Shown here piece after piece: positions 1 to 62,694 of a DNA stretch of 62,694 nt (position 1 is the first letter of the stretch; the number at the start of each line of letters is the position of its first letter). The translations under genes were made by a program, and so were the position numbers. This DNA is from an uncultured Oscillospiraceae bacterium (GTDB taxonomy: Bacteria; Bacillota; Clostridia; Oscillospirales; Oscillospiraceae): the NCBI GenBank assembly GCA_905234625.1, contig CAJOIC010000001.1, forward strand, positions 1-62,694, written 5' to 3'. The notes beneath the pieces were generated by a model. That model had not been told where the DNA came from and ran no database searches. It saw nothing but the letters and a program-made list of their open reading frames with translations.

Positions 1-1
1 T

Positions 2-1087
2 TCCGACCGCCGCTTCCAGTACGCGGGGGATCTGAACGCCGGGACCCTCTCGATCACCACGGACGGCAGTACCTTCACCGTCCGGGACGGGGGAGGGAGC
101 ACGCTCCTCACCGTCGGCGGGAACCTTGCCATCCGGCCCACCGGCTCCGATACCGCCGTCACCCGGGTGAATGGGGAGTACCGCTATCGGGGAGGCTTCG
201 AGCTTCGTCCGGCCTACAACGCCTCCGGGAAGATCTCCGTCATCAACTACGTCGGCATCGAGGACTACGTCAAGGGCGTCATTCCGTACGAGTTCGGAAA
301 CACCTGGCCGGCCGAGAGCCTGAAGGCCGCGGCGGTCTGCGCGCGGAACTTCGTCATGACCGCGGACTGGAACGCCTACGCCAATTACGGCGTGGATGTC
401 CTTTCGAACACCGGCTCACAGCTCTACCGCGGGCGGGCCATCACCTACAGCGAGAGCTATTTCACCGCCACGGACGCCGCGGTGGACGCCACGGCGGGGC
501 AGTATCTCACCTACAACGGCAGCCTCTGCGAGACGTACTTTTTCTGCTGCGACGGCGGCGCCACGGAGGACTACGCCCATGTCTGGGGCGGGAGCGGACG
601 GCCCTACCTCGTCGGCAAAGTCGATCCCTATGAGCAGGCCGTGAGCTCCATCGCCGCGAACTACACCTACTCCATCACCCAGAGCCGCACCGGCTCCGCC
701 ATGCAGTCGCTCCTGGGACAATTCGGCCTGAGCGGCACGCGTCTGGTGAAGGACGGCATCCGCGTCGATACCTATCCCGGCACGGGAAATGTCAAGAGCG
801 TCACCCTGGAGACCGAAAGCGGATGGACCGTCGTCATCGACCAGACCACGGACTTCGATCGCTGGGATTTCCTGTCCGCCTTCGGCTTCACCGCCTACAG
901 CTTCCGCTATTCTGTGACCTATGACGCCGCTTCGGACAGCTTCACCTGCACCCGCCTCGGCTGGGGCCACGGCATCGGGCTGAGCCAGTACGGCGCCTAT
1001 GCCATGGCCGGAAGCTACGGCAAAAACTATCAGGAGATCCTCGGATTCTACTTCGACGGGTCCCGTCTGCAATACGGAGCGTACTGA
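2..1087 (+). CDS. SpoIID/LytB domain protein, 5' end outside window
   Basis: The reading frame is open from base 2, so the N-terminus lies before the window. SpoIID/LytB hallmarks are visible: [14 protein letters not shown], then [14 protein letters not shown], and near the end [17 protein letters not shown] followed by YQEILGFYF. In sporulating Firmicutes SpoIID is a lytic transglycosylase that cuts glycan strands during engulfment. LytB-type relatives modify amidase activity, and these cannot be separated here. It is host chromosome, two bases upstream of queA and on the same strand, so probably in its operon. The residues before the first internal ATG (167) are in frame and plausible protein. 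Confidence 0.85.
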
Positions 1088-1089
1088 AC

Positions 1090-2124
1090 TTGAAAACATC
1101 GGATTTTCTCTATGACCTGCCCGAGGAGCTCATCGCCCAGACGCCGCTGGAGCGGCGGGACGGCTCCCGTCTTCTGGTGCTCGACAAGACCACCGGGAAG
1201 ACGGAGCACCGGCACTTTTACGATCTGCCGCAGTATCTCCGTCCGGGGGACTGCCTCGTGCTGAACGACTCCCGCGTCATCCCGGCGAGGCTGTTCGGTA
1301 CCCGTCCCTCCGGGGGCTTGACGGAGGTCGTCCTCCTGAAGGAACTCGGCGGCGACCGCTGGGAATGCCTGACCCGTCCCGGGAAAAAGATGCGCCGGGG
1401 GACCGTCGTCTCCTTCGGGGAAAACGGCGAGCTGACCGCCGAGGTCGAGGAGGTCACGGACAGCGGCGACCGCATCCTCCGCTTTACCTACGAGGGGATC
1501 TTCCTGGAGCTTCTGGACCGCCTTGGCCAGATGCCCCTGCCGCCGTACATCAAGACCCAGCTCGACGATCCCGAGCGCTACCAGACCGTCTATGCCCGGG
1601 AGCCCGGCAGCGCCGCGGCGCCCACGGCGGGGCTGCACTTCACGCCGGAGCTTCTCGACGAGGTCCGCGCCATGGGGGTGGACGTGCGCTTCGTGACGCT
1701 GCACGTCGGCCTCGGCACCTTCCGTCCTGTCAAGGTCGAGGACGTGGAGGAGCACGAGATGCACTCCGAGTTCTGCACGGTCCCGGAGGATACCGCCGCG
1801 GCCATCCGCCGCGCGAAGGCGTCCGGACACCGGATCGTCGCCGTCGGCACGACCTCCTGCCGCACGCTGGAGAGCTTTGCGGGGGAGGACGGGCGCATCG
1901 AGGCCGGGTCCCGCTGGACGAACATCTTCATCTATCCCGGCTATACCTTCCGCTGCGTGGACGCGCTGGTGACGAACTTCCATCTGCCGGGCTCCACCCT
2001 CGTGATGCTCGTCTCCGCCCTTGCCGGACGGGAGCACATCCTGAACGCCTACCGGGAGGCCGTTGCCAAACGGTATCGCTTCTTCAGCTTTGGCGATGCG
2101 ATGTTTATTGGAGACGTGATTTAG
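1090..2124 (+). CDS. queA: S-adenosylmethionine:tRNA ribosyltransferase-isomerase QueA, C-terminus altered by prophage
   Basis: QueA transfers the ribosyl part of S-adenosylmethionine to 7-aminomethyl-7-deazaguanine in tRNA, giving epoxyqueuosine. The 344-residue protein starts at TTG and opens [19 protein letters not shown]. It keeps the family signatures [51 protein letters not shown] and the terminal [11 protein letters not shown]. The last residues (GDVI) are encoded by phage DNA past the 11-bp attachment core at 2098-2108. Reading from the core into the right host flank gives GDAMFIQ-stop, the likely pre-integration end. The conserved GDAMFI is preserved, so the enzyme should stay functional. 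Confidence 0.95.
2098..2108 (+). other. attL core (11-bp direct repeat copy 1)
   Basis: The sequence gcgatgtttat covers the codons for the end of GDAMFI in queA and recurs exactly at 62321-62331. Host sequence lies to the left and phage sequence to the right. The recombinase gene starts the phage side. A short core is normal for large serine recombinases, which need only a small crossover region. Confidence 0.8.
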
Positions 2125-2138
2125 TTTGTCAGATAGAG

Positions 2139-2190
2139 AGACCGCGAAAGGCTTGAAATCAAAGGATTTTGGCCTCTCGCGGTCTTTTTG
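2139..2190. terminator. Bidirectional terminator between queA and recombinase
   Basis: A 14-bp stem with one mismatch (2139-2152 pairing with 2172-2185) is followed by tttttg on the plus strand. It lies between the convergent queA and recombinase genes. Being on the phage side of attL, it is phage-supplied and would stop queA transcripts from running antisense into the integrase. Confidence 0.75.
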
Positions 2191-3903
2191 TCATTTGTAG
2201 AAAAATTGGACTTTTATGCCGTTTTTGAAGAGAATTGAGACGATTTTGCCGTCTCGAATACAAAAGTTTTGTACGATGGAGTTGATGAAATCTTTGGGGA
2301 TCTGAGGGTCGATTTTTCGGATGAAACTCTCGTAGTTGATCTGCCGCCGATCCTGCAATTTTTGGGCGAAGATGAAGTAGCTGGCCTTGGCGATGAACTC
2401 GTCGTCACTCATGTTCGCGCCGGCGTGAGAGTGCTCCAGCTCCGCGAGACGTTCGTCGATGTCATCGATGGCATCGAGAAGGCGCTGGCGCTCAGTGATA
2501 TAGTCCACCTCGGCCATGCTGTCCTCGCTGAATAGGAAGAGCTGCTTGAGCCGGTTCAGGGCGCGTTCGTCCTTCCGCTTCTCGGAGAGGAGGAGATCAT
2601 ACTCGTCGGGCGCGTCGTCGGACTCGGCTGCGTTGGAAGGCGGCTCATACTCAAGGACGCCGACGCCGCTGCGGAGGTGGTTGTAGAGTTCCTCCAGACC
2701 GGCGCGGCCGAGATGGTCCACCTCGGAGAAGGCTTGTCCTCGGAGGAGCTTCTTCTCCAGCGTCTCGATGGCGGTGGTCTTTCCGAAGCTGTTCGAGGCT
2801 CGGATCAGGTTGGCGATGAAGTTGAAGACGAATGGGCCGATGGACACGTCGGAGACGTATTTGTTCGGGCAGTCTTTGAAGCGGCGGTGGCGACTGCAAG
2901 CGTAGACAGACGGCCTCCAGCCGTCAGCGCGTTCCCGGTCCTGTGTCGCTGTCATGTTGCCTCCGCAGTAATCGCAGGTGAGAAGGCCGGCGAAAAGGTG
3001 GGTGATGCCTCGGTTATACGAGAGTCCACTTCCGGGCTGGCCTCTCTGCTGGCTCCGCATGGAGGCTATGACCGATTGCTGACGCTCCGGCTCGATGATC
3101 GCCGGGTGGTGGTTCTGGACGAAGATCCACTCTTTTTCCGGCTTAACGACAAAGGACGATCCGCCCTCACTCCGGTAGTTATAGCGATAGATCCCGGTAT
3201 AGAACGGGCTCCGAAGCATGGTATGCACCGTTGTCGGGTTCCACGGGACGCCGCTTCGAGGCAGGAGGCCCTTCTCGTTCAATGTCTGCGCCGTTTGCAG
3301 GAGAGAGTGATTGGACTCGTAGAGGTCGTAGATCATCCGAATGACGGCGGCCTCGCTCTCGTTGATGGTGAAGGTCTTGGTTTCCTTGTCGTAATCGTAC
3401 CCGAAGGGGATCTTGCCACCGTTCCAGATCCCATCGTTCGCTCGTGCGATCATCACAGCGGTGACGCGCTCGGAGGTCATGTTGCGCTCCAGCTCGGCGA
3501 AGACAAGGATGATCTTCAGCATGGCCTCGCCCATTGCGTTTGAGGTATCGAACTGCTCGTTTTTGGAGACAAAGACGACGCCCAGCTTCTTCAGCTCGGC
3601 ATACATGGCGGCGAAGTCGAGAAGGTTCCGACTGATACGGTCGATCTTCCAGACGAGGATGTGTGAGAATTCACCGGCTCGGACGCGAGACATCATCTGC
3701 TGGTATGCTGGCCGATCTGTGTTCTTTGCGGAATAGCCGGCATCCTCGAAGATCTCGTAGCGGTCGATGTTCAGCGCGTACTTGGCGTAGTTGATGAGTT
3801 CCTCGCGCTGGACGGGCAGACTGGCTCGATCCACCTGGTATTGCGTGGAGACTCGTATGTATATCGCCGCTTTGTCGGGCAGCTTTGTCGCGCTCTCCTT
3901 CAT
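2191..3903 (-). CDS. Large serine recombinase (phage integrase)
   Basis: This 570-residue enzyme should integrate and excise the prophage. The N-terminal resolvase domain has the nucleophile in YIRVS (Ser19) and the catalytic arginine region WKIDRISRNLLDF near residue 85. A recombinase domain (about 165-290) follows. A zinc ribbon has C310-x2-C313 and C336/C345, and the C-terminal part is coiled-coil-like. Length fits the large serine integrase family. It sits next to attL at the left end, and its ATG overlaps the stop of the upstream minus-strand gene by 4 bp (ATGA), implying translational coupling. Directionality of such enzymes usually needs a separate small factor, not identified here. 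Confidence 0.93.
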   Translation of the reverse strand: MKESATKLPDKAAIYIRVSTQYQVDRASLPVQREELINYAKYALNIDRYEIFEDAGYSAKNTDRPAYQQMMSRVRAGEFSHILVWKIDRISRNLLDFAAMYAELKKLGVVFVSKNEQFDTSNAMGEAMLKIILVFAELERNMTSERVTAVMIARANDGIWNGGKIPFGYDYDKETKTFTINESEAAVIRMIYDLYESNHSLLQTAQTLNEKGLLPRSGVPWNPTTVHTMLRSPFYTGIYRYNYRSEGGSSFVVKPEKEWIFVQNHHPAIIEPERQQSVIASMRSQQRGQPGSGLSYNRGITHLFAGLLTCDYCGGNMTATQDRERADGWRPSVYACSRHRRFKDCPNKYVSDVSIGPFVFNFIANLIRASNSFGKTTAIETLEKKLLRGQAFSEVDHLGRAGLEELYNHLRSGVGVLEYEPPSNAAESDDAPDEYDLLLSEKRKDERALNRLKQLFLFSEDSMAEVDYITERQRLLDAIDDIDERLAELEHSHAGANMSDDEFIAKASYFIFAQKLQDRRQINYESFIRKIDPQIPKDFINSIVQNFCIRDGKIVSILFKNGIKVQFFYK

Positions 3904-4514
3904 TGAGGTCCTCCGTTCTTTAGACAGGCTTCGACCGCCGGCCGGATGCCGTCATAATCTGTTTTGATTGGGGCGAGGCTCCGGAGACGAGACAGCGTGA
4001 TCGTCCGTTGGTTGCCGCAGATCTCGTCAATGCGGCGAGTGGAGACGACATAGAAGTCCCAGCCGTCCAGCGAAAGAAGGTCCGCCTTGTCCCGGTCTGT
4101 GACGTTGTAGAGACAGAAGACATATACATCGGAGCGCCGCGCCCGGTCCTCAGTGTAGCCATCGACGGGCGTCCAGCCTAAGGTCTTCTGTATTCCAAAA
4201 GAGATTGGCGATGGACGGGTCTGCTTCCACGACTGGAGATAGGCGGCACTCTTGACTTCCACGCGGACGGCGGTGCGGTATTCGGAACCATCCTGCCATT
4301 CATAGGGAAAGAAGAGATCGAAGTCGGTCCATTCCTCCCGGACGCTGGAGGTGTCGGCTCCGAGCGCGGTCGCCACGATGAACTCGCTATACACGCCGCG
4401 GAGTGTATTGCTCAGAAGGTCGGACGACGCCCACCGCCAGAAGTCGCCGATCAAGTGCCCCGTCGGCATCCCGTCAAAGGTGATGTGTTCGTCTCCTCGA
4501 AGTTGCTCAGCCAT
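3900..4514 (-). CDS. Putative PD-(D/E)XK nuclease-like protein in lysogeny operon
   Basis: The 204-residue protein has TDFDLFF (Asp66) followed about 20 residues later by VRVEVKSAAYLQSW (Glu86, Lys88). This D...ExK spacing is typical of restriction-endonuclease-fold enzymes, with VEVKS as the core strand. N- and C-terminal parts (DFWRWASSDLLSN, DVYVFCLYN, WDFYVVSTRRID) resemble a widespread uncharacterised bacterial family I recall only in outline. It is cotranscribed with the recombinase, so it is probably expressed in the lysogen. Its role could be exclusion of other phages or DNA processing at integration; neither is shown by the sequence. Confidence 0.6.
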   Translation of the reverse strand: MAEQLRGDEHITFDGMPTGHLIGDFWRWASSDLLSNTLRGVYSEFIVATALGADTSSVREEWTDFDLFFPYEWQDGSEYRTAVRVEVKSAAYLQSWKQTRPSPISFGIQKTLGWTPVDGYTEDRARRSDVYVFCLYNVTDRDKADLLSLDGWDFYVVSTRRIDEICGNQRTITLSRLRSLAPIKTDYDGIRPAVEACLKNGGPQ

Positions 4515-4626
4515 GTGTGGCCTCCTGAATATCGGATTGTAAATGCCAGCCCTGCGTATGTGCGCGGAGCTGGCATTTTTTGCGCTTATGGCTTGCCGAT
4601 CTCGCGGACGGCGGCCGCGAAGCTGA

Positions 4627-4971
4627 TTACCCGACTGCGGTTTCTTGCTCAGAATTTGCCGCGAGGAAATCTCTCATGCCGGCCTTGATAAGCCGTTTCT
4701 GACTGGCGTTGAGACCGTTGAACATGGCGAGGAACTCTTTTTCATCACGAGAAAGAGGCTGTGGGTTTTTGTCCACGCCGGTCAGAAGGTAGGGGATAGA
4801 GACTTCGAGGTACTCGGCGATCTGTGCGATGTATTTCGCCGGAGGATCTGCCTGGCGCTTTTTCCAGCTTGTGGTCTGCGCCGTTCCAACGCCGAGAACG
4901 GCGGCCAGCTCGGCCTGGGATTTACCGGGCTTGCTCTCCAGAATAGAGTACATACGCTCCTGAATTGTCAT
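4627..4971 (-). CDS. XRE-family repressor (CI-like)
   Basis: I place the start at the ATG of MTIQERMYSIL, which follows an ACGGAGGT ribosome binding site; the frame is open 42 nt further upstream. The 114-residue product has an N-terminal helix-turn-helix (QAELAAVLGVGTAQTTSWKKRQADPPAKYIAQIAEYL). A short C-terminal segment lacks a LexA-type protease domain. Its position, divergent from the early operon across a promoter with an inverted-repeat operator, makes it the likely lysogeny repressor. Lack of an autoprotease domain means induction would need another route than RecA-stimulated self-cleavage. Confidence 0.75.
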   Translation of the reverse strand: MTIQERMYSILESKPGKSQAELAAVLGVGTAQTTSWKKRQADPPAKYIAQIAEYLEVSIPYLLTGVDKNPQPLSRDEKEFLAMFNGLNASQKRLIKAGMRDFLAANSEQETAVG

Positions 4972-5006
4972 GCGAAGACCTCCGTAAAATTTTGTGTTGT
5001 AAACAC

Positions 5007-5035
5007 TTGACAAACTTAAGAATTTAAGTTATGAT
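5007..5035 (+). promoter_or_regulatory. Early promoter P1 with inverted-repeat operator
   Basis: TTGACA (5007-5012), a 17-bp spacer and TATGAT (5030-5035) form a near-consensus vegetative promoter reading into the early operon. The spacer holds AACTTAA-N4-TTAAGTT, a perfect 7-bp inverted repeat. A repressor bound there would block RNA polymerase. The same -35, spacer core and similar -10 recur at 45062, 48514 and 53995. Confidence 0.8.
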
Positions 5036-5146
5036 AAAGCTACACCATAAACCTACAAATGGTAGTACCTGTGAGGTGTTTGGCGGAAACCGTACATCTT
5101 TAAGGATTATACCATTTGGACCTTAAAAAGTAAAGGAGGGAGACGT

Positions 5147-5569
5147 TTGACGAGAGAAATGTCCGAATGGACAAAGGAAGTTGAGAAGGCGCTGATTGAT
5201 AGGGAGATGTCCCATAAGGATCTTGGAGAGGTAGTCGGGCTCCACCCGGCGTATCTTGCAGGGATCATCAGCGGCCGGATCATATCGCGAGCTGCGCGGG
5301 GACGGATCAATGGTGCGCTGGGACTCGAAGGGTTCCCTGCTTACGTTCCGGTGGCAAACGAGAAGACATCCGAGTGGGAGAAGACGGTCCGCAAGGCTGT
5401 GATCGACCGCGATATGAGCTACGAACAGCTTGCCAGCACGATTGGCCTGAGCCGGACGTATATGGCTGGGGTGATCTCGTGCAGAGTGGACTCGCCGAAA
5501 GCTCGGAAGAAGATCAACGAGTTCCTTGGTATCGACGAAAATTTAAGCACGGCCTTTGAGTCGGCTTAA
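5147..5569 (+). CDS. Tandem-duplicated helix-turn-helix protein (Cro-position)
   Basis: The TTG start at 5147 is preferred over the ATG at 5159 because AAAGGAGGG lies 6 bases before it. The 140-residue protein is an internal duplication. Residues about 5-61 (SEWTKEVEKALIDREMS, then GLHPAYLAGIISGR) match about 73-127 (SEWEKTVRKAVIDRDMS, then GLSRTYMAGVISCR). Each copy looks like a small XRE-like DNA-binding unit, so one chain could span two half-sites. First gene after P1, it occupies the place of Cro in a lambda-like switch. Function is inferred from place and fold only. Confidence 0.7.
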   Translation: MTREMSEWTKEVEKALIDREMSHKDLGEVVGLHPAYLAGIISGRIISRAARGRINGALGLEGFPAYVPVANEKTSEWEKTVRKAVIDRDMSYEQLASTIGLSRTYMAGVISCRVDSPKARKKINEFLGIDENLSTAFESA

Positions 5570-5596
5570 TTTTATCAGTTTTGGAGGTTTTGGAAA

Positions 5597-6103
5597 ATGG
5601 GACGTGACGCTACGAAAGCCTGTGAGAACGTCTGTTTTCGGTGCAGGAAAGAGGCCGCAAAATACGACGACAGGCTATCTAGCCGCGAACGTGCTGCGGA
5701 GATGCTGGGGATCTCCGTTTCCAGTCTTGCGGATTACGAGCTCGGCGTCACGAAGGTGATCCCGGTCGATAAGATCGTCCTGATGGCCGATCTATACAAG
5801 GCCCCGGAGCTGAAGGTGTGGTACTGCTCGAATGAGTGTCCGATTGGGCGAGGTTATCCGCTGCCTGACACGGAGCCGACCACGGTCGAGAGCGTGGCCC
5901 TGCGGCTTATCCGTATGCTCCGCCAGTCAGAGGTCGAGAATGTCCGCGAGGCGCTCATAGACATCACGGCGGACGGCGTGATAACAGCCGATGAGACCCC
6001 GGATCTTGTAGAGATCCTTGAGTTCGTGGACGAGTTGATCGCCGCAGCCGGTGAGCTGAAGCTGATCGGAAGCAAGATCGTGAACGGAGTGAGCGATGGC
6101 TGA
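5597..6103 (+). CDS. XRE-type transcriptional regulator with Cys-rich N-terminus
   Basis: In this 168-residue protein a helix-turn-helix is visible at about residues 27-70 (RERAAEMLGISVSSLADYELGV, then PVDKIVLMADLY). Cysteines flank it (CENVCFRC before, YCSNECPIG after), suggesting a bound metal. The C-terminal half is helical and acidic. It overlaps the next small gene by 8 bp and is part of the P1 operon. The protein type is common early in Firmicutes phages; target unknown. Confidence 0.7.
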   Translation: MGRDATKACENVCFRCRKEAAKYDDRLSSRERAAEMLGISVSSLADYELGVTKVIPVDKIVLMADLYKAPELKVWYCSNECPIGRGYPLPDTEPTTVESVALRLIRMLRQSEVENVREALIDITADGVITADETPDLVEILEFVDELIAAAGELKLIGSKIVNGVSDG

Positions 6104-6272
6104 GGCGGCTGCATTGAGAGAGCTGCTGGCAACGGAGTTCGGTATAACCTCGGATGCCGAGCTGGTGGCGGCGCTCAAGAGAATGAGGAAAATCAACATC
6201 GGTCCGATGGCGCGGCCGAAAGCCAGAAAGGAGGAGAGATCGGGTGGCAAGACGCTCCAGGAAAGCGCGTAG
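6096..6272 (+). CDS. Small hypothetical protein, 58 aa
   Basis: The frame starts at an ATG overlapping the end of the previous regulator and ends inside the next gene. The product begins MAEAAALRELLATEFG and becomes basic in its second half. The overlapping arrangement on both sides suggests translational coupling in the early operon. No family recognised. Confidence 0.5.
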   Translation: MAEAAALRELLATEFGITSDAELVAALKRMRKINIGPMARPKARKEERSGGKTLQESA

Positions 6273-6936
6273 GCGCAGAGAGATAAAGAAGTCCTTAGCC
6301 TACATCGCCGTCGGCGCCGTGTTCGTAGCGCTGGCATCCGGCGCGAAGAACAGCGTAGAAGCCTCTCAAGAGGTGCGTACGAGCTCCACCGTTACGCCTA
6401 TCCACATCATCACCGCGGACGGTACAAGTGCGTATGAGATCGCCACGATCATGGAAGAGCCCGTCAATGCCATTCCCTCCGAATTGCTGGAGCAAATGTC
6501 GGTAGCGCAGACGGAACGGCGAGGCAACAGCCTTATCTCCGAACGCGAGATCGTGATGGTCGCGAAGGGCGTGTACGGCGAGGCTCGCGGCGTTGAGAGC
6601 GTGACGGAACAGGCGGCGGTGATATGGACGTACTTCAACCGGGCGGATGCCTGGGAGATGTCGGTATCGGAAGTGATCCTCCAGCCGAGTCAGTTCTGCT
6701 ACGACGAGAGTTTTCCGACGGTGGACGATTTCGGACGCGATCTGACCGAGCTGGCTCAGGACGTGGCTGACCGCTGGGAGCGCGAGCATAACGGAGAAAG
6801 CTCCGTGGGGCGTGTGCTCCCGGCTTCATATCTGTGGTTTGGTGGAGACGGCGAGCACAATCACTTCAGAAATGCCTACCGCTTCAGCGAGGCGCAGATC
6901 TGGAACTGGAGCCTGCCGAGTCCATATGAAAGCTGA
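6244..6936 (+). CDS. Cell wall hydrolase, SleB-like, with N-terminal membrane anchor
   Basis: GTG start after AGGAGGAG. The 230-residue protein has a basic N-terminus and a hydrophobic segment (about 18-33) that acts as a signal anchor. A Hydrolase_2/SleB-type domain follows: EREIVMVAKGVYGEARG (probable catalytic Glu113), AAVIWTYFNRADAW and VILQPSQFCYDESFP. SleB-family enzymes are muralytic, known from spore cortex lysis. This one lies in the early operon, far from the lysis genes at 42384-44251, so a role in lysis timing is doubtful. Wall remodelling or superinfection effects are possible. Confidence 0.75.
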   Translation: MARRSRKARRRREIKKSLAYIAVGAVFVALASGAKNSVEASQEVRTSSTVTPIHIITADGTSAYEIATIMEEPVNAIPSELLEQMSVAQTERRGNSLISEREIVMVAKGVYGEARGVESVTEQAAVIWTYFNRADAWEMSVSEVILQPSQFCYDESFPTVDDFGRDLTELAQDVADRWEREHNGESSVGRVLPASYLWFGGDGEHNHFRNAYRFSEAQIWNWSLPSPYES

Positions 6937-6945
6937 GGTGAAGGA

Positions 6946-7194
6946 ATGAATACGAAAGAGGCCAGACGGATCGAGGTTTATGTCGAGGCAAAGCTGGGGG
7001 TCAAGATCCCGGCGGAGACGGCGAACGAGGTCCTCGAATACACCATGCGGAAGCTGAGGGTTATCGGCCGGCCGGAGAGCTATTTGCCGGTTTTGTACGA
7101 GAACGAGTTGAGAGACTACTTCATGCGGACCGCTATCAACCTGAAAGGAGAGAAAAGATCATGTGCGCGATCTGCGGAAGCCATCCCTGCATGA
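6946..7194 (+). CDS. Hypothetical protein, 82 aa
   Basis: The ATG follows AGGTGAAGGA. The product (MNTKEARRIEVYVEAKLGVKI at the start) is predicted helical, with YLPVLYENELRDYFMR in its second half. It overlaps the next gene by 34 bp. No recognised family; its place before recombination genes suggests an early function. Confidence 0.6.
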   Translation: MNTKEARRIEVYVEAKLGVKIPAETANEVLEYTMRKLRVIGRPESYLPVLYENELRDYFMRTAINLKGEKRSCARSAEAIPA

Positions 7195-7406
7195 GAGGAT
7201 GTCCGAACGAGCCGGAGCCGGCGGTGTTCTCGACGTGTGCGTACTGCAACGAAGAGATTGTGGATGGTGAAGGCTACGTCGATTTCGAGGGGTTGGAGTA
7301 TCACGAGGATTGCTTTACGGAAGCGGCCCCCGGCATCCTCTTTGAAGACTACGGCGCTGTAAGACGGACGGCGGAGGTGGACAGCTTTGTCGGCATTGGA
7401 TTTTGA
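7161..7406 (+). CDS. Zinc-binding small protein, 81 aa
   Basis: Cysteines occur as MCAICGSHPCMRGC at the N-terminus, then CAYCNEEI and YHEDCF, matching the spacing of treble-clef or LIM-like zinc sites. An AAAGGAGAGAAAAGATC leader precedes the ATG. It overlaps the neighbours on both sides. Possibly an adaptor or nucleic-acid-binding protein; no specific function can be read. Confidence 0.6.
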   Translation: MCAICGSHPCMRGCPNEPEPAVFSTCAYCNEEIVDGEGYVDFEGLEYHEDCFTEAAPGILFEDYGAVRRTAEVDSFVGIGF

Positions 7407-8001
7407 GGCCCTATCCCTCCCGGAGCTTGAGTTCCGCGAGGAGGGGCATCTTTATCTGCTGAACGGGCTGGCGATCCCCAGCGTTACGACGCTCATGGAG
7501 CCGCTGAGCAAGAAGGTCTATGGCACGATTGACCCGGCGGTGTTGGAAGCGGCGGCTCAGCGCGGGACGGAGGTCCATAACGCCTGTGAGAATTACGCGG
7601 CGTTCGGCATCGAGGACATCCGCCCGGAGTATCAGGGGTATCTGGATGCCTTCAAGAGATGGTGCGACACCTTCAAGCCGGAGTTCCTCGGAACAGAGGT
7701 TCGGGTGTATCACAAGATCCTGCGATATGCGGGGACGGCAGACATCTTGTGCAAGGTGAAAGGCGCGACGACGCTGATCGACCTGAAAACCACGTCCTCG
7801 CTTCAGTATATGCTGTGCGGAGTACAGCTTGAGGGATATGACCGGGCGTTCGACAGCCACGGCGTCAAGATCGAGGACAGAGCGATCCTCCATCTGGAGA
7901 GAGGTGGGATGTATGGCTACACCCACTTCAACGAGCGGCAAGAGAGTTGGAGAGTGATCTCCGCGCTCCTGACGATAAAGAACTACCAAGACAAATTTTG
8001 A
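7387..8001 (+). CDS. RecB/Cas4-like PD-(D/E)XK exonuclease
   Basis: TTG start, 204 residues. Motifs of the PDDEXK exonuclease family are in order: GTEVHNACE (His64), AGTADIL (Asp119), TLIDLKTTSS (Asp132, Lys134) and QLEGYDRAF (a QxxxY motif). These match RecB-family/lambda-exonuclease-type active sites. Together with the Bet/RecT protein at 8740 it likely forms the phage two-component recombination system: the nuclease makes single strands and Bet anneals them. Confidence 0.8.
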   Translation: MSALDFEALSLPELEFREEGHLYLLNGLAIPSVTTLMEPLSKKVYGTIDPAVLEAAAQRGTEVHNACENYAAFGIEDIRPEYQGYLDAFKRWCDTFKPEFLGTEVRVYHKILRYAGTADILCKVKGATTLIDLKTTSSLQYMLCGVQLEGYDRAFDSHGVKIEDRAILHLERGGMYGYTHFNERQESWRVISALLTIKNYQDKF

Positions 8002-8014
8002 AAGGAGTCAGAAG

Positions 8015-8737
8015 ATGGCAGAGACAGAACAGGTTGTCGCCGTAGTACCACAGCCGGCGAGCACCGCGACCGAGGACGAAATGATCCTCGCGAGAGAAGT
8101 GACGGACATCGAGCTTCGGGCCGAGGCCGTCACGATCACGAGCGAGGTGGAATACGCCAAGGCTGCGGAGTTCGGCGTCACGCTGAAAACGAAGTCGGCC
8201 GAGGTCGTGGATTTCTTCAAACCGCTGAAGGATGCGGCGTACAAAGCCCACAAAGCCGTGTGCGACCGCGAGAAGGCGGTCCTCGCGCCGCTGAAGAACG
8301 CCGAGAAGATCCTCAAACGCACGATGGGCGAGTACGCTCAGGAACAGGAGCGGAAGCGCCGCGAGGAAGAGGAGGCCATGCGTCGGGCTGCGGAGGCTGA
8401 ACGCGAGCGCCAGCTCCAGAGAGCCGTTGAGCTGGAGGAGCAGGGTGACGTGGCCGGAGCCGAGGACGCCATGATGGACGCCGAGGTCATGGATCAGGCG
8501 GCGACGTACTCCGTCCAGCCGGCGGCTCAGCAGAAGGTCAAGGGCGTCAGTCAGACGAAGGATTGGGAGATCGAGTCTATCGACGGCGCGGTGGTCCCGG
8601 TGGTCTTCGCCGGGATGGAGTTGAGGCCGGTGGACAGGGCTGCGGTCATGCGCCTGATCCGGGCATCGAAGGGCAGTATCGAGATCCCCGGCGTCAAGTA
8701 TAAGGAAACCGTAAAAACCAGTTTTAGGAGGAGCTGA
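8015..8737 (+). CDS. Coiled-coil protein between exonuclease and Bet
   Basis: The 240-residue protein has a helical N-terminal half (EYAKAAEFGVTLKTKSAEVVDFFKPLKDAAYKAHK) and a charged coiled coil at about 95-150 (QEQERKRREEEEAMRRAAEA). A C-terminal domain ends IEIPGVKYKETVKTSFRRS. Proteins of this shape regularly sit beside RecT/Bet in Firmicutes phages and may help load it. It ends two bases before bet. Function unproven. Confidence 0.65.
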   Translation: MAETEQVVAVVPQPASTATEDEMILAREVTDIELRAEAVTITSEVEYAKAAEFGVTLKTKSAEVVDFFKPLKDAAYKAHKAVCDREKAVLAPLKNAEKILKRTMGEYAQEQERKRREEEEAMRRAAEAERERQLQRAVELEEQGDVAGAEDAMMDAEVMDQAATYSVQPAAQQKVKGVSQTKDWEIESIDGAVVPVVFAGMELRPVDRAAVMRLIRASKGSIEIPGVKYKETVKTSFRRS

Positions 8738-8739
8738 TT

Positions 8740-9633
8740 ATGGCAAATACAACTGCGCTGAGTAAGGCTGAGCAGAACGCTCTGGCTGTCAGCTACGAGG
8801 TGCTCGGCACTCGTGTCGAGCTGGATCTCGATTTCGTGAAGAAGTATCTTGTCCGCGGCGCTGCGGATAAGGTCAGCGATCAGGAGGTCGTCTTCTTCAT
8901 GAACACCTGCAAGATGCAGGGGCTGAACCCGCTGGCAAGCGGGGAGGTATATCTGATTAAGTTCGGGAACGATCCCGCGCAGATGGTCGTCGGCAAGGAC
9001 GCATATCTCCGCAGGGCCTTCAGCAACCCGGACTATCTGTTCAAAAAGGACGGCATCGTTGTCCAGCGTGGAGAGGAGATCATCCAGAAGGAAGGGTGCT
9101 GCCTGTACCCCGGCGAGGAGTTGATCGGCGGATGGTGCCGCGTCCACTTCATGCGAGCTGGAGCCGAGCGCACGGCGTTCAAGGAGGTGTCCCTAGCCGA
9201 GTACAACAAGGGCATGGCGAACTGGAAGTCGAAGCCGTCAACGATGATAAACAAGGTTGCCATCAGCCAGTGCGTCCGCGACGCCTTCCCGAAGGACTAT
9301 GAGGGTGTGTACTCCGAAGAGGAGATGGTGGCGTCCGGTGCGATCCCTGTGAACTTCGAGGACATCACGGGCGGCGACGGAGAGGTGCCCGAGCCCGTGA
9401 TCTCTCAGGAAGAGCGTCAGGCCATGTTCCGCAAGGCACAGAACGTGTTCGGCAAGGAAGAAGGCATCGAGGTCGTTCGTTCCATCATCGAAGAGCTGGG
9501 TCTGACGAACACGACGGACATGACCGAGAGCCTGTATAAAAAGGCGATGCTCCGGCTGGCGGAGATCTGTGACGCTCAGATGGAGGCTCAGGAGAGCGGC
9601 GCGTACGACGAGGGGTACGGCGAGGAACAGTAA
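8740..9633 (+). CDS. bet: Phage recombination protein Bet (RecT-like ssDNA annealing protein)
   Basis: The 297-residue sequence shows Bet family blocks: FMNTCKMQGLNPLASGEVYLIKFG, PAQMVVGKDAYLRRAFSNPDY, DGIVVQRGEEI and the INKVAISQCVRDAFP segment. Bet proteins anneal complementary single strands during phage replication and recombination. The acidic C-terminal tail (from about 205) could contact host SSB-type partners. RBS GGAGGAGC precedes the ATG. It follows the RecB-like nuclease and coiled-coil protein in one operon. Confidence 0.9.
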   Translation: MANTTALSKAEQNALAVSYEVLGTRVELDLDFVKKYLVRGAADKVSDQEVVFFMNTCKMQGLNPLASGEVYLIKFGNDPAQMVVGKDAYLRRAFSNPDYLFKKDGIVVQRGEEIIQKEGCCLYPGEELIGGWCRVHFMRAGAERTAFKEVSLAEYNKGMANWKSKPSTMINKVAISQCVRDAFPKDYEGVYSEEEMVASGAIPVNFEDITGGDGEVPEPVISQEERQAMFRKAQNVFGKEEGIEVVRSIIEELGLTNTTDMTESLYKKAMLRLAEICDAQMEAQESGAYDEGYGEEQ

Positions 9634-9655
9634 GCCCGGAAGGTAGGTAAACGCT

Positions 9656-10417
9656 ATGTGGATATGCGTCCACGATCAGATATTAGGCCCGAAATCCAGA
9701 AAGCTGGCATCTGCCCTGGGCTGTTCTCAGAACGAGGCCATAGGGATTTTGAACCGGGTGTGGATATGGGGCCGGAATAACGCGGATCGAAGCGGCAAGG
9801 TCCTGTACGCTGACGAGGTTGACATCGCTGTGGCGGTGAGTCCCGGCCTCGCTGACGGGCTGGACCCTGACGAGGTGGTTCGGACGCTCGTGTCCTGCGG
9901 GTACATCGACAAGAGCGGCGACGAGCTCTATATCCACGATTGGGCTGACTGGCAATCGTATTGGTACAGCTATCAGGACCGCAAGGCAAAGGACACCGAG
10001 CGGAAGAGGGCTGAGCGCGAGAGAAAGAGGGAGGCGGAGGCATCCGCGCCCCCTCCCGCGCCGAAGAAACCGAGACGGCCAGGTCCTCCGCCGGCGGCCC
10101 CGGCGCCGAAGAACGATTACCCGGTGCCGTTCCTGAAGTTTTGGGAGGTCTACCCTCGGACGAAGAAAATGGACAAGGGCGCGGCCTACAAGAAGTGGAA
10201 GGCTCGTCTGAACGACGGGTTTTCTGAGGCCCAGCTCATAGGAGCGGCGATGGCGTACGCATCCGACTGCCGGAGACTGAAGACGGAGGAGGAGTACATC
10301 AAGCACCCGAAGACGTTCCTGAGCGATACGCTCCCGTTCGAGCCATTCATCCCGAAGGATGTTGCGGCGACGCCGGAGAGCAACCCGTATGACGAGTGGG
10401 GTGGCGACGATGTTTGA
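9656..10417 (+). CDS. Replication initiation/organiser protein
   Basis: In this 253-residue protein the N-terminal region (MWICVHDQILGPKSRKLASALGCSQNEAIGILN) resembles the winged-helix start of phage replisome organisers. A basic Pro/Ala-rich linker (about 110-150) follows. A C-terminal segment, FWEVYPRTKKMDKGAAYKKWKA, is typical of phage replication proteins. The DnaC-like loader follows with an 8-bp overlap, giving an initiator-loader pair. Binding of the phage origin is inferred from family and context. Confidence 0.75.
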   Translation: MWICVHDQILGPKSRKLASALGCSQNEAIGILNRVWIWGRNNADRSGKVLYADEVDIAVAVSPGLADGLDPDEVVRTLVSCGYIDKSGDELYIHDWADWQSYWYSYQDRKAKDTERKRAERERKREAEASAPPPAPKKPRRPGPPPAAPAPKNDYPVPFLKFWEVYPRTKKMDKGAAYKKWKARLNDGFSEAQLIGAAMAYASDCRRLKTEEEYIKHPKTFLSDTLPFEPFIPKDVAATPESNPYDEWGGDDV

Positions 10418-11279
10418 TCCTCAAGAGCTCCTCGGCCCGGTCATTCAGGCGGCGGAAAAGCAGTCGCGCCGCGAGGATGGCGATTACGTCGGGGACGACG
10501 GTCTCCTGTACTGCGGAAGGTGTCGCACGGCGAAGCAGACGAAGATCCAGTTGGCCGATTGGGAGGGAAACTCAGGTGAGAGGATCGTCCCCTGCATCTG
10601 TGAGTGCCAGCAAGCCAAGTTCGCGGAAGCGGAACGTAGGAGGGTGGAAGCGGAGGAGATGGAGCGAATGAGATCCCTACGCCGGCATAGCCTTATGGAT
10701 GCACGTCTGGAGGCGGCTCGGTTCGACGCATTCACACAGAGGGCAGACAACGAGAAGGTCCTCAAGACTACCAGGTTTTACGCGGAGCATTTCGATCTCA
10801 TGCTGGAGAGAAATCAGGGGCTGCTCTTTTGGGGCGCCCCTGGCACGGGCAAGACGTTCGCCGCGGCGTGTATAGCGAACCACCTGATCGACCGCGGCGT
10901 GTCGGTCCTTATGACATCGTTCGTGAAGATCCTCGGCACGATAGGGTATGGCTCCGACGCAGAACAGCTCATAGAGAGGATCTCACGTGTGAAGCTGCTC
11001 GTGATCGACGATCTCGGCGCCGAACGAAGCACGGACACAGCGCTGGAGAAGGTCTACAACATCATAGACAGCAGATACCGGGCGAAGCTCCCGATCATCC
11101 TGACGACGAATAATCAGATGGCCGACATGAAGCTGGAGGACAACATCCAGTACAGCCGGATCTATGATCGGATTTTCGAGATGTGCTACCCGGTGGAGTT
11201 CAAGGGAAGGTCGTGGCGAAAGGCGGCGGCCAGGAACCAGTTCTACGAGCTGGAAAAGCTCATGGAGGAAACGGAATGA
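10410..11279 (+). CDS. DnaC-like helicase loader ATPase
   Basis: I start at the ATG of MFDPQELLG, which overlaps the upstream gene; the frame is open to 10359. The 289-residue product has a Cys-rich N-terminal part (CGRCRT, CICEC) that may bind zinc, then an AAA+ core. Walker A is GAPGTGKT (142-149), Walker B is LLVIDDLGAE (Asp200/201), and sensor-I-like ILTTNN follows. It should load the host replicative helicase onto phage DNA. Confidence 0.88.
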   Translation: MFDPQELLGPVIQAAEKQSRREDGDYVGDDGLLYCGRCRTAKQTKIQLADWEGNSGERIVPCICECQQAKFAEAERRRVEAEEMERMRSLRRHSLMDARLEAARFDAFTQRADNEKVLKTTRFYAEHFDLMLERNQGLLFWGAPGTGKTFAAACIANHLIDRGVSVLMTSFVKILGTIGYGSDAEQLIERISRVKLLVIDDLGAERSTDTALEKVYNIIDSRYRAKLPIILTTNNQMADMKLEDNIQYSRIYDRIFEMCYPVEFKGRSWRKAAARNQFYELEKLMEETE

Positions 11280-11461
11280 CAAACCTCAGCAGAATTAAGA
11301 AGATGCCGAAGGCGGAGCTGATAGAGCTCTTCGGCGAGATCCGTCGCGCTCCCGGCGCCGGACAACGCCATCGACGCGGCTTTCACGGAGATTGCCAACG
11401 AGGACGGCGTAGAGGTGGACGCGGAGCTGAAGCGTACGGTAAGCATCAAGGCGGTCGATGA
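11276..11461 (+). pseudogene. 5' part of a frameshifted small gene
   Basis: An ATG overlapping the loader's stop (ATGA) opens MTNLSRIKKMPKAELIELFGEI, natural helical sequence. After about codon 23 the frame turns into Arg/Gly-rich sequence of the kind produced by reading GC-rich DNA out of frame. The natural continuation (LPAPDNAIDAAFTEIANEDG) is in the +1 frame from about 11346. So one base is extra near 11340-11347, either a real mutation, an assembly error or a programmed shift. See 11415-11846 for the downstream part. Confidence 0.5.
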
Positions 11462-11846
11462 AGCCGCGTATGAGTATTTCAAACAGTTTGTCGGAGCGGC
11501 TCTGAGCGTCGTGGAGGTCGGCGGGGAGTTCGGCATCCGCACGGAGGACGGGAAGGTCGTCGCGGCCTCCAGCTTCGCGGAGGATGATACGTTCTACTGC
11601 GAGAGGAACGTGCTGGCCGATGCCGTCGGCGTCCCGGTCGTGTGCTCCGTCTGCGACTTCGACGGCCGCGAGTTCATGGCGGTCATGGTCGAGGAGGACG
11701 GCCGCGTCCTGTTCGGGATCTATGTGAAGGGCGACGAGCCGGAGGAGGTCAATGACGTCACCGAAGAGCCGGATGACGAAGTTGGAGACGACAATGACGA
11801 AGATGGAGCCGACGACGACTACCAGTACGACGAGCCGGAAGAGTGA
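11415..11846 (+). CDS. Hypothetical acidic protein, downstream part of frameshifted gene
   Basis: The first usable start in this frame is the GTG at 11415. Coding-like sequence reaches back to about 11346, where it would join the frame beginning at 11276. The product has a compact domain (ALSVVEVGGEFGIRTEDGKVV, then YVKGDEP) and a strongly acidic tail from about residue 108 rich in Asp and Glu. No family recognised. Nucleic-acid mimicry by the tail is possible but unproven. Confidence 0.6.
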   Translation: MDAELKRTVSIKAVDEAAYEYFKQFVGAALSVVEVGGEFGIRTEDGKVVAASSFAEDDTFYCERNVLADAVGVPVVCSVCDFDGREFMAVMVEEDGRVLFGIYVKGDEPEEVNDVTEEPDDEVGDDNDEDGADDDYQYDEPEE

Positions 11847-11854
11847 GGTGCCGC

Positions 11855-12205
11855 ATGTTTGAGTATAAGATCCGGCGCGAGCGGTATATCGAGAAATGCG
11901 TCAAGGCCGCCGGCATAGCGGAGAAATGCAAGATCGAGACGATCTTCTGGCGGCAGAAGGTTGAGCGGAAGTGGCGAGTGGAAGGTGTCCGGGTGAGCAC
12001 GTTTGGAACGAGCCCGTACTACTCGGATGACATCGCCCACGCGATCAGCAGGTACTTCAGTATTGGTTACCTGAGCCCGTTTGGGCGTCTGAAGCGACGC
12101 ATCGAGCGAGGGAACAGGTGGAAGAGGAGTGACGGGGCCATCCTTCAAGAGCTCCTGGACGATGAAGCCATGCGGAGCAGGAACCGCGTGGATATTGGAG
12201 AATAA
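11855..12205 (+). CDS. Hypothetical basic protein, 116 aa
   Basis: The ATG at 11855 (MFEYKIRRERYIEKCVKAAG) is preceded by GAGGTG; an in-frame GTG at 11843 is less likely. The product is rich in Arg and Lys (FGRLKRRIERGNRWKR) and may bind nucleic acid. It closes the early operon before the HTH regulator. No family recognised. Confidence 0.6.
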   Translation: MFEYKIRRERYIEKCVKAAGIAEKCKIETIFWRQKVERKWRVEGVRVSTFGTSPYYSDDIAHAISRYFSIGYLSPFGRLKRRIERGNRWKRSDGAILQELLDDEAMRSRNRVDIGE

Positions 12206-12246
12206 GAGCGACGCCCGATAGGGGCGAGGAAGAGGAGGACGTGGAA

Positions 12247-12789
12247 ATGAGTAAGAGCCAGTTGAGTGAGGAGCAGATGAAGGAGATCGTGGCGCTCGTC
12301 ATTGAGACGTACCGCAAGGAGCAGGAGACCCAGCGGAAGAAGGCGTTCGACCGCCGGCTGCACAACACGCGGCTGTTGCTTATCAACTACCGCGGCCTCC
12401 TCGCGAACAGCGAGCGCTCAGTCTATGAAGCGCTCCAGTGCGACGAGGACGTGTATGACATCCTCAGCCTCATGACAGGAAAAGCCTCGGAGAACGAGGT
12501 GTACGTCGAGAGCATCAAACGGTCCGCGGCGAAGACCGCCCTTATCATCGAGCACATCAAGAGGGCGGTCGCGGATTACGGTGAGTTCTGCAAGAGGACG
12601 GGGAAGGAAGAGGAGCTGCGGAGGTGGAGGACGATCAAGCGCCTCTACATAGACGACGAAGCGTGGACGGCCGAGCAGATCGCGGAGAATGAACACATCG
12701 ATGTTTCGACTGTCTACAAGGACGTGAAAGCGGCTCAAAAGCGTCTTGCCCCGCGCATTTTCGGCATCGACGGAGTGTTTTTCAGGTGA
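12247..12789 (+). CDS. Sigma-70-like HTH protein, candidate late regulator
   Basis: The ATG at 12247 is chosen because AGGAGG lies 8 bases upstream; the GTG at 12241 would be too close. The 180-residue protein is helical throughout. It ends with a helix-turn-helix (WTAEQIAENEHIDVSTVYKDVKAAQKRLAPRIF) like region 4 of sigma factors and like the ArpU/RinA-type late regulators of Firmicutes phages. Its position at the end of the early block and before the terminase region fits control of late transcription. Confidence 0.65.
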   Translation: MSKSQLSEEQMKEIVALVIETYRKEQETQRKKAFDRRLHNTRLLLINYRGLLANSERSVYEALQCDEDVYDILSLMTGKASENEVYVESIKRSAAKTALIIEHIKRAVADYGEFCKRTGKEEELRRWRTIKRLYIDDEAWTAEQIAENEHIDVSTVYKDVKAAQKRLAPRIFGIDGVFFR

Positions 12790-12810
12790 GTTCGTGCCAA
12801 AAAGTTGCCA

Positions 12811-12862
12811 TTGACAGTCCATTGTGTCCTGTGTTATAACGAAAAACGCAAGAATTTAAGTT
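12811..12862 (+). promoter_or_regulatory. Promoter P5 with operator-like half site
   Basis: TTGACA (12811-12816), an 18-bp spacer and TATAAC (12835-12840) form a promoter. AAGAATTTAAGTT at 12850-12862 matches the right part of the P1 operator and would overlap the transcription start. It heads the 273-bp gap before the DUF488 gene. A second possible -10, TATAAT at 13027-13032 with a poor -35, lies nearer that gene. Confidence 0.55.
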
Positions 12863-13062
12863 TTCAAAAACCCGGACACTACGGCCATTTTTGAATGTCG
12901 AGGCATCTCAACGGCACGATCTGTCACCCCAAAAACGCGCACGGGCGAGAGACAAATCCCGAGAGGCAGCAGGTAAAAAACCGTTGAAAATAGCGGTAAA
13001 CCCTGTACTTTAGAGGATAAATGTGCTATAATGAATTATAGAGATGTAGGAGGCATTTTTGA

Positions 13063-13578
13063 ATGGCGATCTATACGAGCCGGTACAGCAACAAGGAGCT
13101 GTTGAGCGGCGACTACTATCCCGTGGGGATCAGTCTCGGAGCTCCAAAATTTAAGTTGGGGTATGAGGTGAGAGAGCAGTGCTACTCACTCGCCCCGAAG
13201 GGCGCGATGCTCCATCTGCCGTACGATCAGTACAAAACGGCGTACATGGCGAAGCTGGACGCGATTGGTCGAGATCGGATCATCGGCATGGTTCAGCGGA
13301 TGGAGGCGAGAGCTGACGAAGAGTGCAAGGATCTGGTCCTGCTGTGCTTCGAGGATGTCCGAAAGCCGGAAGACTGGTGCCATCGGACGATGTTTGCCGA
13401 GTGGTGGATGAAGAACACCGGTGAGATCATCGAAGAGCTGGCCGATCCGAACCCGCCGAAGGCTGCGGCGCCGAAGAAAGCTGAAAAACCGAAGGCCGCG
13501 GAGAAACCCGCAGAGCCGACGGACGATATAGGAGAGCAGATGTCGCTGTTTGACAGGACACCTACCCGGAGATGGTGA
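13063..13578 (+). CDS. DUF488 family protein
   Basis: The 171-residue protein matches the DUF488 pattern: YTSRYSNKELLSGDYYPVGISLGAPKFKLGYEV, a conserved LHLPYDQYK region and CFEDVRKPEDWCHR. A Lys/Ala/Pro-rich linker (140-160) and QMSLFDRT tail follow. The tail looks like a clamp-binding (PIP-like, QxSLF) motif seen in bacterial beta-clamp ligands, which would tie it to replication. It has upstream promoter elements and a strong terminator downstream, so it can be transcribed alone. Biochemical function of the family is unknown to me. Confidence 0.75.
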   Translation: MAIYTSRYSNKELLSGDYYPVGISLGAPKFKLGYEVREQCYSLAPKGAMLHLPYDQYKTAYMAKLDAIGRDRIIGMVQRMEARADEECKDLVLLCFEDVRKPEDWCHRTMFAEWWMKNTGEIIEELADPNPPKAAAPKKAEKPKAAEKPAEPTDDIGEQMSLFDRTPTRRW

Positions 13579-13643
13579 AAGTGCATCACACCCTCTAGCC
13601 TTGAGGGAGTTTTGGCCTCGCAAGCCGGTCTCCGGTCCATATA

Positions 13644-13677
13644 AGGGCAGTCAGTAAAAGCTGGCTGCCCTATTTTT
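13644..13677 (+). terminator. Terminator after DUF488 gene
   Basis: An 11-bp stem with one G-U type mismatch (AGGGCAGTCAG with CTGGCTGCCCT), loop taaaag, is followed by atttttat. It separates the DUF488 unit from the nucleosidase cassette. Confidence 0.8.
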
Positions 13678-13693
13678 ATGTCGAGGAGGACGC

Positions 13694-14368
13694 ATGAAGA
13701 GAGTTGGTTTGGTGGTCGCCGTTGAGACGGGAGCGCTGGAGAGAAAGTACGGCCTTCCGTCAGGGAAGGGCAAGAGCATTTTTGATGTTTCGCTCTATAA
13801 GACGCCCGAATATACGCTGTACGCCCTGCATAGTGGGGCAGGTGAGATTTTTGCGGCTGCTGCCACCCAACACCTCATTGACTGCTTCGGGGTCGATCTG
13901 ATCCTCAACTACGGCGTCGTAGGTGGGCTGTCGCCTGAGATGTCCGTCGGGCGGACGGTGGTGGTGAACAGCGTCGTCCACTACGACTACGATGTGTCCG
14001 CCGTGGATGGCGTTGACCGAGGCCAGTATGCGGACATGACGAGCCGGTATATCACGCTGGACAGGAGTCTCGTGATTAGAGCGCAGTATGTTGACCGCCG
14101 TCTGGACGCAGTTGTCTGCGCCTCGGGCGACAAGTTCGTCGCGGATGCCGCAGAAAAAGAGTGGCTTCGCTCTGAGTTCCGGGCGGAGATATGCGATATG
14201 GAGGCGGCGGGGATTGCGCTGACGTGCCAGCGTAACGAGAAACCGTGCCTTCTGATAAAGACTGTTTCCGACGCCACCAAAGACGGAGCGGCGGAGTATT
14301 GGAGAAACAAGGAAGATGCCTCCGATCTCTGCCTTGGCGTTCTGGACAAAGTGGTGCGGACGCTATAA
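13694..14368 (+). CDS. MTA/SAH nucleosidase-like (nucleoside phosphorylase superfamily)
   Basis: The 224-residue protein has the fold signatures of the Mtn/Pfs family: LNYGVVGGLSPEMSVGRTVVV, VHYDYDV, CDMEAAGIAL and KTVSDATKDGA. Catalytic positions align well: Glu11 (VAVETG) with Glu12, Glu170 with Glu174 and Asp193 with Asp197 of the E. coli enzyme. Such enzymes cleave the N-glycosidic bond of methylthioadenosine or S-adenosylhomocysteine. Directly followed by a methyltransferase-like gene, it may clear the SAH product. Other purine-nucleoside substrates, including defence signals, remain possible. The preceding terminator and GAGGAGG RBS mark it as first in its cassette. Confidence 0.75.
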   Translation: MKRVGLVVAVETGALERKYGLPSGKGKSIFDVSLYKTPEYTLYALHSGAGEIFAAAATQHLIDCFGVDLILNYGVVGGLSPEMSVGRTVVVNSVVHYDYDVSAVDGVDRGQYADMTSRYITLDRSLVIRAQYVDRRLDAVVCASGDKFVADAAEKEWLRSEFRAEICDMEAAGIALTCQRNEKPCLLIKTVSDATKDGAAEYWRNKEDASDLCLGVLDKVVRTL

Positions 14369-14379
14369 GGAGGCTGTAA

Positions 14380-15795
14380 ATGGCGTTTTTTATGAACCCT
14401 GGAGAGATGTTCCTGGGGTGCCTGAACGGAGTGGAGCAGAAGTTCCTGATCGAGCTTTTGAAGACAGCGAGGAAGGCCGGGTACACGCGCTTTGTCGAGC
14501 CGTGTGCCGGGACCTTCGCGATGGCGAACCTCGCGGTACAGGCCGGCTTTAAGCCTGAGCAGATCGAAACGAGCGATGTCTCTATGATGACATCGGTCAT
14601 GGGATATGCGATCACCGGGCAGTCTCTGGAGCCTCTGGAGATCCACGCGCAGGGCTTCAGCGACGAAGAACTGCTTGACCCGGCGACAGCGCTGTATGCT
14701 CAGATCTATCTCCGCACGTCCAAGAGCGCAGGGAACGAGTATTACCACAATATGCTGGTAGACCTTCGGCGGCGGAGGGTCGAGCACATCGAGAGCATCC
14801 GGCGGCAGATCGAGGTCACGAGGAACCTTCTCGGCGGCATGAGCTACCGGCCGCTGGATATGTGGGCGCACCTCGAAGAAGTGCTCGACGATCCGCAGAC
14901 GATCATCATAGCAAACCCGCCGACGTACTTCGCCGGCTACGAGAAGTTCTACGATACTCAGGGAAAAATGACCTGGAAGGAGCCGGAGTACAAAATGTTC
15001 GACCCGGAGACGGGTCACAAGGAGCTGTTCGATCTCTGCGAAAACGCGGCGGCTCTGGTGCTCTGCTATCAGGAAAAGCGCCCCGGCGAGGCCGTGGGAC
15101 ATACAATCTTTGCCCGGGCCGGGACCCGCGCTGATCTCAACTCCTACCTGACGACGAACCGCGAGGAGGAGGCGGTGGCTTACGCCAACGGGAAGAAGAT
15201 CAAGCGGCCCGGTGAAAGTAAGATGGAGCCGTTGCCTTGCAGCATCTTACCGAGCGACTATGAGATTACCGAGGCGAGTACATGCCAGATAATCCATGTT
15301 ACCGGAGAAACCGCGCAATACTATCGGAGCCTGTGGACGCACAATTTTGTTGGCTCTGCTGCAAAGAACAACTTCGCTGTATTGGTGGATGGTTACGTTA
15401 CGGCGGTATTTGGCACGTTCGTCGCCGATGCCTACGTTGCAGATAGGAAGACGGTGTTCGTGTGGTATGTAATGAAGGCGAGACATGACACCTACAGACT
15501 TGGACGTTTGGCGTATATGCTGGCTATGAACAAGCCGTTTTACAGCACGTTCATTGAAGAGTTCCGTTTTCAAAAATTGGAGGTTGTGCGGACCGCCATG
15601 CTGACGAAGTACCCGGAGAACAAAGAGGTTCGCGGGATTATGAAGCTCGTACAGCGCAAGGAAGACCCTCAGAACGGCTACAAGCTCACCTATGAGGCAG
15701 AGCTTGTCGAAGGCCGCGACGAAAAATCCACGCTTGCCGAATGGCTCAGGAAGGAGAAGAAATGGCAGAACAGCAGGGCGCAAAATATGAAGTGA
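14380..15795 (+). CDS. Putative DNA methyltransferase-like protein with C-terminal GNAT/Mom-like half
   Basis: In this 471-residue protein, residues 37-50 (RFVEPCAGTFAMAN) look like SAM-binding motif I of DNA adenine methyltransferases. IIIANPPTYFAGY (175-187) resembles the catalytic NPPY motif with Thr for Tyr. A second half (about 290-450: NFAVLVDGYVTAVFG, VWYVMKARHDTYRLGRLAYMLA) resembles acetyltransferase-fold proteins such as phage Mom. Host-genome protection by base modification is the natural reading; catalytic activity with NPPT is uncertain. It sits 11 bases after the nucleosidase and overlaps the ParB-like gene. Confidence 0.6.
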   Translation: MAFFMNPGEMFLGCLNGVEQKFLIELLKTARKAGYTRFVEPCAGTFAMANLAVQAGFKPEQIETSDVSMMTSVMGYAITGQSLEPLEIHAQGFSDEELLDPATALYAQIYLRTSKSAGNEYYHNMLVDLRRRRVEHIESIRRQIEVTRNLLGGMSYRPLDMWAHLEEVLDDPQTIIIANPPTYFAGYEKFYDTQGKMTWKEPEYKMFDPETGHKELFDLCENAAALVLCYQEKRPGEAVGHTIFARAGTRADLNSYLTTNREEEAVAYANGKKIKRPGESKMEPLPCSILPSDYEITEASTCQIIHVTGETAQYYRSLWTHNFVGSAAKNNFAVLVDGYVTAVFGTFVADAYVADRKTVFVWYVMKARHDTYRLGRLAYMLAMNKPFYSTFIEEFRFQKLEVVRTAMLTKYPENKEVRGIMKLVQRKEDPQNGYKLTYEAELVEGRDEKSTLAEWLRKEKKWQNSRAQNMK

Positions 15796-16667
15796 TCTAT
15801 GACATGGGGACGGGCCTTGTCATAGCGAAGGTCCAGATCTCCGACGTGAAGGAGCAGGACATCAATGCCCGGATCATGAAGAAGGAGATGCAGGATCAGC
15901 TCACCGCGAACATCAAGAACCGCGGCCAGCTTGAGTCCCTGCCGCTTCTCGCGCTGAAGGACGGCGTTCTGGAGATCGTCTCCGGCCATCATCGGATTAA
16001 GAGCGCGAGAGAGGCCGGTCTGAAGGAGATCATCGTCATTCTGGACGTGAGTGGCCTCAGCCGGAGCAAGATCGCCTCGAAGCAGCTCGCGCATAACGCG
16101 ATCTCCGGCTTCGACGATAAGTCCACGCTCCGTGAAATCTGCAAGATGCTCGACGACGTGGACGATATGCTGGAGAGCTTCATCGGAAAAGAGATCATGG
16201 AGGAGCCGCTGGAACAGTACGACAAGATGCTGTCGCCGGCGGTGCATTTCGATTTCAAGAACGTGACGTTCTCGTTCCTGCCGCATCAGGTGGAGGATAT
16301 GGACGCGCTGGTGAAGCAGTTGGAGTTGACATCCCCGGAGATCATCGGCGTGGCGGCGTACGAACAGTGCAACTCATTCGTGGAGGCGCTCAGGAAATAC
16401 CAGAAGTTCACGGATATACGGAACATGGGCGCGGCGATCCACTCCATGATCGAGTGCGTCATGGAGAAAATGGACGCCTTCGGCTTTGACGAGGAGGAAG
16501 ACTGGACGTACCTTGCGAAGATCTTCGGGAGCAACGCGGTCCCTGCGGAGGCTGCAAACGTCATATCTCAGGCTGTGAAGAAAGCCGAGAAGGAAGGCGT
16601 AGTGACGAGCAAAAACCGCTGGCAGCTTATCGAGTACCTTGCCGCGGACTATCTGGCCGGAAAGTGA
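15762..16667 (+). CDS. ParB-like nuclease/partition domain protein
   Basis: I choose ATG 15762 (MAEQQGAKYEVIY) because AAGGAG lies 5 bases before it; an in-frame ATG at 15741 has no such site. The 301-residue protein has a ParB/Srx-type N-terminal domain: VQISDVKEQDINAR, then EIVSGHHRIKSAREAGLKE with the GHHR signature (75-78). The rest is helical and unassigned. ParB-like proteins often lie next to methyltransferases and terminases in phages. Roles in DNA modification, nicking or packaging choice are proposed for relatives but not shown here. Confidence 0.75.
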   Translation: MAEQQGAKYEVIYDMGTGLVIAKVQISDVKEQDINARIMKKEMQDQLTANIKNRGQLESLPLLALKDGVLEIVSGHHRIKSAREAGLKEIIVILDVSGLSRSKIASKQLAHNAISGFDDKSTLREICKMLDDVDDMLESFIGKEIMEEPLEQYDKMLSPAVHFDFKNVTFSFLPHQVEDMDALVKQLELTSPEIIGVAAYEQCNSFVEALRKYQKFTDIRNMGAAIHSMIECVMEKMDAFGFDEEEDWTYLAKIFGSNAVPAEAANVISQAVKKAEKEGVVTSKNRWQLIEYLAADYLAGK

Positions 16668-16677
16668 GTGATGTCTG

Positions 16678-17172
16678 GTGCCGGCAAAAAGCAAGTACAA
16701 TTCCGAGTATCACGACGATTGGGCTTGGTCGCTGGCTATCAGAGGAGCTACGGACGAGGAGATGGCCGACGCCTTCGGCATATCGCGGAGAACGATCCCG
16801 CGGTGGCGAAAGCAATATCCGTCATTCGACGAAGCGATCACGAAAGGAAAAGCCTGTGCAGACGCGAAGGTGGAGAAGTCCCTCTACCAGAGGGCGAATG
16901 GCTACGACTACGACGAAGAGGAGCGCGTCATTGAGTACGACAAGGACGGCAACGTAAAGCCGGTCAAGGTCAGGACGATCAAGAAGCACGTCCCGGCCGA
17001 CGTGGGTGCTATGTGCTTCTGGCTGAAAAACAGGAACTCCGACGAATGGTCCGATAAGCCGCGCACCACGATAGAAATTGAGGATCTTGATGATACAGAC
17101 GAGACAATCTACGGCGGCAATGCGGCTCCGCCAGAAGAACCGGGTTCGGAAACGGAAGACGATCCCGTATAA
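16678..17172 (+). CDS. Terminase small subunit
   Basis: GTG start, 164 residues. The N-terminal helix-turn-helix (DEEMADAFGISRRTIPRWRKQYPSFDEAITKGK) and FWLKNRNSDEWSDK towards the C-terminus are typical of DNA-binding small terminases. The subunit recognises phage DNA for packaging. Its 3' end overlaps the large subunit gene by 83 bp. Confidence 0.85.
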   Translation: MPAKSKYNSEYHDDWAWSLAIRGATDEEMADAFGISRRTIPRWRKQYPSFDEAITKGKACADAKVEKSLYQRANGYDYDEEERVIEYDKDGNVKPVKVRTIKKHVPADVGAMCFWLKNRNSDEWSDKPRTTIEIEDLDDTDETIYGGNAAPPEEPGSETEDDPV

Positions 17173-18502
17173 CTTCGGTGGCAAGCACCAAGAGTACATC
17201 CGCCGATGTCGGGACTGTACGTTCAATTTTGCGGAGGGCGCTGTCCGAGCCGGTAAGACCATCGACAACGTGTATGCCTTCGCGCATGAGCTCAAGACGA
17301 CGCCGGATAAGATCCACCTCGCGACGGGCTCTACGATGGCAAACGCGAAGCTGAACATAGGAGACGCCAACGGCTTCGGGCTTGAGTGGATCTTCCGAGG
17401 CCAGAGCAGATGGGGCCAGTACAAGGGCAACGACTGCCTGTATATCTGCGGTCCGGCGACCGGGAACCGCACGAGAATAGTGATCTTCGCCGGAGGCGAC
17501 AACTCCGGCAGTTTCCGAAAGATCCGTGGTAACTCCTACGGGATGTGGATTGCGACGGAGATCAACCTCCATCACGACACGATGATACAGGAGGCGTTCA
17601 ACCGTACGCTGGCATCGAAGCGCCGGAAGATCTTTTGGGACCTGAACCCGGACCATCCGAAGGCGCCGATCTATGCGAACTACATCGACAAATACCGCGA
17701 TCTGAACGCTGAGGGAAAGCTCCTCGGCGGTTATAATTACGAGCACTTCACGATCTTCGACAATGCCACGCTGACGGAAGAGCGACGGCAGGAGATCATC
17801 AGCCAGTACGAGGAAAACAGCATCTGGTTCATCCGGGACATCCTGGGGCGCCGGAGCATCGCGAACGGGCTGATCTACACGAAGTTCGCGACGCTCTCAG
17901 CCCAGGCTGACAATCCGCTGAAGATTTCTGTCAACAAGGCAAAGCAGATGTCCGAGCGGCGAGAGCTTCTCGGTATCACGATAGGCGTGGACTTCGGAGG
18001 CAATGGCTCCGGCCACGGTTTCGTGTGCTCCGCCCCGACGGTGGGCTATAAGAAGCTGGTGGCGCTGGCCTCGGAGCTGCATACCGACAAGGAGATCGAC
18101 CCGGACGATCTCGGCGAGTTGCTGGTGCTTTTTGTGAAGCGGATGCGTCAGACGTACGGGCGTGTCACTCAGATCTACTGCGACTCGGCTGAGCCGGTGT
18201 TGATCCGGGGAATGAGAAAAGCCATTACCCAGGCTGGCATGGGTAATATCCCGGTTATGTATGCGCTGAAGGACCGCATAAACGACCGGATTTTTGCGTT
18301 CACGACGCTGTGCAACACCGGCCGGTTTCTCTACACCGACGACTGCGAGACGCTGGAAGACGCGCTCAGGACGGCGGTGTGGAACCCTAAGTTTGTGGGC
18401 ATGGACCGGCTCGACGACGGCACCTCAGACATAGACAGTCTGGACGCCTTCGAGTACAGCTATGAGCATGACATCAAGTATTACATCGAGACGAGATCGT
18501 GA
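17090..18502 (+). CDS. Terminase large subunit
   Basis: The ATG at 17090 (MIQTRQSTAAM) is preferred; the frame also allows TTG 17078. The ATPase part begins with the Walker A-like EGAVRAGKT (residues 49-57), followed by IVIFAGGDNSGSFRKIRGN and the DLNPDHPKAP segment. The nuclease part has TIGVDFGGNGSGHGF and YCDSAEPVLI. It is the packaging motor and cleaves concatemers. It overlaps the upstream small subunit and the portal frame lies just downstream. Confidence 0.93.
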   Translation: MIQTRQSTAAMRLRQKNRVRKRKTIPYNFGGKHQEYIRRCRDCTFNFAEGAVRAGKTIDNVYAFAHELKTTPDKIHLATGSTMANAKLNIGDANGFGLEWIFRGQSRWGQYKGNDCLYICGPATGNRTRIVIFAGGDNSGSFRKIRGNSYGMWIATEINLHHDTMIQEAFNRTLASKRRKIFWDLNPDHPKAPIYANYIDKYRDLNAEGKLLGGYNYEHFTIFDNATLTEERRQEIISQYEENSIWFIRDILGRRSIANGLIYTKFATLSAQADNPLKISVNKAKQMSERRELLGITIGVDFGGNGSGHGFVCSAPTVGYKKLVALASELHTDKEIDPDDLGELLVLFVKRMRQTYGRVTQIYCDSAEPVLIRGMRKAITQAGMGNIPVMYALKDRINDRIFAFTTLCNTGRFLYTDDCETLEDALRTAVWNPKFVGMDRLDDGTSDIDSLDAFEYSYEHDIKYYIETRS

Positions 18503-18515
18503 CGGCGGAGGAGCT

Positions 18516-20003
18516 ATGGATATAATTGCGGCGATCAGAAAGGTGGTGCGTGGGTTGTTCCACAGAAATAACATCGAGAAGGCGTTTGACATTGAGCTGG
18601 CGACATCCTCGAAGATGGAGGAGGCGATCCAGCTCTGGTCTCAGTTGTATGCAAACGAGCCCCCGTGGAAAGATCTGAAGAAGGGGCAGCTCACGATGGG
18701 TTTGCCGTCATCCATCGCCATGGAGGTCGCGCGTCTGGTGACGGTGGAGATGGAGTCCGAGATCATAGGCGAAGGACCGCGGGCGGAGTTCCTCCAGAAG
18801 CAGTATGCTCCGGTGGTTCGGCGGGCGCGTCGGAACACGGAGTATGCCGCCGCTAAAGGCGGCGTCGTGTTCAAGCCGTACGTCAGCGGCGACAGGATCT
18901 ACGTCACGGACGTACAGGCTGAGGATTTCTACCCGACGACGTTTGACTCTGATGGAGAGATCACGGGCGGCGTGTTCGCTGATTACGCCTACGACGAGGA
19001 ATATCGATACACACGGCTGGAGGAGCACTCGCTGGACGGGACGACGCTGACGATCCGCAACAAAGCGTTCCGGCAGAAGATCAGCGACATCACCGCGTCC
19101 GACGAGGCGCTTGGCGATGAAGTGCCTCTGGCCGAGGTGGAAAAATGGGCCGGCATCAGCCCGGTCGTCAGGATCGACGACATCGAGAAGACGCTGTTCG
19201 TGTACTACAAGATGCCGTTCGCGAACAACGTGGAGCCGAAGTCGCCGCTGGGCGTGTCCATCTACTCCAGAGCCATTGAGCAGATCTATGAGGCCGACAA
19301 ACAGTGGTCCGAGATCCGATGGGAGTTCAAATCCGGCGAGAGAGCGATCCATGCGGCCGAGACGCTGTTCAAGAGAAATGAAGTCGGAGAGCCGATCCTG
19401 CCGGAAGGCGAGGAACGGCTTTACCGCACGTTCGGCTTCGACCGCGACCAGAAGCTAGAGCCGTTCAGCCCGGAGTTCCGGGACGAGAGCCTGTATAACG
19501 GCCTGAACGAGTACCTTCGGAATGTGGAGTATCAGTGTGGGCTGGCATACGGCACGGTTTCCAACCCGGCGGTGGAAGCAAAGACGGCGACGGAAGTGAA
19601 GACCTCCCAGCAGAGGAGCTACTCCACCGTGTCTGACATCCAGAAGGCGCTTCAGACGGCGCTGGAGCATCTGGTGTACGCCATCGACACCCTTGCCACG
19701 CTGTACGAGCTGGCGCCGGAGGGCGACTATGAGGTCACGTTCCAGTTCGACGACTCGATTATTACGGACGCGGAGGCCCAGCGCATACGCGACCAGCAGG
19801 AGGTCCGTGACGGCCTTATGGCGAAGTATGAGTACCGCATGAAGTGGTACGGAGAAGACGAAGCCACGGCGCGGAAGAAGATTGCAGAGGCTCAGGGCGA
19901 TCAGCCGAGCGACGACGACATCATGGGCTTCCTGAACGAGCCGGAGCCCGGTGAGGGTGCGAACAATCCGCAGCCTGAGCCGACGGCCGCAACGCCCGAA
20001 TAA
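18516..20003 (+). CDS. Portal protein
   Basis: ATG 18516 follows GGCGGAGGAG; the frame is open further upstream but inside the terminase gene. The 495-residue product (MDIIAAIRKVVRGLF) has features of SPP1-gp6-like portals: QLWSQLYANEPPWK, EYAAAKGGVVFKPYV, PLGVSIYSRAIEQI and YQCGLAYGTVSNPAVEAKTATEV. Portals form the dodecameric channel at the capsid vertex. It ends with an acidic Pro-rich tail. Confidence 0.92.
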   Translation: MDIIAAIRKVVRGLFHRNNIEKAFDIELATSSKMEEAIQLWSQLYANEPPWKDLKKGQLTMGLPSSIAMEVARLVTVEMESEIIGEGPRAEFLQKQYAPVVRRARRNTEYAAAKGGVVFKPYVSGDRIYVTDVQAEDFYPTTFDSDGEITGGVFADYAYDEEYRYTRLEEHSLDGTTLTIRNKAFRQKISDITASDEALGDEVPLAEVEKWAGISPVVRIDDIEKTLFVYYKMPFANNVEPKSPLGVSIYSRAIEQIYEADKQWSEIRWEFKSGERAIHAAETLFKRNEVGEPILPEGEERLYRTFGFDRDQKLEPFSPEFRDESLYNGLNEYLRNVEYQCGLAYGTVSNPAVEAKTATEVKTSQQRSYSTVSDIQKALQTALEHLVYAIDTLATLYELAPEGDYEVTFQFDDSIITDAEAQRIRDQQEVRDGLMAKYEYRMKWYGEDEATARKKIAEAQGDQPSDDDIMGFLNEPEPGEGANNPQPEPTAATPE

Positions 20004-20014
20004 GGAGGCCGACC

Positions 20015-21199
20015 ATGCTGACGCCTGCATATCTGTCCGGGGTGTCGGCTGAAGTTGTGGATCTCTTCGCTCAGGTCGAGGAAGATATAGCGAGCGACAT
20101 GGTCCGCCGGATGATGAAGATGGGCTACGTCAGCGAGACGACTCAATGGCAAGCGCGTAAAGCGAGGGAGATGGGAATGTTCCAGGAGGATCTGACAGCT
20201 ACGCTCTCGAAAGCCAGCGGTCAGTCTCGGAAGGACATCACCCGGATCATGGGACAGGCCGCCAGTCGGTCCCTTAGCTTCGACGATGCCATATACCGAC
20301 GCGCTGGGCTTGCCCCCGGCGCGATCTCTCAGTCTCCCGCTATGAGGGCGATCCTGCTGCAAGGAACCTCACAGACGATGGGGCTGATAACAAATTTCAC
20401 GAAAACCACCGCCACGAGCTCGTACGCGGGCCTGAACGGGCTTTTAGACCGAGCCTATATACAAATCATGTCGGGCGCCTTCGCGCCGTCACGGGCAATT
20501 CATATGGCGGTAACGGAGCTCGCCCGAAACGGCATAACTCAGGTGTCCTACGCCTCCGGCAATTCGAGCGTAGAGGCAGCCGTCCGCAGGGCGGTCACGA
20601 CAGGCGTAAATCAGTCGATCTCGAAGCTCCAGCTCGCGAGGGCGGAGGAGATGGGCTGTGAACTCGTGGAGGTCAGCAGTCATGCGGGAGCGCGTCCCAG
20701 CCATGCAGTATGGCAGGGGCGCGTTTACTGCATCAAGGGCTATCACAAGGAGTATGGCGACTTCTACCGCGAGACAGGCTATGGAGACGGCGACGGGCTG
20801 TGTGGGTGGAACTGCTACCACAGCTTTTTCCCGTTCTTCGAGGGGTTATCTACGCGGTCGTTCTCGGAAGATCCGGCGGCGGATGCCGGACGCGACAACG
20901 ATCTGGAGTACGAGCAGCAGCAGCGGCAGAGGTATTACGAGCGCCAAGTCAGGGCTGCGAAGCGAGAGTGCGTCACCTACAACGCCGCGGCTCAGGCGGC
21001 CCGGTCTGACGGAGACCGTGAGATGTATCTGCATGACTTCCAGGGAGCCTCGGTCAAGCTGAAGAACCGCGAGGCCAGACTGAGGAACTATCTGGAGGAG
21101 ACGGGACGCGGCAGAGACCGCACCCGCGAACAAGTTGGTGGCTTCGACAGAAGCGTAAGCGGCAAAGCTGTTTGGGCCGACCGAAAAGCGAGGGGGTGA
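20015..21199 (+). CDS. Phage minor capsid protein (Mu F / minor capsid 2 type)
   Basis: The 394-residue protein shows the segments VSSHAGARPSHAVWQGRVYCIKG and GDGDGLCGWNCYHSFFPFFEG, signatures of the minor capsid protein family found after portals in Firmicutes phages. It likely assists DNA ejection or portal-head assembly. The C-terminal part (from about 300) is charged and helical. Confidence 0.88.
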   Translation: MLTPAYLSGVSAEVVDLFAQVEEDIASDMVRRMMKMGYVSETTQWQARKAREMGMFQEDLTATLSKASGQSRKDITRIMGQAASRSLSFDDAIYRRAGLAPGAISQSPAMRAILLQGTSQTMGLITNFTKTTATSSYAGLNGLLDRAYIQIMSGAFAPSRAIHMAVTELARNGITQVSYASGNSSVEAAVRRAVTTGVNQSISKLQLARAEEMGCELVEVSSHAGARPSHAVWQGRVYCIKGYHKEYGDFYRETGYGDGDGLCGWNCYHSFFPFFEGLSTRSFSEDPAADAGRDNDLEYEQQQRQRYYERQVRAAKRECVTYNAAAQAARSDGDREMYLHDFQGASVKLKNREARLRNYLEETGRGRDRTREQVGGFDRSVSGKAVWADRKARG

Positions 21200-21360
21200 T
21201 GATTGTGAAGACGGAAGATTTCCTCGGGATAGTGACGACGAGCGCACTGGTTGAAGAACTGGCGAAGCGCCCTGGTGTCCATGAGATCCCGGTGCCTCCG
21301 TACAAGGAGGTTAGTCCAAAGGTAGAGGGTCCTGCGCGGATCTTGGTCGTGATCGACTGA
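21199..21360 (+). CDS. BC1881-like small protein, 53 aa
   Basis: The ATG (tgATGattgtg) overlaps the stop of the previous gene. The peptide TSALVEELAKRPGV, then GPARILVVID at the C-terminus, matches the pattern I recall for the BC1881 family of small phage proteins. Its function is unknown. A longer frame upstream (from 21172) is less likely because it lies within the minor capsid gene. Confidence 0.6.
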   Translation: MIVKTEDFLGIVTTSALVEELAKRPGVHEIPVPPYKEVSPKVEGPARILVVID

Positions 21361-21371
21361 AGGAGGCTGCT

Positions 21372-21458
21372 GTGAAGACTGCCGTGTTTATTGTGATTGC
21401 CGCTGTTCTGGTCCTGGCCTTCGATTGCTTCACGAACAGGCCGAACGGCAAAGTGTAA
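21372..21458 (+). CDS. Predicted membrane micropeptide, 28 aa
   Basis: GTG start with AAGGAGG 7 bases upstream. The peptide is almost entirely one hydrophobic helix (KTAVFIVIAAVLVLAF) and a short polar tail. The strong RBS argues that it is translated. Function unknown. Confidence 0.4.
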   Translation: MKTAVFIVIAAVLVLAFDCFTNRPNGKV

Positions 21459-21475
21459 CGCGAGAGGAGATAATT

Positions 21476-21736
21476 GTGAACGAGGAGAAATTCGTCAAAT
21501 TCTGCAAGGAAACCGTTGCGGACTACGCCAACAGAGTCGGAAAGAACCTGCCGTACATCGTGACGACGAACGATGTGTACGTCGTCTGGCTCTGCAAGAC
21601 GCTCCAGAACAGCAAAGCTCTCGTAAGTACCACGCTCCCGGATGGGATGTACTACGAGATCACCTACAATGGCGATAAGGGAGAGGCGTATCTGGACGCC
21701 TACGAGAAGAAGGAAAACCTCTGCATCATCCTGTGA
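21476..21736 (+). CDS. DUF6275-like small protein, 86 aa
   Basis: GTG start after GAGGAGA. The sequence EEKFVKFCKETVADY, then CKTLQNSKALVSTTLPDGMYYEITYNGDK and YLDAYEKKENLCI, matches small Firmicutes phage proteins that I associate with DUF6275 from memory. It is followed directly by a terminator. Function unknown. Confidence 0.6.
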   Translation: MNEEKFVKFCKETVADYANRVGKNLPYIVTTNDVYVVWLCKTLQNSKALVSTTLPDGMYYEITYNGDKGEAYLDAYEKKENLCIIL

Positions 21737-21741
21737 AAGCT

Positions 21742-21763
21742 GCGGCCGAGAGGCCGCTTTTTT
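21742..21763 (+). terminator. Terminator before scaffold gene
   Basis: Perfect 6-bp GC stem (GCGGCC/GGCCGC) with a GAGA loop followed by six T. It could attenuate transcripts entering the scaffold and capsid genes, which have high-expression character. Confidence 0.75.
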
Positions 21764-21890
21764 CTCGCCCTGTGGCATGGCATATAAACCGCCTCGCTTC
21801 TCCTGCCGGGAGAGATATAAACCCGGATAGCGGATGTCGGAGTGAACCGACGATTAAACGAAATCAGCGAAACGAAAGGAAGGACAAATC

Positions 21891-22565
21891 ATGTACGAGT
21901 ACCTGAAGAAACTGTTCGGGACCACGGACGACGGCCAGCCGGAGGCGCTGACCTTCGATCAGCTCACGGCCAAGATCGAGGCGGAGTCGGGCATCAAGCT
22001 CGTGAACCTGTCCGATGGCGGCTACGTCTCCAAGGACAAATTCGACGCGAAGGTGACTGAGCTCGAAGGCGTCCAGCAGCAGCTTACGGACGCCAATGCG
22101 ACGATCCAGTCCTACAAGGATATGGACATCGAGGGCATCAAGAAGTCTGCCGCAGATTGGGAGGAGAAGTACAACACCGACACCGCGGCGCTTCAGCAGA
22201 AGCTCGCGGATCAGGAGTACGAGTTCGCGGCTCGCTCCTATCTCAGCGCGTTCCCCTATGCGAACGATCTCGTGAAGGATGCTGTGTTTGCTCAGTTCAT
22301 GGCAAAGGAGTTCAAGCGTGAGGGCGAGAAGTTCCTCGGTGCCGACGACTTCATGGCGGAGATCCAGAAGAACAATCCGACGGGCTTTGTGTCTGCCGAT
22401 CCTGCGCCGCAGGACCCGCCGGCAGATCCCCCCGCTGACCCCGCCAAGCCGAAGCCGAGCTTCGCGCCTACCGACCCTCCGGCCGATCCGAAGAAGCGGA
22501 GGACGCTCTCTGAACTCATGAAGCTGAAGAACGAGCACCCCGAAGCGAAAATCTCTTATGACTAA
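21891..22565 (+). CDS. Phage scaffold protein (GP20-like)
   Basis: The 224-residue protein has the scaffold layout: an N-terminal GYVSKDKFDAKVTELEGVQQQL coiled coil, a helical middle, and an acidic Pro-rich C-terminal region (PAPQDPPADPPADPAKPKP) before a basic tail. Scaffolds guide capsid assembly and then leave. It directly precedes the major capsid gene, with GAAAGGAAGG before the ATG. Confidence 0.85.
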   Translation: MYEYLKKLFGTTDDGQPEALTFDQLTAKIEAESGIKLVNLSDGGYVSKDKFDAKVTELEGVQQQLTDANATIQSYKDMDIEGIKKSAADWEEKYNTDTAALQQKLADQEYEFAARSYLSAFPYANDLVKDAVFAQFMAKEFKREGEKFLGADDFMAEIQKNNPTGFVSADPAPQDPPADPPADPAKPKPSFAPTDPPADPKKRRTLSELMKLKNEHPEAKISYD

Positions 22566-22581
22566 GAAAGGAAAATGAATT

Positions 22582-23937
22582 ATGCCCGGTATTTTTGACA
22601 GCAAACTGTTCAACGCAGAGGTGTTCCAGGGCTACGTTGATCGTATTCCCAACACCAAGCGCAGCGAGCTCGTGAAGAGCCGCGCCCTGCGTCCCCGCCC
22701 GGATCTGGCGTCCGCCATGACCGATCAGACCGGCGGCAACTATATCACCACCACCCTTCGCGGCCTTATCTCTGGCAGCACCCCCAGCAACTATGACGGC
22801 CAGACCGACATCGCCGCGGACAAGACCAAGACCTTCCGGCACAGCCGTGTGGTCGTGGGCCGCTCCAATGCGTGGACCGAGAACGACTTCAGCTACGACA
22901 TCACCGGCGGCGAGGACTTCCTTGAGAACGTCGCTCAGCAGATCGCCGAGTATTGGGGCGAGGTCGATCAGGACACCATCCTGAGCATCCTGAAGGGCGT
23001 GTTCAACATGAGCGACACCGAGGGTGCGAAGTTCGTGGCGGAGCATACCCATGACGTCAGCGTGGTTGTCAACTCCGAAGGTAAGACCGGCTACATGGAC
23101 GCGACCACCATGAACACCGGTATGCAGAAGGCTTGTGGCGACAACAAGAGCTCCTTCAGCATGGCGATCATGCACAGCTTCGTGGCGACCAACCTTGAGA
23201 ACCTGAAGCTGCTGACCTACCTGAAGTACACCGACTCCAACGGCATGGAGCGCGAGATCGGCATTGGCACCATCAACGGCCGTATGGTCCTGGTGGACGA
23301 CGATATGCCGACCCAGGCTGTCACCGCGACCGCCGGTGTCCACACCGTCACCATCGGCGGCACCCTGGCCGCTGGAGACGTGATCCGCGCCGCTGGCAAG
23401 TCTGTTACCCTCGACGCCACTTCCGCCGCCAGCCCCACCGCGGCGGCGACCGCCCTCGTGACCGCGCTCGGCACTCTGGCCGAGTACGCCGTTACCCGGT
23501 CTGGCGCGGTGATTACCTTCACCGAGAAGAGCGGCTATTACGGCACCGGCGCCCCGGAAGCGTCCATCGTTTCCACTACCGGCACCATCGCCGTGGCGAC
23601 CACTACCTCCGGCAACGTGGAGTACACCAAGTACACCACCTACGTCCTCGGCGACGGCGCCATCGAGTACACCGACTGCGGCGCGAAGGTTCCCTACGAG
23701 GTGGACCGCAACCCCGCGAAGAACGGCGGTCAGGACACCCTGTACTCCCGTCAGCGGAAGTGCTTTGCTCCCTACGGCATCAGCTTCACTCAGGCGTCCA
23801 TGGCGACCCTCAGCCCGACCGACGCGGAGCTGGAGAACGGTGCCAACTGGGAGCTGGTGAACTCCACCGAGACCACCGGCAAGGTGTATATCAGCCGCAA
23901 GGCTATCCCCATCGCGCGTATCATCAGCCGCGGCTGA
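22582..23937 (+). CDS. Major capsid protein with inserted domain
   Basis: The 451-residue protein follows the scaffold gene and has an HK97-type capsid character: VSVVVNSEGKTGYMD, MAIMHSFVATNLENLKLL, GTINGRMVLVDDDMP, then YTTYVLGDGAIEY and VDRNPAKNGGQDTLYSRQRK. Residues about 247-344, rich in Thr, Ala and Gly (GVHTVTIGGTLAAGDVI), interrupt the normal continuity between the DDDMP strand and the TTYVLG strand. They look like an extra surface beta-domain. Codons end strongly in C, unlike neighbours, as expected for a highly expressed gene. Confidence 0.9.
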   Translation: MPGIFDSKLFNAEVFQGYVDRIPNTKRSELVKSRALRPRPDLASAMTDQTGGNYITTTLRGLISGSTPSNYDGQTDIAADKTKTFRHSRVVVGRSNAWTENDFSYDITGGEDFLENVAQQIAEYWGEVDQDTILSILKGVFNMSDTEGAKFVAEHTHDVSVVVNSEGKTGYMDATTMNTGMQKACGDNKSSFSMAIMHSFVATNLENLKLLTYLKYTDSNGMEREIGIGTINGRMVLVDDDMPTQAVTATAGVHTVTIGGTLAAGDVIRAAGKSVTLDATSAASPTAAATALVTALGTLAEYAVTRSGAVITFTEKSGYYGTGAPEASIVSTTGTIAVATTTSGNVEYTKYTTYVLGDGAIEYTDCGAKVPYEVDRNPAKNGGQDTLYSRQRKCFAPYGISFTQASMATLSPTDAELENGANWELVNSTETTGKVYISRKAIPIARIISRG

Positions 23938-23953
23938 TCCCGGAGGTGCTGGT

Positions 23954-24382
23954 ATGGCGTATATCGACAGCACCTATTACTCGCAGACGTTCGGAGGCTC
24001 GGTAATACCGGCCTCCGACTTTCCGCGTATGGCGGAGATTGCGTCGGACATCGTTGATTGCCTGTGTTCGTACAAGATCCCGGATGCTATGCTCACCGAC
24101 GAGAAGTTCCTGAAGGCTGTATGCTATCAGACGGAGCTGATCTATGAGCAGGGCGGCGTCGATGCGATCTCCGGACTGTCCGAAGCGTCGCAGAGCGGAG
24201 GGAGCGAGTCTCTCGGCGATTACAGCGTGTCCGGCGGAAGCGGGTATTCGAGCGCGAGCTCGGGCAGCCAGATCTCCATGATCTACGGCATCCCGGTTTC
24301 TCCGCTGACGCTGATGATCCTGACGAGGCTGGGCCTTCGTAGCGCGTGGGTGTATGCAGGAGATCCCCGGAGAGGGGGCTGA
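23954..24382 (+). CDS. Head-tail connector protein
   Basis: The 142-residue protein begins MAYIDSTYYSQTFGG. Helices (FPRMAEIASDIVDCL, EKFLKAVCYQTELIYEQGG) and a Ser/Gly-rich linker are typical of gp6-like adaptors. Located right after the capsid gene, it likely forms the adaptor ring under the portal. Confidence 0.72.
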   Translation: MAYIDSTYYSQTFGGSVIPASDFPRMAEIASDIVDCLCSYKIPDAMLTDEKFLKAVCYQTELIYEQGGVDAISGLSEASQSGGSESLGDYSVSGGSGYSSASSGSQISMIYGIPVSPLTLMILTRLGLRSAWVYAGDPRRGG

Positions 24383-24384
24383 GC

Positions 24385-24792
24385 ATGGCGACGAGCAGAA
24401 TGAGGCCGGACACGGTTTATCTCTCCAACTATGTCGGCGAAGTCAACAATGTTGCATCGTATCAGGTGACGGTGCTGAAGAAATGCTGCTGCGTTCTTGG
24501 CATCGGAGCCTCGGTCGGCAACAACGGCAACCAGTCGAACGACGGAGCCACGCTGTATATTTTCGACCACGGCACGACCGCCACGTCTGAAGACGGGGCG
24601 ACGGCCCGGAGCTATCTGCCGTATGACGAGTGGGCCGAGCTGACCGATAAGACGCCGTACTGGACCCTGAGCGATAAGGGTAAGGACAAGATCCAGAAGG
24701 TCGGGTTCGAGCCCGAGCTTAAGGTCACGCGGTTTTTCCGCAGGAAGAAAGGCACCCGGCGGATGTGGCATTTTGAGGTGAGCGCCAGATGA
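24385..24792 (+). CDS. Putative head-closure/minor structural protein
   Basis: ATG 24385 is chosen; the frame upstream is inside the connector gene. The 135-residue product contains VTVLKKCCCVLGIGAS with three consecutive Cys and a basic C-terminal region (KVTRFFRRKKGTRRMWHFEV). Its place between the connector and the tail-completion genes suggests head closure. Overlaps the next gene by 4 bp. Confidence 0.6.
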   Translation: MATSRMRPDTVYLSNYVGEVNNVASYQVTVLKKCCCVLGIGASVGNNGNQSNDGATLYIFDHGTTATSEDGATARSYLPYDEWAELTDKTPYWTLSDKGKDKIQKVGFEPELKVTRFFRRKKGTRRMWHFEVSAR

Positions 24793-25133
24793 AGTTTAGC
24801 GTCAAAATCCACGAAGCCGAGTGCCTCAACCGGTTCAGTCCGAAGTACCAAGCGGCGCAGAAGTGGCTCGACAACGAGGTCCTGAAGGACTGTGGTCCAT
24901 ACGTCCCCATGCAGACTGGCTACCTGATGAACAGCGGCAACTCCGGCACGGTGATAGGCAGCGGAACGGTGGTCTACAATGCGCCGTATGCTCGCGTGAA
25001 CTACTACGGCGTCGGCCGTCACTTTTCGACGCAGAAGCACCCCCAGGCTTGCGCTCAGTGGTTTGAGAAAGCGAAAGCTGTCAAGCTGAAGAGCTCCTGG
25101 GAACCGGGGGTCAACAAGATCATGAAAGGATGA
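24789..25133 (+). CDS. Minor capsid / tail-completion protein (gp10-like)
   Basis: The 114-residue protein has the pattern KYQAAQKWLDNEVLKDCGPYVPMQTGYLMNS, then VVYNAPYARVNYYG and a WFEKAKA helix. This matches minor capsid or HK97-gp10-like proteins that link head and tail. It overlaps the preceding gene and precedes the terminator protein gene by 6 bp. Confidence 0.72.
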   Translation: MKFSVKIHEAECLNRFSPKYQAAQKWLDNEVLKDCGPYVPMQTGYLMNSGNSGTVIGSGTVVYNAPYARVNYYGVGRHFSTQKHPQACAQWFEKAKAVKLKSSWEPGVNKIMKG

Positions 25134-25139
25134 TGGCCT

Positions 25140-25595
25140 ATGGCGAAGTTCTACACGAACGACGGCCCTTACATCGCGGAGGCGATGAAGAACCACCTGA
25201 ACGCATGGCCGAAGAAGCCGTGCGAGATCCGGCTAGAGGATCTCCAGAAGGATGGGGTCAGTATGATGCTCCAGCAGCTCGCCAACGCGGAGAAGCGAAG
25301 GCCATACATCGACGGCTCGTACCTCGGTGTATGGTCTTTTGCTGTATATGTCCACATACAGGCAGAGGACACGGCCGCGAGGCTTGATGCAACCGGCTGC
25401 CTGTGGGAACTGGCAGAGTGGCTGAGGGAGAAAGATCACAGCGGCAACTTTGTTCGACTGCCTGTCATTGACGAGCAGCGTCAGGCGGTGAAGATCGACC
25501 TGACGAATACGCCGTCCATCGCCGCAAGGTATGAGGACGATTCCGAGGATTACCAAGCTCTGTTTGAGCTTGAGTATAAATTTCACAGGAGGTAA
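25140..25595 (+). CDS. Tail terminator / minor capsid protein
   Basis: In this 151-residue protein the N-terminal GPYIAEAMKNHLNAWP and the central GVWSFAVYVHIQAED strand pattern, with RYEDDSEDYQALFELEY near the end, fit small tail-terminator proteins encoded just before the tube gene. It would cap the tail tube at the head end. Confidence 0.68.
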   Translation: MAKFYTNDGPYIAEAMKNHLNAWPKKPCEIRLEDLQKDGVSMMLQQLANAEKRRPYIDGSYLGVWSFAVYVHIQAEDTAARLDATGCLWELAEWLREKDHSGNFVRLPVIDEQRQAVKIDLTNTPSIAARYEDDSEDYQALFELEYKFHRR

Positions 25596-25597
25596 CT

Positions 25598-26095
25598 ATG
25601 GCAAACGACCTGATTATGCGGTATCAGTGGGAAGCCTACATGGGCTGTCTGACCGCCGGAACTGGCGGGGCCACCACCGAGACCTTCAACCTGATTGGCG
25701 AAGGCTTTACGTCCTTCCCGGAGAACAAAAATCCGAAGGAGTACAGCCGTAAGTACGTCAACTATAAGACCGAGAAGACCGATGTCATCGGCTACGCTCC
25801 GTCCATCGAGTACAGCGCGGACTGCATCTCTGACGACCCCGTGGTGCAGGAGATCGTGAAGATCCACGACGGCGAGCTTGTCGGCAACGACACCCACCGC
25901 AACGTGATTACCGTCAACCGCTGGGAGGAGAGCGATGGCGTTTGCCCTGCCTACAAGCGGGCCTACGCGATCATTCCCGGCAACAAGGGCGACGGCACCG
26001 ACGCGCTGGTCTACACCGGCGCCATGAAGGCCGTCGGCGACATCATCCCCGGCACCTTCACCATCGCCACGAAGACGTTCGCGGCGAGCACCTGA
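25598..26095 (+). CDS. Major tail tube protein
   Basis: In this 165-residue protein, FNLIGEGFTSFPENKNPKEYSRKYVNYKTEKTDV and APSIEYSADCISDDPVVQEIV are characteristic of siphophage tube subunits. Position before the assembly chaperones and tape measure agrees. Like the capsid gene it favours C-ending codons, consistent with high expression. Confidence 0.85.
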   Translation: MANDLIMRYQWEAYMGCLTAGTGGATTETFNLIGEGFTSFPENKNPKEYSRKYVNYKTEKTDVIGYAPSIEYSADCISDDPVVQEIVKIHDGELVGNDTHRNVITVNRWEESDGVCPAYKRAYAIIPGNKGDGTDALVYTGAMKAVGDIIPGTFTIATKTFAAST

Positions 26096-26115
26096 GATAG
26101 CGGAGGTATGAGCAA

Positions 26116-26514
26116 ATGAGCCAGGAGGTTATTACCCTGTTCCGCTATAATGGAGCCGAGTACGAGTTCGATGCCCGTGACGCCGACGAGGTTGAGCGCA
26201 TGGAGGCGGCCGTCGATAAGATGGCCGAGGAAGAGCGCGAGATCCCGAAGGATGGCCGGGCGTCGGATATGTACCGCGCACAGTGCGATATGCTGAAGCG
26301 GTTCTTTGACCGCGTTTTCGGCGAAGGCGCTGGTATTGCGCTGTGCTCCGAGAAGAATAACATCGCCGTCCACTACGACGCCTACGAGCAGTTCCTTGCG
26401 TTCGTGAGCGCTCAGAAGGATGATGTGCTGAAAGCGCGTCAGACCTTCCGTCAGATCTCTACTCGGCCCACTCAGAAGAAGGCGAAGGGCATCCCTGCGC
26501 CGAAGAAGAAATGA
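26116..26514 (+). CDS. Tail assembly chaperone-like protein
   Basis: The 132-residue helical protein (FRYNGAEYEFDARDADEVERMEAAVDKM at the start) has a basic C-terminal tail ending APKKK. It lies between the tube and tape measure genes, where gpG-type chaperones are encoded. The next gene overlaps by ATGA rather than by a slippery frameshift, so no gpG-T style fusion is evident. Confidence 0.65.
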   Translation: MSQEVITLFRYNGAEYEFDARDADEVERMEAAVDKMAEEEREIPKDGRASDMYRAQCDMLKRFFDRVFGEGAGIALCSEKNNIAVHYDAYEQFLAFVSAQKDDVLKARQTFRQISTRPTQKKAKGIPAPKKK

Positions 26515-27113
26515 AGCCGAATATTTTGTTAGACGCCCTGCCCGATGCCGTCAAGGTTGACGGCAGGGCTTTTTTTGTAGATGCAGATTTTCGGAACTTC
26601 ATCCGCTTTGAGCAGACAATGAAGGACACGGAGATGGACAACGCCAAGAAGGTCCTGTTGACGCTGGAGCGGTTCTATGGCGAGAACATCCCGCACGATG
26701 TTGCCGGTGCCTTCCACGCGATCCTGTGGCTGTATCAGCTCGGGGAGGACGTGGAGACCAAGAAGAAGCGCGTGGTGAAAAACGGCGACGTGGAGCTGCG
26801 CCCGAAGATGATCTATGACTTCGACTTTGACGCACCGTATATCTTCTCGGCGTTCCTGACTCAGTACGGCGTGGATCTGAACGAGATCCCGTTCTTGCAT
26901 TGGTGGAAATTCCATGCCATGTTTCAGGGGCTCGGCGAGGACATCAAGATTTGCCAGATCATGAGCTACCGAGCGACCGATCTCGGCAAGATCAAAGACC
27001 AGAAGGAGCGGAGCCGCATAGCGAAGCTGAAGCGGATCTACGCGCTGCCGCAAAATCTGACATACGAAGAGAAAGTCGCTCAGGCAGGAGCGGCGTTTGG
27101 AGGGTTCATGTGA
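26511..27113 (+). CDS. Bacteriophage Gp15-like tail assembly protein
   Basis: The 200-residue protein contains LWLYQLGEDVETKKKRVVKNG, then YDFDFDAPYIFSAFLTQYGVDLNEI and LHWWKFHAMFQGLGEDIKICQIMSYR, hallmarks of the Gp15 family. Members are encoded just before tape measure proteins and are thought to act as chaperones. Confidence 0.85.
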   Translation: MKPNILLDALPDAVKVDGRAFFVDADFRNFIRFEQTMKDTEMDNAKKVLLTLERFYGENIPHDVAGAFHAILWLYQLGEDVETKKKRVVKNGDVELRPKMIYDFDFDAPYIFSAFLTQYGVDLNEIPFLHWWKFHAMFQGLGEDIKICQIMSYRATDLGKIKDQKERSRIAKLKRIYALPQNLTYEEKVAQAGAAFGGFM

Positions 27114-27286
27114 AAAAGCCATCCATCGAGAGAACATGGGTACGTTGCCCGTATTGCAACGCAAAGCACAGCCTATACGATAACACCTCTGAGTGCCACG
27201 GCGTTTTTCTGGCCTGCACACGGGGATGCAAGAGGGAATTTGAGCTTATTATCAAAGACGGAGTTCAGGTGTTCCCAAAACCGTGA
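27110..27286 (+). CDS. Com-like zinc finger small protein, 58 aa
   Basis: A GTG overlapping the Gp15 stop starts KKPSIERTWVRCPYCNAKHSLYD, with CHGVFLACTRGCKREFELI later. The CPYC...C...C pattern is that of a zinc knuckle as in Mu Com, a translational activator of mom. Because a Mom-like domain is predicted at 14380, a link is conceivable but the two genes are 13 kb apart. Confidence in coding is moderate. Confidence 0.55.
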   Translation: MKKPSIERTWVRCPYCNAKHSLYDNTSECHGVFLACTRGCKREFELIIKDGVQVFPKP

Positions 27287-27294
27287 CCGCGTGG

Positions 27295-27300
27295 TATAAT
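27295..27300 (+). promoter_or_regulatory. Putative -10 box of lipoprotein moron promoter
   Basis: A perfect TATAAT lies 32 bases before the lipoprotein start. The -35 region around 27271-27277 (TTCCCA) is weak. Together with a dedicated terminator it suggests independent transcription in the lysogen. Confidence 0.45.
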
Positions 27301-27331
27301 CCTCCTGACTTTGATTAGGAGGACTGCCACG

Positions 27332-27922
27332 ATGAAAGGTAAGTATGCGGCCGTAGCGGCTGCGCTGGTACTGGTTGTTGTGCTGGCTGGCTGCTCTACG
27401 GTAAAGGAGGCGTGGGACGAAGGCTGGGAGGCTGGAGCTCGGTCCCCCGCGGAAACATCGGCGCCGATCCAGGTGTCCGAGGCGTTTGCGGCACCGGAGA
27501 CGATTGATACCGAAGCGATCATCAGCTCGGCGGCGGAGGCCATTCAGGGCTACACACGAGGAAACCAGAAGGTTGAGGGCGTAGTTCTCGAAGGAGACGA
27601 TATTCATGTGCGCATAGATGGGGCTGATGGCTTCAGCGCCGAGAACATCGGCGAGCATGATGATACAGAACAAAAGTCGTGGAATGACGGATTTGCGGAT
27701 TATTCCATGACAGACTTCGAGTTCTTCGTGGTGGGTGACGCGGACCACATAGCGGAGATCATCATGAGAACGACAGGCGAAGAGTTTGAGCCGTATTGGA
27801 ACACGATCACGGTTGAGTATAGCGGGTTCGGGAAGATCGTGTACCACAAGTCGGACGTAGAGGTGATGGAAGACATCGGGAAATACGTTCCCGATAGCCG
27901 CGTACAGATTATCAGGGAATGA
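27332..27922 (+). CDS. Predicted lipoprotein (moron)
   Basis: ATG 27332 after AGGAGGA is preferred to the TTG at 27311. The 196-residue product has a lipoprotein signal peptide: KGKYAAVAAALVLVVVLAGC with lipobox LAGC (Cys21). The exported part has a beta-rich look (VEGVVLEGDDIHVRID, VEYSGFGKIVYHKSDVEV). Its own -10 box and terminator inside the tail operon mark it as a moron, likely expressed during lysogeny. Surface exclusion of other phages is a common role for such proteins, but is inference here. Confidence 0.75.
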   Translation: MKGKYAAVAAALVLVVVLAGCSTVKEAWDEGWEAGARSPAETSAPIQVSEAFAAPETIDTEAIISSAAEAIQGYTRGNQKVEGVVLEGDDIHVRIDGADGFSAENIGEHDDTEQKSWNDGFADYSMTDFEFFVVGDADHIAEIIMRTTGEEFEPYWNTITVEYSGFGKIVYHKSDVEVMEDIGKYVPDSRVQIIRE

Positions 27923-27945
27923 GCCTGCCCTAAATACGAGAATAG

Positions 27946-27982
27946 ATCCCTTGCGCTGCGAACCGGCGCGAGGGATTTTTTA
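27946..27982 (+). terminator. Terminator after lipoprotein gene
   Basis: An 11-bp stem with one wobble pair (ATCCCTTGCGC with GCGCGAGGGAT) is followed by six T. It lies between the lipoprotein and the tape measure gene. Late transcripts must pass it to reach the tail genes, so it is probably overridden by antitermination or read-through. Confidence 0.8.
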
Positions 27983-28036
27983 TATGCACATTGAGCCTAT
28001 GAGCCGTGCAATTACTCAGAAAAAGGAAGTGATTGT

Positions 28037-30940
28037 ATGGCTGATGGTTCGATTACCCTCGATACCAAAATAGACGAGAGCGGTCTAAAAACGGGTCTGG
28101 CGAAGCTGGGCGCGACGACGCTCTCCGGCGTGACGACAGCTATTGCGGCTGCCGGGACTGCCCTTGTAGGGCTTGGCACCTATGCGGTGGGCGTCGGCTC
28201 CGACTTCGAGTACGCTATGTCCGGCGTGGCCGCGACAATGGGTACAACGGTCGATCAGATCGGGAATATCGAGGAAAAGGCCCTTGAGCTTGGGGCCACA
28301 ACGAAGTTCTCCGCAACCGAGGCGGCGAACGGATTTAATATCCTCGCGCAAGCAGGACTCTCGGTAGATGAACAGCTCTCGACCATAGGGTCTACGCTCT
28401 CGCTGGCAGCGGCTGGCGAAATGGACATGGCAGACGCGGCCGGGTACATTACCACGACCATGAAGGCCATGAACATTGAGATGGACAGCGCTGGTGATAA
28501 CGCCGAGTACGTCGCAAATATGTACGCCAAGGGCGCGACGATGGCGAACACGTCCACGGCTCAGTTTGGTGACGCTGTTCAGGGTGCGGCGGCGATGGCC
28601 GGCTCCTATAACCAGGCGCTCGATACGACTGGCACGCTGCTTCTTGCGATGGCTGAAGGCGGCTACCAGGGTTCCAATGCCGGCACGCTCCTTAGCCGCG
28701 CCATGAGCGATCTGTACGCGCCGACGGATAACGCGGCTGGAGCGCTGGAAGAGCTGGGCGTCTCTGCATATGACGCACAGGGTAACCAGCGCGACATGAT
28801 CGACGTGATGGGCGATCTGGAGGCGGCGCTCTCTGGATGTACTGAGGAAGAGAAGTCGATGTACCTCAGCACGATCTTCACGAGTGCCGGCTTGAAAGCC
28901 GCGAACACGATCATGAACAAGTCGGAGGAGGAACTCGTAGAAATGCGAGACGGCCTCAACGACTGCACGGGAGCCGCCGAGCAGATGGCGGCGACCAAGT
29001 TGGACAACCTCCAGGGCGATATAACCATCCTGAAGTCCACGACCGAGGGCTTCGGGATCTCTTTGTATAAGAACGCCCAAGAGCCCCTCCGCGGTTTCGC
29101 GCAGGAGGGTATAAAACTCATGGGCGATCTCAAGACCGCCGTGGATGAAGGCGGTCTCAGTGGCCTGGCGAGCGCCGTTGGCAGCGTTTTGGCTGAGGCT
29201 GTTACCTATATCTCTGACTACATCCCGCAGTTTGTGCAGGGTGGCGTACAGCTCATTGAAGGGCTGGTACAGGGGCTGATCGACAGCGCCCCGGTTTTGG
29301 CGGAGGCAGCGGTCCAGGCTGGAATGGCGCTACTGGAGGGCATCCTCAGCATCACGACGCAGCTCGTGGTCTTGGGCGGCGAACTCATTATCGCGCTCTG
29401 CAACGGTATAGCGGCGAACGCGCCGCAGATCATGCAGACGGCGATGGAGGGGCTCCTCCAGTTCACGGAGGCGGTTGTGACGTACCTGCCGCTGGTGATC
29501 CAAGCTGGTATCGAGATGATTGGCGCGCTGGCGCAGGGTCTCCTTGATGCGATCCCGACGCTGCTTGCGGCCCTGCCGACGATTGTGCAGAGTCTTGTCG
29601 ATGGCATCCTCGCAACGCTCGACACGCTGATACAGACGGCCGTCTCGCTGGTGGAAGGCATCGTAGCGGCGATGCCTCAGATCATCTCGGCGCTGATCGC
29701 GGCCCTGCCTCAGATCGTGACAAGCATCTGCGAGGGCATCCTCGCGCTGATCGACATGGTGGTTACGGCCGGGGTCCAGTTGCTGACGGCGCTGGTTCAG
29801 GCCCTGCCCGAGATCATCGTGACGATCTGTCAGGCGCTTCCTCAGATCATAACGGAGATCGTCGGGACGCTCTTGGGGATGATACCGCAGATCGTAGACT
29901 GCGGTGTTCAGCTCCTCGTCTCGCTGGTTCAGGCCCTGCCCGATATAATCTACGCTATCGTGCTGGTCCTGCCTCAGATCATCGCGGCGATCATCTCGAC
30001 GCTGGTTGGCATGATCCCGCAGATCATCCAGTGTGGCGTACAGCTCCTTGTGTCGCTGGTGAGCGCCCTGCCGCAGATCATCATAGCGATTGTCGCGGTG
30101 CTCCCGCAGATCATTTCCTCGATCATCCAGGCGCTGCTGGCGAATATCCCGCTGCTGATCCAGTGCGGCGTACAGTTACTGACCTCGCTGATCGGAGCCC
30201 TGCCGCAGATCATAACGACCATTGTTATGGCTCTGCCGCAGATCATCTCGGCAATTATACAGGCGATCCTGAGCAATATCCCGCTGATCGTTCAGTCGGG
30301 CATCCAGCTATTTGTAGCGCTGATCCAGGCTCTGCCGCAGATCATTTCGACCATCGTGGCCTCGATCCCGCAGATCGGGAGATCGATTGTTCAGGCGATC
30401 ACCGGCCTGATCCCGTCGATGGTATCGGCTGGCTTCAACCTCCTGCGCGGTCTGGCGACGGGCATTGGAAACGCGGTCAGTTCTGTCGTGGCATCCGCTG
30501 CCGCGGCCTGCCGCTCGGTGTTCGACCGAGTGAAGGGCTTTTTCGGCATCGCGTCCCCGTCCAAGCTGTTCAGGGACGTGATCGGCAAAAACCTCATGCT
30601 CGGCCTTGCCGGAGGCGTGGAGGACGAGACGGACACGGCGGTTGCCGCTGTGCAGGACGCCGCCGACGAGATCGCGGACGTCGATTTCGGTGTGGACTAC
30701 GACGCGCTCGTGGCGAGCGGCAAAGGCTCCGTACAGGCTATGGCGAGCGCGGCTGGCACGGGCATTACCGCGGCGGCTGCTTCCAGATCGTATGACACGA
30801 GCTTGGAGGACGAAGACGAGGCTGCCGGTGAGAGCGGCAACCCGAAGTATATCGTGAACAACATCAATGTGGACGGCCGAAGGACGGCGCGGATCATCAC
30901 GCCGTATATAGCCGAAGAGCTGGAATGGAGTGACGAATGA
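28037..30940 (+). CDS. Tail tape measure protein
   Basis: The 967-residue protein sets tail length. The N-terminal third has the TP901-type core (GVAATMGTTVDQIGNIEEKALELGATTKFSATEAANGFN, then GNAGTLLSRAM-like text). The middle (about 390-800) consists of tandem hydrophobic repeats of the pattern LPQIITxIVxxLPQIISxII...IPxIIQCGVQLLxSL, forming long amphipathic or membrane-active helices. The C-terminal part (SAGFNLLRGLATGIGNAV, GIASPSKLFRDVIG) is typical of the family. Assuming about 1.5 angstrom per residue, the tail would be near 145 nm. Confidence 0.93.
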   Translation: MADGSITLDTKIDESGLKTGLAKLGATTLSGVTTAIAAAGTALVGLGTYAVGVGSDFEYAMSGVAATMGTTVDQIGNIEEKALELGATTKFSATEAANGFNILAQAGLSVDEQLSTIGSTLSLAAAGEMDMADAAGYITTTMKAMNIEMDSAGDNAEYVANMYAKGATMANTSTAQFGDAVQGAAAMAGSYNQALDTTGTLLLAMAEGGYQGSNAGTLLSRAMSDLYAPTDNAAGALEELGVSAYDAQGNQRDMIDVMGDLEAALSGCTEEEKSMYLSTIFTSAGLKAANTIMNKSEEELVEMRDGLNDCTGAAEQMAATKLDNLQGDITILKSTTEGFGISLYKNAQEPLRGFAQEGIKLMGDLKTAVDEGGLSGLASAVGSVLAEAVTYISDYIPQFVQGGVQLIEGLVQGLIDSAPVLAEAAVQAGMALLEGILSITTQLVVLGGELIIALCNGIAANAPQIMQTAMEGLLQFTEAVVTYLPLVIQAGIEMIGALAQGLLDAIPTLLAALPTIVQSLVDGILATLDTLIQTAVSLVEGIVAAMPQIISALIAALPQIVTSICEGILALIDMVVTAGVQLLTALVQALPEIIVTICQALPQIITEIVGTLLGMIPQIVDCGVQLLVSLVQALPDIIYAIVLVLPQIIAAIISTLVGMIPQIIQCGVQLLVSLVSALPQIIIAIVAVLPQIISSIIQALLANIPLLIQCGVQLLTSLIGALPQIITTIVMALPQIISAIIQAILSNIPLIVQSGIQLFVALIQALPQIISTIVASIPQIGRSIVQAITGLIPSMVSAGFNLLRGLATGIGNAVSSVVASAAAACRSVFDRVKGFFGIASPSKLFRDVIGKNLMLGLAGGVEDETDTAVAAVQDAADEIADVDFGVDYDALVASGKGSVQAMASAAGTGITAAAASRSYDTSLEDEDEAAGESGNPKYIVNNINVDGRRTARIITPYIAEELEWSDE

Positions 30941-31614
30941 TGAAGACAGTGATAAATGGCATTGAGCTTGAGGCGTTCGGCGGCTACCTTCTCAGCTACG
31001 AGGTAGGACCGACTGCGTATGAGAACAACTATGTGAAGCCGCCCGCGCGTCTGGTGCCTGTGAAGCTCCAAACCCGCGTGGGGCTGAGGTCGATCCGGCT
31101 GAAAATCGACTTTGAGGGCGAAAGCATGAGAGAGATCACCCTCGCAATATCGCGTGTCACCGCAATACTGCGTCAGGAAACGTCCCTAATGCTCCCGGAC
31201 GGCTTCCACTATTGGTGCGAGTATGTGAGCGCCTCAGAGCCGCAGGAAATGGCTCCCTGGATCTTGCAGGTTGAGTTCGAGCTGATCGGGTTCAGGCACG
31301 AGCCGATGGAGACAAAGGTGTTTACGGCTTCCGGGAGCTATGTGACGGTCGAAGGGAATTGTACCACGCCGGCCGTCGTGAAGATCACGCCGTCGGCATC
31401 GACGGTTGTGTTTGGGGGTATCACGTTCACAGACGTGACGGAGGGTGAGATCGTCATAGACGGTGTTTTTACGACCGTGACCGACGAGGACGGCGAGAAC
31501 ATCTTTGCCAAGTGCGACATGACGGCGTGGCCGGACCTGGAGCCGGGGCTGAATGAGATCACTTTCTCCGGCGCCTCGCGAGTCGAGGTGAGCTACTACC
31601 CCATCTGGCAGTAA
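30937..31614 (+). CDS. Distal tail protein
   Basis: The 225-residue protein contains VINGIELEAFGGYLLSYEVGP, then LRSIRLKIDFEGESMREITLAISRV and EFELIGFRHE, resembling Dit-type hub proteins encoded between the tape measure and the tail endopeptidase. It overlaps the tape measure gene by ATGA. Confidence 0.78.
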   Translation: MMKTVINGIELEAFGGYLLSYEVGPTAYENNYVKPPARLVPVKLQTRVGLRSIRLKIDFEGESMREITLAISRVTAILRQETSLMLPDGFHYWCEYVSASEPQEMAPWILQVEFELIGFRHEPMETKVFTASGSYVTVEGNCTTPAVVKITPSASTVVFGGITFTDVTEGEIVIDGVFTTVTDEDGENIFAKCDMTAWPDLEPGLNEITFSGASRVEVSYYPIWQ

Positions 31615-31627
31615 AGGAGAGGGCGAG

Positions 31628-34600
31628 ATGATAAGACTGATTGGAGCGGATGGCGTACACCATCCGCTTTCTGGTTATAGGCGGCTGCACATCAAGCATA
31701 AGCTGGACGGCTGTGACACGCTGACGTTCTATCTGGACACGGCGCACGAGCAGTACCCGCTGATCGCCGAGGAGTGCCGCATACTGGCGGCTGACAATAG
31801 CTGGCTGGTGAAGAAAATCGACGACGACCGCATAACGTGCGAGCTGGACTTCGATTTTCTGAAGGGCCGGTTTTATAGAGACTACAAGAGCGAGACGCGC
31901 CTGTTGACCCAGGTCCTCGCTCAGCATCTGCCGGACGGCTGGACCATTGAGAACGGAAATGTGTCCACGATCCGGCGGAGCATCAGCTTCGACTACTGCA
32001 CGGATTACGACGTGGTGTATCAGTGTATGCACACCTACGGCGTGTACTTCGTGTGGCATATCCCGGAGAAGCGCGTGGTGGTCCATAACCCCGACATGGA
32101 AGTGCCGACGGGCGAGTACCTGACGACGGAGCTGAACCTGAAGGCGCTCAGCTTCAAGGGCTCCACGTCTGACTTTGCCACGAGGATGTATGCCTACGGC
32201 GCGGACGGTATGACGATGGAGGACGCCATCGTAGACGGGCGGCGGTACGGGCTCCAGTATGTTGACGACAACACCTATTCCGACAAAGTGGTCGTAGCGT
32301 ATTGGGCCGACGAGAGGTACACGGTCCCGGAAAATTTGTATGCCGACACGAAAGCGAAACTGGCGGCGATGGCGAACCCTGTGCGATCGTACTCCTGCGA
32401 CGCGGAGGATCTCGCGGCGAGAGACCCCCGGTATTCGTTCCTGGATTTCGCGATGCACAAGGTCATAACGCTGATCGACAGGGACCGGGGCGTCCGCGTG
32501 AACCATCAGATCGTCGAGTACGACGAGTACCCGGACGGCGAGGACGACAACAAGATCACGCTGGCATCGGTGCCGGCGACGATCAAGACCCGCACGGCGA
32601 GGATTGCCGAGCAGACCACGGAAGAGATCGCGCAGTCGAGCAACTACCTAGAGAGCCGGATCAACATGGCGACCGCCATGCTGACCGGCGTTTTTGGCGG
32701 TCATGTGTACTCCGACGGTTCGGAAATCTTCATCATGGACACGGCGGACCCGAACACGGCTCAGGTTGTGTGGAGATGGAATATCAACGGCTTCGGCAAA
32801 TCCTCTACCGGCATACAGGGGCCGTACACGACGGCCATGACCTTTGATGATACGTTCATCACGAGCTTGATCGAGGGCGTCGTGATCCGCGGTGAGTACA
32901 TTATCGCGAATAGCATCGCGGCGAACAAGCTGGTGATCGGCGATGTTGCGGAGGAGCTGGGCGAGGAAGGCACTCTGGCGCTTTCCTCTGAGGCGATCCG
33001 CGGCGTGGCTGTGTATTATGCCCTGTCCGCATACAGCACCGTGGAGACACCTGGCGAGGCCCCGGAAGACATCTCTGATAACGACTGGAGCACAGTCGCG
33101 CCTGACTGGACGCAGGGTATGTATATGTGGCAGAAGACGGTGACGACGTATGCCGATGGCAACACCTCGGAGTCGTTCCCGACCTGCATCTCCGGCGCCG
33201 TGGGACAGGATGGCGTGGGTGTCGAGAGCGTGGAGGTGAGCTATGCCCTCACCACAACGAACACGGTCCCAGTGTCTGGCTGGCAACCGTCGATGCCGAG
33301 CGTGGAACCTGGGAAATACCTCTGGCAGCGCACGGTGACGATATACGAGGATCAGACCACAAGCACGTCGTACCTCGCGAGCTACTTTGGGGAGGACGGC
33401 GACGACGGCACCCCAGGCGACAGCTACTATGTCCACTTCGCGTACTCCACATCGGCAGATGGCTCGGAAAACTTCAGCACGACGACATTCACCGGCGCGG
33501 TTTATATCGGCGTCTGCACAGACACAACCCGGCAGGACCCGCAGACGTACACGTCGTATGCCTGGTCCAAGATCAAGGGCGAGGACGGTACAAACGGCCG
33601 AGGGATCTCCTCGGTCGTCGAGTATTATCTGGCAACGACGGAGAGCAGCGGCGTCACCCGCGCACACGCTGGATGGACGAACGCCGTGCAGCACGTCTCG
33701 TCGGCCGCTCCGTATCTCTGGAACTACGAGCACGTCAATTACACGGATGGGACGAGCTATGACACGGACCCGGCCTTGATCGGCAACTGGTCTGAAGACG
33801 GAGACGACGGGCGCGGCATCGCGAACGTGGTCGAACATTATCTTGCGTCGGCGCTGGACTCTGGCGTGACGACAGAGACCCCCGGTTGGACGACGACGGT
33901 ACAGACGATCACGCCGGCGCTGAGATACCTCTGGAACTATGAGGTCGTGACATACACGGACGGCACGAGCGCGGTGTTCGGGCCGGCAATCATCGGCGTG
34001 TACGGCGTCACCGGGCGCGGCGTAGTGCGGATCACAAACTACTACCTCGCCACCGCGTCGGATGCTCTGGCGATCAGGGCGGAGGACTACGGCGACGGTG
34101 ACATCGAGATCATAACAGACGAGTTCGAGGCCATCGACGACGGCGACGGCAATATCACTATCCCGGAAAACGGACGCCTGACGGTGACTGACGAAGGCGT
34201 TGGCGAGATCGAGATGGAGTCCGCTGGCATATCTCCAGACACCCCCGGTTGGAGCGAAGACGTGACGACGCAGACCATCGACGCTACGAAGCCTTATCTC
34301 TGGAATTACGAGGAAATAGAGTACAGCGACGGCACAATCGAGACGACAACGCCGTTCATCATAGCGACGTACACGCAGGACGGCCGCGGTATCGTGAGCA
34401 TCACCGAGTATTACCTCGTGTCCGATCAGGAGACGGGCGTCACGATCTCCGGGAATACGTGGTACACGGTCCCGCAGATCTCCAGCACGGCCTATCCGTA
34501 CATCTGGAACTATGAGGCCATCGTATTTACGGACAGCGACACGCCGGTATGCACGACGCCGAGAGTGATCGGAGTGCATGGAGCCACGGGTCCACAGGGG

Positions 34601-37402
34601 CCGCAGGGAGAACAGGGCATCCAGGGACCCGCTGGTGCCGACGGCGACACGACGTACTTCCACATCAAATACTCGGCGGTGGCTAACCCGGCGGCTTCCG
34701 ACATGACGGAGACGCCATCGACCTACATCGGAACTTATGTTGACACGACGGCGCTCGACAGTTCCGATCCGGCTGATTACACCTGGGCGCGTTTCCAAGG
34801 CCTTCAGGGCGAGCAGGGCGAACAGGGCATCCCCGGCACGGACGGCACGGACGGCACGACGTACTATTTGCACATCAAGTACAGTGACGACGGCGGTCAA
34901 ACATTCACCGGAAACAGCGGCGAGGAAGTCGGTGAATACATGGGAACGTGTGTAGACACAACACAGGCGGACCCGACAACGGTCGCTTCCTACACATGGG
35001 CGAAGATCAAAGGCGAGGACGGACGTGGAGTCTCTGGCATCACAGAATACTACGCCAAGTCCAGTGACTCGACCACGGCGCCAGTCACCGGCTGGAGTAC
35101 CGCTGTTCCTACGCTGGACGCGACGGATAAGTTCCTCTGGAATTACGAGACGATCCACTACACAGACGGCACGAGTCCGTCAACGACTCCGGCTGTTATC
35201 GGCGTGTTTGGTGCCGACGGCGCTGCTGGCCGCAGTATTACGGGCGTCACCGAGCACTATCTGGCTACTTCGGCGTCCTCTGGTGTGACGAAGAACACCT
35301 CCGGGTGGACAACGAGCATCCAGACGATAGATGCCACCAACAAGTATCTGTGGAACTACGAAACGATCAGCTATTCCTCCGGTAATCCGACAGATACGAC
35401 CCCGGTCATTATCGGCACATACGGCGAAAAGGGCGATACCGGAGACAGCGGGCCGCAGGGCGTCGGCGTAACTTCCGTCGTCGAAGAGTACATCCTGTCC
35501 ACATCGAACACCACGGCGCCGAGCGGCTCTGCTGCTGGCTGGTCTGAGACCTGTCCTGCGTGGGAGTCCGGGAAATACATCTGGATCAGGGTCAAGACAA
35601 CGCTGACGAACGGGACGGTTACGACATCTGCGCCGACGCTGGCGAACGCGCTGAACAGCGCCAACAGCACGGCATACAGCCGGGCTCAGGTCTACTACCA
35701 GACGGACGCGCCGAGCAACCCGAAGACCAACGATGTGTGGTACAAGATCGCATACTCCGGGAGCGCTGTTCCGACGAACAGCAATTCCCCGGCTTCAAGC
35801 TGGACCACAAACGCATTGAAGGCCGCCCACCTGGGCGACCTCTATTACTGCTCCGGGAACGGCTATTATTACACCTACGCCTCGACCGCGAGCGGCTATA
35901 CGTGGGTGATTGCTCAGTCCTCCGACGGCTCCGGCCTCGACCGTATGTACGTCTACGTCAACGGTTCGTGGGTGCAGCACAAGACCGGCACGACTTCCAT
36001 CACGGACGGCGCGATCACGACCGATCTGCTGGCCGCGCAAGCGGTCACGGCGGCAAAGGTGCAGACCAACAGCCTGACGGTTAACTGCTTCGCGCAGAGC
36101 GTTCAGAGCTCCCTTGCGACCGCCGACGCCGTGGCAAGTATGGTGAACTACACCTTTAATGCGAGCGGCATGCACGTCACCGTAGGCGGGACCGAGATGA
36201 TAACTCTCGGCTCCGATGGCAGCCTATACGCCGGCAACGCGACGCTGACCGGCTCCCTGACGACCAATGCGGACGGGAATGGATCTACGGCTTTTCTGTA
36301 TCAGTACGGCCTCCGCTTCGATAACGGTCTAAAGCAAGGCACCCTTGCCGTGCATCCATATTTGGGCGTTGGCTCAGATTATGGACTCGCATTCCTGGTG
36401 TCGCGAACGAGTTCTGTCATGGGGACCGAGGCGATGAAGCACCTCTCCATCGGGATAGCGAACGCCGGCGACTCTGGCTATGTTGCCGGGTATGTGCTGA
36501 ATAACGGGCTGAACCCTGACGGCTATACGGAGCGCAACCTCATGTATGGTGGCCTTCGCATTGATGGGGTGTTGTACGATCCGACGTTGCTGAGAAATTT
36601 CTATACGTCGAGACCGTCCACGGCAGACATGCCGATCACAGGCTCCGGCGGAATGTCGAAGTTCCTTGCTACAAGCAGCATGTCGGCGAAACCCGGAGGC
36701 TGCGACGCTCATATCCTGCACATGTTTTGGGATAACCTCGGCGGATGGGACTCACAGCTGGCTGTCACAAACGGCGACGATCCACACGTCTATATAAGAG
36801 GACAGAACAGCGGCACGTGGGGGGTGTGGCGAGCTGTCCTTGACAGCGGAAACTATTCAACCTACGCGCTCCCTCGGACTGGTGGCTACATTGGGAACGC
36901 CAGCACGGTATGGATCCGGGAGACGGACGACAACCGCGGTAATATTCAGATCTTTAAGCCAGGAAGCTCTGGCAATGTGCTGGCAATCAATCTCTATGCA
37001 AACCAAGGGAATGCCGGCGGTGAGATAGACCTGCACGATTACACCGGGACCAGGAAGGTGGCAATTTATGCTGGAAGCGATCAAATTGGTCGAGTTCGTA
37101 CCTATTCAGCGGATGGTTATTCCTATACAGCGGTTCAACCGAACGGAATTTGGCTTGGTTACAACACGCTTACCCAAACGAATGAAGGGCCTCTTTATTG
37201 CGGGAGCATCGGAGCCAGTGGCGCACTTACAGTGGCGGGAGCTGCGACCTTCAATGGTGGCCTGACTGTACCAACGGGCCAGACACTCACGGCGCGGACC
37301 GCGAAGCTCGGGCAATACGGCTCAGACATGACAAATGCCTATTGGCAAAGCATCACGATCAACGGAACATCTTATACCGTGCTCATAAGATACGGTGGAT
37401 AA
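31628..37402 (+). CDS. Tail endopeptidase / fibre protein with tandem repeats, 1924 aa
   Basis: The N-terminal part (about 1-330; SGYRRLHIKHKLDGCDTLTFYL, DYKSETRLLTQVLAQHLPDGW) resembles prophage tail-associated hub proteins (Tal). From about residue 655 to 1350 there are six or more tandem units of about 70 residues with GRGI..V.EYYLAT..SSGVT..GWT and PYLWNYE..YTDGT...P.IIG. Collagen-like GPQGPQGEQGIQGP and GEQGEQGIPG stretches lie between. One unit carries an acidic insertion (near 34080-34240). The C-terminal third is a glycine-rich fibre with a receptor-proximal look. It likely forms the tail tip and side fibre. Confidence 0.88.
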   Translation: MIRLIGADGVHHPLSGYRRLHIKHKLDGCDTLTFYLDTAHEQYPLIAEECRILAADNSWLVKKIDDDRITCELDFDFLKGRFYRDYKSETRLLTQVLAQHLPDGWTIENGNVSTIRRSISFDYCTDYDVVYQCMHTYGVYFVWHIPEKRVVVHNPDMEVPTGEYLTTELNLKALSFKGSTSDFATRMYAYGADGMTMEDAIVDGRRYGLQYVDDNTYSDKVVVAYWADERYTVPENLYADTKAKLAAMANPVRSYSCDAEDLAARDPRYSFLDFAMHKVITLIDRDRGVRVNHQIVEYDEYPDGEDDNKITLASVPATIKTRTARIAEQTTEEIAQSSNYLESRINMATAMLTGVFGGHVYSDGSEIFIMDTADPNTAQVVWRWNINGFGKSSTGIQGPYTTAMTFDDTFITSLIEGVVIRGEYIIANSIAANKLVIGDVAEELGEEGTLALSSEAIRGVAVYYALSAYSTVETPGEAPEDISDNDWSTVAPDWTQGMYMWQKTVTTYADGNTSESFPTCISGAVGQDGVGVESVEVSYALTTTNTVPVSGWQPSMPSVEPGKYLWQRTVTIYEDQTTSTSYLASYFGEDGDDGTPGDSYYVHFAYSTSADGSENFSTTTFTGAVYIGVCTDTTRQDPQTYTSYAWSKIKGEDGTNGRGISSVVEYYLATTESSGVTRAHAGWTNAVQHVSSAAPYLWNYEHVNYTDGTSYDTDPALIGNWSEDGDDGRGIANVVEHYLASALDSGVTTETPGWTTTVQTITPALRYLWNYEVVTYTDGTSAVFGPAIIGVYGVTGRGVVRITNYYLATASDALAIRAEDYGDGDIEIITDEFEAIDDGDGNITIPENGRLTVTDEGVGEIEMESAGISPDTPGWSEDVTTQTIDATKPYLWNYEEIEYSDGTIETTTPFIIATYTQDGRGIVSITEYYLVSDQETGVTISGNTWYTVPQISSTAYPYIWNYEAIVFTDSDTPVCTTPRVIGVHGATGPQGPQGEQGIQGPAGADGDTTYFHIKYSAVANPAASDMTETPSTYIGTYVDTTALDSSDPADYTWARFQGLQGEQGEQGIPGTDGTDGTTYYLHIKYSDDGGQTFTGNSGEEVGEYMGTCVDTTQADPTTVASYTWAKIKGEDGRGVSGITEYYAKSSDSTTAPVTGWSTAVPTLDATDKFLWNYETIHYTDGTSPSTTPAVIGVFGADGAAGRSITGVTEHYLATSASSGVTKNTSGWTTSIQTIDATNKYLWNYETISYSSGNPTDTTPVIIGTYGEKGDTGDSGPQGVGVTSVVEEYILSTSNTTAPSGSAAGWSETCPAWESGKYIWIRVKTTLTNGTVTTSAPTLANALNSANSTAYSRAQVYYQTDAPSNPKTNDVWYKIAYSGSAVPTNSNSPASSWTTNALKAAHLGDLYYCSGNGYYYTYASTASGYTWVIAQSSDGSGLDRMYVYVNGSWVQHKTGTTSITDGAITTDLLAAQAVTAAKVQTNSLTVNCFAQSVQSSLATADAVASMVNYTFNASGMHVTVGGTEMITLGSDGSLYAGNATLTGSLTTNADGNGSTAFLYQYGLRFDNGLKQGTLAVHPYLGVGSDYGLAFLVSRTSSVMGTEAMKHLSIGIANAGDSGYVAGYVLNNGLNPDGYTERNLMYGGLRIDGVLYDPTLLRNFYTSRPSTADMPITGSGGMSKFLATSSMSAKPGGCDAHILHMFWDNLGGWDSQLAVTNGDDPHVYIRGQNSGTWGVWRAVLDSGNYSTYALPRTGGYIGNASTVWIRETDDNRGNIQIFKPGSSGNVLAINLYANQGNAGGEIDLHDYTGTRKVAIYAGSDQIGRVRTYSADGYSYTAVQPNGIWLGYNTLTQTNEGPLYCGSIGASGALTVAGAATFNGGLTVPTGQTLTARTAKLGQYGSDMTNAYWQSITINGTSYTVLIRYGG

Positions 37403-37420
37403 AACAGGAGGTACTTCATC

Positions 37421-37663
37421 ATGGCAAACGTAGTAAACAAGGGGCCGAACTTCGCTACGGCGGAGTTCAAAAAAGGGGTGGTCGAACTGGTGAACGCCAG
37501 CGGCCTCCCGTGCTGCATCACTCGGATGGTGCTGGCGGAGCTGGCTGACGAGATCAAAGCCATAGAGCAGAACCAGATCCAGCAGGAGGCGGCCGAGTGG
37601 TTGAGCGGACAGGAGCCCAAGATCGAAGATCCGGCCAAGTCCGAGAAAGGAGATCAGAAATGA
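37421..37663 (+). CDS. Hypothetical small tail-region protein, 80 aa
   Basis: The ATG follows AGGAGGTACTTCATC. The sequence MANVVNKGPNFATAEFKKGVV, then LADEIKAIEQNQIQQEAAEWLSG, is helical with an acidic end. It overlaps the next gene by ATGA. Its place after the fibre gene suggests a baseplate or fibre accessory. No family recognised. Confidence 0.6.
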   Translation: MANVVNKGPNFATAEFKKGVVELVNASGLPCCITRMVLAELADEIKAIEQNQIQQEAAEWLSGQEPKIEDPAKSEKGDQK

Positions 37664-38244
37664 CTTACACGCAGGAGATCGTGCTGGACGTGTCGTGTCT
37701 GGCGCGGTACAAGTACATCCACGCGAAGCAGGACGACAATGCGACCCGGTTTCTGAAGGTGACTCTGATGGAAAACGGGGAGCAACTCATGCCGGCCTCT
37801 GGCGATACGGCGTACTTCCGAGCGATCAAGCCGGACAGAACCGGCATCTACAATCCGGCGACGATCAACCAGGACGGCACGATCACGGTGGAGCTGACCC
37901 AGCAGACTCTGGCCGTCAAGGGCATCGTGGCCGCCGATGTCATGCTGATGAACGGCGACGCGATCCTCGGTTCCGGCACGTTCTTTATCCAGGTGGAGGC
38001 GTGTCCGCTGGGCGACGCCTCCGTGGAGAGCTCCAACGAGTTCATCGTGCTTCAGGATCTGATCGCGAACGTGGAGGAGATCATTGAGCAGGTGACAGGC
38101 GGATATTACATCCCGAGCTTCACCGCCGACGGCAAGCTCCATCTGGAGCCGAGCAAGGACGACATGCCGGAGCTCGCCGATGTCACCGTTGTGACCTTCA
38201 CCGACAGCAACGACGACGGGAACGTTGTTATTACTCTCGGATAA
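37660..38244 (+). CDS. BppU-like baseplate upper protein
   Basis: ATG 37660 overlaps the preceding stop; the longer frame from 37597 is unlikely. The 194-residue product shows a beta-rich N-terminal domain of BppU type: LKVTLMENGEQLMPASGDTAYFRAIKPD, IYNPATINQDGTITVELTQQTLAVKG and MLMNGDAILGSGTFFIQVEA. In lactococcal-type phages this domain attaches receptor-binding proteins to the baseplate. That fits its position just before the DGR target. Confidence 0.75.
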   Translation: MTYTQEIVLDVSCLARYKYIHAKQDDNATRFLKVTLMENGEQLMPASGDTAYFRAIKPDRTGIYNPATINQDGTITVELTQQTLAVKGIVAADVMLMNGDAILGSGTFFIQVEACPLGDASVESSNEFIVLQDLIANVEEIIEQVTGGYYIPSFTADGKLHLEPSKDDMPELADVTVVTFTDSNDDGNVVITLG

Positions 38245-38272
38245 GGAATACTCGAAGAAGGAGGTAAAGCTG

Positions 38273-38503
38273 ATGAAAGCAATCAGCGCAGAGCCGAAAG
38301 GCACCAATTCGGGCGGCGGCAGGGTGGTTCAGGCGTTCATCGTTGCAGACAACACCCCGGCGACGCTTCCGACAAGCGGTGCGAGCGTGGATGGTCTTTA
38401 TGACACGGACACGTTCGCGCCGTTTTCCGTTCTGTATGTTGTGGCCGACGTGGACGCGAAGGTCTACATTACGAACGAGTCCGGCGTATTCATTCCACAG
38501 TAA
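38273..38503 (+). CDS. Hypothetical small structural protein, 76 aa
   Basis: ATG 38273 follows AAGGAGGTAAAG. The product (MKAISAEPKGTNSGGGRVVQAFIV, later VLYVVADVDAKVYITNE) looks like a small beta-sandwich tail protein. It lies between BppU-like and DGR target genes. No specific family recognised. Confidence 0.6.
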   Translation: MKAISAEPKGTNSGGGRVVQAFIVADNTPATLPTSGASVDGLYDTDTFAPFSVLYVVADVDAKVYITNESGVFIPQ

Positions 38504-38513
38504 GGAGGACATC

Positions 38514-38678
38514 ATGGAAGGAAACGTATTTAGTAAGATCCTCCAGCTTGTCCTGACGTTCTTTACTCTCGGTAAGAAGTACACGGACAAGGCCGTGGCC
38601 GACGCGGAGCTGGAAGCCTGCGGGTACACCTTTACGGACGACGGCGACGGCAACATCACCATCACAGCAGACAGCTAA
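38514..38678 (+). CDS. Small protein upstream of DGR target, 54 aa
   Basis: AAGGAGG precedes the ATG. The N-terminal half is hydrophobic (FSKILQLVLTFFTLG). The C-terminal half ends YTFTDDGDGNITITADS, sharing DDGDGNITI with the acidic insertion in the fibre protein at about 34135. It is too short and differently built to be the DGR accessory Avd. Confidence 0.55.
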   Translation: MEGNVFSKILQLVLTFFTLGKKYTDKAVADAELEACGYTFTDDGDGNITITADS

Positions 38679-38687
38679 GGAGGAAGT

Positions 38688-40148
38688 ATGGGAAGCAAAG
38701 CTCTGAAATCCATCAAGTTCCCCGGCCTCTCGGACACCTACGTCATTAACGCCGTGGGTGTTCACCACTATACGGCCCGGTGGGACAAGGCAACGGCGAG
38801 CCTGACGCGCCTGAACGACGCGGAGGGCATCACCACGACGGTCACGAACTTCAAGCACAGTGGTTCGGTGAACGCGAACTACTCCAACCCGTTCGATAAC
38901 ATTTATCCGTGGGCTGGACGTAAGCTGTGCAATATCGACATCGACGTGTACTACGGTCTGAGCTCCGGCGATAGTATCCGCAAGGCGGTCAAAGCCTGGG
39001 AGGGAGACCCCGACTTCAGCTACGACGATGCTGATGGCGTGTGGGTCTACACCCCGGAGTTTTGGGGCAAGAGCTGGGACGACGGGACGTATCGGTACTT
39101 CGATGTCACGGACGCGCCGCTGGGCGGCTACGTCCACTACGAGGAGGACATCATGGGCCGGTGGCACGGCCGCAGCGTGAGCCGTCAGATCGACGGCACC
39201 GAGAAGACCGTGCTGATCCCGTCCGTGGGTATGCCCGCGAAGAGGATCGCCATGAGCACCATGCACGGGTACGCGAAGAATGCGAAAATGACCGTGGACG
39301 ACATCTTCACGCTGGATGGAAATATCCTGCTGGCTATCGTGGAGTTCGCCAGTATGAACCTCCAGAGCGCCATCGGCAGCGGCGTGTCCTCGTTGTATCG
39401 GCAGAGCTCCGACACCATCCAGGAGGCAGCCACGGCCAGCACGGTTGTGAAGGTCCTGAAGGCGAACGCCGGCACGGTTATCCCCGGCGCGATATTCGAC
39501 ATCGGCACGTCGAACGGCGGCGTCGAGGTCGGCTCCTACATCGTCGTCAGCACGGCGACGGATGCCAGCGACTCGACGCTGCTGGATGTCACGCTGAACG
39601 AGGCCGTGACCGTGACGACCGCCCACTTCTGGAGCGTACACGGCCTGAGCAACGTGGCGGACGCGGACATCGGCTCCAAGTCCGGCTACATCGGACCGGA
39701 CGGCCAGAGCAACGTGTACTACCGCGGCGCGGTGATCTACGGCAACCTCTGGTTCTATATCCTGGGCGCGTACCGCGATAGCTCCAACAAGGTCTGGCTC
39801 GCGCACGACCGGGCTGAGGCGGACGCCGCAGACGCGCTGAACACCGGGGTTCACATCGACACCGGCATAACGCTGGCGACGACAGGCGGTTATATCCAGA
39901 CGCTGGCGCAGCTCAGTCGGTCGGATCTGATCTCGATTGCGCCGATCTGCACGGCGGTCGGCGGCAGCGCCTCCGCTCCCGTTGGGGACTACCACTATAT
40001 CAACGCAACGGCCGGGAACACCATCCTTCTGTGCGGCGGCCACGCGACCAACGGGACGCACGATGGCCCCCTGTGCGGGTACTGGAACACCGCCGCGTCG
40101 TACGCGTACTGGAACATTTCGGCTCGTCCCCATCTCAAATCCCCCTAA
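38688..40148 (+). CDS. DGR target protein with C-type-lectin-like variable C-terminus
   Basis: In this 486-residue protein the N-terminal domain (about 1-250, with IYPWAGRKLCNIDIDVYYGLSSGD and YEEDIMGRWHGRSVSR) is followed by a Thr/Val-rich insertion (270-350). The C-terminal lectin-like part ends GPLCGYWN...YWNISARP, the usual DGR variable-protein ending. Residues 452, 454, 458, 463, 465, 468, 472 and 474 are the positions where the gene differs from the template, each at a template adenine. All but 463 (template Tyr) are AAC Asn codons in TR. It follows BppU-like and fibre genes, so it is probably the receptor-binding tip. Confidence 0.92.
   Translation: MGSKALKSIKFPGLSDTYVINAVGVHHYTARWDKATASLTRLNDAEGITTTVTNFKHSGSVNANYSNPFDNIYPWAGRKLCNIDIDVYYGLSSGDSIRKAVKAWEGDPDFSYDDADGVWVYTPEFWGKSWDDGTYRYFDVTDAPLGGYVHYEEDIMGRWHGRSVSRQIDGTEKTVLIPSVGMPAKRIAMSTMHGYAKNAKMTVDDIFTLDGNILLAIVEFASMNLQSAIGSGVSSLYRQSSDTIQEAATASTVVKVLKANAGTVIPGAIFDIGTSNGGVEVGSYIVVSTATDASDSTLLDVTLNEAVTVTTAHFWSVHGLSNVADADIGSKSGYIGPDGQSNVYYRGAVIYGNLWFYILGAYRDSSNKVWLAHDRAEADAADALNTGVHIDTGITLATTGGYIQTLAQLSRSDLISIAPICTAVGGSASAPVGDYHYINATAGNTILLCGGHATNGTHDGPLCGYWNTAASYAYWNISARPHLKSP
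40025..40129 (+). repeat. DGR variable repeat (VR)
   Basis: About 105 bases at the 3' end of the target gene match the template repeat 270 bases downstream. Substitutions relative to TR at 40041, 40048, 40059, 40075, 40080, 40090, 40101 and 40107 are all at template A (to C, G or T). One further change, C to T at 40118, is silent and lies in the 3' zone where the homing signals IMH and IMH* differ. The outer 5' limit rests on a short tccttc match. Confidence 0.93.
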
Positions 40149-40156
40149 GGGGGTTC

Positions 40157-40182
40157 GCCAAGGGGGACGCATCCCCCTTGGC
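40157..40182 (+). promoter_or_regulatory. Perfect hairpin just downstream of VR
   Basis: A perfect 10-bp stem (GCCAAGGGGG with CCCCCTTGGC) with a 6-base loop lies 27 bases past the end of VR. It lacks a T-run, so it is a poor terminator. DGRs such as that of phage BPP-1 need a hairpin/cruciform at this place for target recognition, making this the likely equivalent. A smaller CCCCC-TAA-GGGGG dyad carrying the stop codon precedes it (40141-40153). Confidence 0.6.
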
Positions 40183-40210
40183 ATTCTCATAGCGCAGCAA
40201 CGCATGACCT

Positions 40211-40229
40211 GACCGCGAGGGCGGTCTTT
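40211..40229 (+). terminator. Weak hairpin between target gene and TR
   Basis: GACCGC-gagg-GCGGTC followed by TTTG. The stem is short and the T-run is only three bases. It may slow target-gene transcripts or separate them from TR RNA; evidence is limited. Confidence 0.3.
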
Positions 40230-40294
40230 GATCCATAAAATCCCTTGAAAATCAGTATAGGCTGTAAGAGGCGAAGGGCCGGGTTTTGGTTTCT

Positions 40295-40399
40295 CCTTCA
40301 GTGCGGCGGCAACGCGAACAACGGGACGAACGATGGCCCCCTGTACGGGAACTGGAACAACGCCGCGTCGAACGCGAACTGGAACATCTCGGCTCGTCC
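40295..40399 (+). repeat. DGR template repeat (TR)
   Basis: The non-coding copy is built on AAC triplets separated by A-poor codons, so that mutating A varies chosen residues while the framework stays. The 100 bases at 40301-40400 hold 25 adenines. Nine of the ten differences from VR fall on them, the last at the edge of the match. It lies between the target gene and the reverse transcriptase, the classical order. Confidence 0.93.
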
Positions 40400-40567
40400 A
40401 TCTCTCTTGACATCTCCGTTGACGAAGTGTCAGCGTCTTACAGCCTCACCCCTTGGTGAAAATAATAGCCGCCCCGGAGCTGAGGCGCCGGGGTAGGGAA
40501 ACGGACTAGTAGGCGCTCCTGGGGGAGCGTTCGACCGCCCGTTCAGGCAAGAGAGGGCGAAACATCA
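40295..40567 (+). ncRNA. Predicted DGR template RNA (TR plus structured spacer)
   Basis: The template repeat and 168 bases of GC-rich spacer run to the reverse transcriptase start without an ORF. The spacer contains several self-complementary stretches (around 40473-40495, ccccggagctgaggcgccgggg; and the gcgctcctgggggagcg hairpin near 40512-40528). In studied DGRs the spacer 3' of TR folds and binds the reverse transcriptase to prime cDNA. RNA ends are not defined and no promoter stands out. Confidence 0.6.
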
Positions 40568-41674
40568 ATGCCGAGAAGAGTTGGACACCTGTATGAGCGT
40601 ATGGTGGAGCGTGAGAACTGCATCGCCGCCGAGAAGCTGATTGCGAAGAACAAGCCGGACAATAAGATGGCTCAGCATATCGCGAAGAACGCGGAACGGT
40701 ACGGCGAGGAGCTGTTCATAAAGCTGCGGGACGGGACGTTTGAGTTTCATGAGAACCGCGAGACGACGATCACCGACACATACAAGGGGAAGATCCGGCA
40801 TCTGAAAATACCATGTATTGAGGACCAAGCGGCTCAGCAAGCGTGGCTTATCATCGCCATTCCCTATATCGTACGCCGGAATTATTTTTATAACTGCGGC
40901 TCGATCCCTAACGCCGGACAGACAAGGGCGACGAATGGATTGAAGAAAGTGCTCAAGGCCAAGAAGTGCAGATACGGCGCGACGAGCGATATACGGCATT
41001 TTTACGAGACCTGTCCGCATGAGGCGGTCCTGAGAGGGCTGCGCCGGATCTTCAAAGACAAGAAGTTTATCGACTTCGCCGCGAGGATCATGCGGAACAT
41101 GAGTCCGACGGGCGTGGGGCTCGCCATAGGCCATCCGACGAGTCATTGGTTCGCGAATATCGCGCTGATGGAGATAGACCAGCAACTCCGTCGGCTGTTC
41201 CCGGACGTATGGTTCACTCGATATATGGACGACGTTGGCATGGCATCGAACAACAAGCGGCATCTCCGCAAGGCGTTCCTGTATATGAAGCGGCGGGTCC
41301 AGGAGTTGGGCATGAGGCTCAAGGACGACTGGCAGATCTTCCGCATAGCGAGGACGCGGCTGCGCGGCCGAGTGCCGGAGACGAAAACGAAGAGTGCGAG
41401 AGGGCGGGGCATCCCGTTCCTCTCGTACACGTTTTATCCCGGCTTTACCGTGCTGCGGAAGCGGCTGATGTACCGCATCTCCAGGAAGATGAAACGAGGC
41501 CAGACGAACCTGAGTGTCCACATGGCCGAGGGCATCGTGTCGTATATCGGCATACTGAAGCACTGTGACAGCTACAACTTCCGGCAGGATCGAGTCCTGC
41601 CGTATGTAAATCCCAAGAAATGCAGGAGGATTATTTCAAATGCGAGCAAAGACCTATTACTCCGAGCGACCTGA
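40568..41674 (+). CDS. DGR reverse transcriptase
   Basis: The 368-residue enzyme has polymerase motifs in order: SDIRHFYE (Asp141), LAIGHPTSHWFANIAL (185-200), RYMDDVGMA (Tyr219-Asp222) and GIPFLSYTFYPG. The IGxxTSH/Q-type motif replacing QGxxxSP, and the absence of maturase, endonuclease or X domains, fit DGR enzymes rather than group II introns or retrons. It would copy the template RNA with errors at adenines. The last 35 bases overlap the next gene. No avd gene is apparent nearby. Confidence 0.92.
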   Translation: MPRRVGHLYERMVERENCIAAEKLIAKNKPDNKMAQHIAKNAERYGEELFIKLRDGTFEFHENRETTITDTYKGKIRHLKIPCIEDQAAQQAWLIIAIPYIVRRNYFYNCGSIPNAGQTRATNGLKKVLKAKKCRYGATSDIRHFYETCPHEAVLRGLRRIFKDKKFIDFAARIMRNMSPTGVGLAIGHPTSHWFANIALMEIDQQLRRLFPDVWFTRYMDDVGMASNNKRHLRKAFLYMKRRVQELGMRLKDDWQIFRIARTRLRGRVPETKTKSARGRGIPFLSYTFYPGFTVLRKRLMYRISRKMKRGQTNLSVHMAEGIVSYIGILKHCDSYNFRQDRVLPYVNPKKCRRIISNASKDLLLRAT

Positions 41675-42131
41675 CGAGATCCAGGTGGTACGCGCAGGCG
41701 ATAACGCCGTGATCTTCTTCCGCCAGAACATCGCCGAGATACCGCAGCCGGAGGAGAGCGCTCCGCAGTTCATGGCCGACGAGTACACCCTGACCGTGCC
41801 GTTTACGGACGACTTGTATGAGCGTGTCACCAACAGCGCGGCGTGGCTCCAGAAGGCCATGCAGGAGGACTACGAGAAGGCAGCCGCTGCTGCGCGGCTG
41901 GTCCGCGACGATCTGCTGGCGGCCTCTGACTGCGAGATGGCGCTGGATCGGCTGGGCCTGTCCGTTCCGTCCGGCACCACCTTTACGGCGTGGCTGAGTT
42001 TCTTCAAGAAGCTGGGCGAGGTCCTTCTTGGCGGCGTGGCGGCTTACCGTCAGGCGCTCCGAGATCTGCCTCAGCAGGAAGGTTTCCCGTATGACATCGA
42101 CTGGCCGGACCATCCGGCCGGCGGTGAATAA
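41640..42131 (+). CDS. Tail fibre assembly-like protein
   Basis: The ATG follows AGGAGGATTATTTCAA and lies in the reverse transcriptase gene's tail. The 163-residue product ends AAYRQALRDLPQQEGFPYDIDWPDHP, the signature of phage tail fibre assembly proteins. It probably aids folding or attachment of the fibre or the DGR-varied tip, and its place beside the DGR supports that. Confidence 0.7.
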   Translation: MRAKTYYSERPDEIQVVRAGDNAVIFFRQNIAEIPQPEESAPQFMADEYTLTVPFTDDLYERVTNSAAWLQKAMQEDYEKAAAAARLVRDDLLAASDCEMALDRLGLSVPSGTTFTAWLSFFKKLGEVLLGGVAAYRQALRDLPQQEGFPYDIDWPDHPAGGE

Positions 42132-42195
42132 ATCGAGCGAGGGTGTGGCTCCGGCTGCGCCCTCAATTCTTTATGGAGGTGGGTATCGTGAAGAG

Positions 42196-42405
42196 ATGGC
42201 TCAGATAGAAACCATTGAGCGTCTGTGCGCCATCGTACAGGCACAGAGCGAGATCATCCGCGAGCAAGCCCTTGTGATCGAGGAGTGGCTCGCCGTTGAC
42301 GACGCCCTGAGAGTGAGTCTGGCAGCCGAACGAGAGGCGGTAGACGCCGAGATCGCGGACTGCGGAAAGGAGGAAGATCTGCATTGGACATCCCTATCAT
42401 GCTGA
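42196..42405 (+). CDS. Hypothetical helical protein, 69 aa
   Basis: The ATG at 42196 (MAQIETIERLCAIVQAQSEIIREQ) begins a coiled-coil-like product. A GGAGGT upstream is better spaced for a GTG in another frame (42188) that stops at once, so the start is uncertain. It overlaps the next gene by 22 bp. Possibly a lysis regulator or spanin-type helper; no family recognised. Confidence 0.5.
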   Translation: MAQIETIERLCAIVQAQSEIIREQALVIEEWLAVDDALRVSLAAEREAVDAEIADCGKEEDLHWTSLSC

Positions 42406-42734
42406 CGCCGGCACAGATCGTGGCCGGCTTTCTTGCGGTCTGCGCCGGGATCTCTGCCATAGGAGCGGCGATTGGCTGGATCATCAAGGCGGTGAACCAC
42501 GTCAAAAAGCCGAACCGCGAGCAGAATGAGCGCCTGGACGCGCTGGAGAAGAAGGTTGCGGAGTTCGAGGGCTTTTTCAAGGCTGACAAAGAGCGCATCG
42601 AAGCCCTGTACGAGAGCAACCGCAAGACCCAAAGAGCCCTGTTGGCCCTGCTGTCTCACGGCATCGACGGCAATAACACCGACGAAATGGTCCGTGCGAA
42701 GGACGAGCTGACTAACTGGCTGATCGAAAAATAA
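42384..42734 (+). CDS. Membrane-anchored coiled-coil protein (XhlA/holin-associated type)
   Basis: TTG start after AAAGGAGGAAGATC. The 116-residue protein has one membrane helix (IVAGFLAVCAGISAIGAAIGWII), then a coiled coil (EQNERLDALEKKVAEFEGFF). This architecture is shared with hemolysin-XhlA-like lysis proteins encoded before holins. Its position before the holin and amidase supports a lysis role. Confidence 0.6.
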   Translation: MDIPIMLTPAQIVAGFLAVCAGISAIGAAIGWIIKAVNHVKKPNREQNERLDALEKKVAEFEGFFKADKERIEALYESNRKTQRALLALLSHGIDGNNTDEMVRAKDELTNWLIEK

Positions 42735-42745
42735 GGAGGATCTTT

Positions 42746-43156
42746 ATGGAAAACGTAATCATTGAGACTGTGGTAAGCATCGTCTCGACGCTGGTTGTGA
42801 CGCTGATTGGCATCCTGGGCGCTTGGCTGATGTCGAAGATCGGCAAGACCGCCGAGCTGAAGAGCATCGCCGCCGCCGTCGAGGAAGCGACAGGCGCCGC
42901 GCAGACCACGGTGCTGGAGCTCCAGCAGACGGTCGTGGAAGACCTGAAGGCCAAGAGCGCCGACGGCAAACTGACTAAACATGAGATCGAGGACCTCGGC
43001 AGAAAGCTCCTCAAGGGCGCGTATGATAAGATGTCGGCCTCCTGCATAAACACACTCAATGCAGCGGGAGTCGATCTCAACGCCCTGATTACGGGTGCTG
43101 GCGAGGCTCTGATCGCCGAGATCAAAGGAGAGGAGCGCGGCAAGCATGAAGCCTGA
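42746..43156 (+). CDS. Phage holin (LLH type)
   Basis: The 136-residue protein has an N-terminal membrane helix (IIETVVSIVSTLVVTLIGILGAWLM), then a helical cytoplasmic part (AAAVEEATGAAQTTVLELQQTVVEDLKAKSADG). This is the layout of long, single-span LLH holins. It sits two genes before the amidase and should open the membrane for endolysin release. Confidence 0.78.
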   Translation: MENVIIETVVSIVSTLVVTLIGILGAWLMSKIGKTAELKSIAAAVEEATGAAQTTVLELQQTVVEDLKAKSADGKLTKHEIEDLGRKLLKGAYDKMSASCINTLNAAGVDLNALITGAGEALIAEIKGEERGKHEA

Positions 43157-43253
43157 GACTCCCTTCGACGGCATCCCCGGAGAGGAGGGCGTCGATTATA
43201 CCGCTGAGACCGTGGCGGAGCTCTCCAACGGAAAGGGGGACGACGAGGAATGA
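43146..43253 (+). CDS. Small acidic protein between holin and endolysin, 35 aa
   Basis: The ATG overlaps the end of the holin gene and the TGA overlaps the endolysin ATG. The peptide (MKPETPFDGIPGEEGVDYTAE) is acidic with no membrane segment. Tight overlaps on both sides suggest translational coupling. Confidence 0.4.
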   Translation: MKPETPFDGIPGEEGVDYTAETVAELSNGKGDDEE

Positions 43254-44251
43254 CCTACACGAACAGCTCTATGGTCGTCCATCGGAACCTCAGCCCGAAC
43301 AACTCCGGCCAGCGGGCGCATACCATCGATAGGATCTCCCCGCACTGTGTCGTCGGCCAGTGTACGGCGGAGAGTCTGGGCTCGTGGTTTGCCAGAAGCT
43401 CCACACAGGCCAGCTCCAACTACGGCATCGACAAGGATGGTCGCGTCGGTCTGTACGTCGAGGAGAAAAACCGCTCGTGGTGCACTTCCTCCAGCGCGAA
43501 CGACAACCGGGCTGTCACCATCGAGTGCGCCAGCGATACTACGTCGCCGTACCGCATGAACGACGCCGTGTACCAGACGCTGATCCGGCTCTGCGCCGAC
43601 ATCTGCAAGCGGAACGGCAAGAGCAAGCTGGTCTGGATCAGCGACAAGGCCAAAGCGCTGGCCTACACGCCCGCCGGCCACGAGATGCTGCTGACGGTCC
43701 ATTGCTGGTTTGCGAACAAATCCTGCCCCGGCGATTGGCTCCTGAGTCGCATGAGCGATCTGGCTGCGAAGGTCAATGCGATCCTGGCTGGAGGCCATCC
43801 TGTGCTCCAGAAGGGCTGTACCGGCGACGATGTGGAGGAGTACCAGAAGGGACTCCTGAGCCTTGGCTATGACCTCGGCACCGCCGGCGCTGACGGCGAC
43901 TTCGGAACCAAGACCGACGAGGCCACCCGCGCCTTCCAGAAGGATCAGGGACTGTACGTTGACGGTGTTGCCGGAGACGACACCTGGACCGCCTGGGAGA
44001 AGGCTGTCAAGGGCGTCACGCCGGAGACCCCGGCGGAAGATCCCGACGAGGCACCTGAGCCGGACAAACCCACGGCTGATGTGAACTACGTCGTCCGCGT
44101 CAAGAGCCGGCGACCGATCTACAAGGAGCCGCCGGTAGAAGTCGGCACCCTCAACAATGGCGCATACACCATCATCGAGGAACGCGACGGCTACGGCAAG
44201 CTCAAGTCCGGCGTCGGCTGGATAGATCTTCAGAACACGGAGAAGGTGTGA
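43250..44251 (+). CDS. Endolysin: N-acetylmuramoyl-L-alanine amidase with peptidoglycan-binding domain
   Basis: The 333-residue protein cuts the amide bond between glycan and stem peptide. The amidase_2/PGRP part (about 15-170) has IDRISPHCVVGQ, SSNYGIDKDGRVGLYVEEKNRSWCTSS and the CPGDWLLSRM end, with His23, His142 (TVHCWF) and Cys149 as likely zinc and active-site residues. A PG-binding-1 domain follows (LQKGCTGDDVEEYQKGLLSLGYDLG...DGDFG). After an acidic Pro linker comes an SH3-like domain (YVVRVKSRRPIYKEPP...GVGWIDL). Confidence 0.9.
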   Translation: MTYTNSSMVVHRNLSPNNSGQRAHTIDRISPHCVVGQCTAESLGSWFARSSTQASSNYGIDKDGRVGLYVEEKNRSWCTSSSANDNRAVTIECASDTTSPYRMNDAVYQTLIRLCADICKRNGKSKLVWISDKAKALAYTPAGHEMLLTVHCWFANKSCPGDWLLSRMSDLAAKVNAILAGGHPVLQKGCTGDDVEEYQKGLLSLGYDLGTAGADGDFGTKTDEATRAFQKDQGLYVDGVAGDDTWTAWEKAVKGVTPETPAEDPDEAPEPDKPTADVNYVVRVKSRRPIYKEPPVEVGTLNNGAYTIIEERDGYGKLKSGVGWIDLQNTEKV

Positions 44252-44254
44252 GCG

Positions 44255-44386
44255 GTGAGCATCCTGCTCAAGATCCTGGTCGGCTATCTGATCTATCTGT
44301 TCGGCGGCGCGACGGTCGTGGCAATCATCTTCCAGCTCTGCTGGTATAAGCACAAGGATGAACGGAAGCATGGCTATGGCAAGTGA
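44255..44386 (+). CDS. Small membrane protein, 43 aa
   Basis: GTG start three bases after the endolysin stop, with AGAAGG upstream. One membrane helix (GGATVVAIIFQLCW) preceded by a second hydrophobic stretch, and a basic tail. Encoded at the end of the lysis cassette. Could be an accessory holin or antiholin; unproven. Confidence 0.5.
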   Translation: MSILLKILVGYLIYLFGGATVVAIIFQLCWYKHKDERKHGYGK

Positions 44387-44606
44387 TAGGCGTGGCCCCA
44401 GCCTCCTATGGAACTATCAGGGCAGCCCGTGCATAGACTGCCCTGATCGCTACCCGGCGTGTTCCTCAGCCTGTGATCGGTACAAAGAGTGGCGGCGAGG
44501 CTACGACGAGCGCCGCGCCGCTGACCGCAAGGAACAGCAAGCGTGGATCGACGCCTGTTGCGTCCGCTACGGGAAGAAGCCTCGGCGGAAGAAGCCGAAA
44601 GAATGA
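44376..44606 (+). CDS. Cys-rich basic protein, 76 aa
   Basis: I use ATG 44376; in-frame ATGs at 44358 and 44370 are alternatives. The product has CIDCPDRYPACSSAC, a likely zinc site, then a strongly basic helical tail (YGKKPRRKKPKE). Similar short proteins with CxxC..C..C occur after lysis genes in gut phages. It is followed by the lysis-module terminator. Confidence 0.6.
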   Translation: MASDRRGPSLLWNYQGSPCIDCPDRYPACSSACDRYKEWRRGYDERRAADRKEQQAWIDACCVRYGKKPRRKKPKE

Positions 44607-44610
44607 CGAG

Positions 44611-44645
44611 CCCCCGGTGCATCTCATGGTGCATCGGGGGTTTTT
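44611..44645 (+). terminator. Terminator at end of lysis module
   Basis: An 11-bp stem with one wobble (CCCCCGGTGCA with TGCATCGGGGG) is followed by tttttctttttg. It closes the long structural and lysis operon. Confidence 0.85.
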
Positions 44646-44650
44646 CTTTT

Positions 44651-44800
44651 TGTCCGCAGGACAATCCGCACGACCGTCACGCGGACGGTCACATTTGACT
44701 TTTTCTGGAAACATACCTGTCACGCGGACAGTCGTCAAAATATCCTGCGGACAAAAGCTGAATTGTCTTATATTATGTATAGGAAGATGTCACGAGGACA
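44651..44800. repeat. Cluster of five 13-bp dyad elements
   Basis: Copies at 44651-44663, 44675-44687, 44718-44730, 44741-44753 and 44788-44800 follow TGTC-N5-GACA (for example TGTCACGCGGACA), each with GGAC in the right half. Copy 2 extends to GACCGT-N7-ACGGTC. Steps are 24, 43, 23 and 47 bases. The cluster precedes an AT-rich tract (44835-44880), as in replication origins or multi-site operators. No ORF is seen across it. Confidence 0.6.
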
Positions 44801-44885
44801 GTCGTTAGGAAACTCCGCAGATTTTCCGCAAGAATCTTTTATATTATATATATTTTTATAAATAATAAAGCTATATACTAGAGAG

Positions 44886-45002
44886 AACGTAAAGAATTAA
44901 GTGATACTAAACCTTAGAATAGAAATTCGGGGAGTGCCGGCGAGAGTCGCTGGCCCTTTCCAGAAAGATCGCCCTCAGCCCTTGAGCTGGGGGCGTTTTT
45001 TG
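44886..45002 (+). ncRNA. Candidate small RNA
   Basis: TATACT (44874-44879) could be its -10 box; the -35 region is AT-rich but poor. The stretch has no ORF, contains an 8-bp hairpin (GCCGGCGA/TCGCTGGC, 44936-44954) and ends at the strong terminator 44970-45002. It might be an sRNA or just a leader; the sequence alone does not settle it. Confidence 0.3.
44970..45002 (+). terminator. Terminator upstream of promoter P2
   Basis: A 10-bp stem with one wobble (CGCCCTCAGC with GCTGGGGGCG) and a six-base loop is followed by six T. It isolates the small-gene region from upstream transcription, so P2 becomes its first promoter. Confidence 0.85.
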
Positions 45003-45035
45003 CGTTTCCAAGACCGTCTGGAATGTTAAGTAAAA

Positions 45036-45090
45036 AACTTAAGGATTTTTGCGTAAAACACTTGACAAACTTAAGGATTTATGGTAGGAT
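45036..45090 (+). promoter_or_regulatory. Promoter P2 with two operator copies
   Basis: TTGACA (45062-45067), 17-bp spacer, TAGGAT (45085-45090). The spacer carries AACTTAAGGATTTATG. A second copy, AACTTAAGGATTTTTG, lies at 45036-45051, 32 bases or three helical turns upstream. It drives the accessory region and matches P1, P3 and P4. Confidence 0.75.
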
Positions 45091-45134
45091 TAAAGTACAA
45101 AGTAAAACTACAAATTACACGGAGGACGAAGACC

Positions 45135-45269
45135 ATGACAGCAGCCGAGAAGAAAGCGATGAAAGCCTACGAGCAGGATCTTATCAAGCAGGGGATCGAG
45201 AAAGAGCTGGCCCACACGATGGCGAAGGTCTCGGTAGAATACGGGCTGATCCGTCCGGTAGTCAACTGA
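45135..45269 (+). CDS. Small helical protein, 44 aa
   Basis: First gene after P2, with CGGAGGACGAAGACC before the ATG. The product (MTAAEKKAMKAYEQDLIKQG, then KELAHTMAKVSVEYG) is fully helical. No family recognised. A perfect hairpin follows it. Confidence 0.6.
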   Translation: MTAAEKKAMKAYEQDLIKQGIEKELAHTMAKVSVEYGLIRPVVN

Positions 45270-45280
45270 GTCGGAGAAAA

Positions 45281-45320
45281 GGACGGGCTCCCAAAGCCTA
45301 CCACAGCGAGGAGCCCGTCC
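45281..45320 (+). other. Perfect 11-bp hairpin after first P2 gene
   Basis: GGACGGGCTCC pairs exactly with GGAGCCCGTCC across an 18-base loop. No T-run follows, so it is not a standard terminator. It could stabilise mRNA or act as an attenuator or processing site between the first gene and the rest of the operon. Confidence 0.45.
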
Positions 45321-45401
45321 AACAGAAGATGGCGGGGGCGGGATGGCCGCCCGTCCCCTACACCATAAAGCATCGGCCGCAAAAAGTCAAGGAGGTCCGA
45401 T

Positions 45402-45677
45402 ATGGGCGACAGGGCATTGGAAAACAGGATCAGGAAGATCAAGGAGCTGGAGGAGCAGAAGAAGGCGCTGGAGACCGAGATCAACGATCTGAAGGACGAG
45501 ATCCGGCGGGACATGACGGCGCGGAACGAGACGGAGCACAACACCGGGAGCTTCATCATCCGCTTCAAGGAGATCCTGAGCCGCAGCTTCGACAGGAAGA
45601 GCTTCGAGAAGGATCACCCGCGGCTGTGCAAGAAGTACATGATCGAGAGCTGCTCCATGCGGCTGACGATCTCGTGA
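45402..45677 (+). CDS. Coiled-coil protein, 91 aa (Gp157-like shape)
   Basis: AAGGAGGTCCGAT precedes the ATG. The N-terminal coiled coil (RIRKIKELEEQKKALETEINDLKDEIRRD) is followed by a short beta region (SFIIRFKEILSRSFDRKSF) and CSMRLTIS. This resembles small siphovirus Gp157-type or host-nuclease-inhibitor-like proteins, but the similarity is only in shape. Confidence 0.55.
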   Translation: MGDRALENRIRKIKELEEQKKALETEINDLKDEIRRDMTARNETEHNTGSFIIRFKEILSRSFDRKSFEKDHPRLCKKYMIESCSMRLTIS

Positions 45678-45691
45678 GAGGAGGGGGCGAC

Positions 45692-45901
45692 ATGACGGTC
45701 AATCAGTACAAGGAGAAGATCAAGGTGGCGCGGAGGTTCGGAAAGGCCGACCTTGGCGGCGGCAGCGTCCTTGAATATGGCGGCCCTGGAAGCGATTGGC
45801 GATTGGTTTCAACGTGGAGGTGCTCGCCAAAGAGTGTTTTGAAACGGAGCGTGGTAGATGTCAGCTATGATCCGATGAAGTTCAGCTATATCTGCGACTG
45901 A
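45692..45901 (+). CDS. Hypothetical basic protein, 69 aa
   Basis: AGAGGAGGGGGCGAC precedes the ATG. The product begins MTVNQYKEKIKVARRFGKAD, then GGSVLEYGGPGSDWRLVS. Small alpha/beta protein, no family recognised. Second in a run of closely packed genes. Confidence 0.55.
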   Translation: MTVNQYKEKIKVARRFGKADLGGGSVLEYGGPGSDWRLVSTWRCSPKSVLKRSVVDVSYDPMKFSYICD

Positions 45902-45910
45902 GGAGGCGAG

Positions 45911-46042
45911 ATGATGGATATTCGGCATGAGGTTTATTCTGCGCTGGCCGACGTGATGTTCCAGACCGGTGCGACGAAGGACGATCTGGACGTGGCGCTC
46001 CAGTTCTTCTGGAGGAAGTTTTGGGAAGAGGAGGAAGAGTGA
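45911..46042 (+). CDS. Small helical protein, 43 aa
   Basis: GAGGAGGCGAG lies directly before the ATG; an ATG three bases later is an alternative. The product (MMDIRHEVYSALADVMFQTG) is helical with an acidic end. Its stop overlaps the next ATG by one base. Confidence 0.5.
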   Translation: MMDIRHEVYSALADVMFQTGATKDDLDVALQFFWRKFWEEEEE

Positions 46043-46263
46043 TGTATTGCTGGAAGTTCACGATCACGGCTACGCGGGAGCGGTTCATGGAGCCGCCTCT
46101 ACATGACACCTGGGAGGAGTACATAGCGGCGTATTCATACGATCAGGCGCACACCCATGTGTGGAGGCGGCTGAACAAGGCCGGCTGGAAACTGGACAAG
46201 ATCGACGCCAAGGAGATTGTTCTGCAAGACATCCGCGACTCCTGCGATCACACGACGGACTGA
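46042..46263 (+). CDS. Hypothetical protein, 73 aa
   Basis: ATG 46042 is preferred over the in-frame TTG at 46021, because GAGGAGGAAGAG precedes it. The product starts MYCWKFTITATRERFMEPP and has paired strands and helices (AHTHVWRRLNKAGWKLDKID). No family recognised. Confidence 0.55.
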   Translation: MYCWKFTITATRERFMEPPLHDTWEEYIAAYSYDQAHTHVWRRLNKAGWKLDKIDAKEIVLQDIRDSCDHTTD

Positions 46264-46276
46264 GGAGGTGCTGAGA

Positions 46277-46471
46277 ATGAAGACGTGGTACTGCGTCACG
46301 AGCAAATGGTACGACGACAGACATGGATGGTCCGGCATCACCAACAAGGTCGAGGCTGAGAAGCGGCCTCTGAGCTCGTTCCAGAGAACCCGAGAGGCCG
46401 ATGTCTACACGGCCTGGTTCGGCAGCTATGACGAGGCGGAGCGGTTCGTCCGGGAAGCCAAGAGAGCGTGA
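46277..46471 (+). CDS. Hypothetical protein, 64 aa
   Basis: GAGGAGGTGCTGAGA precedes the ATG. Trp/Tyr-rich start (MKTWYCVTSKWYDDRHGWSG) and a helical end (YDEAERFVREAKRA). The WYCVTSKWYDD strand and terminal helix suggest a small alpha/beta fold. No family recognised. Confidence 0.55.
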   Translation: MKTWYCVTSKWYDDRHGWSGITNKVEAEKRPLSSFQRTREADVYTAWFGSYDEAERFVREAKRA

Positions 46472-46486
46472 GGGGAGGCGCCAAGA

Positions 46487-46675
46487 ATGGAGATCAAGTA
46501 CGGCGGGAGCGTCTACTACTTCCGGGAGTGCGACGTTAAGGGCTGGACGAAGGAAGAGGTTCAGACAAGGGCCGAGAAGATTGGTAAGGTTCAGTACGAG
46601 CCGAGAGCTGTCTGGCTCGTGATCCCGGGCGTGGGCTACGGCCTAAGAGAAGATTATTGGGTAAGGGGGATCTGA
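46487..46675 (+). CDS. Hypothetical protein, 62 aa
   Basis: GGGGAGGCGCCAAGA precedes the ATG. The product (MEIKYGGSVYYFRECDVKGW, later AVWLVIPGVGYGLRE) is beta-rich. It stops one base before the next ATG. Function unknown. Confidence 0.55.
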   Translation: MEIKYGGSVYYFRECDVKGWTKEEVQTRAEKIGKVQYEPRAVWLVIPGVGYGLREDYWVRGI

Positions 46676-46676
46676 T

Positions 46677-46913
46677 ATGTTTACGTTGCAGGGGCTGCGG
46701 ATGAAGACCGACGCCATGATGGAGGAGATCCGCCGGCGGGCCATCGACGACACGTTCGAGAAGTTCAAGGTGGCGACGCGCCACTACTACGAGACGTGCG
46801 AGGGCGGCCGCGAGGTCGAGCGCCTGATCCACGAGCTGGAGGAGCTGGGCGCAAACATGGAGGCTGTGATCGACGAGGATCTCAGCATACGGGATGAAGT
46901 GTTCGGGCTGTAA
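46677..46913 (+). CDS. Helical acidic protein, 78 aa
   Basis: The product (MFTLQGLRMKTDAMMEEIRRRA, then EVERLIHELEELGANMEAV) is predicted all-helical. It continues the compact operon. No family recognised. Confidence 0.55.
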   Translation: MFTLQGLRMKTDAMMEEIRRRAIDDTFEKFKVATRHYYETCEGGREVERLIHELEELGANMEAVIDEDLSIRDEVFGL

Positions 46914-46928
46914 GGAGGGGCCGGGGTT

Positions 46929-47108
46929 ATGGCGAGAGAAGTCTACGGTAAGAACGGCGACCCGGTGGTCGTCATGGACGTGAGGGATCTGTTCCACGGC
47001 GAGTATTCCGTGGAGGAACTGGTCTGCGGCGGGTATCACATGGTTTTCAGCAGCCCGGACCTGAAGAAGTGCATCGCGAAAGCGAAGGAATTGGAGGAGC
47101 GGAAGTGA
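46929..47108 (+). CDS. Hypothetical protein, 59 aa
   Basis: AAGGAGGGGCCGGGG upstream supports the ATG. The product (MAREVYGKNGDPVVVMDVRD, then MVFSSPDLKKCIAKAKELEE) looks alpha/beta. Its stop overlaps the GTG start of the next gene (GTGA). Confidence 0.5.
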   Translation: MAREVYGKNGDPVVVMDVRDLFHGEYSVEELVCGGYHMVFSSPDLKKCIAKAKELEERK

Positions 47109-47578
47109 AAAAGTACTCTGTCCTGTACACAAGAAAATCCACCGGCGAGCAATACTGGCCTAGTTCGTACGGGGATGACGGTGTAAGCTGGGCGTTCAAC
47201 AAGAGGAGAAGCGATTACCCTATCCACGGAGAGGCGATCGCGTTCTACGGGAGAGATGCGCTGCGGAGGGCGCAAAAACTGATTGACAGAGATAGGAAGG
47301 CGAGGCGTTTCGGGTTTGAGGGTACATATACTGTTGAGATTGTCGAATATGAAGCGGAGCCTGAGTGGTACTTTGAAATCAGGTACGCATTAGAGAGGGC
47401 GTATGGGGACAGAGCACGCAGCGAAGTGAAGGCATCGTTTCCTCTAAAGAGTGATATTGATTATAAGCTCTGGCCGGGAAGAAAGAGGCCGCTTATAGAC
47501 GACCTTGATCTGCCAGAACTCCAGAGGTATTACGAATGGCGCAAAGAGAACTTCAAGGGAAAGCCGCGGGAAATATAA
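47105..47578 (+). CDS. Hypothetical basic protein, 157 aa
   Basis: GTG start overlapping the preceding stop. The product opens KKYSVLYTRKSTGEQYWPSS and carries many Arg, Lys and Tyr residues (RDALRRAQKLIDRDRKARRFG). Codons ending in A/T are more frequent than in neighbours, which may mean recent acquisition. No family recognised. Confidence 0.55.
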   Translation: MKKYSVLYTRKSTGEQYWPSSYGDDGVSWAFNKRRSDYPIHGEAIAFYGRDALRRAQKLIDRDRKARRFGFEGTYTVEIVEYEAEPEWYFEIRYALERAYGDRARSEVKASFPLKSDIDYKLWPGRKRPLIDDLDLPELQRYYEWRKENFKGKPREI

Positions 47579-47597
47579 TGCGAGGAGGCAAAGAGTG

Positions 47598-48008
47598 ATG
47601 GAATACAAGAGCCGGTATAAGAACGTGGACAAGCAGTTCTCGTACGAGAACGCTTGCGATCAGTTCTATTGGGGCATGGGTCGGAGCGACTGGTGCTGTT
47701 CCCCGAAGCTGACGGCCGAGGAGAGAGACGAGGTTTGGCGGCTGGCCTTTTGGGACATGGCGGAACCGGACATCGAGCACGGCGAGATGGTGCGGGACGT
47801 GTACCGCTTCGCCCCGGAGTACCAAGCCAAAGGTCTGAAGAAGTACAGAGTGTGCTTCGTAGCCACCGGGGGCCTGGACATCTACGCAGCGAGCGAGGAT
47901 GTGGCGCGGGCGCGGTTCTACCGAGAGTACATACAGGATGCCCTCGACGAGCTGGGCGAGAACGGCATCGACATCACAGAGGTCTTTGAGGTGGAGGACG
48001 ACGAATGA
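47598..48008 (+). CDS. Hypothetical protein, 136 aa
   Basis: CGAGGAGGCAAAGAG precedes the ATG. The product (MEYKSRYKNVDKQFSYENAC) has CDQFYWGMGRSDWCCSP near the start and an acidic C-terminus. Overlaps the next gene by ATGA. No family recognised. Confidence 0.55.
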   Translation: MEYKSRYKNVDKQFSYENACDQFYWGMGRSDWCCSPKLTAEERDEVWRLAFWDMAEPDIEHGEMVRDVYRFAPEYQAKGLKKYRVCFVATGGLDIYAASEDVARARFYREYIQDALDELGENGIDITEVFEVEDDE

Positions 48009-48439
48009 CAGCGGTGCAGAGGCTGGAGAGCATACTCAAGACGGAGAAGGGTGCGGAGGCGCTCGTGAAGACCCTGATCGACGACTACGGTGTGCAGGAT
48101 GTGGTTGCCCTGCTGTTCCCGTATCTGAGCGACGACGAGCTGAACCGGCTGATCGACGCGACCTTCGTCCGGTTGTTCTCCGAAGGGAATGAGCCGCCGG
48201 CGTCAGGGTCTGCGCCGCGTCCGGCGGTGAAGCGCGAGCCGACTGTGCTGGAGTGCGACGGCGAGCTCCATACGCTCCGGGAGTGGTCCGAGATCACGGG
48301 CGTCGCCAAGGAGACGATCCGAAAGCGCCTGTGGCGTGGGTGGTCCGTGCCGGAGGCGCTGATGATCCCGGTGAACCGCGCCAGCACGAACACGGTGACG
48401 GTCATGCCCTGCCGCCAGGTTGTCATAGCGGCGACGTAG
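48005..48439 (+). CDS. Putative DNA-binding protein with C-terminal HTH, 144 aa
   Basis: Residues about 80-115 (LECDGELHTLREWSEITGVAKETIRKRLWRGWSVPEAL) resemble the short helix-turn-helix found in homing-endonuclease and AP2-like phage proteins (NUMOD-type). The N-terminal half is helical. The gene ends the first P2-driven unit, just before P3. Probably regulatory. Confidence 0.6.
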   Translation: MTAVQRLESILKTEKGAEALVKTLIDDYGVQDVVALLFPYLSDDELNRLIDATFVRLFSEGNEPPASGSAPRPAVKREPTVLECDGELHTLREWSEITGVAKETIRKRLWRGWSVPEALMIPVNRASTNTVTVMPCRQVVIAAT

Positions 48440-48495
48440 ACACGCCCGCAGACCCTCCGCTTACGGGCGTGTGTTATTTTTTGAAAAAATCTTAA

Positions 48496-48542
48496 AATCT
48501 TAAGTATTTTCTATTGACAAACTTAAGGATTTATGTTAGGAT
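48496..48542 (+). promoter_or_regulatory. Promoter P3 with operator
   Basis: TTGACA (48514-48519), 17-bp spacer with AACTTAAGGATTTATG, TAGGAT (48537-48542). A diverged copy, AATCTTAAGTATTTTC, lies 23 bases upstream at 48496-48511. It is identical to P4 over the 29 bases from -35 to -10. Confidence 0.75.
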
Positions 48543-48586
48543 ATACTCACAAGATAAAACTACAACTTAAACGGAGGGCCTGAAAG

Positions 48587-48829
48587 ATGTATAGAAACGA
48601 AGTAGCTGAGATCCTGGACGAGCTGGTCGGTGAGTGGACGACGGTCCGCGAAGAGATCGAGTTCATGGTGCGCGAGAAGATGGAAGAGACCGGGATCGAG
48701 TTCAGCGTCGAAGACTTCGGCGAGTGCATCGCGGTAGACTTCGAGGACGACGACGGTTATGACCGCGAGGTCGTGGTTTACTACAATCTGGTCGGCCGCA
48801 ACACCTGGACAATTAACAAGGTTCTTTGA
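48587..48829 (+). CDS. Acidic protein, 80 aa
   Basis: First gene after P3. The product (MYRNEVAEILDELVGEWTTV, then FGECIAVDFEDDDGYDREVV) is very acidic with a helix followed by strands. Its first position after a repeated promoter suggests early, strong expression. No family recognised. Confidence 0.6.
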   Translation: MYRNEVAEILDELVGEWTTVREEIEFMVREKMEETGIEFSVEDFGECIAVDFEDDDGYDREVVVYYNLVGRNTWTINKVL

Positions 48830-48844
48830 TGGGAGGGTAAGACG

Positions 48845-49177
48845 ATGTTCGATCTGAGAGAGTACAAGGAAACCATCAAGGCGGCGGTCGTGAGAGAGCG
48901 CGAGGCCGATAAGTACTGGAGCTGGTCCGTGAAGTCGGTTGGCAAGGCCAAGGCCAAGATCGGCTGGAGCTACCTCAAATGCATCGGCGAGAAGGGCCTG
49001 TTCGAGGTCGAGATCGAAGAGGTAGGGTTTGATCCCTGTGTGATCGGGACCATCCCAGACGGGAGCAAGAAGTACGCCTTCGTCGGCGAGAACCGGTGGG
49101 ACGATGCCAAGACCGTGGAGGAGGCCATCGGGCTTGTGATCCACGCGATGGCGAGCAGCGCCCGCAACACCTACTGA
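48845..49177 (+). CDS. Hypothetical protein, 110 aa
   Basis: GGGAGGGTAAGACG precedes the ATG. The product (MFDLREYKETIKAAVVRERE, then KKYAFVGENRWDDAKTVEEA) appears alpha/beta. Resembles in its opening the protein at 45692 (tyr-lys-glu followed by lys-ile/ala repeats), maybe a distant paralogue. Function unknown. Confidence 0.55.
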   Translation: MFDLREYKETIKAAVVREREADKYWSWSVKSVGKAKAKIGWSYLKCIGEKGLFEVEIEEVGFDPCVIGTIPDGSKKYAFVGENRWDDAKTVEEAIGLVIHAMASSARNTY

Positions 49178-49192
49178 GAGGAGGAGAGGACG

Positions 49193-49372
49193 ATGAAGGG
49201 CAAGGCCACAGAGAAGACCCGGCTCAACGCTGAGTGGATTTGGTACATGGAAGCGTACCGCCTGTATGACCCGGAGCACCCGGAATGGACAGTTGCTTAT
49301 GTGGACGACTTGGATCAGGCGAGAGTCCATCACCCGGAGTACGAGATAGTGGAGGAGGTCGAGACCGAGTGA
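49193..49372 (+). CDS. Hypothetical protein, 59 aa
   Basis: GAGGAGGAGAGGACG precedes the ATG. The product (MKGKATEKTRLNAEWIWYME) contains DPEHPEWTVAYVDDLDQARV. Its stop overlaps the next GTG. No family recognised. Confidence 0.5.
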   Translation: MKGKATEKTRLNAEWIWYMEAYRLYDPEHPEWTVAYVDDLDQARVHHPEYEIVEEVETE

Positions 49373-49524
49373 AGTACAGGATCGGTTGGCAGTCGAAGAC
49401 CGGCTGGAAGTACATAACGGTGAACACCCACGCGGAAGCCCTTGAGGAGCTGGCAGACAAGACGCTGCTGAGCGACAAGGTAAGTTACAGAGCCATCCCT
49501 GAGAAGGGGAAGAAAGGAGAATGA
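49369..49524 (+). CDS. Hypothetical protein, 51 aa
   Basis: GTG start overlapping the previous stop. Product KYRIGWQSKTGWKYITVNTH, then a helix (AEALEELADKTLLSDK) and basic tail. Strand-strand-helix layout. No family recognised. Confidence 0.5.
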   Translation: MKYRIGWQSKTGWKYITVNTHAEALEELADKTLLSDKVSYRAIPEKGKKGE

Positions 49525-49525
49525 C

Positions 49526-49786
49526 ATGGAAGACAGGAAGCTCGTGGTGATCGGGACGGCGGCCGGCGAGACCCGGCGCCGTCAGCCCCGGAGGCCCAGC
49601 GAGGAGGCAGAGCTGTTCCGTATCGTGAACGGCAACAGTGACCGGCGCCGCTGGGAGCGTGAGCAGGAGGCGGAGGTCAATCCGACGGTGGAGCTGGTCC
49701 GAAAGATCGTCCTCGTGATCGAGTGGGCGGTCGTCGGCTTCTTCACGGCGCTGGGGATGTTCGCCTTCATCAGCCTGTTTGTGTGA
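49526..49786 (+). CDS. Tail-anchored membrane protein, 86 aa
   Basis: GAAAGGAGAATGAC precedes the ATG. The N-terminal 50 residues are polar and Arg-rich (GETRRRQPRRPSEEAELFR). One C-terminal membrane helix follows (IVLVIEWAVVGFFTALGMFAFISLFV). Topology suggests a cytoplasmic domain tethered to the inner membrane. Function unknown. Confidence 0.6.
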   Translation: MEDRKLVVIGTAAGETRRRQPRRPSEEAELFRIVNGNSDRRRWEREQEAEVNPTVELVRKIVLVIEWAVVGFFTALGMFAFISLFV

Positions 49787-49801
49787 GGGGAGGCGGTGTA
49801 G

Positions 49802-49981
49802 GTGCTGGGAGATCTGATCTTTGACCTGTTGTCGGCCGGTGACGATCCGAAGCTGAAGGAACAGGCGTATCGGGCGCTGGAGAAAGTCGGCGTGGATCGG
49901 CGGACGGCGGATGCGGTTGCGAAGGAGTTCTACTGCCCGAGTCGGGATGGGATAAAGGAAGGAGGTGAACCGGATGAATAA
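49802..49981 (+). CDS. Small helical protein, 59 aa
   Basis: GTG start with GGGGAGG upstream. The product (LGDLIFDLLSAGDDPKLKEQ, then YRALEKVGVDRRTADAVAKEF) is helical. Overlaps the next gene by 8 bases. Confidence 0.5.
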   Translation: MLGDLIFDLLSAGDDPKLKEQAYRALEKVGVDRRTADAVAKEFYCPSRDGIKEGGEPDE

Positions 49982-50210
49982 GGCCAGACGGAAGGCGATC
50001 AGCGAGATCGAGGACAACCTGAGCGAGCTTCAGGCGCAGATAGAAGAGCTGCTCGGTCAGGAAAACGAGGCGGCTGACAACATGCCGGAAAGCCTCCAGT
50101 ATTCGGACCCGGTGGTCGCCATGAGAGAGGCGGCGGAGCAGCTCGAATATGCCTCGAATGCCATCACGGAGGCGATAGACTATCTGAGCGAGGCGAAAGG
50201 AGAAGGCTGA
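49974..50210 (+). CDS. Coiled-coil protein, 78 aa
   Basis: ATG 49974 is favoured because GGAGGT lies 7 bases upstream; GTG 49965 is in frame. The product (ARRKAISEIEDNLSELQAQI, later AAEQLEYASNAITEAIDYLSE) forms two long helices. Looks like a small structural or inhibitor-type protein. No family recognised. Confidence 0.6.
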   Translation: MNKARRKAISEIEDNLSELQAQIEELLGQENEAADNMPESLQYSDPVVAMREAAEQLEYASNAITEAIDYLSEAKGEG

Positions 50211-50211
50211 G

Positions 50212-50745
50212 ATGGGCGCTGGCAACGTGGGCGTGTTCTCGCCGGTTGGCGGGGAATATTACATAGACAACGACGACCCGTATGTGTATCGGGCGCTGGA
50301 CGACCCGGACGACATCCGCCTCATGCGGGACGTGCCGTATCACGAGTTGGAGTGCTTCGAGTTCGATCAGTTCGGGACGGAGCTGGAGATCGAAGATGCT
50401 GTCCGGCTGTTCCAGGACGACATGACCCGGCGCTTCCCCAGCTTCCAGAAGACCGACGGATGGCTGTCCGATGGCCCGTACAGTCGGAGCCGGAGCCGCC
50501 GCGCTATCCTGGAGAACGGTCTGTTCTGGATCGCGACGGAGGACAACCAGTGGAGCCTCGCCTTCGAGCTGATCCCGAAGGAGGAGTCCTGGGACCGGCC
50601 TTGGATGGAGAACCTTCAGGCGCGGCACTTCCAGCGCTATCTGGACGGCATCAAGGAGTCGCTGTTCGAGCAATTCGAGTATGTGAGTTACCGGGCGTCG
50701 GCATGGACGAGCGGAACGCTCAGAAGGGAGTACGAGGCCGTATGA
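50212..50745 (+). CDS. Hypothetical protein, 177 aa
   Basis: The ATG follows GGAGAAGGCTGAG. The product (MGAGNVGVFSPVGGEYYIDN) has the acidic segment DDPDDIRLMRDVPYHELECFEFD and a central strand region (GLFWIATEDNQWSLAFELIP). One of the larger accessory proteins, single-domain in appearance. No family recognised. Confidence 0.65.
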   Translation: MGAGNVGVFSPVGGEYYIDNDDPYVYRALDDPDDIRLMRDVPYHELECFEFDQFGTELEIEDAVRLFQDDMTRRFPSFQKTDGWLSDGPYSRSRSRRAILENGLFWIATEDNQWSLAFELIPKEESWDRPWMENLQARHFQRYLDGIKESLFEQFEYVSYRASAWTSGTLRREYEAV

Positions 50746-51107
50746 CGAAGAATGAGATCCGGGAATATCTCAATACCGGAAAGGCGCTATGCGACGTTCT
50801 GGAGCTGGCAGCGGGCCAAGAATGTGGGATTTACAAAGCACTTACCTTTGACCCGGCGGCACCGGACGAGGTGGCCTATATCCCGGACATGTGTTTGAAC
50901 GAGATCCCGTCGGGTCAGGAGGATCTGCCGCCAGACGTGATCGAGGACATCCTCAGATACTGCTACACGATGCAGGACTTCATCGACGAGATGGAGGGCG
51001 ACATACGCAAGGCGGAGGACCTGTTCCACTTCTGCGACTGGCAGCACCCGATTTCGGCGGCGTTCTATATGGAGTTATGCGGGTGGTGGGACGACGAGGA
51101 GCTGTGA
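50742..51107 (+). CDS. Hypothetical protein, 121 aa
   Basis: The ATG overlaps the preceding stop (ATGA). The product (MTKNEIREYLNTGKALCDVL) is helical, with acidic DLPPDVIEDILRYCYTMQDFIDEM in the middle. Function unknown. Confidence 0.6.
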   Translation: MTKNEIREYLNTGKALCDVLELAAGQECGIYKALTFDPAAPDEVAYIPDMCLNEIPSGQEDLPPDVIEDILRYCYTMQDFIDEMEGDIRKAEDLFHFCDWQHPISAAFYMELCGWWDDEEL

Positions 51108-51110
51108 CAG

Positions 51111-51524
51111 ATGGCAAAGAGCATGAAGAATGTGTCCGTCTTCGACATGACCGAGGCGGAGATCCGCGAGCGGCTCGAGAAGGACTTTGCCCGGTGGGAT
51201 CAGATCATGTGCGAGGGTTGCGCCGATCCGACATGGCCGGACGGGGTAAACCTGAACCTGGTGAGGAACCATATCATCAATGACTACGGGCAGCTCCGCC
51301 GGGTGATGGAAGAGCCTGTTCAGCTTTCCCTGTTCGACATGGGGTTCGACATGACAGGGCTGAGGCCGGTCCCGCCTGAACTCCCGGACGGATACATGGT
51401 GAGGAATGGCGTCTATGCCGAGATCAGAATACCGCGGTTCTTGGCACGGGGCCGCGAGCTGGTATTTGACGATGAACTGCTGGAGGCGGTTCTGAGCCGA
51501 AAGAAAGGAGAAGTGCATGGATAA
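51111..51524 (+). CDS. Hypothetical protein with clamp-binding-like motif, 137 aa
   Basis: The product (MAKSMKNVSVFDMTEAEIRE) has CEGCADPTWPDGVNLNLVRNHI near the centre and EEPVQLSLFDMGFDM. QLSLFDM resembles the bacterial sliding-clamp-binding motif (QxSLF). If real it could recruit the protein to replication forks, like the DUF488 protein tail. Overlaps the next gene by 8 bases. Confidence 0.6.
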   Translation: MAKSMKNVSVFDMTEAEIRERLEKDFARWDQIMCEGCADPTWPDGVNLNLVRNHIINDYGQLRRVMEEPVQLSLFDMGFDMTGLRPVPPELPDGYMVRNGVYAEIRIPRFLARGRELVFDDELLEAVLSRKKGEVHG

Positions 51525-51915
51525 CGGAAAGAAGAAGGTGGCAGAGGTCCACGCGGAGATTGTCGTGGATCTGAAGCAGGAGAACGTGGACGACATCATG
51601 GTATGCGCCCTGGAGGGCGGCGTTACCGCCTACTGGTGCCGCCGGTGCGAAGTGATCGGCGGCGAGTACCTGGGCGAGTATGCGTCCGAACAGATCAGCC
51701 GCGGCGGATCTCTGCGGTTCTATGACGCCGAGAGCGACGATACATGGGACCTGGATCTGGAGAAGTTCGTGCAGGGCTTCCGGCTCTGGCTGGAGAATGG
51801 CGGAGACGTGTACGGGGCCGTCTCGAAGCTGGGCGTTGACACCGGAGAGATCGACGCGGAGGCGGCTGATTGCATCATCCAGTACGCGCTGTTCGGGGAG
51901 GTGGTGTTCGGGTGA
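51517..51915 (+). CDS. Hypothetical acidic protein, 132 aa
   Basis: The product (MDNGKKKVAEVHAEIVVDLK) has CALEGGVTAYWCRRCEVIGG, a pattern seen in small phage proteins of gut Firmicutes, and an acidic helical end. Overlaps both neighbours. Function unknown. Confidence 0.6.
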   Translation: MDNGKKKVAEVHAEIVVDLKQENVDDIMVCALEGGVTAYWCRRCEVIGGEYLGEYASEQISRGGSLRFYDAESDDTWDLDLEKFVQGFRLWLENGGDVYGAVSKLGVDTGEIDAEAADCIIQYALFGEVVFG

Positions 51916-52325
51916 GTGTTACGATCTTCCAGATGGACACGCTGGAGAGCAGGGACCGGGCTCTCGAAATGATGTGGGCCGACCTCGCGGATGTGCCGTT
52001 TGATGAAGATGCGGATGGCCGCCTGATGCTCAGCGAGAAATGGATGTGCTTCGAGGCCGGGACAAAACGCGAGGATGTATGGAGATGGTTCGACGAGCGG
52101 TATAGCCGCGGCGTGGCCTACCTCCTGTACGGGAACGGCGTGGATCGGACGCCCGAGGTGGCTCAGCTCGTATTCCGAAAGATGCTCTGCGAAGACTGTG
52201 ACAGCGCAGACTGCGCTTACAACGACTTCGGCGTGTGCCGGCTGCCGATGGTGTACGGGCGAAAGCCAAGCCAAGACGACGACGGCTGCCACGACTATAT
52301 CTACGCGATGGAGGGATATGAATGA
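51912..52325 (+). CDS. Hypothetical protein, 137 aa
   Basis: GTG start overlapping the preceding stop. The product (SVTIFQMDTLESRDRALEMM) has a Cys cluster, MLCEDCDSADCAYNDFGVC, likely binding metal. Next gene overlaps by ATGA. Confidence 0.6.
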   Translation: MSVTIFQMDTLESRDRALEMMWADLADVPFDEDADGRLMLSEKWMCFEAGTKREDVWRWFDERYSRGVAYLLYGNGVDRTPEVAQLVFRKMLCEDCDSADCAYNDFGVCRLPMVYGRKPSQDDDGCHDYIYAMEGYE

Positions 52326-52750
52326 AGGTCGAGAAACGACAGGAGGTCATTGAGACCACGGTCTACATAGCCGAGGACGGCACGGAGTTCAATGATCGCG
52401 TTGACTGCGAGAGGTACGAGGAGGCCGAGCAGTTTGAGAAGGCGCAAAAGAGGCTGCGCGAGATGCCTTCGTTCTCAATGGAACCGCCGGGGTGCGACTA
52501 TTACGCCTACTATTCGTGGGTGAGGCTGGCGAATGAGAAGGATCTCGCGGCCTTGAAGCTGGGTGAGTTCCACCCGGACAGCACAGCGCACGACTACGAA
52601 GCGCCGTCCTATCCGTGCTGGGTCCTGTACCATGTGGACGATCAGGGCGACGGGTATATCAGTGGGACGCTGGAGGAGCTATGGAGAGAGTTTGTTGAAT
52701 ACCATGCGTCGGTATTGCACCAGATAGAAGAGAAGGAGAGAAAGCTGTGA
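52322..52750 (+). CDS. Hypothetical acidic protein, 142 aa
   Basis: The product begins MKVEKRQEVIETTVYIAEDG, with TEFNDRVDCERYE, a layout common to small phage proteins with an N-terminal strand pair then helices. The C-terminus (LWREFVEYHASVLHQIEEKE) is helical. No family recognised. Confidence 0.6.
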   Translation: MKVEKRQEVIETTVYIAEDGTEFNDRVDCERYEEAEQFEKAQKRLREMPSFSMEPPGCDYYAYYSWVRLANEKDLAALKLGEFHPDSTAHDYEAPSYPCWVLYHVDDQGDGYISGTLEELWREFVEYHASVLHQIEEKERKL

Positions 52751-53061
52751 TGGAGATTTGGGTTCTGAGCAGCGTCGCCGTCTACCACGGAACCAGCGAG
52801 ATTTACTTCGGCTCGTCCATCCATGCGTCCGAAAGAAAAGCATACGACGCGATGATATGTAATATTCTGGAGGATCTATCAGAGAAACTCGCGGAAGAAG
52901 ACGATCCACCGAAAAACGAAGCGGAGCTGTGGGAATGGATCATGTATTGCGATGATCGAGACATCTATCTTCGAGACACGGAGGCGGTGATCTATATTGA
53001 CAACACGGACTTCATGTACAGGATCGAGAAATACACCATAAATTGGGAGGTGTCTGCATGA
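52750..53061 (+). CDS. Hypothetical acidic protein, 103 aa
   Basis: ATG 52750 directly follows an in-frame GTG (52747). The product (MEIWVLSSVAVYHGTSEIYF) is alpha/beta with acidic loops. Slightly lower GC than neighbours. Function unknown. Confidence 0.55.
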   Translation: MEIWVLSSVAVYHGTSEIYFGSSIHASERKAYDAMICNILEDLSEKLAEEDDPPKNEAELWEWIMYCDDRDIYLRDTEAVIYIDNTDFMYRIEKYTINWEVSA

Positions 53062-53411
53062 CAAGGACTGAAGCGATCAACGCACTCGTGGAGTGGCTTA
53101 CCATTGACGAGGCGATCCTGGAGAAAGACGATACCAGCGACTACGCGGAGTTCATCCGCCGGAAGGACGAAGCGGTCAGAATTGCGCTGGAGGCGCTGAA
53201 GGACCCGCTGGGTGCCTTCATTGAGGAGGAGGTCCCGTTCCGGCTGGAGGAGATCCTCGAAGTGCCGGAGGAGCGAGTGACGCCGGAGGCGGTTCAGGCT
53301 TGCGTGGATGCGCTGAACGAGGACACCGACGTCATGTTCAGCTACGACCGGCTGGACGAGTTCCTGGAGAACACAATAGCTATGTATTGGGGAGGAAAGC
53401 AGAATGATTAA
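53058..53411 (+). CDS. Hypothetical acidic protein upstream of MazF-like gene, 117 aa
   Basis: ATG 53058 overlaps the previous stop. The product (MTRTEAINALVEWLTIDEAI) is helical and acidic (FIEEEVPFRLEEILEVPEERV). It lies where an antitoxin gene would be, overlapping the MazF-like gene by 8 bases, but shows no AbrB- or ribbon-helix-helix-like N-terminus. An antitoxin role is only a possibility. Confidence 0.6.
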   Translation: MTRTEAINALVEWLTIDEAILEKDDTSDYAEFIRRKDEAVRIALEALKDPLGAFIEEEVPFRLEEILEVPEERVTPEAVQACVDALNEDTDVMFSYDRLDEFLENTIAMYWGGKQND

Positions 53412-53919
53412 GAGGGGCCAGATCTACTATGTGGAGTCGATTTACTCCATCGGGAGCGAGCAGAGAGCCGGACGGCCGGCGATCATCGTGTCCAACGATA
53501 AGTGCAACGAGCACAGCGACGTGGTGGAGGTTGTCTACCTAACGACGCAGCCGAAGCGCGATCTTCCGACGCACGTTACCATCCGCAGCACCGGCCGCGA
53601 GAGCACGGCCCTGTGCGAACAGGTCACGAGCGTTTCGGTTGACCGGCTGGGTGACTACGTTTGCGAGATCACAGCGGCGGAGATGTCGAACCTGGAGATC
53701 GCCATGCTAATCTCGCTGGATCTCAGCACAGGCCAGCCGAAGGAGAAGATCGTGGAGGTCGTCAAGGAGGTCCCGGTCGAGGTCATCAAGGAGGTTCCTG
53801 TTCAGGCGCCTGTAGGGGGGGTGTCAGATCAGGAGAAAGCTCTCGCTGTCGCAGAAGCTCAGTGCGAGCTGCTTCGATCTATGTATAAAGATCTGCTGGG
53901 GAAGCTCGCGACGGCATAA
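53404..53919 (+). CDS. MazF/PemK-family toxin-like endoribonuclease with C-terminal extension
   Basis: In this 171-residue protein the first 115 residues match MazF/PemK: KRGQIYYVE, then EQRAGRPAIIVSNDKCNE, VVYLTTQPKRDLPTHV, STALCEQVTSVSVDRLGDYV and MSNLEIAMLISLDL. The family cleaves mRNA. A Val/Glu/Lys repeat linker (EVVKEVPVEVIKEVPVQ) and helical tail extend it beyond the usual 110 residues. No classical antitoxin is adjacent. Phages often carry such solitary members, which may act in shut-off or abortive infection. Confidence 0.8.
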   Translation: MIKRGQIYYVESIYSIGSEQRAGRPAIIVSNDKCNEHSDVVEVVYLTTQPKRDLPTHVTIRSTGRESTALCEQVTSVSVDRLGDYVCEITAAEMSNLEIAMLISLDLSTGQPKEKIVEVVKEVPVEVIKEVPVQAPVGGVSDQEKALAVAEAQCELLRSMYKDLLGKLATA

Positions 53920-53979
53920 AAAGAGCGCCGGTGGCACGTTCGGCCACGGGCGCAGACTTTGCGGTAAAAAACTGAAATA

Positions 53980-54023
53980 TTTAAGGAAAACTACTTGACA
54001 AACTTAAGGATTTATGTTAGGAT
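53980..54023 (+). promoter_or_regulatory. Promoter P4 with operator
   Basis: TTGACA (53995-54000), 17-bp spacer with AACTTAAGGATTTATG, TAGGAT (54018-54023). A partial copy, TTTAAGG, begins 23 bases upstream (53980). It drives the second half of the accessory region. Confidence 0.75.
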
Positions 54024-54101
54024 ATAGTTACAAGAAACCCATACAACACAGCGGCAAGACCCAAAGCTGTGGGGGGGGGAATGAACTGGAGGTGATACCC
54101 T

Positions 54102-54236
54102 ATGGGCCATCGGAAGGGGCCTAAAAAGAAGGTCCACCAGCACCTGAAAATCTCTTGGCCGGAGGTTTTGGTCGGGGCGCTGATAGACCTGATTGTAGGC
54201 ACCGTACTTATCCTTGTTGACCGCTGGGTCAACTAA
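54102..54236 (+). CDS. Small membrane protein, 44 aa
   Basis: CTGGAGGTGATACC precedes the ATG. A basic N-terminus (MGHRKGPKKKVHQHLK) is followed by one membrane helix (VLVGALIDLIVGTVLILV). First gene after P4. A hairpin (ATGGGCGG/CCGCCCAT, 54248-54277) follows. Function unknown. Confidence 0.5.
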   Translation: MGHRKGPKKKVHQHLKISWPEVLVGALIDLIVGTVLILVDRWVN

Positions 54237-54312
54237 CCCAAGCACGGTATGGGCGGGGTAAACCGCTCCGCCCATATCTTACAACGGCGGAAGCCGGAAG
54301 TCAAGAAAGGAA

Positions 54313-54420
54313 ATGGCTATGAGTTTCATCGGAACCCTCGGGTGGGTACTGATTGTTTTCGGAATTATCAAGGGCGGCACCGCAGTCGCCGGAATGATCG
54401 CAGGGAGGAAGAGAAAATGA
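54313..54420 (+). CDS. Small membrane protein, 35 aa
   Basis: AAAGGAA precedes the ATG; an ATG two codons later is possible. The product has one or two hydrophobic segments (FIGTLGWVLIVFGIIKGGTA) and a basic tail. Overlaps the next gene by ATGA. Confidence 0.45.
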   Translation: MAMSFIGTLGWVLIVFGIIKGGTAVAGMIAGRKRK

Positions 54421-54953
54421 GCAGCAAGTACGACAGCATCAAGACCGCAAAGGATCTGATCCTTGAGGTACGCGCCCACGGTCTGAGCTTGGCTCAGGAA
54501 GATATTTGCAGGGCGCAGGACATATTCGGGCATACCGCCATCGACGACCTGGTGTTCCTCGCGAACGACATCGGCCGTGACAACGAGAGGGGCGAGCCCG
54601 ATCCCAAAGGGAGCCGTTACTCCGGGCGGCCCGGAACGCGGGGCATCTTCTATCAGATCCTGTTCAACATCTGGCATTGGGAACAGGCGACGGAGTTCTA
54701 CAACAAGTACACGCTGGAGATCCCGGCGCAGATGGCAAAGCTGAAGAGCGAGGCTGACGGGCTGGAGAAGATGCTGGCTCAGTCAGAGCAGAAAGCGAAG
54801 GACATGGAAGCGAAGGTGGCTGAGTGCTACAAAGGCTTCCGGGAAGTGGAAGACGTGAGCATCGAGCAGAGCCACAAGATCAAGGAGCTGGAGGCTGAGA
54901 TCCTCGGCCTGAAGGCGAAGCTGTACGACATGATCGTTGCGAGGGAGGCGTGA
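54417..54953 (+). CDS. Coiled-coil protein, 178 aa
   Basis: The start overlaps the previous stop. N-terminal part (MSSKYDSIKTAKDLILEVRA, then QDIFGHTAIDDLVFLANDIG) is globular. From about residue 105 a long coiled coil follows (KLKSEADGLEKMLAQSEQKA). Function unknown. Confidence 0.65.
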   Translation: MSSKYDSIKTAKDLILEVRAHGLSLAQEDICRAQDIFGHTAIDDLVFLANDIGRDNERGEPDPKGSRYSGRPGTRGIFYQILFNIWHWEQATEFYNKYTLEIPAQMAKLKSEADGLEKMLAQSEQKAKDMEAKVAECYKGFREVEDVSIEQSHKIKELEAEILGLKAKLYDMIVAREA

Positions 54954-54954
54954 G

Positions 54955-55236
54955 ATGGAGGCCAGAATTTACGTCACGCTCAGCCGCGGCGAGATCAACG
55001 AGAAGATCCCGTACGCGATGATCTGCGAGACCAGAGAAGGCTCCCGGTGGCACGGGAGGAAGCTCAAGGAGCGCTGGCTGAAGGAGTTCACGCCGGCAGA
55101 GCGCGAGTCCGCAAGCCGGCTGTTCTCGCTGGCGCACAAGTGGTATCTGAAGACCGGGGCGCCGGATGAGGTGAAAATGAGCGCGAGGACGCTGGCCTTG
55201 TGGTGGAAGCTGGCCGAGTTCTGCGCGTCGATCTGA
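54955..55236 (+). CDS. Hypothetical basic protein, 93 aa
   Basis: GGGAGGCGTGAG precedes the ATG. The product (MEARIYVTLSRGEINEKIPY) is mixed alpha/beta with a Trp-rich helical end (KMSARTLALWWKLAEFC). No family recognised. Confidence 0.6.
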   Translation: MEARIYVTLSRGEINEKIPYAMICETREGSRWHGRKLKERWLKEFTPAERESASRLFSLAHKWYLKTGAPDEVKMSARTLALWWKLAEFCASI

Positions 55237-55246
55237 GGAGGAAGAC

Positions 55247-55381
55247 ATGGCGAGAAAGCGTTACGTTTATCTGCTCCAGCGTATTCGGGGCAGCAGGGAT
55301 TGGCCGGAAGGCTGCACGATATGGGCGGACAGTCCCTGCAAGGGCTGGCGCGTGATCGAAAAACAGGAGGTGCGAGGATGA
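55247..55381 (+). CDS. Hypothetical basic protein, 44 aa
   Basis: GAGGAGGAAGAC precedes the ATG. The product (MARKRYVYLLQRIRGSRDWP) contains CTIWADSPCKGWRV. Overlaps the next start by ATGA. Function unknown. Confidence 0.5.
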   Translation: MARKRYVYLLQRIRGSRDWPEGCTIWADSPCKGWRVIEKQEVRG

Positions 55382-55935
55382 TCCGAGAAGGAATGACGAT
55401 CCGCGAGGCGGCGGAGCTGTGGGTGGAGGGCTTCAACGCTATCCCCTACGGCATCGTAGAGAAGCTGCTGAAGGCTGGCGGCTATGAAGAACTGAACGAG
55501 ATCACGCCTCCGGCCAAAGGGGACCGGGTGTATGTGTACGAGATCCCGGGGGAGGTAACGACGCACGAAGGCGAGGTCAGAAGTTACGACGAAGAGACCG
55601 AGCTGTACTGCATCGAGCTTGATGATGGGAAGCTGGTGTCGGCAGACGCAAGCGACTTCGAGGTTGAGCGCGACGGGTTCCTCCCGATGTGGGGGACCTT
55701 GTGGGCCTTCGGCGACGGCATCGACAACGCTTGGGTGGATAACGAGTACATCGGCAATGGCCTTCAGGCGATGGCAGACTGCGGGTTCCGGGTCTACGAG
55801 CAGGAGGACTACGGGTACATATTCGGGATCGACGGTGCCGGGTACGACTTCTACGAGGCGCACTGGATACCGCTGTACAAAGCGCGGGGGCTTCACTGGC
55901 ACGACCCGGCGACCGAGAAGGAGGGCGCGGCGTGA
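55378..55935 (+). CDS. Hypothetical acidic protein, 185 aa
   Basis: The product (MIREGMTIREAAELWVEGFN) has a helical start. A middle segment resembles small chromatin-like barrels (KGDRVYVYEIPGEVTTHEGEV, YCIELDDGKLVSADASDF). A C-terminal domain (WGTLWAFGDGIDNAWVDNE, IDGAGYDFYEAHWIPLYKARG) matches a recurrent phage protein family whose function I do not know. Ends with a 4-base overlap. Confidence 0.65.
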   Translation: MIREGMTIREAAELWVEGFNAIPYGIVEKLLKAGGYEELNEITPPAKGDRVYVYEIPGEVTTHEGEVRSYDEETELYCIELDDGKLVSADASDFEVERDGFLPMWGTLWAFGDGIDNAWVDNEYIGNGLQAMADCGFRVYEQEDYGYIFGIDGAGYDFYEAHWIPLYKARGLHWHDPATEKEGAA

Positions 55936-56366
55936 AGGTGGAATATGCGGCGGAGTATGCGGCCGAGCTGGAGAAGCTGAACAAAGAACGCGAGGAGCTC
56001 GGCGGAAGACTGAAGGAGATCAAGAAGCGGCATGACTACCTCGTTTCGTACTTTCGAGTGCAGAAGAACCGCGGGAAGATCACCGAAGAGGAGTTTATGA
56101 AGCTCCGAGGTAAACGGCGGATCGCTGATCGCGGCTGTGTCACGCCGGAAGCCGGCTGCGAGTTCTGTCGGCGGAAGTGGGACCCGCAGGGCCTTCGATT
56201 TGATAACTGCACGGAGGTCGCGAGAGGCGGCTGGGTTGGCCTGTATTACGGCGTGGACGAGTTCGATAAGCCGTATTTATTCGCCGAGGCGGACGATGAT
56301 ACGGATCCCTATTACCCTAAGTTCTGCCCGGAGTGCGGCCGGGATCTGAGAGATGGACAGGGTTGA
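55932..56366 (+). CDS. Zinc-ribbon coiled-coil protein, 144 aa
   Basis: GTG start overlapping the preceding stop. The N-terminal coiled coil (YAAELEKLNKEREELGGRLK) is followed by two CxxC pairs, CEFCRRKW and FCPECGRDL, that would form a zinc ribbon. Overlaps the next gene by 14 bases. Confidence 0.65.
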   Translation: MKVEYAAEYAAELEKLNKEREELGGRLKEIKKRHDYLVSYFRVQKNRGKITEEEFMKLRGKRRIADRGCVTPEAGCEFCRRKWDPQGLRFDNCTEVARGGWVGLYYGVDEFDKPYLFAEADDDTDPYYPKFCPECGRDLRDGQG

Positions 56367-57048
56367 GCTCAGTCACGACGATGCTCGTCGGTTGCTGGCA
56401 TGGAGGGATGAACACGTTGACGAGGTTCATTCCCTCCCGGCGCCTCTGAAAGCGGTCAAGATCGTTTTCGTGGAGTCAGGCTTCGAGATCACTGGCGTCA
56501 GAGAAGGAGACGTCCTGAAGCTCCATATAGGCAGGAACGGGCGGAAGATCGGGAACGTGGTATTCGAGGCTAGACAGCATGACGGGAAAATGACGCTGAA
56601 GAAGAACAAGGACAACGTGCACCACGATCACATTGAGTCGGCGTTGACGGTGTACTGTTCGCTGATGGCGCTCATGGTCTATGGCGAGCGCCCGGTAACG
56701 TCTGCGCCGGACGCCCCGAACCACAAAGCGCCAGAGACCAGTAAACGACCCGCCACGCAACGCAAGCGGCGGACTACTTACATACTTCAGACGCGAAACG
56801 GAAAGCTCCTGGCCTCGCCACGGGGATCACACGCCAGTCCAAGCGGCATATTCACCGTACGAGGGCATTACAGGCACTACAAATCTGGCAAGGTCGTCTG
56901 GATCGCTGAGTACCAGAAGGGTACGAAGAAGAAACGGCGGAAGACCTACAAGATGGGAGGCATAGACAGCGATGAACGAAAAGCAGGAGCAGATGTGGGA
57001 TCTGCTTTGCGATCTGGAAGCGGAGACCGTTTTAAATCTGCTGACTGA
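56353..57048 (+). CDS. Hypothetical two-domain protein with basic C-terminus, 231 aa
   Basis: The N-terminal domain (about 1-115) is alpha/beta. After a Pro/Lys linker the C-terminal segment contains SPSGIFTVRGHYRHYKSGKVVWIAEYQKGTKKKRRKTYKMGG, a basic motif I recall at the ends of several gut phage proteins. It may bind nucleic acid. The 3' 77 bases overlap the next gene, so its last residues may be shorter in reality. Confidence 0.6.
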   Translation: MDRVELSHDDARRLLAWRDEHVDEVHSLPAPLKAVKIVFVESGFEITGVREGDVLKLHIGRNGRKIGNVVFEARQHDGKMTLKKNKDNVHHDHIESALTVYCSLMALMVYGERPVTSAPDAPNHKAPETSKRPATQRKRRTTYILQTRNGKLLASPRGSHASPSGIFTVRGHYRHYKSGKVVWIAEYQKGTKKKRRKTYKMGGIDSDERKAGADVGSALRSGSGDRFKSAD

Positions 57049-57283
57049 CTGGCACGGGCTCCAGCTCCTCGATGATGGGTTTTACGATCACCTGATAAAC
57101 GAGGGCTACATCGACGAGCCCGAGCCGGAGATCGAGGAGGAATACGACGAGGAAGAGTTCGAGGATTTCTGCGCGAAATATACCGCGTGCAAAGGGTGTC
57201 CTTTTGAAGTCGTTTATAGAGGCGAGTGCGAGGATCTTTTTGCAGAGAAGCAGAGAGAAAAGGTCGCGGAGGTGGAGTTATGA
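56972..57283 (+). CDS. Hypothetical acidic protein, 103 aa
   Basis: ATG within the end of the upstream gene. The product (MNEKQEQMWDLLCDLEAETV) has a helical start, a very acidic middle (PEPEIEEEYDEEEFEDF) and CAKYTACKGCPFEVVYRGEC, a probable metal site. Overlaps the next gene by ATGA. Confidence 0.6.
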   Translation: MNEKQEQMWDLLCDLEAETVLNLLTDWHGLQLLDDGFYDHLINEGYIDEPEPEIEEEYDEEEFEDFCAKYTACKGCPFEVVYRGECEDLFAEKQREKVAEVEL

Positions 57284-57414
57284 TCTGCCCCGTGTGCGGA
57301 GGAAAGCTCAGACCCAACAAGGGTTGGGCCGCGAAGTTCTACGACGGGTATTGCAATTCGTGTGATATGCCAGTCGAAGATGGCGAGCCGGAAGAGAGTG
57401 AGGTGAAGGAGTAA
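57280..57414 (+). CDS. Zinc-ribbon mini-protein, 44 aa
   Basis: The product MICPVCGGKLRPNKGWAAKF, then YCNSCDMPVEDG, has two CxxC pairs forming a zinc ribbon. Its stop overlaps the next ATG by one base. Function unknown. Confidence 0.6.
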   Translation: MICPVCGGKLRPNKGWAAKFYDGYCNSCDMPVEDGEPEESEVKE

Positions 57415-57593
57415 TGGGCTATAAGAGCGTGGTGACTTGCGATTGCTGCAAGCTGAGGAAGATCGAGTGGGATCGGACGATGGCCTATACCAGCGCCAGG
57501 GAGTTCGCCCGGAGCCGAGGATGGAAGGTTGGAAAAACCATCGGCTGGGTCTGCCCGATCTGCGTGAGGGAAGGAAAGGTGCTGTATGAGTGA
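57414..57593 (+). CDS. Zinc-ribbon mini-protein, 59 aa
   Basis: Starts MGYKSVVTCDCCKLRKIEWD and ends near VCPICVREG, a second two-CxxC protein directly after the first. Overlaps the next gene by 8 bases. Confidence 0.6.
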   Translation: MGYKSVVTCDCCKLRKIEWDRTMAYTSAREFARSRGWKVGKTIGWVCPICVREGKVLYE

Positions 57594-58014
57594 CTGCTGG
57601 AAAGACGATCTGCTGATCGAGGTCATGGACTGTGGGTACGGAGACCTGAGCGTCCTCGACGACGTGAAGTACGATATGAGCGAGATACTTGAGATGTGCC
57701 ACGATTGGTACGGGAACTACAACCTGAACAACGTCATGCGCGTGGTCTTCCAGAAGGGGATCGACGACATCGCGGACGCCTTGAGCGAGCGCCTGCACGA
57801 GCTCGCTGTGATCGCATATGACGAGTTGTCCGATGAAGAGCGCGAGGAGGTCAGTGATCTCCTGAGACTAGAGCCGGACGAGGACATCGAGAGCTTCCAC
57901 AACTATCTGGACACGAGCGTCTGGTTTGCGGCTCATGGCGAGATCTACGAAAAGTATCTGCCGGAGGCCTTGCATGATTTCGCCATGAACACGGGCTACG
58001 ACATATCGAACTGA
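57586..58014 (+). CDS. Hypothetical acidic helical protein, 142 aa
   Basis: The product (MSDCWKDDLLIEVMDCGYGD) has a long acidic helical region (YDELSDEEREEVSDLLRLEP). Highly negative charge could reflect DNA mimicry, a common anti-defence strategy, but there is no direct evidence. No family recognised. Confidence 0.6.
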   Translation: MSDCWKDDLLIEVMDCGYGDLSVLDDVKYDMSEILEMCHDWYGNYNLNNVMRVVFQKGIDDIADALSERLHELAVIAYDELSDEEREEVSDLLRLEPDEDIESFHNYLDTSVWFAAHGEIYEKYLPEALHDFAMNTGYDISN

Positions 58015-58027
58015 GGAGGTGAGCCGT

Positions 58028-58108
58028 GTGAAGTTTCTGCTGAAGATCCTGCTGTTCCCGGTGACGCTGCCGGTGATGATCCTGAAGGCCGCGTTCAGCG
58101 GCAAGTAA
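58028..58108 (+). CDS. Hydrophobic micropeptide, 26 aa
   Basis: GTG start with GAGGAGGTGAGCC upstream. The peptide KFLLKILLFPVTLPVMILKA is a single membrane helix. Such tiny hydrophobic peptides recur in gut phages. Translation is supported only by the ribosome binding site. Confidence 0.4.
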   Translation: MKFLLKILLFPVTLPVMILKAAFSGK

Positions 58109-58126
58109 TACGAGAGGAGTAAGTAT

Positions 58127-58765
58127 ATGAAACCGATCCTGTACAACACGGAAATGGTCCGGGCGATCCTGGCCGGCAGAAAAACGCAGACCCGGCGGCT
58201 TATCAAAGCGGGAGATCATGCCATTCTGCACGGCGGTACGTTCCTTGGCTCCCCTGATGGTCCGAAGTATGGAGTGGAGCTCGATAACCACGGCGTCATC
58301 GTGGCGCCATATCAGAAGGGCGATGTCCTCTACGTCCGGGAGACATGGATGGAATATGCCGGGAAGGGTGACTACATCTATTTTGCTGATATGGATGATA
58401 TAGATCTGGCTTCGCTCAAACATGCAGGTTTTCGCTGGCACCCCTCCATTCACATGCCTAAGGCAGCTGCAAGAATTTTCCTGCGGGTGACAGACGTGCG
58501 GGCGGAGCGGTTGCAGGAGATCACGGCGGAGGGGGCGCGGTCGGAGGGTATCCGGTGCTATAACGTCGGCATGGGAGAAGTCGCGTATTCAGCGGCACAA
58601 AGCTACGAGGACGCTGGAAATGTCTTCTTTGAAGATCCAGTCGGGGCGTTTGCAACGCTTTGGGTGAACACCATCAAGATTGCCGATTTACCGCGCTACG
58701 GCTGGGCCGCCAATCCCTGGGTGGGGGTGATCTGCTTCGAGCGGTGCGAGAAGCCGGGAGGGTAA
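58127..58765 (+). CDS. ASCH domain protein
   Basis: The 212-residue protein has the typical start KPILYNTEMVRAILAGRKTQTRR, GDVLYVRETW, WHPSIHMPKAAARIFLRVTDVR and ERLQEIT, matching the phage ASCH family with a PUA-like fold. ASCH proteins are thought to bind or process RNA; some hydrolyse N4-acetylcytidine. Widespread in phages of Proteobacteria and Firmicutes, role unknown. Its stop overlaps the next ATG. Confidence 0.8.
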   Translation: MKPILYNTEMVRAILAGRKTQTRRLIKAGDHAILHGGTFLGSPDGPKYGVELDNHGVIVAPYQKGDVLYVRETWMEYAGKGDYIYFADMDDIDLASLKHAGFRWHPSIHMPKAAARIFLRVTDVRAERLQEITAEGARSEGIRCYNVGMGEVAYSAAQSYEDAGNVFFEDPVGAFATLWVNTIKIADLPRYGWAANPWVGVICFERCEKPGG

Positions 58766-59043
58766 TGATGAGGACAGAAGTGTTGACACCAGCGGCGAAA
58801 ACCGTTGAGCCGAGCGCGGCGGCGAAGCTGCGGTGGACGTTCGCGCAGATCCTGAAGGAAGATCTGGCGGACAGGAACATGAAGCAAATGGATCTCGCGA
58901 GAGCCGCCGGCTTCGAGCCGGCTCAGCTCTGTTACTGGACGGGCGGCGTGAGGCTGCCGTCCATCGAGAACCTCTGCCGGATCGCCGATGTGCTCGGCGT
59001 GACCGTAGATCATCTACTCGGAAGGGGGGCTCCGCATGAATAA
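58765..59043 (+). CDS. XRE-family transcriptional regulator
   Basis: Start at the first of two adjacent ATGs after GGGAGGGTA. The 92-residue product carries a clear helix-turn-helix (KQMDLARAAGFEPAQLCYWTGGVRLPSIENLCRIADVLGVTVDHLLG). It resembles minimal phage repressors. Being inside the accessory region, it may tune P3 or P4 or host genes. Confidence 0.75.
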   Translation: MMRTEVLTPAAKTVEPSAAAKLRWTFAQILKEDLADRNMKQMDLARAAGFEPAQLCYWTGGVRLPSIENLCRIADVLGVTVDHLLGRGAPHE

Positions 59044-59203
59044 TCCGTGCATGAAGTGTCGGCGGAAGCCTGACTGCCCGGAGGTCTGCTATCCGAAGAA
59101 GGACTACATCCGGGGTCTGAAACGGCTGAGGGCGAAAGATCTTGGCCGCGGCGGAGCGAGCCGGACGACGGTCTGGAGGAAGGGGGCTTCGGCAAATGAA
59201 TGA
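59036..59203 (+). CDS. Cys-rich small protein, 55 aa
   Basis: Overlaps the regulator by 8 bases. The product MNNPCMKCRRKPDCPEVCYP has four Cys in a compact zinc-like site, then a basic tail (RGLKRLRAKDLGRGGASRTT). Overlaps the next gene as well. Function unknown. Confidence 0.55.
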   Translation: MNNPCMKCRRKPDCPEVCYPKKDYIRGLKRLRAKDLGRGGASRTTVWRKGASANE

Positions 59204-59336
59204 TAGCGCGAAGTGCTGCGAGAACTGCGGCAATCTGTACTGCCAGTACATGATGGTTGCTGTGCTGTACGACGAATGCCTCGAAAGCGGCTACGAAAAG
59301 CATTGGATGCCGAGGGAGGCGATGGCCGATGGCTGA
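59196..59336 (+). CDS. Cys-rich small protein, 46 aa
   Basis: Product MNDSAKCCENCGNLYCQYMM carries CCENCxxxxC and ends EKHWMPREAMADG. Overlaps both neighbours by 8 bases. Probable metal binder of unknown role. Confidence 0.55.
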   Translation: MNDSAKCCENCGNLYCQYMMVAVLYDECLESGYEKHWMPREAMADG

Positions 59337-59610
59337 CTTCGTGATTGTTTCGGACCGGCCGCCGGAAGAGTACGAGGAGTTCATCTACGAAGAAGTCTCG
59401 ATGCTTTCCGAGTACGACATACGAAGCGTGGCGCTGGTGGCCGTTCTGGAGGACAACAGGATCATCTGCGGCTACCACAACATGAGCGTGTTAGACAAGG
59501 AAATTGTGGCGTCTACCGTTCGGGACGATGCCATGCTGGAAGTGGTGAGAGCAAACCTGAAAAGGCTGCTCGATCAGATGGAGGAGGAAGACGATGGAGA
59601 GGATGACTGA
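59329..59610 (+). CDS. Hypothetical acidic protein, 93 aa
   Basis: The product (MADFVIVSDRPPEEYEEFIY) has VALVAVLEDNRIICGYHNMS, a beta-hairpin layout, and a helical acidic end. Overlaps the next gene by 17 bases. No family recognised. Confidence 0.55.
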   Translation: MADFVIVSDRPPEEYEEFIYEEVSMLSEYDIRSVALVAVLEDNRIICGYHNMSVLDKEIVASTVRDDAMLEVVRANLKRLLDQMEEEDDGEDD

Positions 59611-60028
59611 GTGGCGCGGGGGTCATGGCGCAGGGCTCCCCGGAAAAGACTGCTACACCAGACTGGCCGAGTATGAAGACAGCGGCCTGACGCCGGAGGA
59701 GTGCGCTGCCTTTGCGAAATTCCAGGCTGATTATGACAGCGCGAAGGACGACATCGACATCGTGCGGATCATCGAGATACTGACCGCCGATGCCGAGGGC
59801 CGCTTGATCGTCCTGCCGTGCAAGGTGGGGGATACGGTGTATTACATCACGGGCTACGGGATCTATAAAGCGAAAGCTATCACATTCAGGTTCAACAAAT
59901 CCGGCATCAGGGTCTATTGCGAAAGGAAATACATGGGTGTAATCGGTTTTGAAGGCATCTACGGCAAAACCGTCTTTCTGTCCCGCGAGGAAGCGGAGGC
60001 GGCGCTGGAGGCGATGGCCCATGACTGA
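59594..60028 (+). CDS. Hypothetical protein, 144 aa
   Basis: The N-terminal region YTRLAEYEDSGLTPEECAAFA is a motif shared by many small Firmicutes phage proteins. The C-terminal half (PCKVGDTVYYITGYGIYKAKAITFRFNKSG) forms a beta-barrel-like part. This combination is recurrent and its function is unknown to me. Confidence 0.68.
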   Translation: MERMTEWRGGHGAGLPGKDCYTRLAEYEDSGLTPEECAAFAKFQADYDSAKDDIDIVRIIEILTADAEGRLIVLPCKVGDTVYYITGYGIYKAKAITFRFNKSGIRVYCERKYMGVIGFEGIYGKTVFLSREEAEAALEAMAHD

Positions 60029-60326
60029 GCTGGACAAGCTGGAGGCGGCTCTGAAAGAGCGGAAGATCAAGTACGTCCGCGAGGACTGCGAGCAGGAGAT
60101 CGACGAAAAGGGTCGGATCGCCAGCATGGACTGGCACCAGATCATCGTCTTCGGAAAGAACGGGCAGCGGTCATGGGATGCTGTGTGCCACACCGGGTCA
60201 TACGGCTACAAGCAGGGACTGCTGGAGGTCATGGGCCAGCCGGTCGTCCGCAAGAGGGACGGCGATAGCGTGGCCGGCTACCTCACGGCAGAGGAGGTAA
60301 TCCGTAGGATGGAGGGACAAGTATGA
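60021..60326 (+). CDS. Hypothetical protein, 101 aa
   Basis: Starts MTELDKLEAALKERKIKYVR and contains SWDAVCHTGSYGYKQGLLEVMG with GYLTAEEVIRRMEG at the end. This pattern is widespread in clostridial phages. Overlaps both neighbours. Function unknown. Confidence 0.65.
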   Translation: MTELDKLEAALKERKIKYVREDCEQEIDEKGRIASMDWHQIIVFGKNGQRSWDAVCHTGSYGYKQGLLEVMGQPVVRKRDGDSVAGYLTAEEVIRRMEGQV

Positions 60327-60520
60327 AGATGCCAGATCCTCCAAACCCGTTCATCCGAAAAGGTGAGCTGAAGGACAAGAAGATCGCTGACGCGCTCCGT
60401 AAGGCCGCCGGTGACTACGAGAACGGTGAGATCATCGAGGTGATGGATGTCCTTTATGACATCCTCGACGCAATGACTGAGTTCTGCGAAAGAGAGGAAC
60501 GACTGAATGGCGACGTGTAA
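60323..60520 (+). CDS. Hypothetical helical protein, 65 aa
   Basis: The product (MKMPDPPNPFIRKGELKDKK) is helical, with EIIEVMDVLYDILDAMTEFC. Overlaps the next gene by 14 bases. No family recognised. Confidence 0.55.
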   Translation: MKMPDPPNPFIRKGELKDKKIADALRKAAGDYENGEIIEVMDVLYDILDAMTEFCEREERLNGDV

Positions 60521-60767
60521 ATCATGCGGTGCTCCAATTGTGTGGGTGAAGACGCCGGCGGGCAAATGGCTCCCGTGCGACGAGGGGCTGCTTGCCTATA
60601 AGCAGGACGACGAGGCCGGAGGGGACACGGTTGTGACCGACGACGGCGAGGTCATCCGCTGCCATCTGCATTTCGACGGCTTTGCCACTGGCATGGCGCG
60701 GATGCCGCATTGGGCGACATGTTCTGAGCCGGACCGGTTTCGGAGGAGGGCCGGCTATGGATCTTAA
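60507..60767 (+). CDS. Zinc-binding phage protein, 86 aa
   Basis: Starts MATCKSCGAPIVWVKTPAGKWLPCD, a well-known phage motif with a CxxC pair and a distal HWATCSEPDRFRR. Together they can form one zinc site. Overlaps the next gene by 11 bases. Function unknown, often found near phage replication or accessory genes. Confidence 0.68.
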   Translation: MATCKSCGAPIVWVKTPAGKWLPCDEGLLAYKQDDEAGGDTVVTDDGEVIRCHLHFDGFATGMARMPHWATCSEPDRFRRRAGYGS

Positions 60768-60948
60768 GGTATGTCCGCTTTGTCTCGGCGGAGGCATTCG
60801 GTGTAAGTGCCTCAAAGAAAGGTGCGCGTGGTGGCTTCCGTTCGCAAACGACTGCGCCGTTCCAACGATTGCCGGTATTCTGGCGGATAGCACGATATGC
60901 CAGAACACCTTTGAGGAGCAGCGGGAGGAGGAAGATGACGATGGCTGA
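60757..60948 (+). CDS. Cys-rich small protein, 63 aa
   Basis: Product MDLKVCPLCLGGGIRCKCLK, then RCAWWLPFANDCAVPTIAGI, with at least five Cys near the N-terminus. This CAWW segment recurs in gut phage mini-proteins. Overlaps neighbours on both sides. Function unknown. Confidence 0.6.
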   Translation: MDLKVCPLCLGGGIRCKCLKERCAWWLPFANDCAVPTIAGILADSTICQNTFEEQREEEDDDG

Positions 60949-61129
60949 ATGGGTCAAAAACCCGCAATACCACGGGGATGACACAAGTTGTTTTGTAGAT
61001 CCCGGTTGGTGTTGTTCTGAATGCGGAACGAGAGCACCAACAATCCCGTATTGTGGCATGTATAATCTCGTTGACATCTGCCCGCATTGTGGCGAAAAGA
61101 TGGAATATGGGGGTGACGGGGATGGCTGA
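60941..61129 (+). CDS. Zinc-ribbon protein, 62 aa
   Basis: ATG 60941 is preferred because AGGAGG lies 9 bases before it; ATG 60935 is in frame. The product has GWCCSECGTRAPTIPYC and DICPHCGEKM, two CxxC pairs. Overlaps the next gene by 8 bases. Confidence 0.6.
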   Translation: MAEWVKNPQYHGDDTSCFVDPGWCCSECGTRAPTIPYCGMYNLVDICPHCGEKMEYGGDGDG

Positions 61130-61433
61130 CACCTGCATCTGCTGCGGCGCGGTGATCCCGGAGGGGCGGCAGACCTGTCCGGCCTGCTCGCGGGCCGCGT
61201 ATGATCCGGCGGAGTTTTTCAGCGCGGAGCGAGTCGTGACGAATGAAGACTGCGTACGCAATATGAGCACAGACGACCTTGTTGACCTTCTGATCGGAGA
61301 CGGAGAGGGTTGTTGCCCGCCGGAGGACTATCAAAGGCGGAAAGCAATGTGCAAGCGGTTTGTCGGGAGATCCTGCCGCGACTGCTGGATGGACTGGCTC
61401 AAGAGTCCGGCGGAGGTGCGGTATGGCAAATAG
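61122..61433 (+). CDS. Zinc-binding protein, 103 aa
   Basis: The N-terminal zinc ribbon is CICCGAVIPEGRQTCPACSR. A second Cys-rich part (GCCPPEDYQRRKAMCKRF, CRDCWMDWLKSPAE) resembles the CxxCWxxWL signature of small phage proteins. Overlaps the next gene by 11 bases. Confidence 0.65.
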   Translation: MADTCICCGAVIPEGRQTCPACSRAAYDPAEFFSAERVVTNEDCVRNMSTDDLVDLLIGDGEGCCPPEDYQRRKAMCKRFVGRSCRDCWMDWLKSPAEVRYGK

Positions 61434-61683
61434 ACATCTGCTGGCGGCATCCAGAGCCGACGAGTTCAAGGCGTGGCTCGCAGAGAACGGCTGGGTCATT
61501 GAGGCACCGAAAGATTACTACGAGGTAATAAGGGCGCGGCGCGGCAAACGGGTACTGATCGTATATCGGCGGCTGGAAAAGGGCCAACATCTCACGATCC
61601 ACGATAAAGACGCCGGAGTCGTGCGAGCGTTCCTGAAGGACAAGAGGAGACGCAGAAAGGAGGAAGACGAAAATGCTGGTTAA
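61423..61683 (+). CDS. Hypothetical basic protein, 86 aa
   Basis: The product (MANRHLLAASRADEFKAWLA) has a central strand pair (YYEVIRARRGKRVLIVYRRL) and a basic tail. Layout resembles small nucleic-acid-binding proteins. Overlaps the next gene by 11 bases. No family recognised. Confidence 0.6.
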   Translation: MANRHLLAASRADEFKAWLAENGWVIEAPKDYYEVIRARRGKRVLIVYRRLEKGQHLTIHDKDAGVVRAFLKDKRRRRKEEDENAG

Positions 61684-61915
61684 GGGGAAAAGTGGCGCGG
61701 TAATCAATATGGATCACGTCACACTTGTTCAGGCGAGAGAGCTTGACGAGGAGGAATGGCTGGTGCTTGCCTATACGGTGGCCGGCCCGAGTGATGAAAT
61801 CGGCCTTGGTGTGTATAGAACCGAGGAGGAGAGTGTCGATGTAATCGATGCGATATTCAATGCGTGGGCGGCTGGAGTCAGTGTTTTTGAAATGCCTGAT
61901 ACGGAGGCTGTGTGA
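61673..61915 (+). CDS. Hypothetical protein, 80 aa
   Basis: The product (MLVKGKSGAVINMDHVTLVQ) is beta-rich, followed by a short helix (SVDVIDAIFNAWAAG). It resembles small phage proteins with an N-terminal strand meander. Function unknown. Confidence 0.6.
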   Translation: MLVKGKSGAVINMDHVTLVQARELDEEEWLVLAYTVAGPSDEIGLGVYRTEEESVDVIDAIFNAWAAGVSVFEMPDTEAV

Positions 61916-62208
61916 TGGCAAAGCAGCGACGTAAGAAGGTCGATCCGCGGTGCGTCCCGGTCAGCAAACGCGATGTCCTGAAGGCAAAGAAGGAGGCCAC
62001 GGACGACGCGATCACCTATGCGTGGGCGATCCTGTTCACGGTCATGCGGGACAAGTTCGGCTGGGGGCCTGTTCGCCTCAACCGCCTGTGGGACGAGGTG
62101 AACAATCTGTCCGGCTCCATCATCCAGGGGTATGTGAAGATCCCGGATCTCGTGAGAACGCTGGACGAGGAGGCTGGGATCAAGCTGGTGAACACCCTCA
62201 AGAAGTAG
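61915..62208 (+). CDS. Hypothetical basic protein, 97 aa, last phage gene
   Basis: ATG 61915 directly follows an in-frame GTG (61912). The product (MAKQRRKKVDPRCVPVSKRD) is basic at the start and helical (AITYAWAILFTVMRDKFGWG, RLNRLWDEVNNLSGSII). The WAILFTVMRDKFGWG segment is common in Firmicutes phage proteins. It is the last gene before attR, followed by a terminator. Confidence 0.65.
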   Translation: MAKQRRKKVDPRCVPVSKRDVLKAKKEATDDAITYAWAILFTVMRDKFGWGPVRLNRLWDEVNNLSGSIIQGYVKIPDLVRTLDEEAGIKLVNTLKK

Positions 62209-62222
62209 AAGCGAATACAGTG

Positions 62223-62262
62223 CGGCCGCGGGTTTGACATCAGCCCGCGGCCGTGGTATTTT
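62223..62262 (+). terminator. Terminator at right end of prophage
   Basis: A perfect 10-bp GC stem (CGGCCGCGGG with CCCGCGGCCG) with an 11-base loop, followed by tggtatttt. It should end the long accessory transcript before host DNA. The T-run is short and interrupted. Confidence 0.65.
62234..62262 (+). promoter_or_regulatory. Possible outward promoter towards tgt
   Basis: TTGACA (62234-62239), exactly 17 bases, then TATTTT (62257-62262). It overlaps the terminator hairpin and faces tgt 97 bases away. The -35 is perfect and the -10 matches four of six consensus bases. It could restore tgt expression lost by separation from queA. Confidence 0.4.
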
Positions 62263-62320
62263 AAGGTGCGAGAGAAGAAATCAGACGAAGTAAATCACTT
62301 CTCCCGTGAGTATGGGGGAC

Positions 62321-62331
62321 GCGATGTTTAT
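62321..62331 (+). other. attR core (11-bp direct repeat copy 2)
   Basis: Exact second copy of gcgatgtttat. Phage lies to the left and host to the right. Host sequence after it reads ccagtga, completing the queA frame to GDAMFIQ-stop when joined to the left flank. Confidence 0.8.
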
Positions 62332-62346
62332 CCAGTGATTCGATAA

Positions 62347-62694
<348 letters not shown>

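What the first reader, a model, noticed from the sequence alone, without database searches (positions are those of the whole stretch)
38688..41674. Complete diversity-generating retroelement in a tail-tip operon
Seen directly: the 3' end of the 486-residue target gene (40031-40130) aligns without gaps to a non-coding copy at 40301-40400. Ten positions differ; nine are adenines in the non-coding copy (25 A in 100 bases), and the tenth is a silent C/T near the 3' end. Seven of the eight altered codons well inside the repeat are AAC in the template and become His, Thr or Tyr. A YMDD reverse transcriptase with a DGR-like IGxxTSH motif follows. Known biology: adenine-specific mutagenic retrohoming diversifies C-type-lectin-fold binding proteins. 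Inference: the target follows fibre and BppU-like genes, so host-receptor range is being varied, and the present VR shows the element has been active since acquisition.
Basis: partly seen in the sequence, partly recalled or inferred. Interest (0 to 1): 0.93.

Follow-up and report, generated by a model that had tools for sequence, protein, structure and literature searches.

The report
Phage cassette mutating its own tail tip
A gut-type bacteriophage carries a well-known kind of genetic cassette that keeps rewriting the tip of one of its own tail proteins at chosen positions, probably to keep up with changes on the surface of the bacteria it attaches to.

The parts
38688..40148 (+). DGR target gene, 486 aa; tail protein with C-type-lectin-fold variable domain and an inserted beta domain (about residues 238-318)
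40024..40129 (+). variable repeat VR, 3' end of target gene
40294..40399 (+). template repeat TR, between target and RT
   Evidence: offset 270 from VR
40116..40136 (+). probable IMH zone of VR (TR counterpart 40386-40406 = IMH*): non-A and clustered differences at 40118 and 40130-40132
   Evidence: label and limits by analogy with BPP-1 (PMC3240598), inferred
40141..40153 (+). hairpin 1 after VR: CCCCC-TAA-GGGGG, the target's stop codon is the loop
   Evidence: similar arrangement in relatives
40157..40182 (+). hairpin 2 after VR: 11-bp stem, loop CGCA; probable cruciform that marks the target site
   Evidence: DNA fold of 40131-40190 -19.0 kcal/mol, z -6.0, 0 of 200 shuffles; loop differs from published GRNA (PMC3240598 passages)
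40402..40555 (+). TR-to-RT spacer, structured RNA; closing helix 40402-40409 with 40548-40555
   Evidence: three helices, 98.5% of 197 cells paired, 9 of 18 pairs with changes on both sides, 0 of 500 shuffles for four of five measures, 12 of 500 for the fifth; closing helix 8 of 8 pairs in 13 of 13 sequences
40568..41674 (+). DGR reverse transcriptase, 368 aa, IGHPTSH in motif 4, YMDD; 17-aa insert at residues 261-277
   Evidence: phrog_1423 E 2.6e-65; RVT_1; best PDB 8ub7 E 1.2e-10, which matches BPP-1 Brt over all 328 residues, E 4.5e-230; tree; insert
41640..42131 (+). tail fibre assembly chaperone-like protein (PF16778), overlaps the end of the RT gene; neighbour, not needed for the DGR call
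   Evidence: relative found in 11 of 16 loci searched

Best explanation
This is a phage DGR working by mutagenic retrohoming. The TR-spacer RNA folds into a compact structure next to TR; the RT at 40568-41674 copies TR with errors opposite adenines; the cDNA replaces VR at the end of the 486-aa tail gene, with the site marked by the IMH zone and the hairpins behind VR. TR stays intact, so the target can be re-diversified again and again. The changed residues (eight in the inner part of the present VR) sit in the lectin-fold domain and should form a binding surface for a bacterial surface molecule. Shown here: anatomy, adenine specificity, overwriting of VR by its own TR in each lineage, covarying spacer RNA, predicted lectin fold. 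Inferred: priming from the spacer, cruciform function, receptor binding, host-range effect, present-day activity.
For: repeat pair, A bias; symmetric scan: 187 of 199 mismatches at TR A in 13 loci; ten of these: 141 of 146; A>T 46, A>C 41, A>G 54; VR follows its own TR at 1104 of 1104 ordered comparisons over 33 alignment columns; window 8 to 20 sites per relative, none against; RT in an 11-row clade, 100/100, among DGR-type RTs; with 124 (closest solved RT is BPP-1 Brt); hairpins; covarying spacer RNA; lectin-fold variable protein; tail operon of a temperate siphophage.
Against: One non-A difference (40118) and the cluster 40130-40132 need the IMH explanation. Motif 4 is SH, not SQ. No Avd was found by two models that do find BPP-1 Avd, and inactivating Avd abolishes activity in the reconstituted BPP-1 system (PMC12875486, passages). 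The RT has a 17-aa insert found in no other SH-clade member, which might impair it. The window has the fewest changed template adenines of the loci scanned that have an SH RT or an orthologous target of the same clade (9; the others 12 to 20). The spacer of the window alone folds no better than shuffles (z -1.18) and its closing helix alone is reached by 33 of 300 shuffles; only the comparison across relatives supports it. Relative L034 has only 12 of 18 mismatches at A, and L056 and L019 have an orthologous target but no pair. No reads, so no direct view of live diversification.
Confidence: 0.96

Rival explanations
1. A decayed DGR: the cassette was active in the ancestor, but the RT (17-aa insert, SH motif, no Avd) no longer works, and the present VR is a frozen relic.
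For: 17-aa insert absent from the other SH-clade members; only 9 of 25 TR adenines differ, the lowest of the ten loci (range 9 to 19); one non-A difference inside the repeat; no Avd found.
Against: RT, TR and target are intact open frames with YMDD; the closing helix of the spacer is kept in the window; VR matches the window's own diverged TR at all non-A sites compared with nine relatives; SH is shared by a whole clade with adenine-biased VRs.
Confidence: 0.12
2. An ordinary tandem duplication of the gene end with gene conversion, not a retroelement.
For: Two similar copies 270 bases apart; conversion would also keep the copies alike.
Against: Conversion or drift does not put 187 of 199 differences opposite A in one copy; a DGR-type RT lies next to it; the same layout recurs in relatives.
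Confidence: 0.01
3. The DGR is real and active but the target does not set host range: the tail protein binds something else, such as mucus or other cells.
For: Phage DGR targets with an unclear ligand are discussed in print (tentaclins, PMC10743442, passages); no ligand evidence here.
Against: Position directly behind Prophage_tail and BppU-like tail genes and fold kin to Mtd, the BPP-1 receptor-binding protein (record note).
Confidence: 0.2

Closest known systems
BPP-1 DGR of Bordetella phage (mtd-avd-TR-brt)
   Same: Phage tail target with 3' VR; TR, then a spacer (145 nt there, 169 here), then RT; adenine-only differences (17 of 17 in the scan); hairpin after VR (PMC3240598); lectin-fold target; RT homologous (25% identity over 295 columns)
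   Different: avd lies between mtd and TR there; none found here by two models; RT motif SH instead of SQ; hairpin loop CGCA instead of GRNA and a second hairpin with the stop codon in its loop
Caudoviricetes sp. vir215 (Methanomassiliicoccales) DGR, NC_092586
   Same: phrog_5302 tail protein followed by TR and a phrog_1423 RT, no annotated gene between them; 15 of 15 mismatches at A
   Different: RT motif SQ, on the other side of the midpoint root of the tree
TaqVP, DGR variable protein of a Thermus aquaticus prophage (PDB 5vf4)
   Different: 15% identity over the aligned residues; the aligned part does not cover the whole protein
IMG/VR and MAG relatives of the same clade (L004, L028, L029, L031, L032, L033, L036, L046)
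   Same: Same target family (50-63% identity to the window), same target-TR-RT order; RT motif SH in each of the seven whose RT was aligned (L046's RT was not aligned)
   Different: N-terminal parts of the target differ; TRs have diverged at non-A sites

Membership tests
Diversity-generating retroelement | RT of the DGR group close by | tested here: met
   phrog_1423; best solved relative BPP-1 Brt; the tree holds only RTs collected by similarity to this one plus BPP-1, no group II or retron outgroup was added. NCBIfam's best hits are group II, retron and DRT models far below their cut-offs
Diversity-generating retroelement | TR/VR pair with differences confined to template adenines | tested here: met
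   9 of 10 here; 187 of 199 in 13 loci, symmetric scan
Diversity-generating retroelement | VR at the 3' end of a target gene, TR outside genes | tested here: met
Diversity-generating retroelement | (I/V/L)GxxxSQ motif in RT region 4 | tested here: not met
   IGHPTSH. Not a strict requirement: DiGReF reports variation of the last two residues in 15 of 155 elements, SH among them (PMC3521204, passages)
Diversity-generating retroelement | YxDD box | tested here: met
   YMDD
Diversity-generating retroelement | GC-rich hairpin after VR with 4-nt loop (phage DGRs) | tested here: met
   11-bp stem, 4-nt loop, 27 bases after the VR end at 40129; loop CGCA does not fit the published GRNA
Diversity-generating retroelement | IMH / IMH* pair | tested here: inconclusive
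   clustered 3' differences are consistent; function not tested
Diversity-generating retroelement | Avd accessory protein (present in BPP-1; not in all DGRs, recalled) | tested here: not met
   NF033474 and PF22296 find BPP-1 Avd but nothing in the window's assembly (82% complete), nor in the records of four relatives (NF033474) or three (PF22296); PF05635 told nothing, as its control stayed silent. A divergent Avd is not excluded
C-type-lectin-fold DGR variable protein | lectin fold holding the VR | tested here: met
   predicted model compared with solved structures
C-type-lectin-fold DGR variable protein | variable residues solvent-exposed | not testable with these tools
   model coordinates were not readable; said of all structurally characterised relatives in PMC6328139 (passages)

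The most novel reading that the evidence does not exclude
The window belongs to a clade of phage DGRs that work with RT and RNA alone: the three-helix spacer RNA takes over what Avd does in BPP-1, with an RT whose motif 4 has settled on SH, and a target site marked by two tandem hairpins, one of them built around the stop codon. That would be a minimal, Avd-free DGR machine.
Probability: 0.22. Interest if true: 0.55.

Novelty: new member of a known kind. Interest (0 to 1): 0.3.

Why it matters
By itself it adds one well-formed member to a large known class. Its use is as a test bed: a compact clade with intact, adenine-biased VR/TR pairs, no recognised Avd, SH instead of SQ, and a spacer RNA whose helices are supported by covariation. 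That makes two points testable: whether the SQ motif is needed for adenine-specific errors, as PMC3521204 proposed, and whether a DGR can run without Avd.

Tried and rejected
First structure job (12 rows, pLDDT 63): no PDB match at E 0.001 or better; VIA on it listed mainly one inserted beta domain; the viral library gave 28 matches at E 0.001 or better, many named tail collar fibre proteins. It was replaced by a 20-row alignment. Rfam: no match in the window at gathering scores. A pattern scan for close VR/TR copies in viral contigs gave 0; the target has no tblastn match in the phage collection at E 1e-5. First genome-contig scan found nothing; the second found one Oscillospiraceae MAG. A family scan of 400 genomes with the RT alignment at E 1e-70 found only the window's own.

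The VR/TR pairs were first located by a scan that favours A or T mismatches, which could flatter the count (141 of 146). I therefore repeated it without base preference on the 17 loci with an orthologous target end. Two hold under 200 bases downstream (L047, L052). Of the other 15, 13 have a pair and 2 (L019, L056) have none; the 13 give 187 of 199 mismatches at A, including L034 with 12 of 18, which the first scan had missed. No pair was found in L005 and L030 (cut before VR), L016, L018, L023, L026, L040, L051, L059, nor an adenine-biased one in L069-L072. L061 and L067 were not scanned.

The closing helix taken alone in one sequence is not significant (33 of 300 shuffles in the window; BPP-1 4 of 300), so I rest it on covariation. 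The structure counted came from RNAalifold on the same alignment (25 pairs); I counted 18 pairs in 3 helices and left out 7 pairs (two two-pair helices and one three-pair helix).

The tail chaperone 3' of the RT was considered as an Avd substitute because it is so often linked (11 of 16 loci); it matches a tail assembly chaperone family instead. A small upstream gene (about 54 aa) was put into in a wrong frame and so was not tested.

Full report
What was checked. Window 40031-40130 and 40301-40400 align without gaps, with ten differences, nine of them opposite A in the 40301 copy, and the tenth silent. The pair really spans 40024-40129 against 40294-40399 (scoring with no base preference: 10 mismatches, 9 at A, P 5e-6). 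Searches of the assembly at E 0.001 find only these two copies and one RT of this kind.

Where it lies. The contig is 62,694 bases, the same as the window, and reads as a temperate siphophage: an integrase (phrog_95, also like DNA invertases, hence probably serine-type), a RecT-like annealing protein, large terminase, portal, tape measure and Dit, then a Prophage_tail protein of 1924 aa, a BppU_N protein, the target, TR, RT, a tail assembly chaperone, a weakly holin-like protein and an amidase. The hosts are only partly placed: one RT relative lies in an Oscillospiraceae MAG from roe deer abomasum.

Adenine specificity in relatives. Seventeen loci hold the end of an orthologous target; 15 of them hold more than 1 kb behind it. 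A symmetric scan finds a VR/TR pair in 13 of the 15 (not in L019 and L056). Together they have 199 mismatches, 187 facing A in TR; the weakest is L034 with 12 of 18. In the ten loci pooled earlier (window, L004, L021, L028, L029, L031, L032, L033, L036, L046) it is 141 of 146, with 4 at C and 1 at G, although A makes up 249 of 1103 template bases; the A changes go to T (46), C (41) and G (54).

Has it moved since it diverged? The TRs of these ten loci differ from each other at non-A sites (33 of 78 columns). If VR were an old copy left to drift, some VRs would carry another lineage's base. In all ordered comparisons VR carries its own TR's base 1104 times, the other's base 0 times and a third base 0 times; for the window it is 8 to 20 sites per relative, with no exception. 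These comparisons are not independent, since the same sites recur across pairs, but the absence of any exception means VR has been rewritten from its own TR in each lineage. It does not show activity today.

The RT. It hits phrog_1423 (2.6e-65) and RVT_1. The closest solved structure is 8ub7, which matches BPP-1 Brt over its full 328 residues. Among 33 RTs aligned, 12 have SH in motif 4, 14 have SQ, 5 have SP (two), NQ, CQ or AQ, and 2 (L014, L016) have other residues and were left out of the tree. The window sits in an 11-row all-SH set with support 100/100, inside a 14-row set that adds L035 (SH), L034 (AQ) and L011 (SP), also 100/100. SH has been seen before: DiGReF lists it among 15 of 155 exceptions (PMC3521204, passages and one section read). 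Another survey took the five exceptions it saw (AQ, AN or loss) for probable inactivation or sequencing error (PMC4244168, passages). Here a whole clade carries SH together with adenine-biased VRs, which speaks against inactivation.

Avd. Two Avd models, NF033474 and PF22296, find BPP-1 Avd (E 2e-32 and 2e-37) but nothing in the window's assembly. They also find nothing in the records behind L004, L019 and L036, nor (NF033474 only) L032. The assembly is 82% complete, but the DGR itself has no ORF of 60 aa or more between target and RT except the frame through TR. A very divergent Avd is not excluded.

Target-site hairpins. Behind VR lie two tandem hairpins: CCCCC-TAA-GGGGG, whose loop is the stop codon, and an 11-bp stem with loop CGCA (DNA fold -19.0 kcal/mol against -7.6 +/- 1.9 for shuffles). 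In ten loci the script lists the second hairpin in nine, with a perfect stem of 6 to 13 bp: loop CGCA in 7, CTCA in L032 and CAAC in L033; L031 shows CGCA by eye with an imperfect stem. The first hairpin with a 3-nt stop-codon loop is listed in 7 of 10 (window included) and seen by eye in L004; L029 has a 4-nt loop and L033 has none. The published phage consensus loop is GRNA, and loop sequence matters in BPP-1 (PMC3240598, passages), so this clade may use a different recognition rule.

Spacer RNA. Between TR and RT, 11 aligned sequences support three helices: 98.5% of cells paired, 9 of 18 pairs with changes on both sides, 0 of 500 shuffles as good on four of five measures (12 of 500 on further pair types), and 38-53% paired when slid by 1 to 3 columns. 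The outer helix pairs the 3' edge of TR with the bases just before the RT gene, 8 of 8 pairs in 13 of 13 sequences. In BPP-1 the spacer folds and recruits bRT-Avd, and an adenine in it primes cDNA synthesis (PMC12875486, passages); by analogy this RNA should do the same here. Against: the window's spacer alone is little more stable than its shuffles (z -1.18, 25 of 200 as good).

Function. Viruses with DGRs are linked by CRISPR spacers to more host diversity (PMC8144416, section read), and the target here is in a tail operon, lectin-fold and phrog_5302 'tail protein'. Receptor variation is the likely role, but it is inferred.

Verdict. Confirmed, correctly identified, and a new member of a known kind with some clade-level peculiarities: SH motif, no recognised Avd, CGCA loop, stop-codon hairpin, covarying spacer RNA. 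My searches for print on related points were in an open-licence library only; I do not claim that these features are unpublished.

Noticed in passing
L012, L013, L018, L029, L041 (RT genes): In 5 of 33 RTs aligned the second catalytic Asp of YxDD is Asn (YMDN/HMDN; codons AAC/AAT). Four of the five have TR/VR pairs with differences at template adenine: 15 of 16, 14 of 14, 13 of 13 and 4 of 5. DiGReF reported both Asp 100% conserved (PMC3521204, section read). The box recurs in about three places of the tree, so it may be functional.
   Followed up: partly
   Followed up: partly
L019:5031-9070: An orthologue of the window's target (60%) has no TR of its own; an SQ-type RT downstream serves a second target (6471-8726; 15 of 15 at A), and a third VR-like copy (8778-8895; 18 of 25 at A) lies behind that target's stop codon. 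Suggests swapping of DGR cassettes between targets.
   Followed up: partly
L034:5576-5874: Only 12 of 18 VR/TR mismatches face A; by eye some of the others fall where relatives' templates have AAC, as if the template itself had been adenine-mutated.
   Followed up: partly
window 41348-41398 (RT residues 261-277): A 17-aa insert between YMDD and the thumb, absent from the other SH-clade RTs but with residues in those columns in L012 and L018 (17), L041 and L014 (14), L013 and L039 (9).
   Followed up: partly
window 41640-42131: Tail assembly chaperone-like gene overlapping the RT's 3' end; a relative is found in 11 of 16 loci searched, right behind the RT in the 10 whose RT was placed, also behind the SQ-type RT of L019.
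   Followed up: partly
L005:1-50: Contig begins with what looks like an Illumina adapter (recalled), so its end is an assembly artefact.
   Followed up: no
window 32648-35158 (-) and 38490-40205 (-): Long antisense ORFs (836 and 571 aa) opposite the tail and target genes; probably a by-product of GC-rich codon use.
   Followed up: no
35 genomes of the window's genus: 7 of 35, the window's own included, hold a match to the RT at E 0.001 or better, of several RT types, so such RTs are not rare in this genus.
   Followed up: partly
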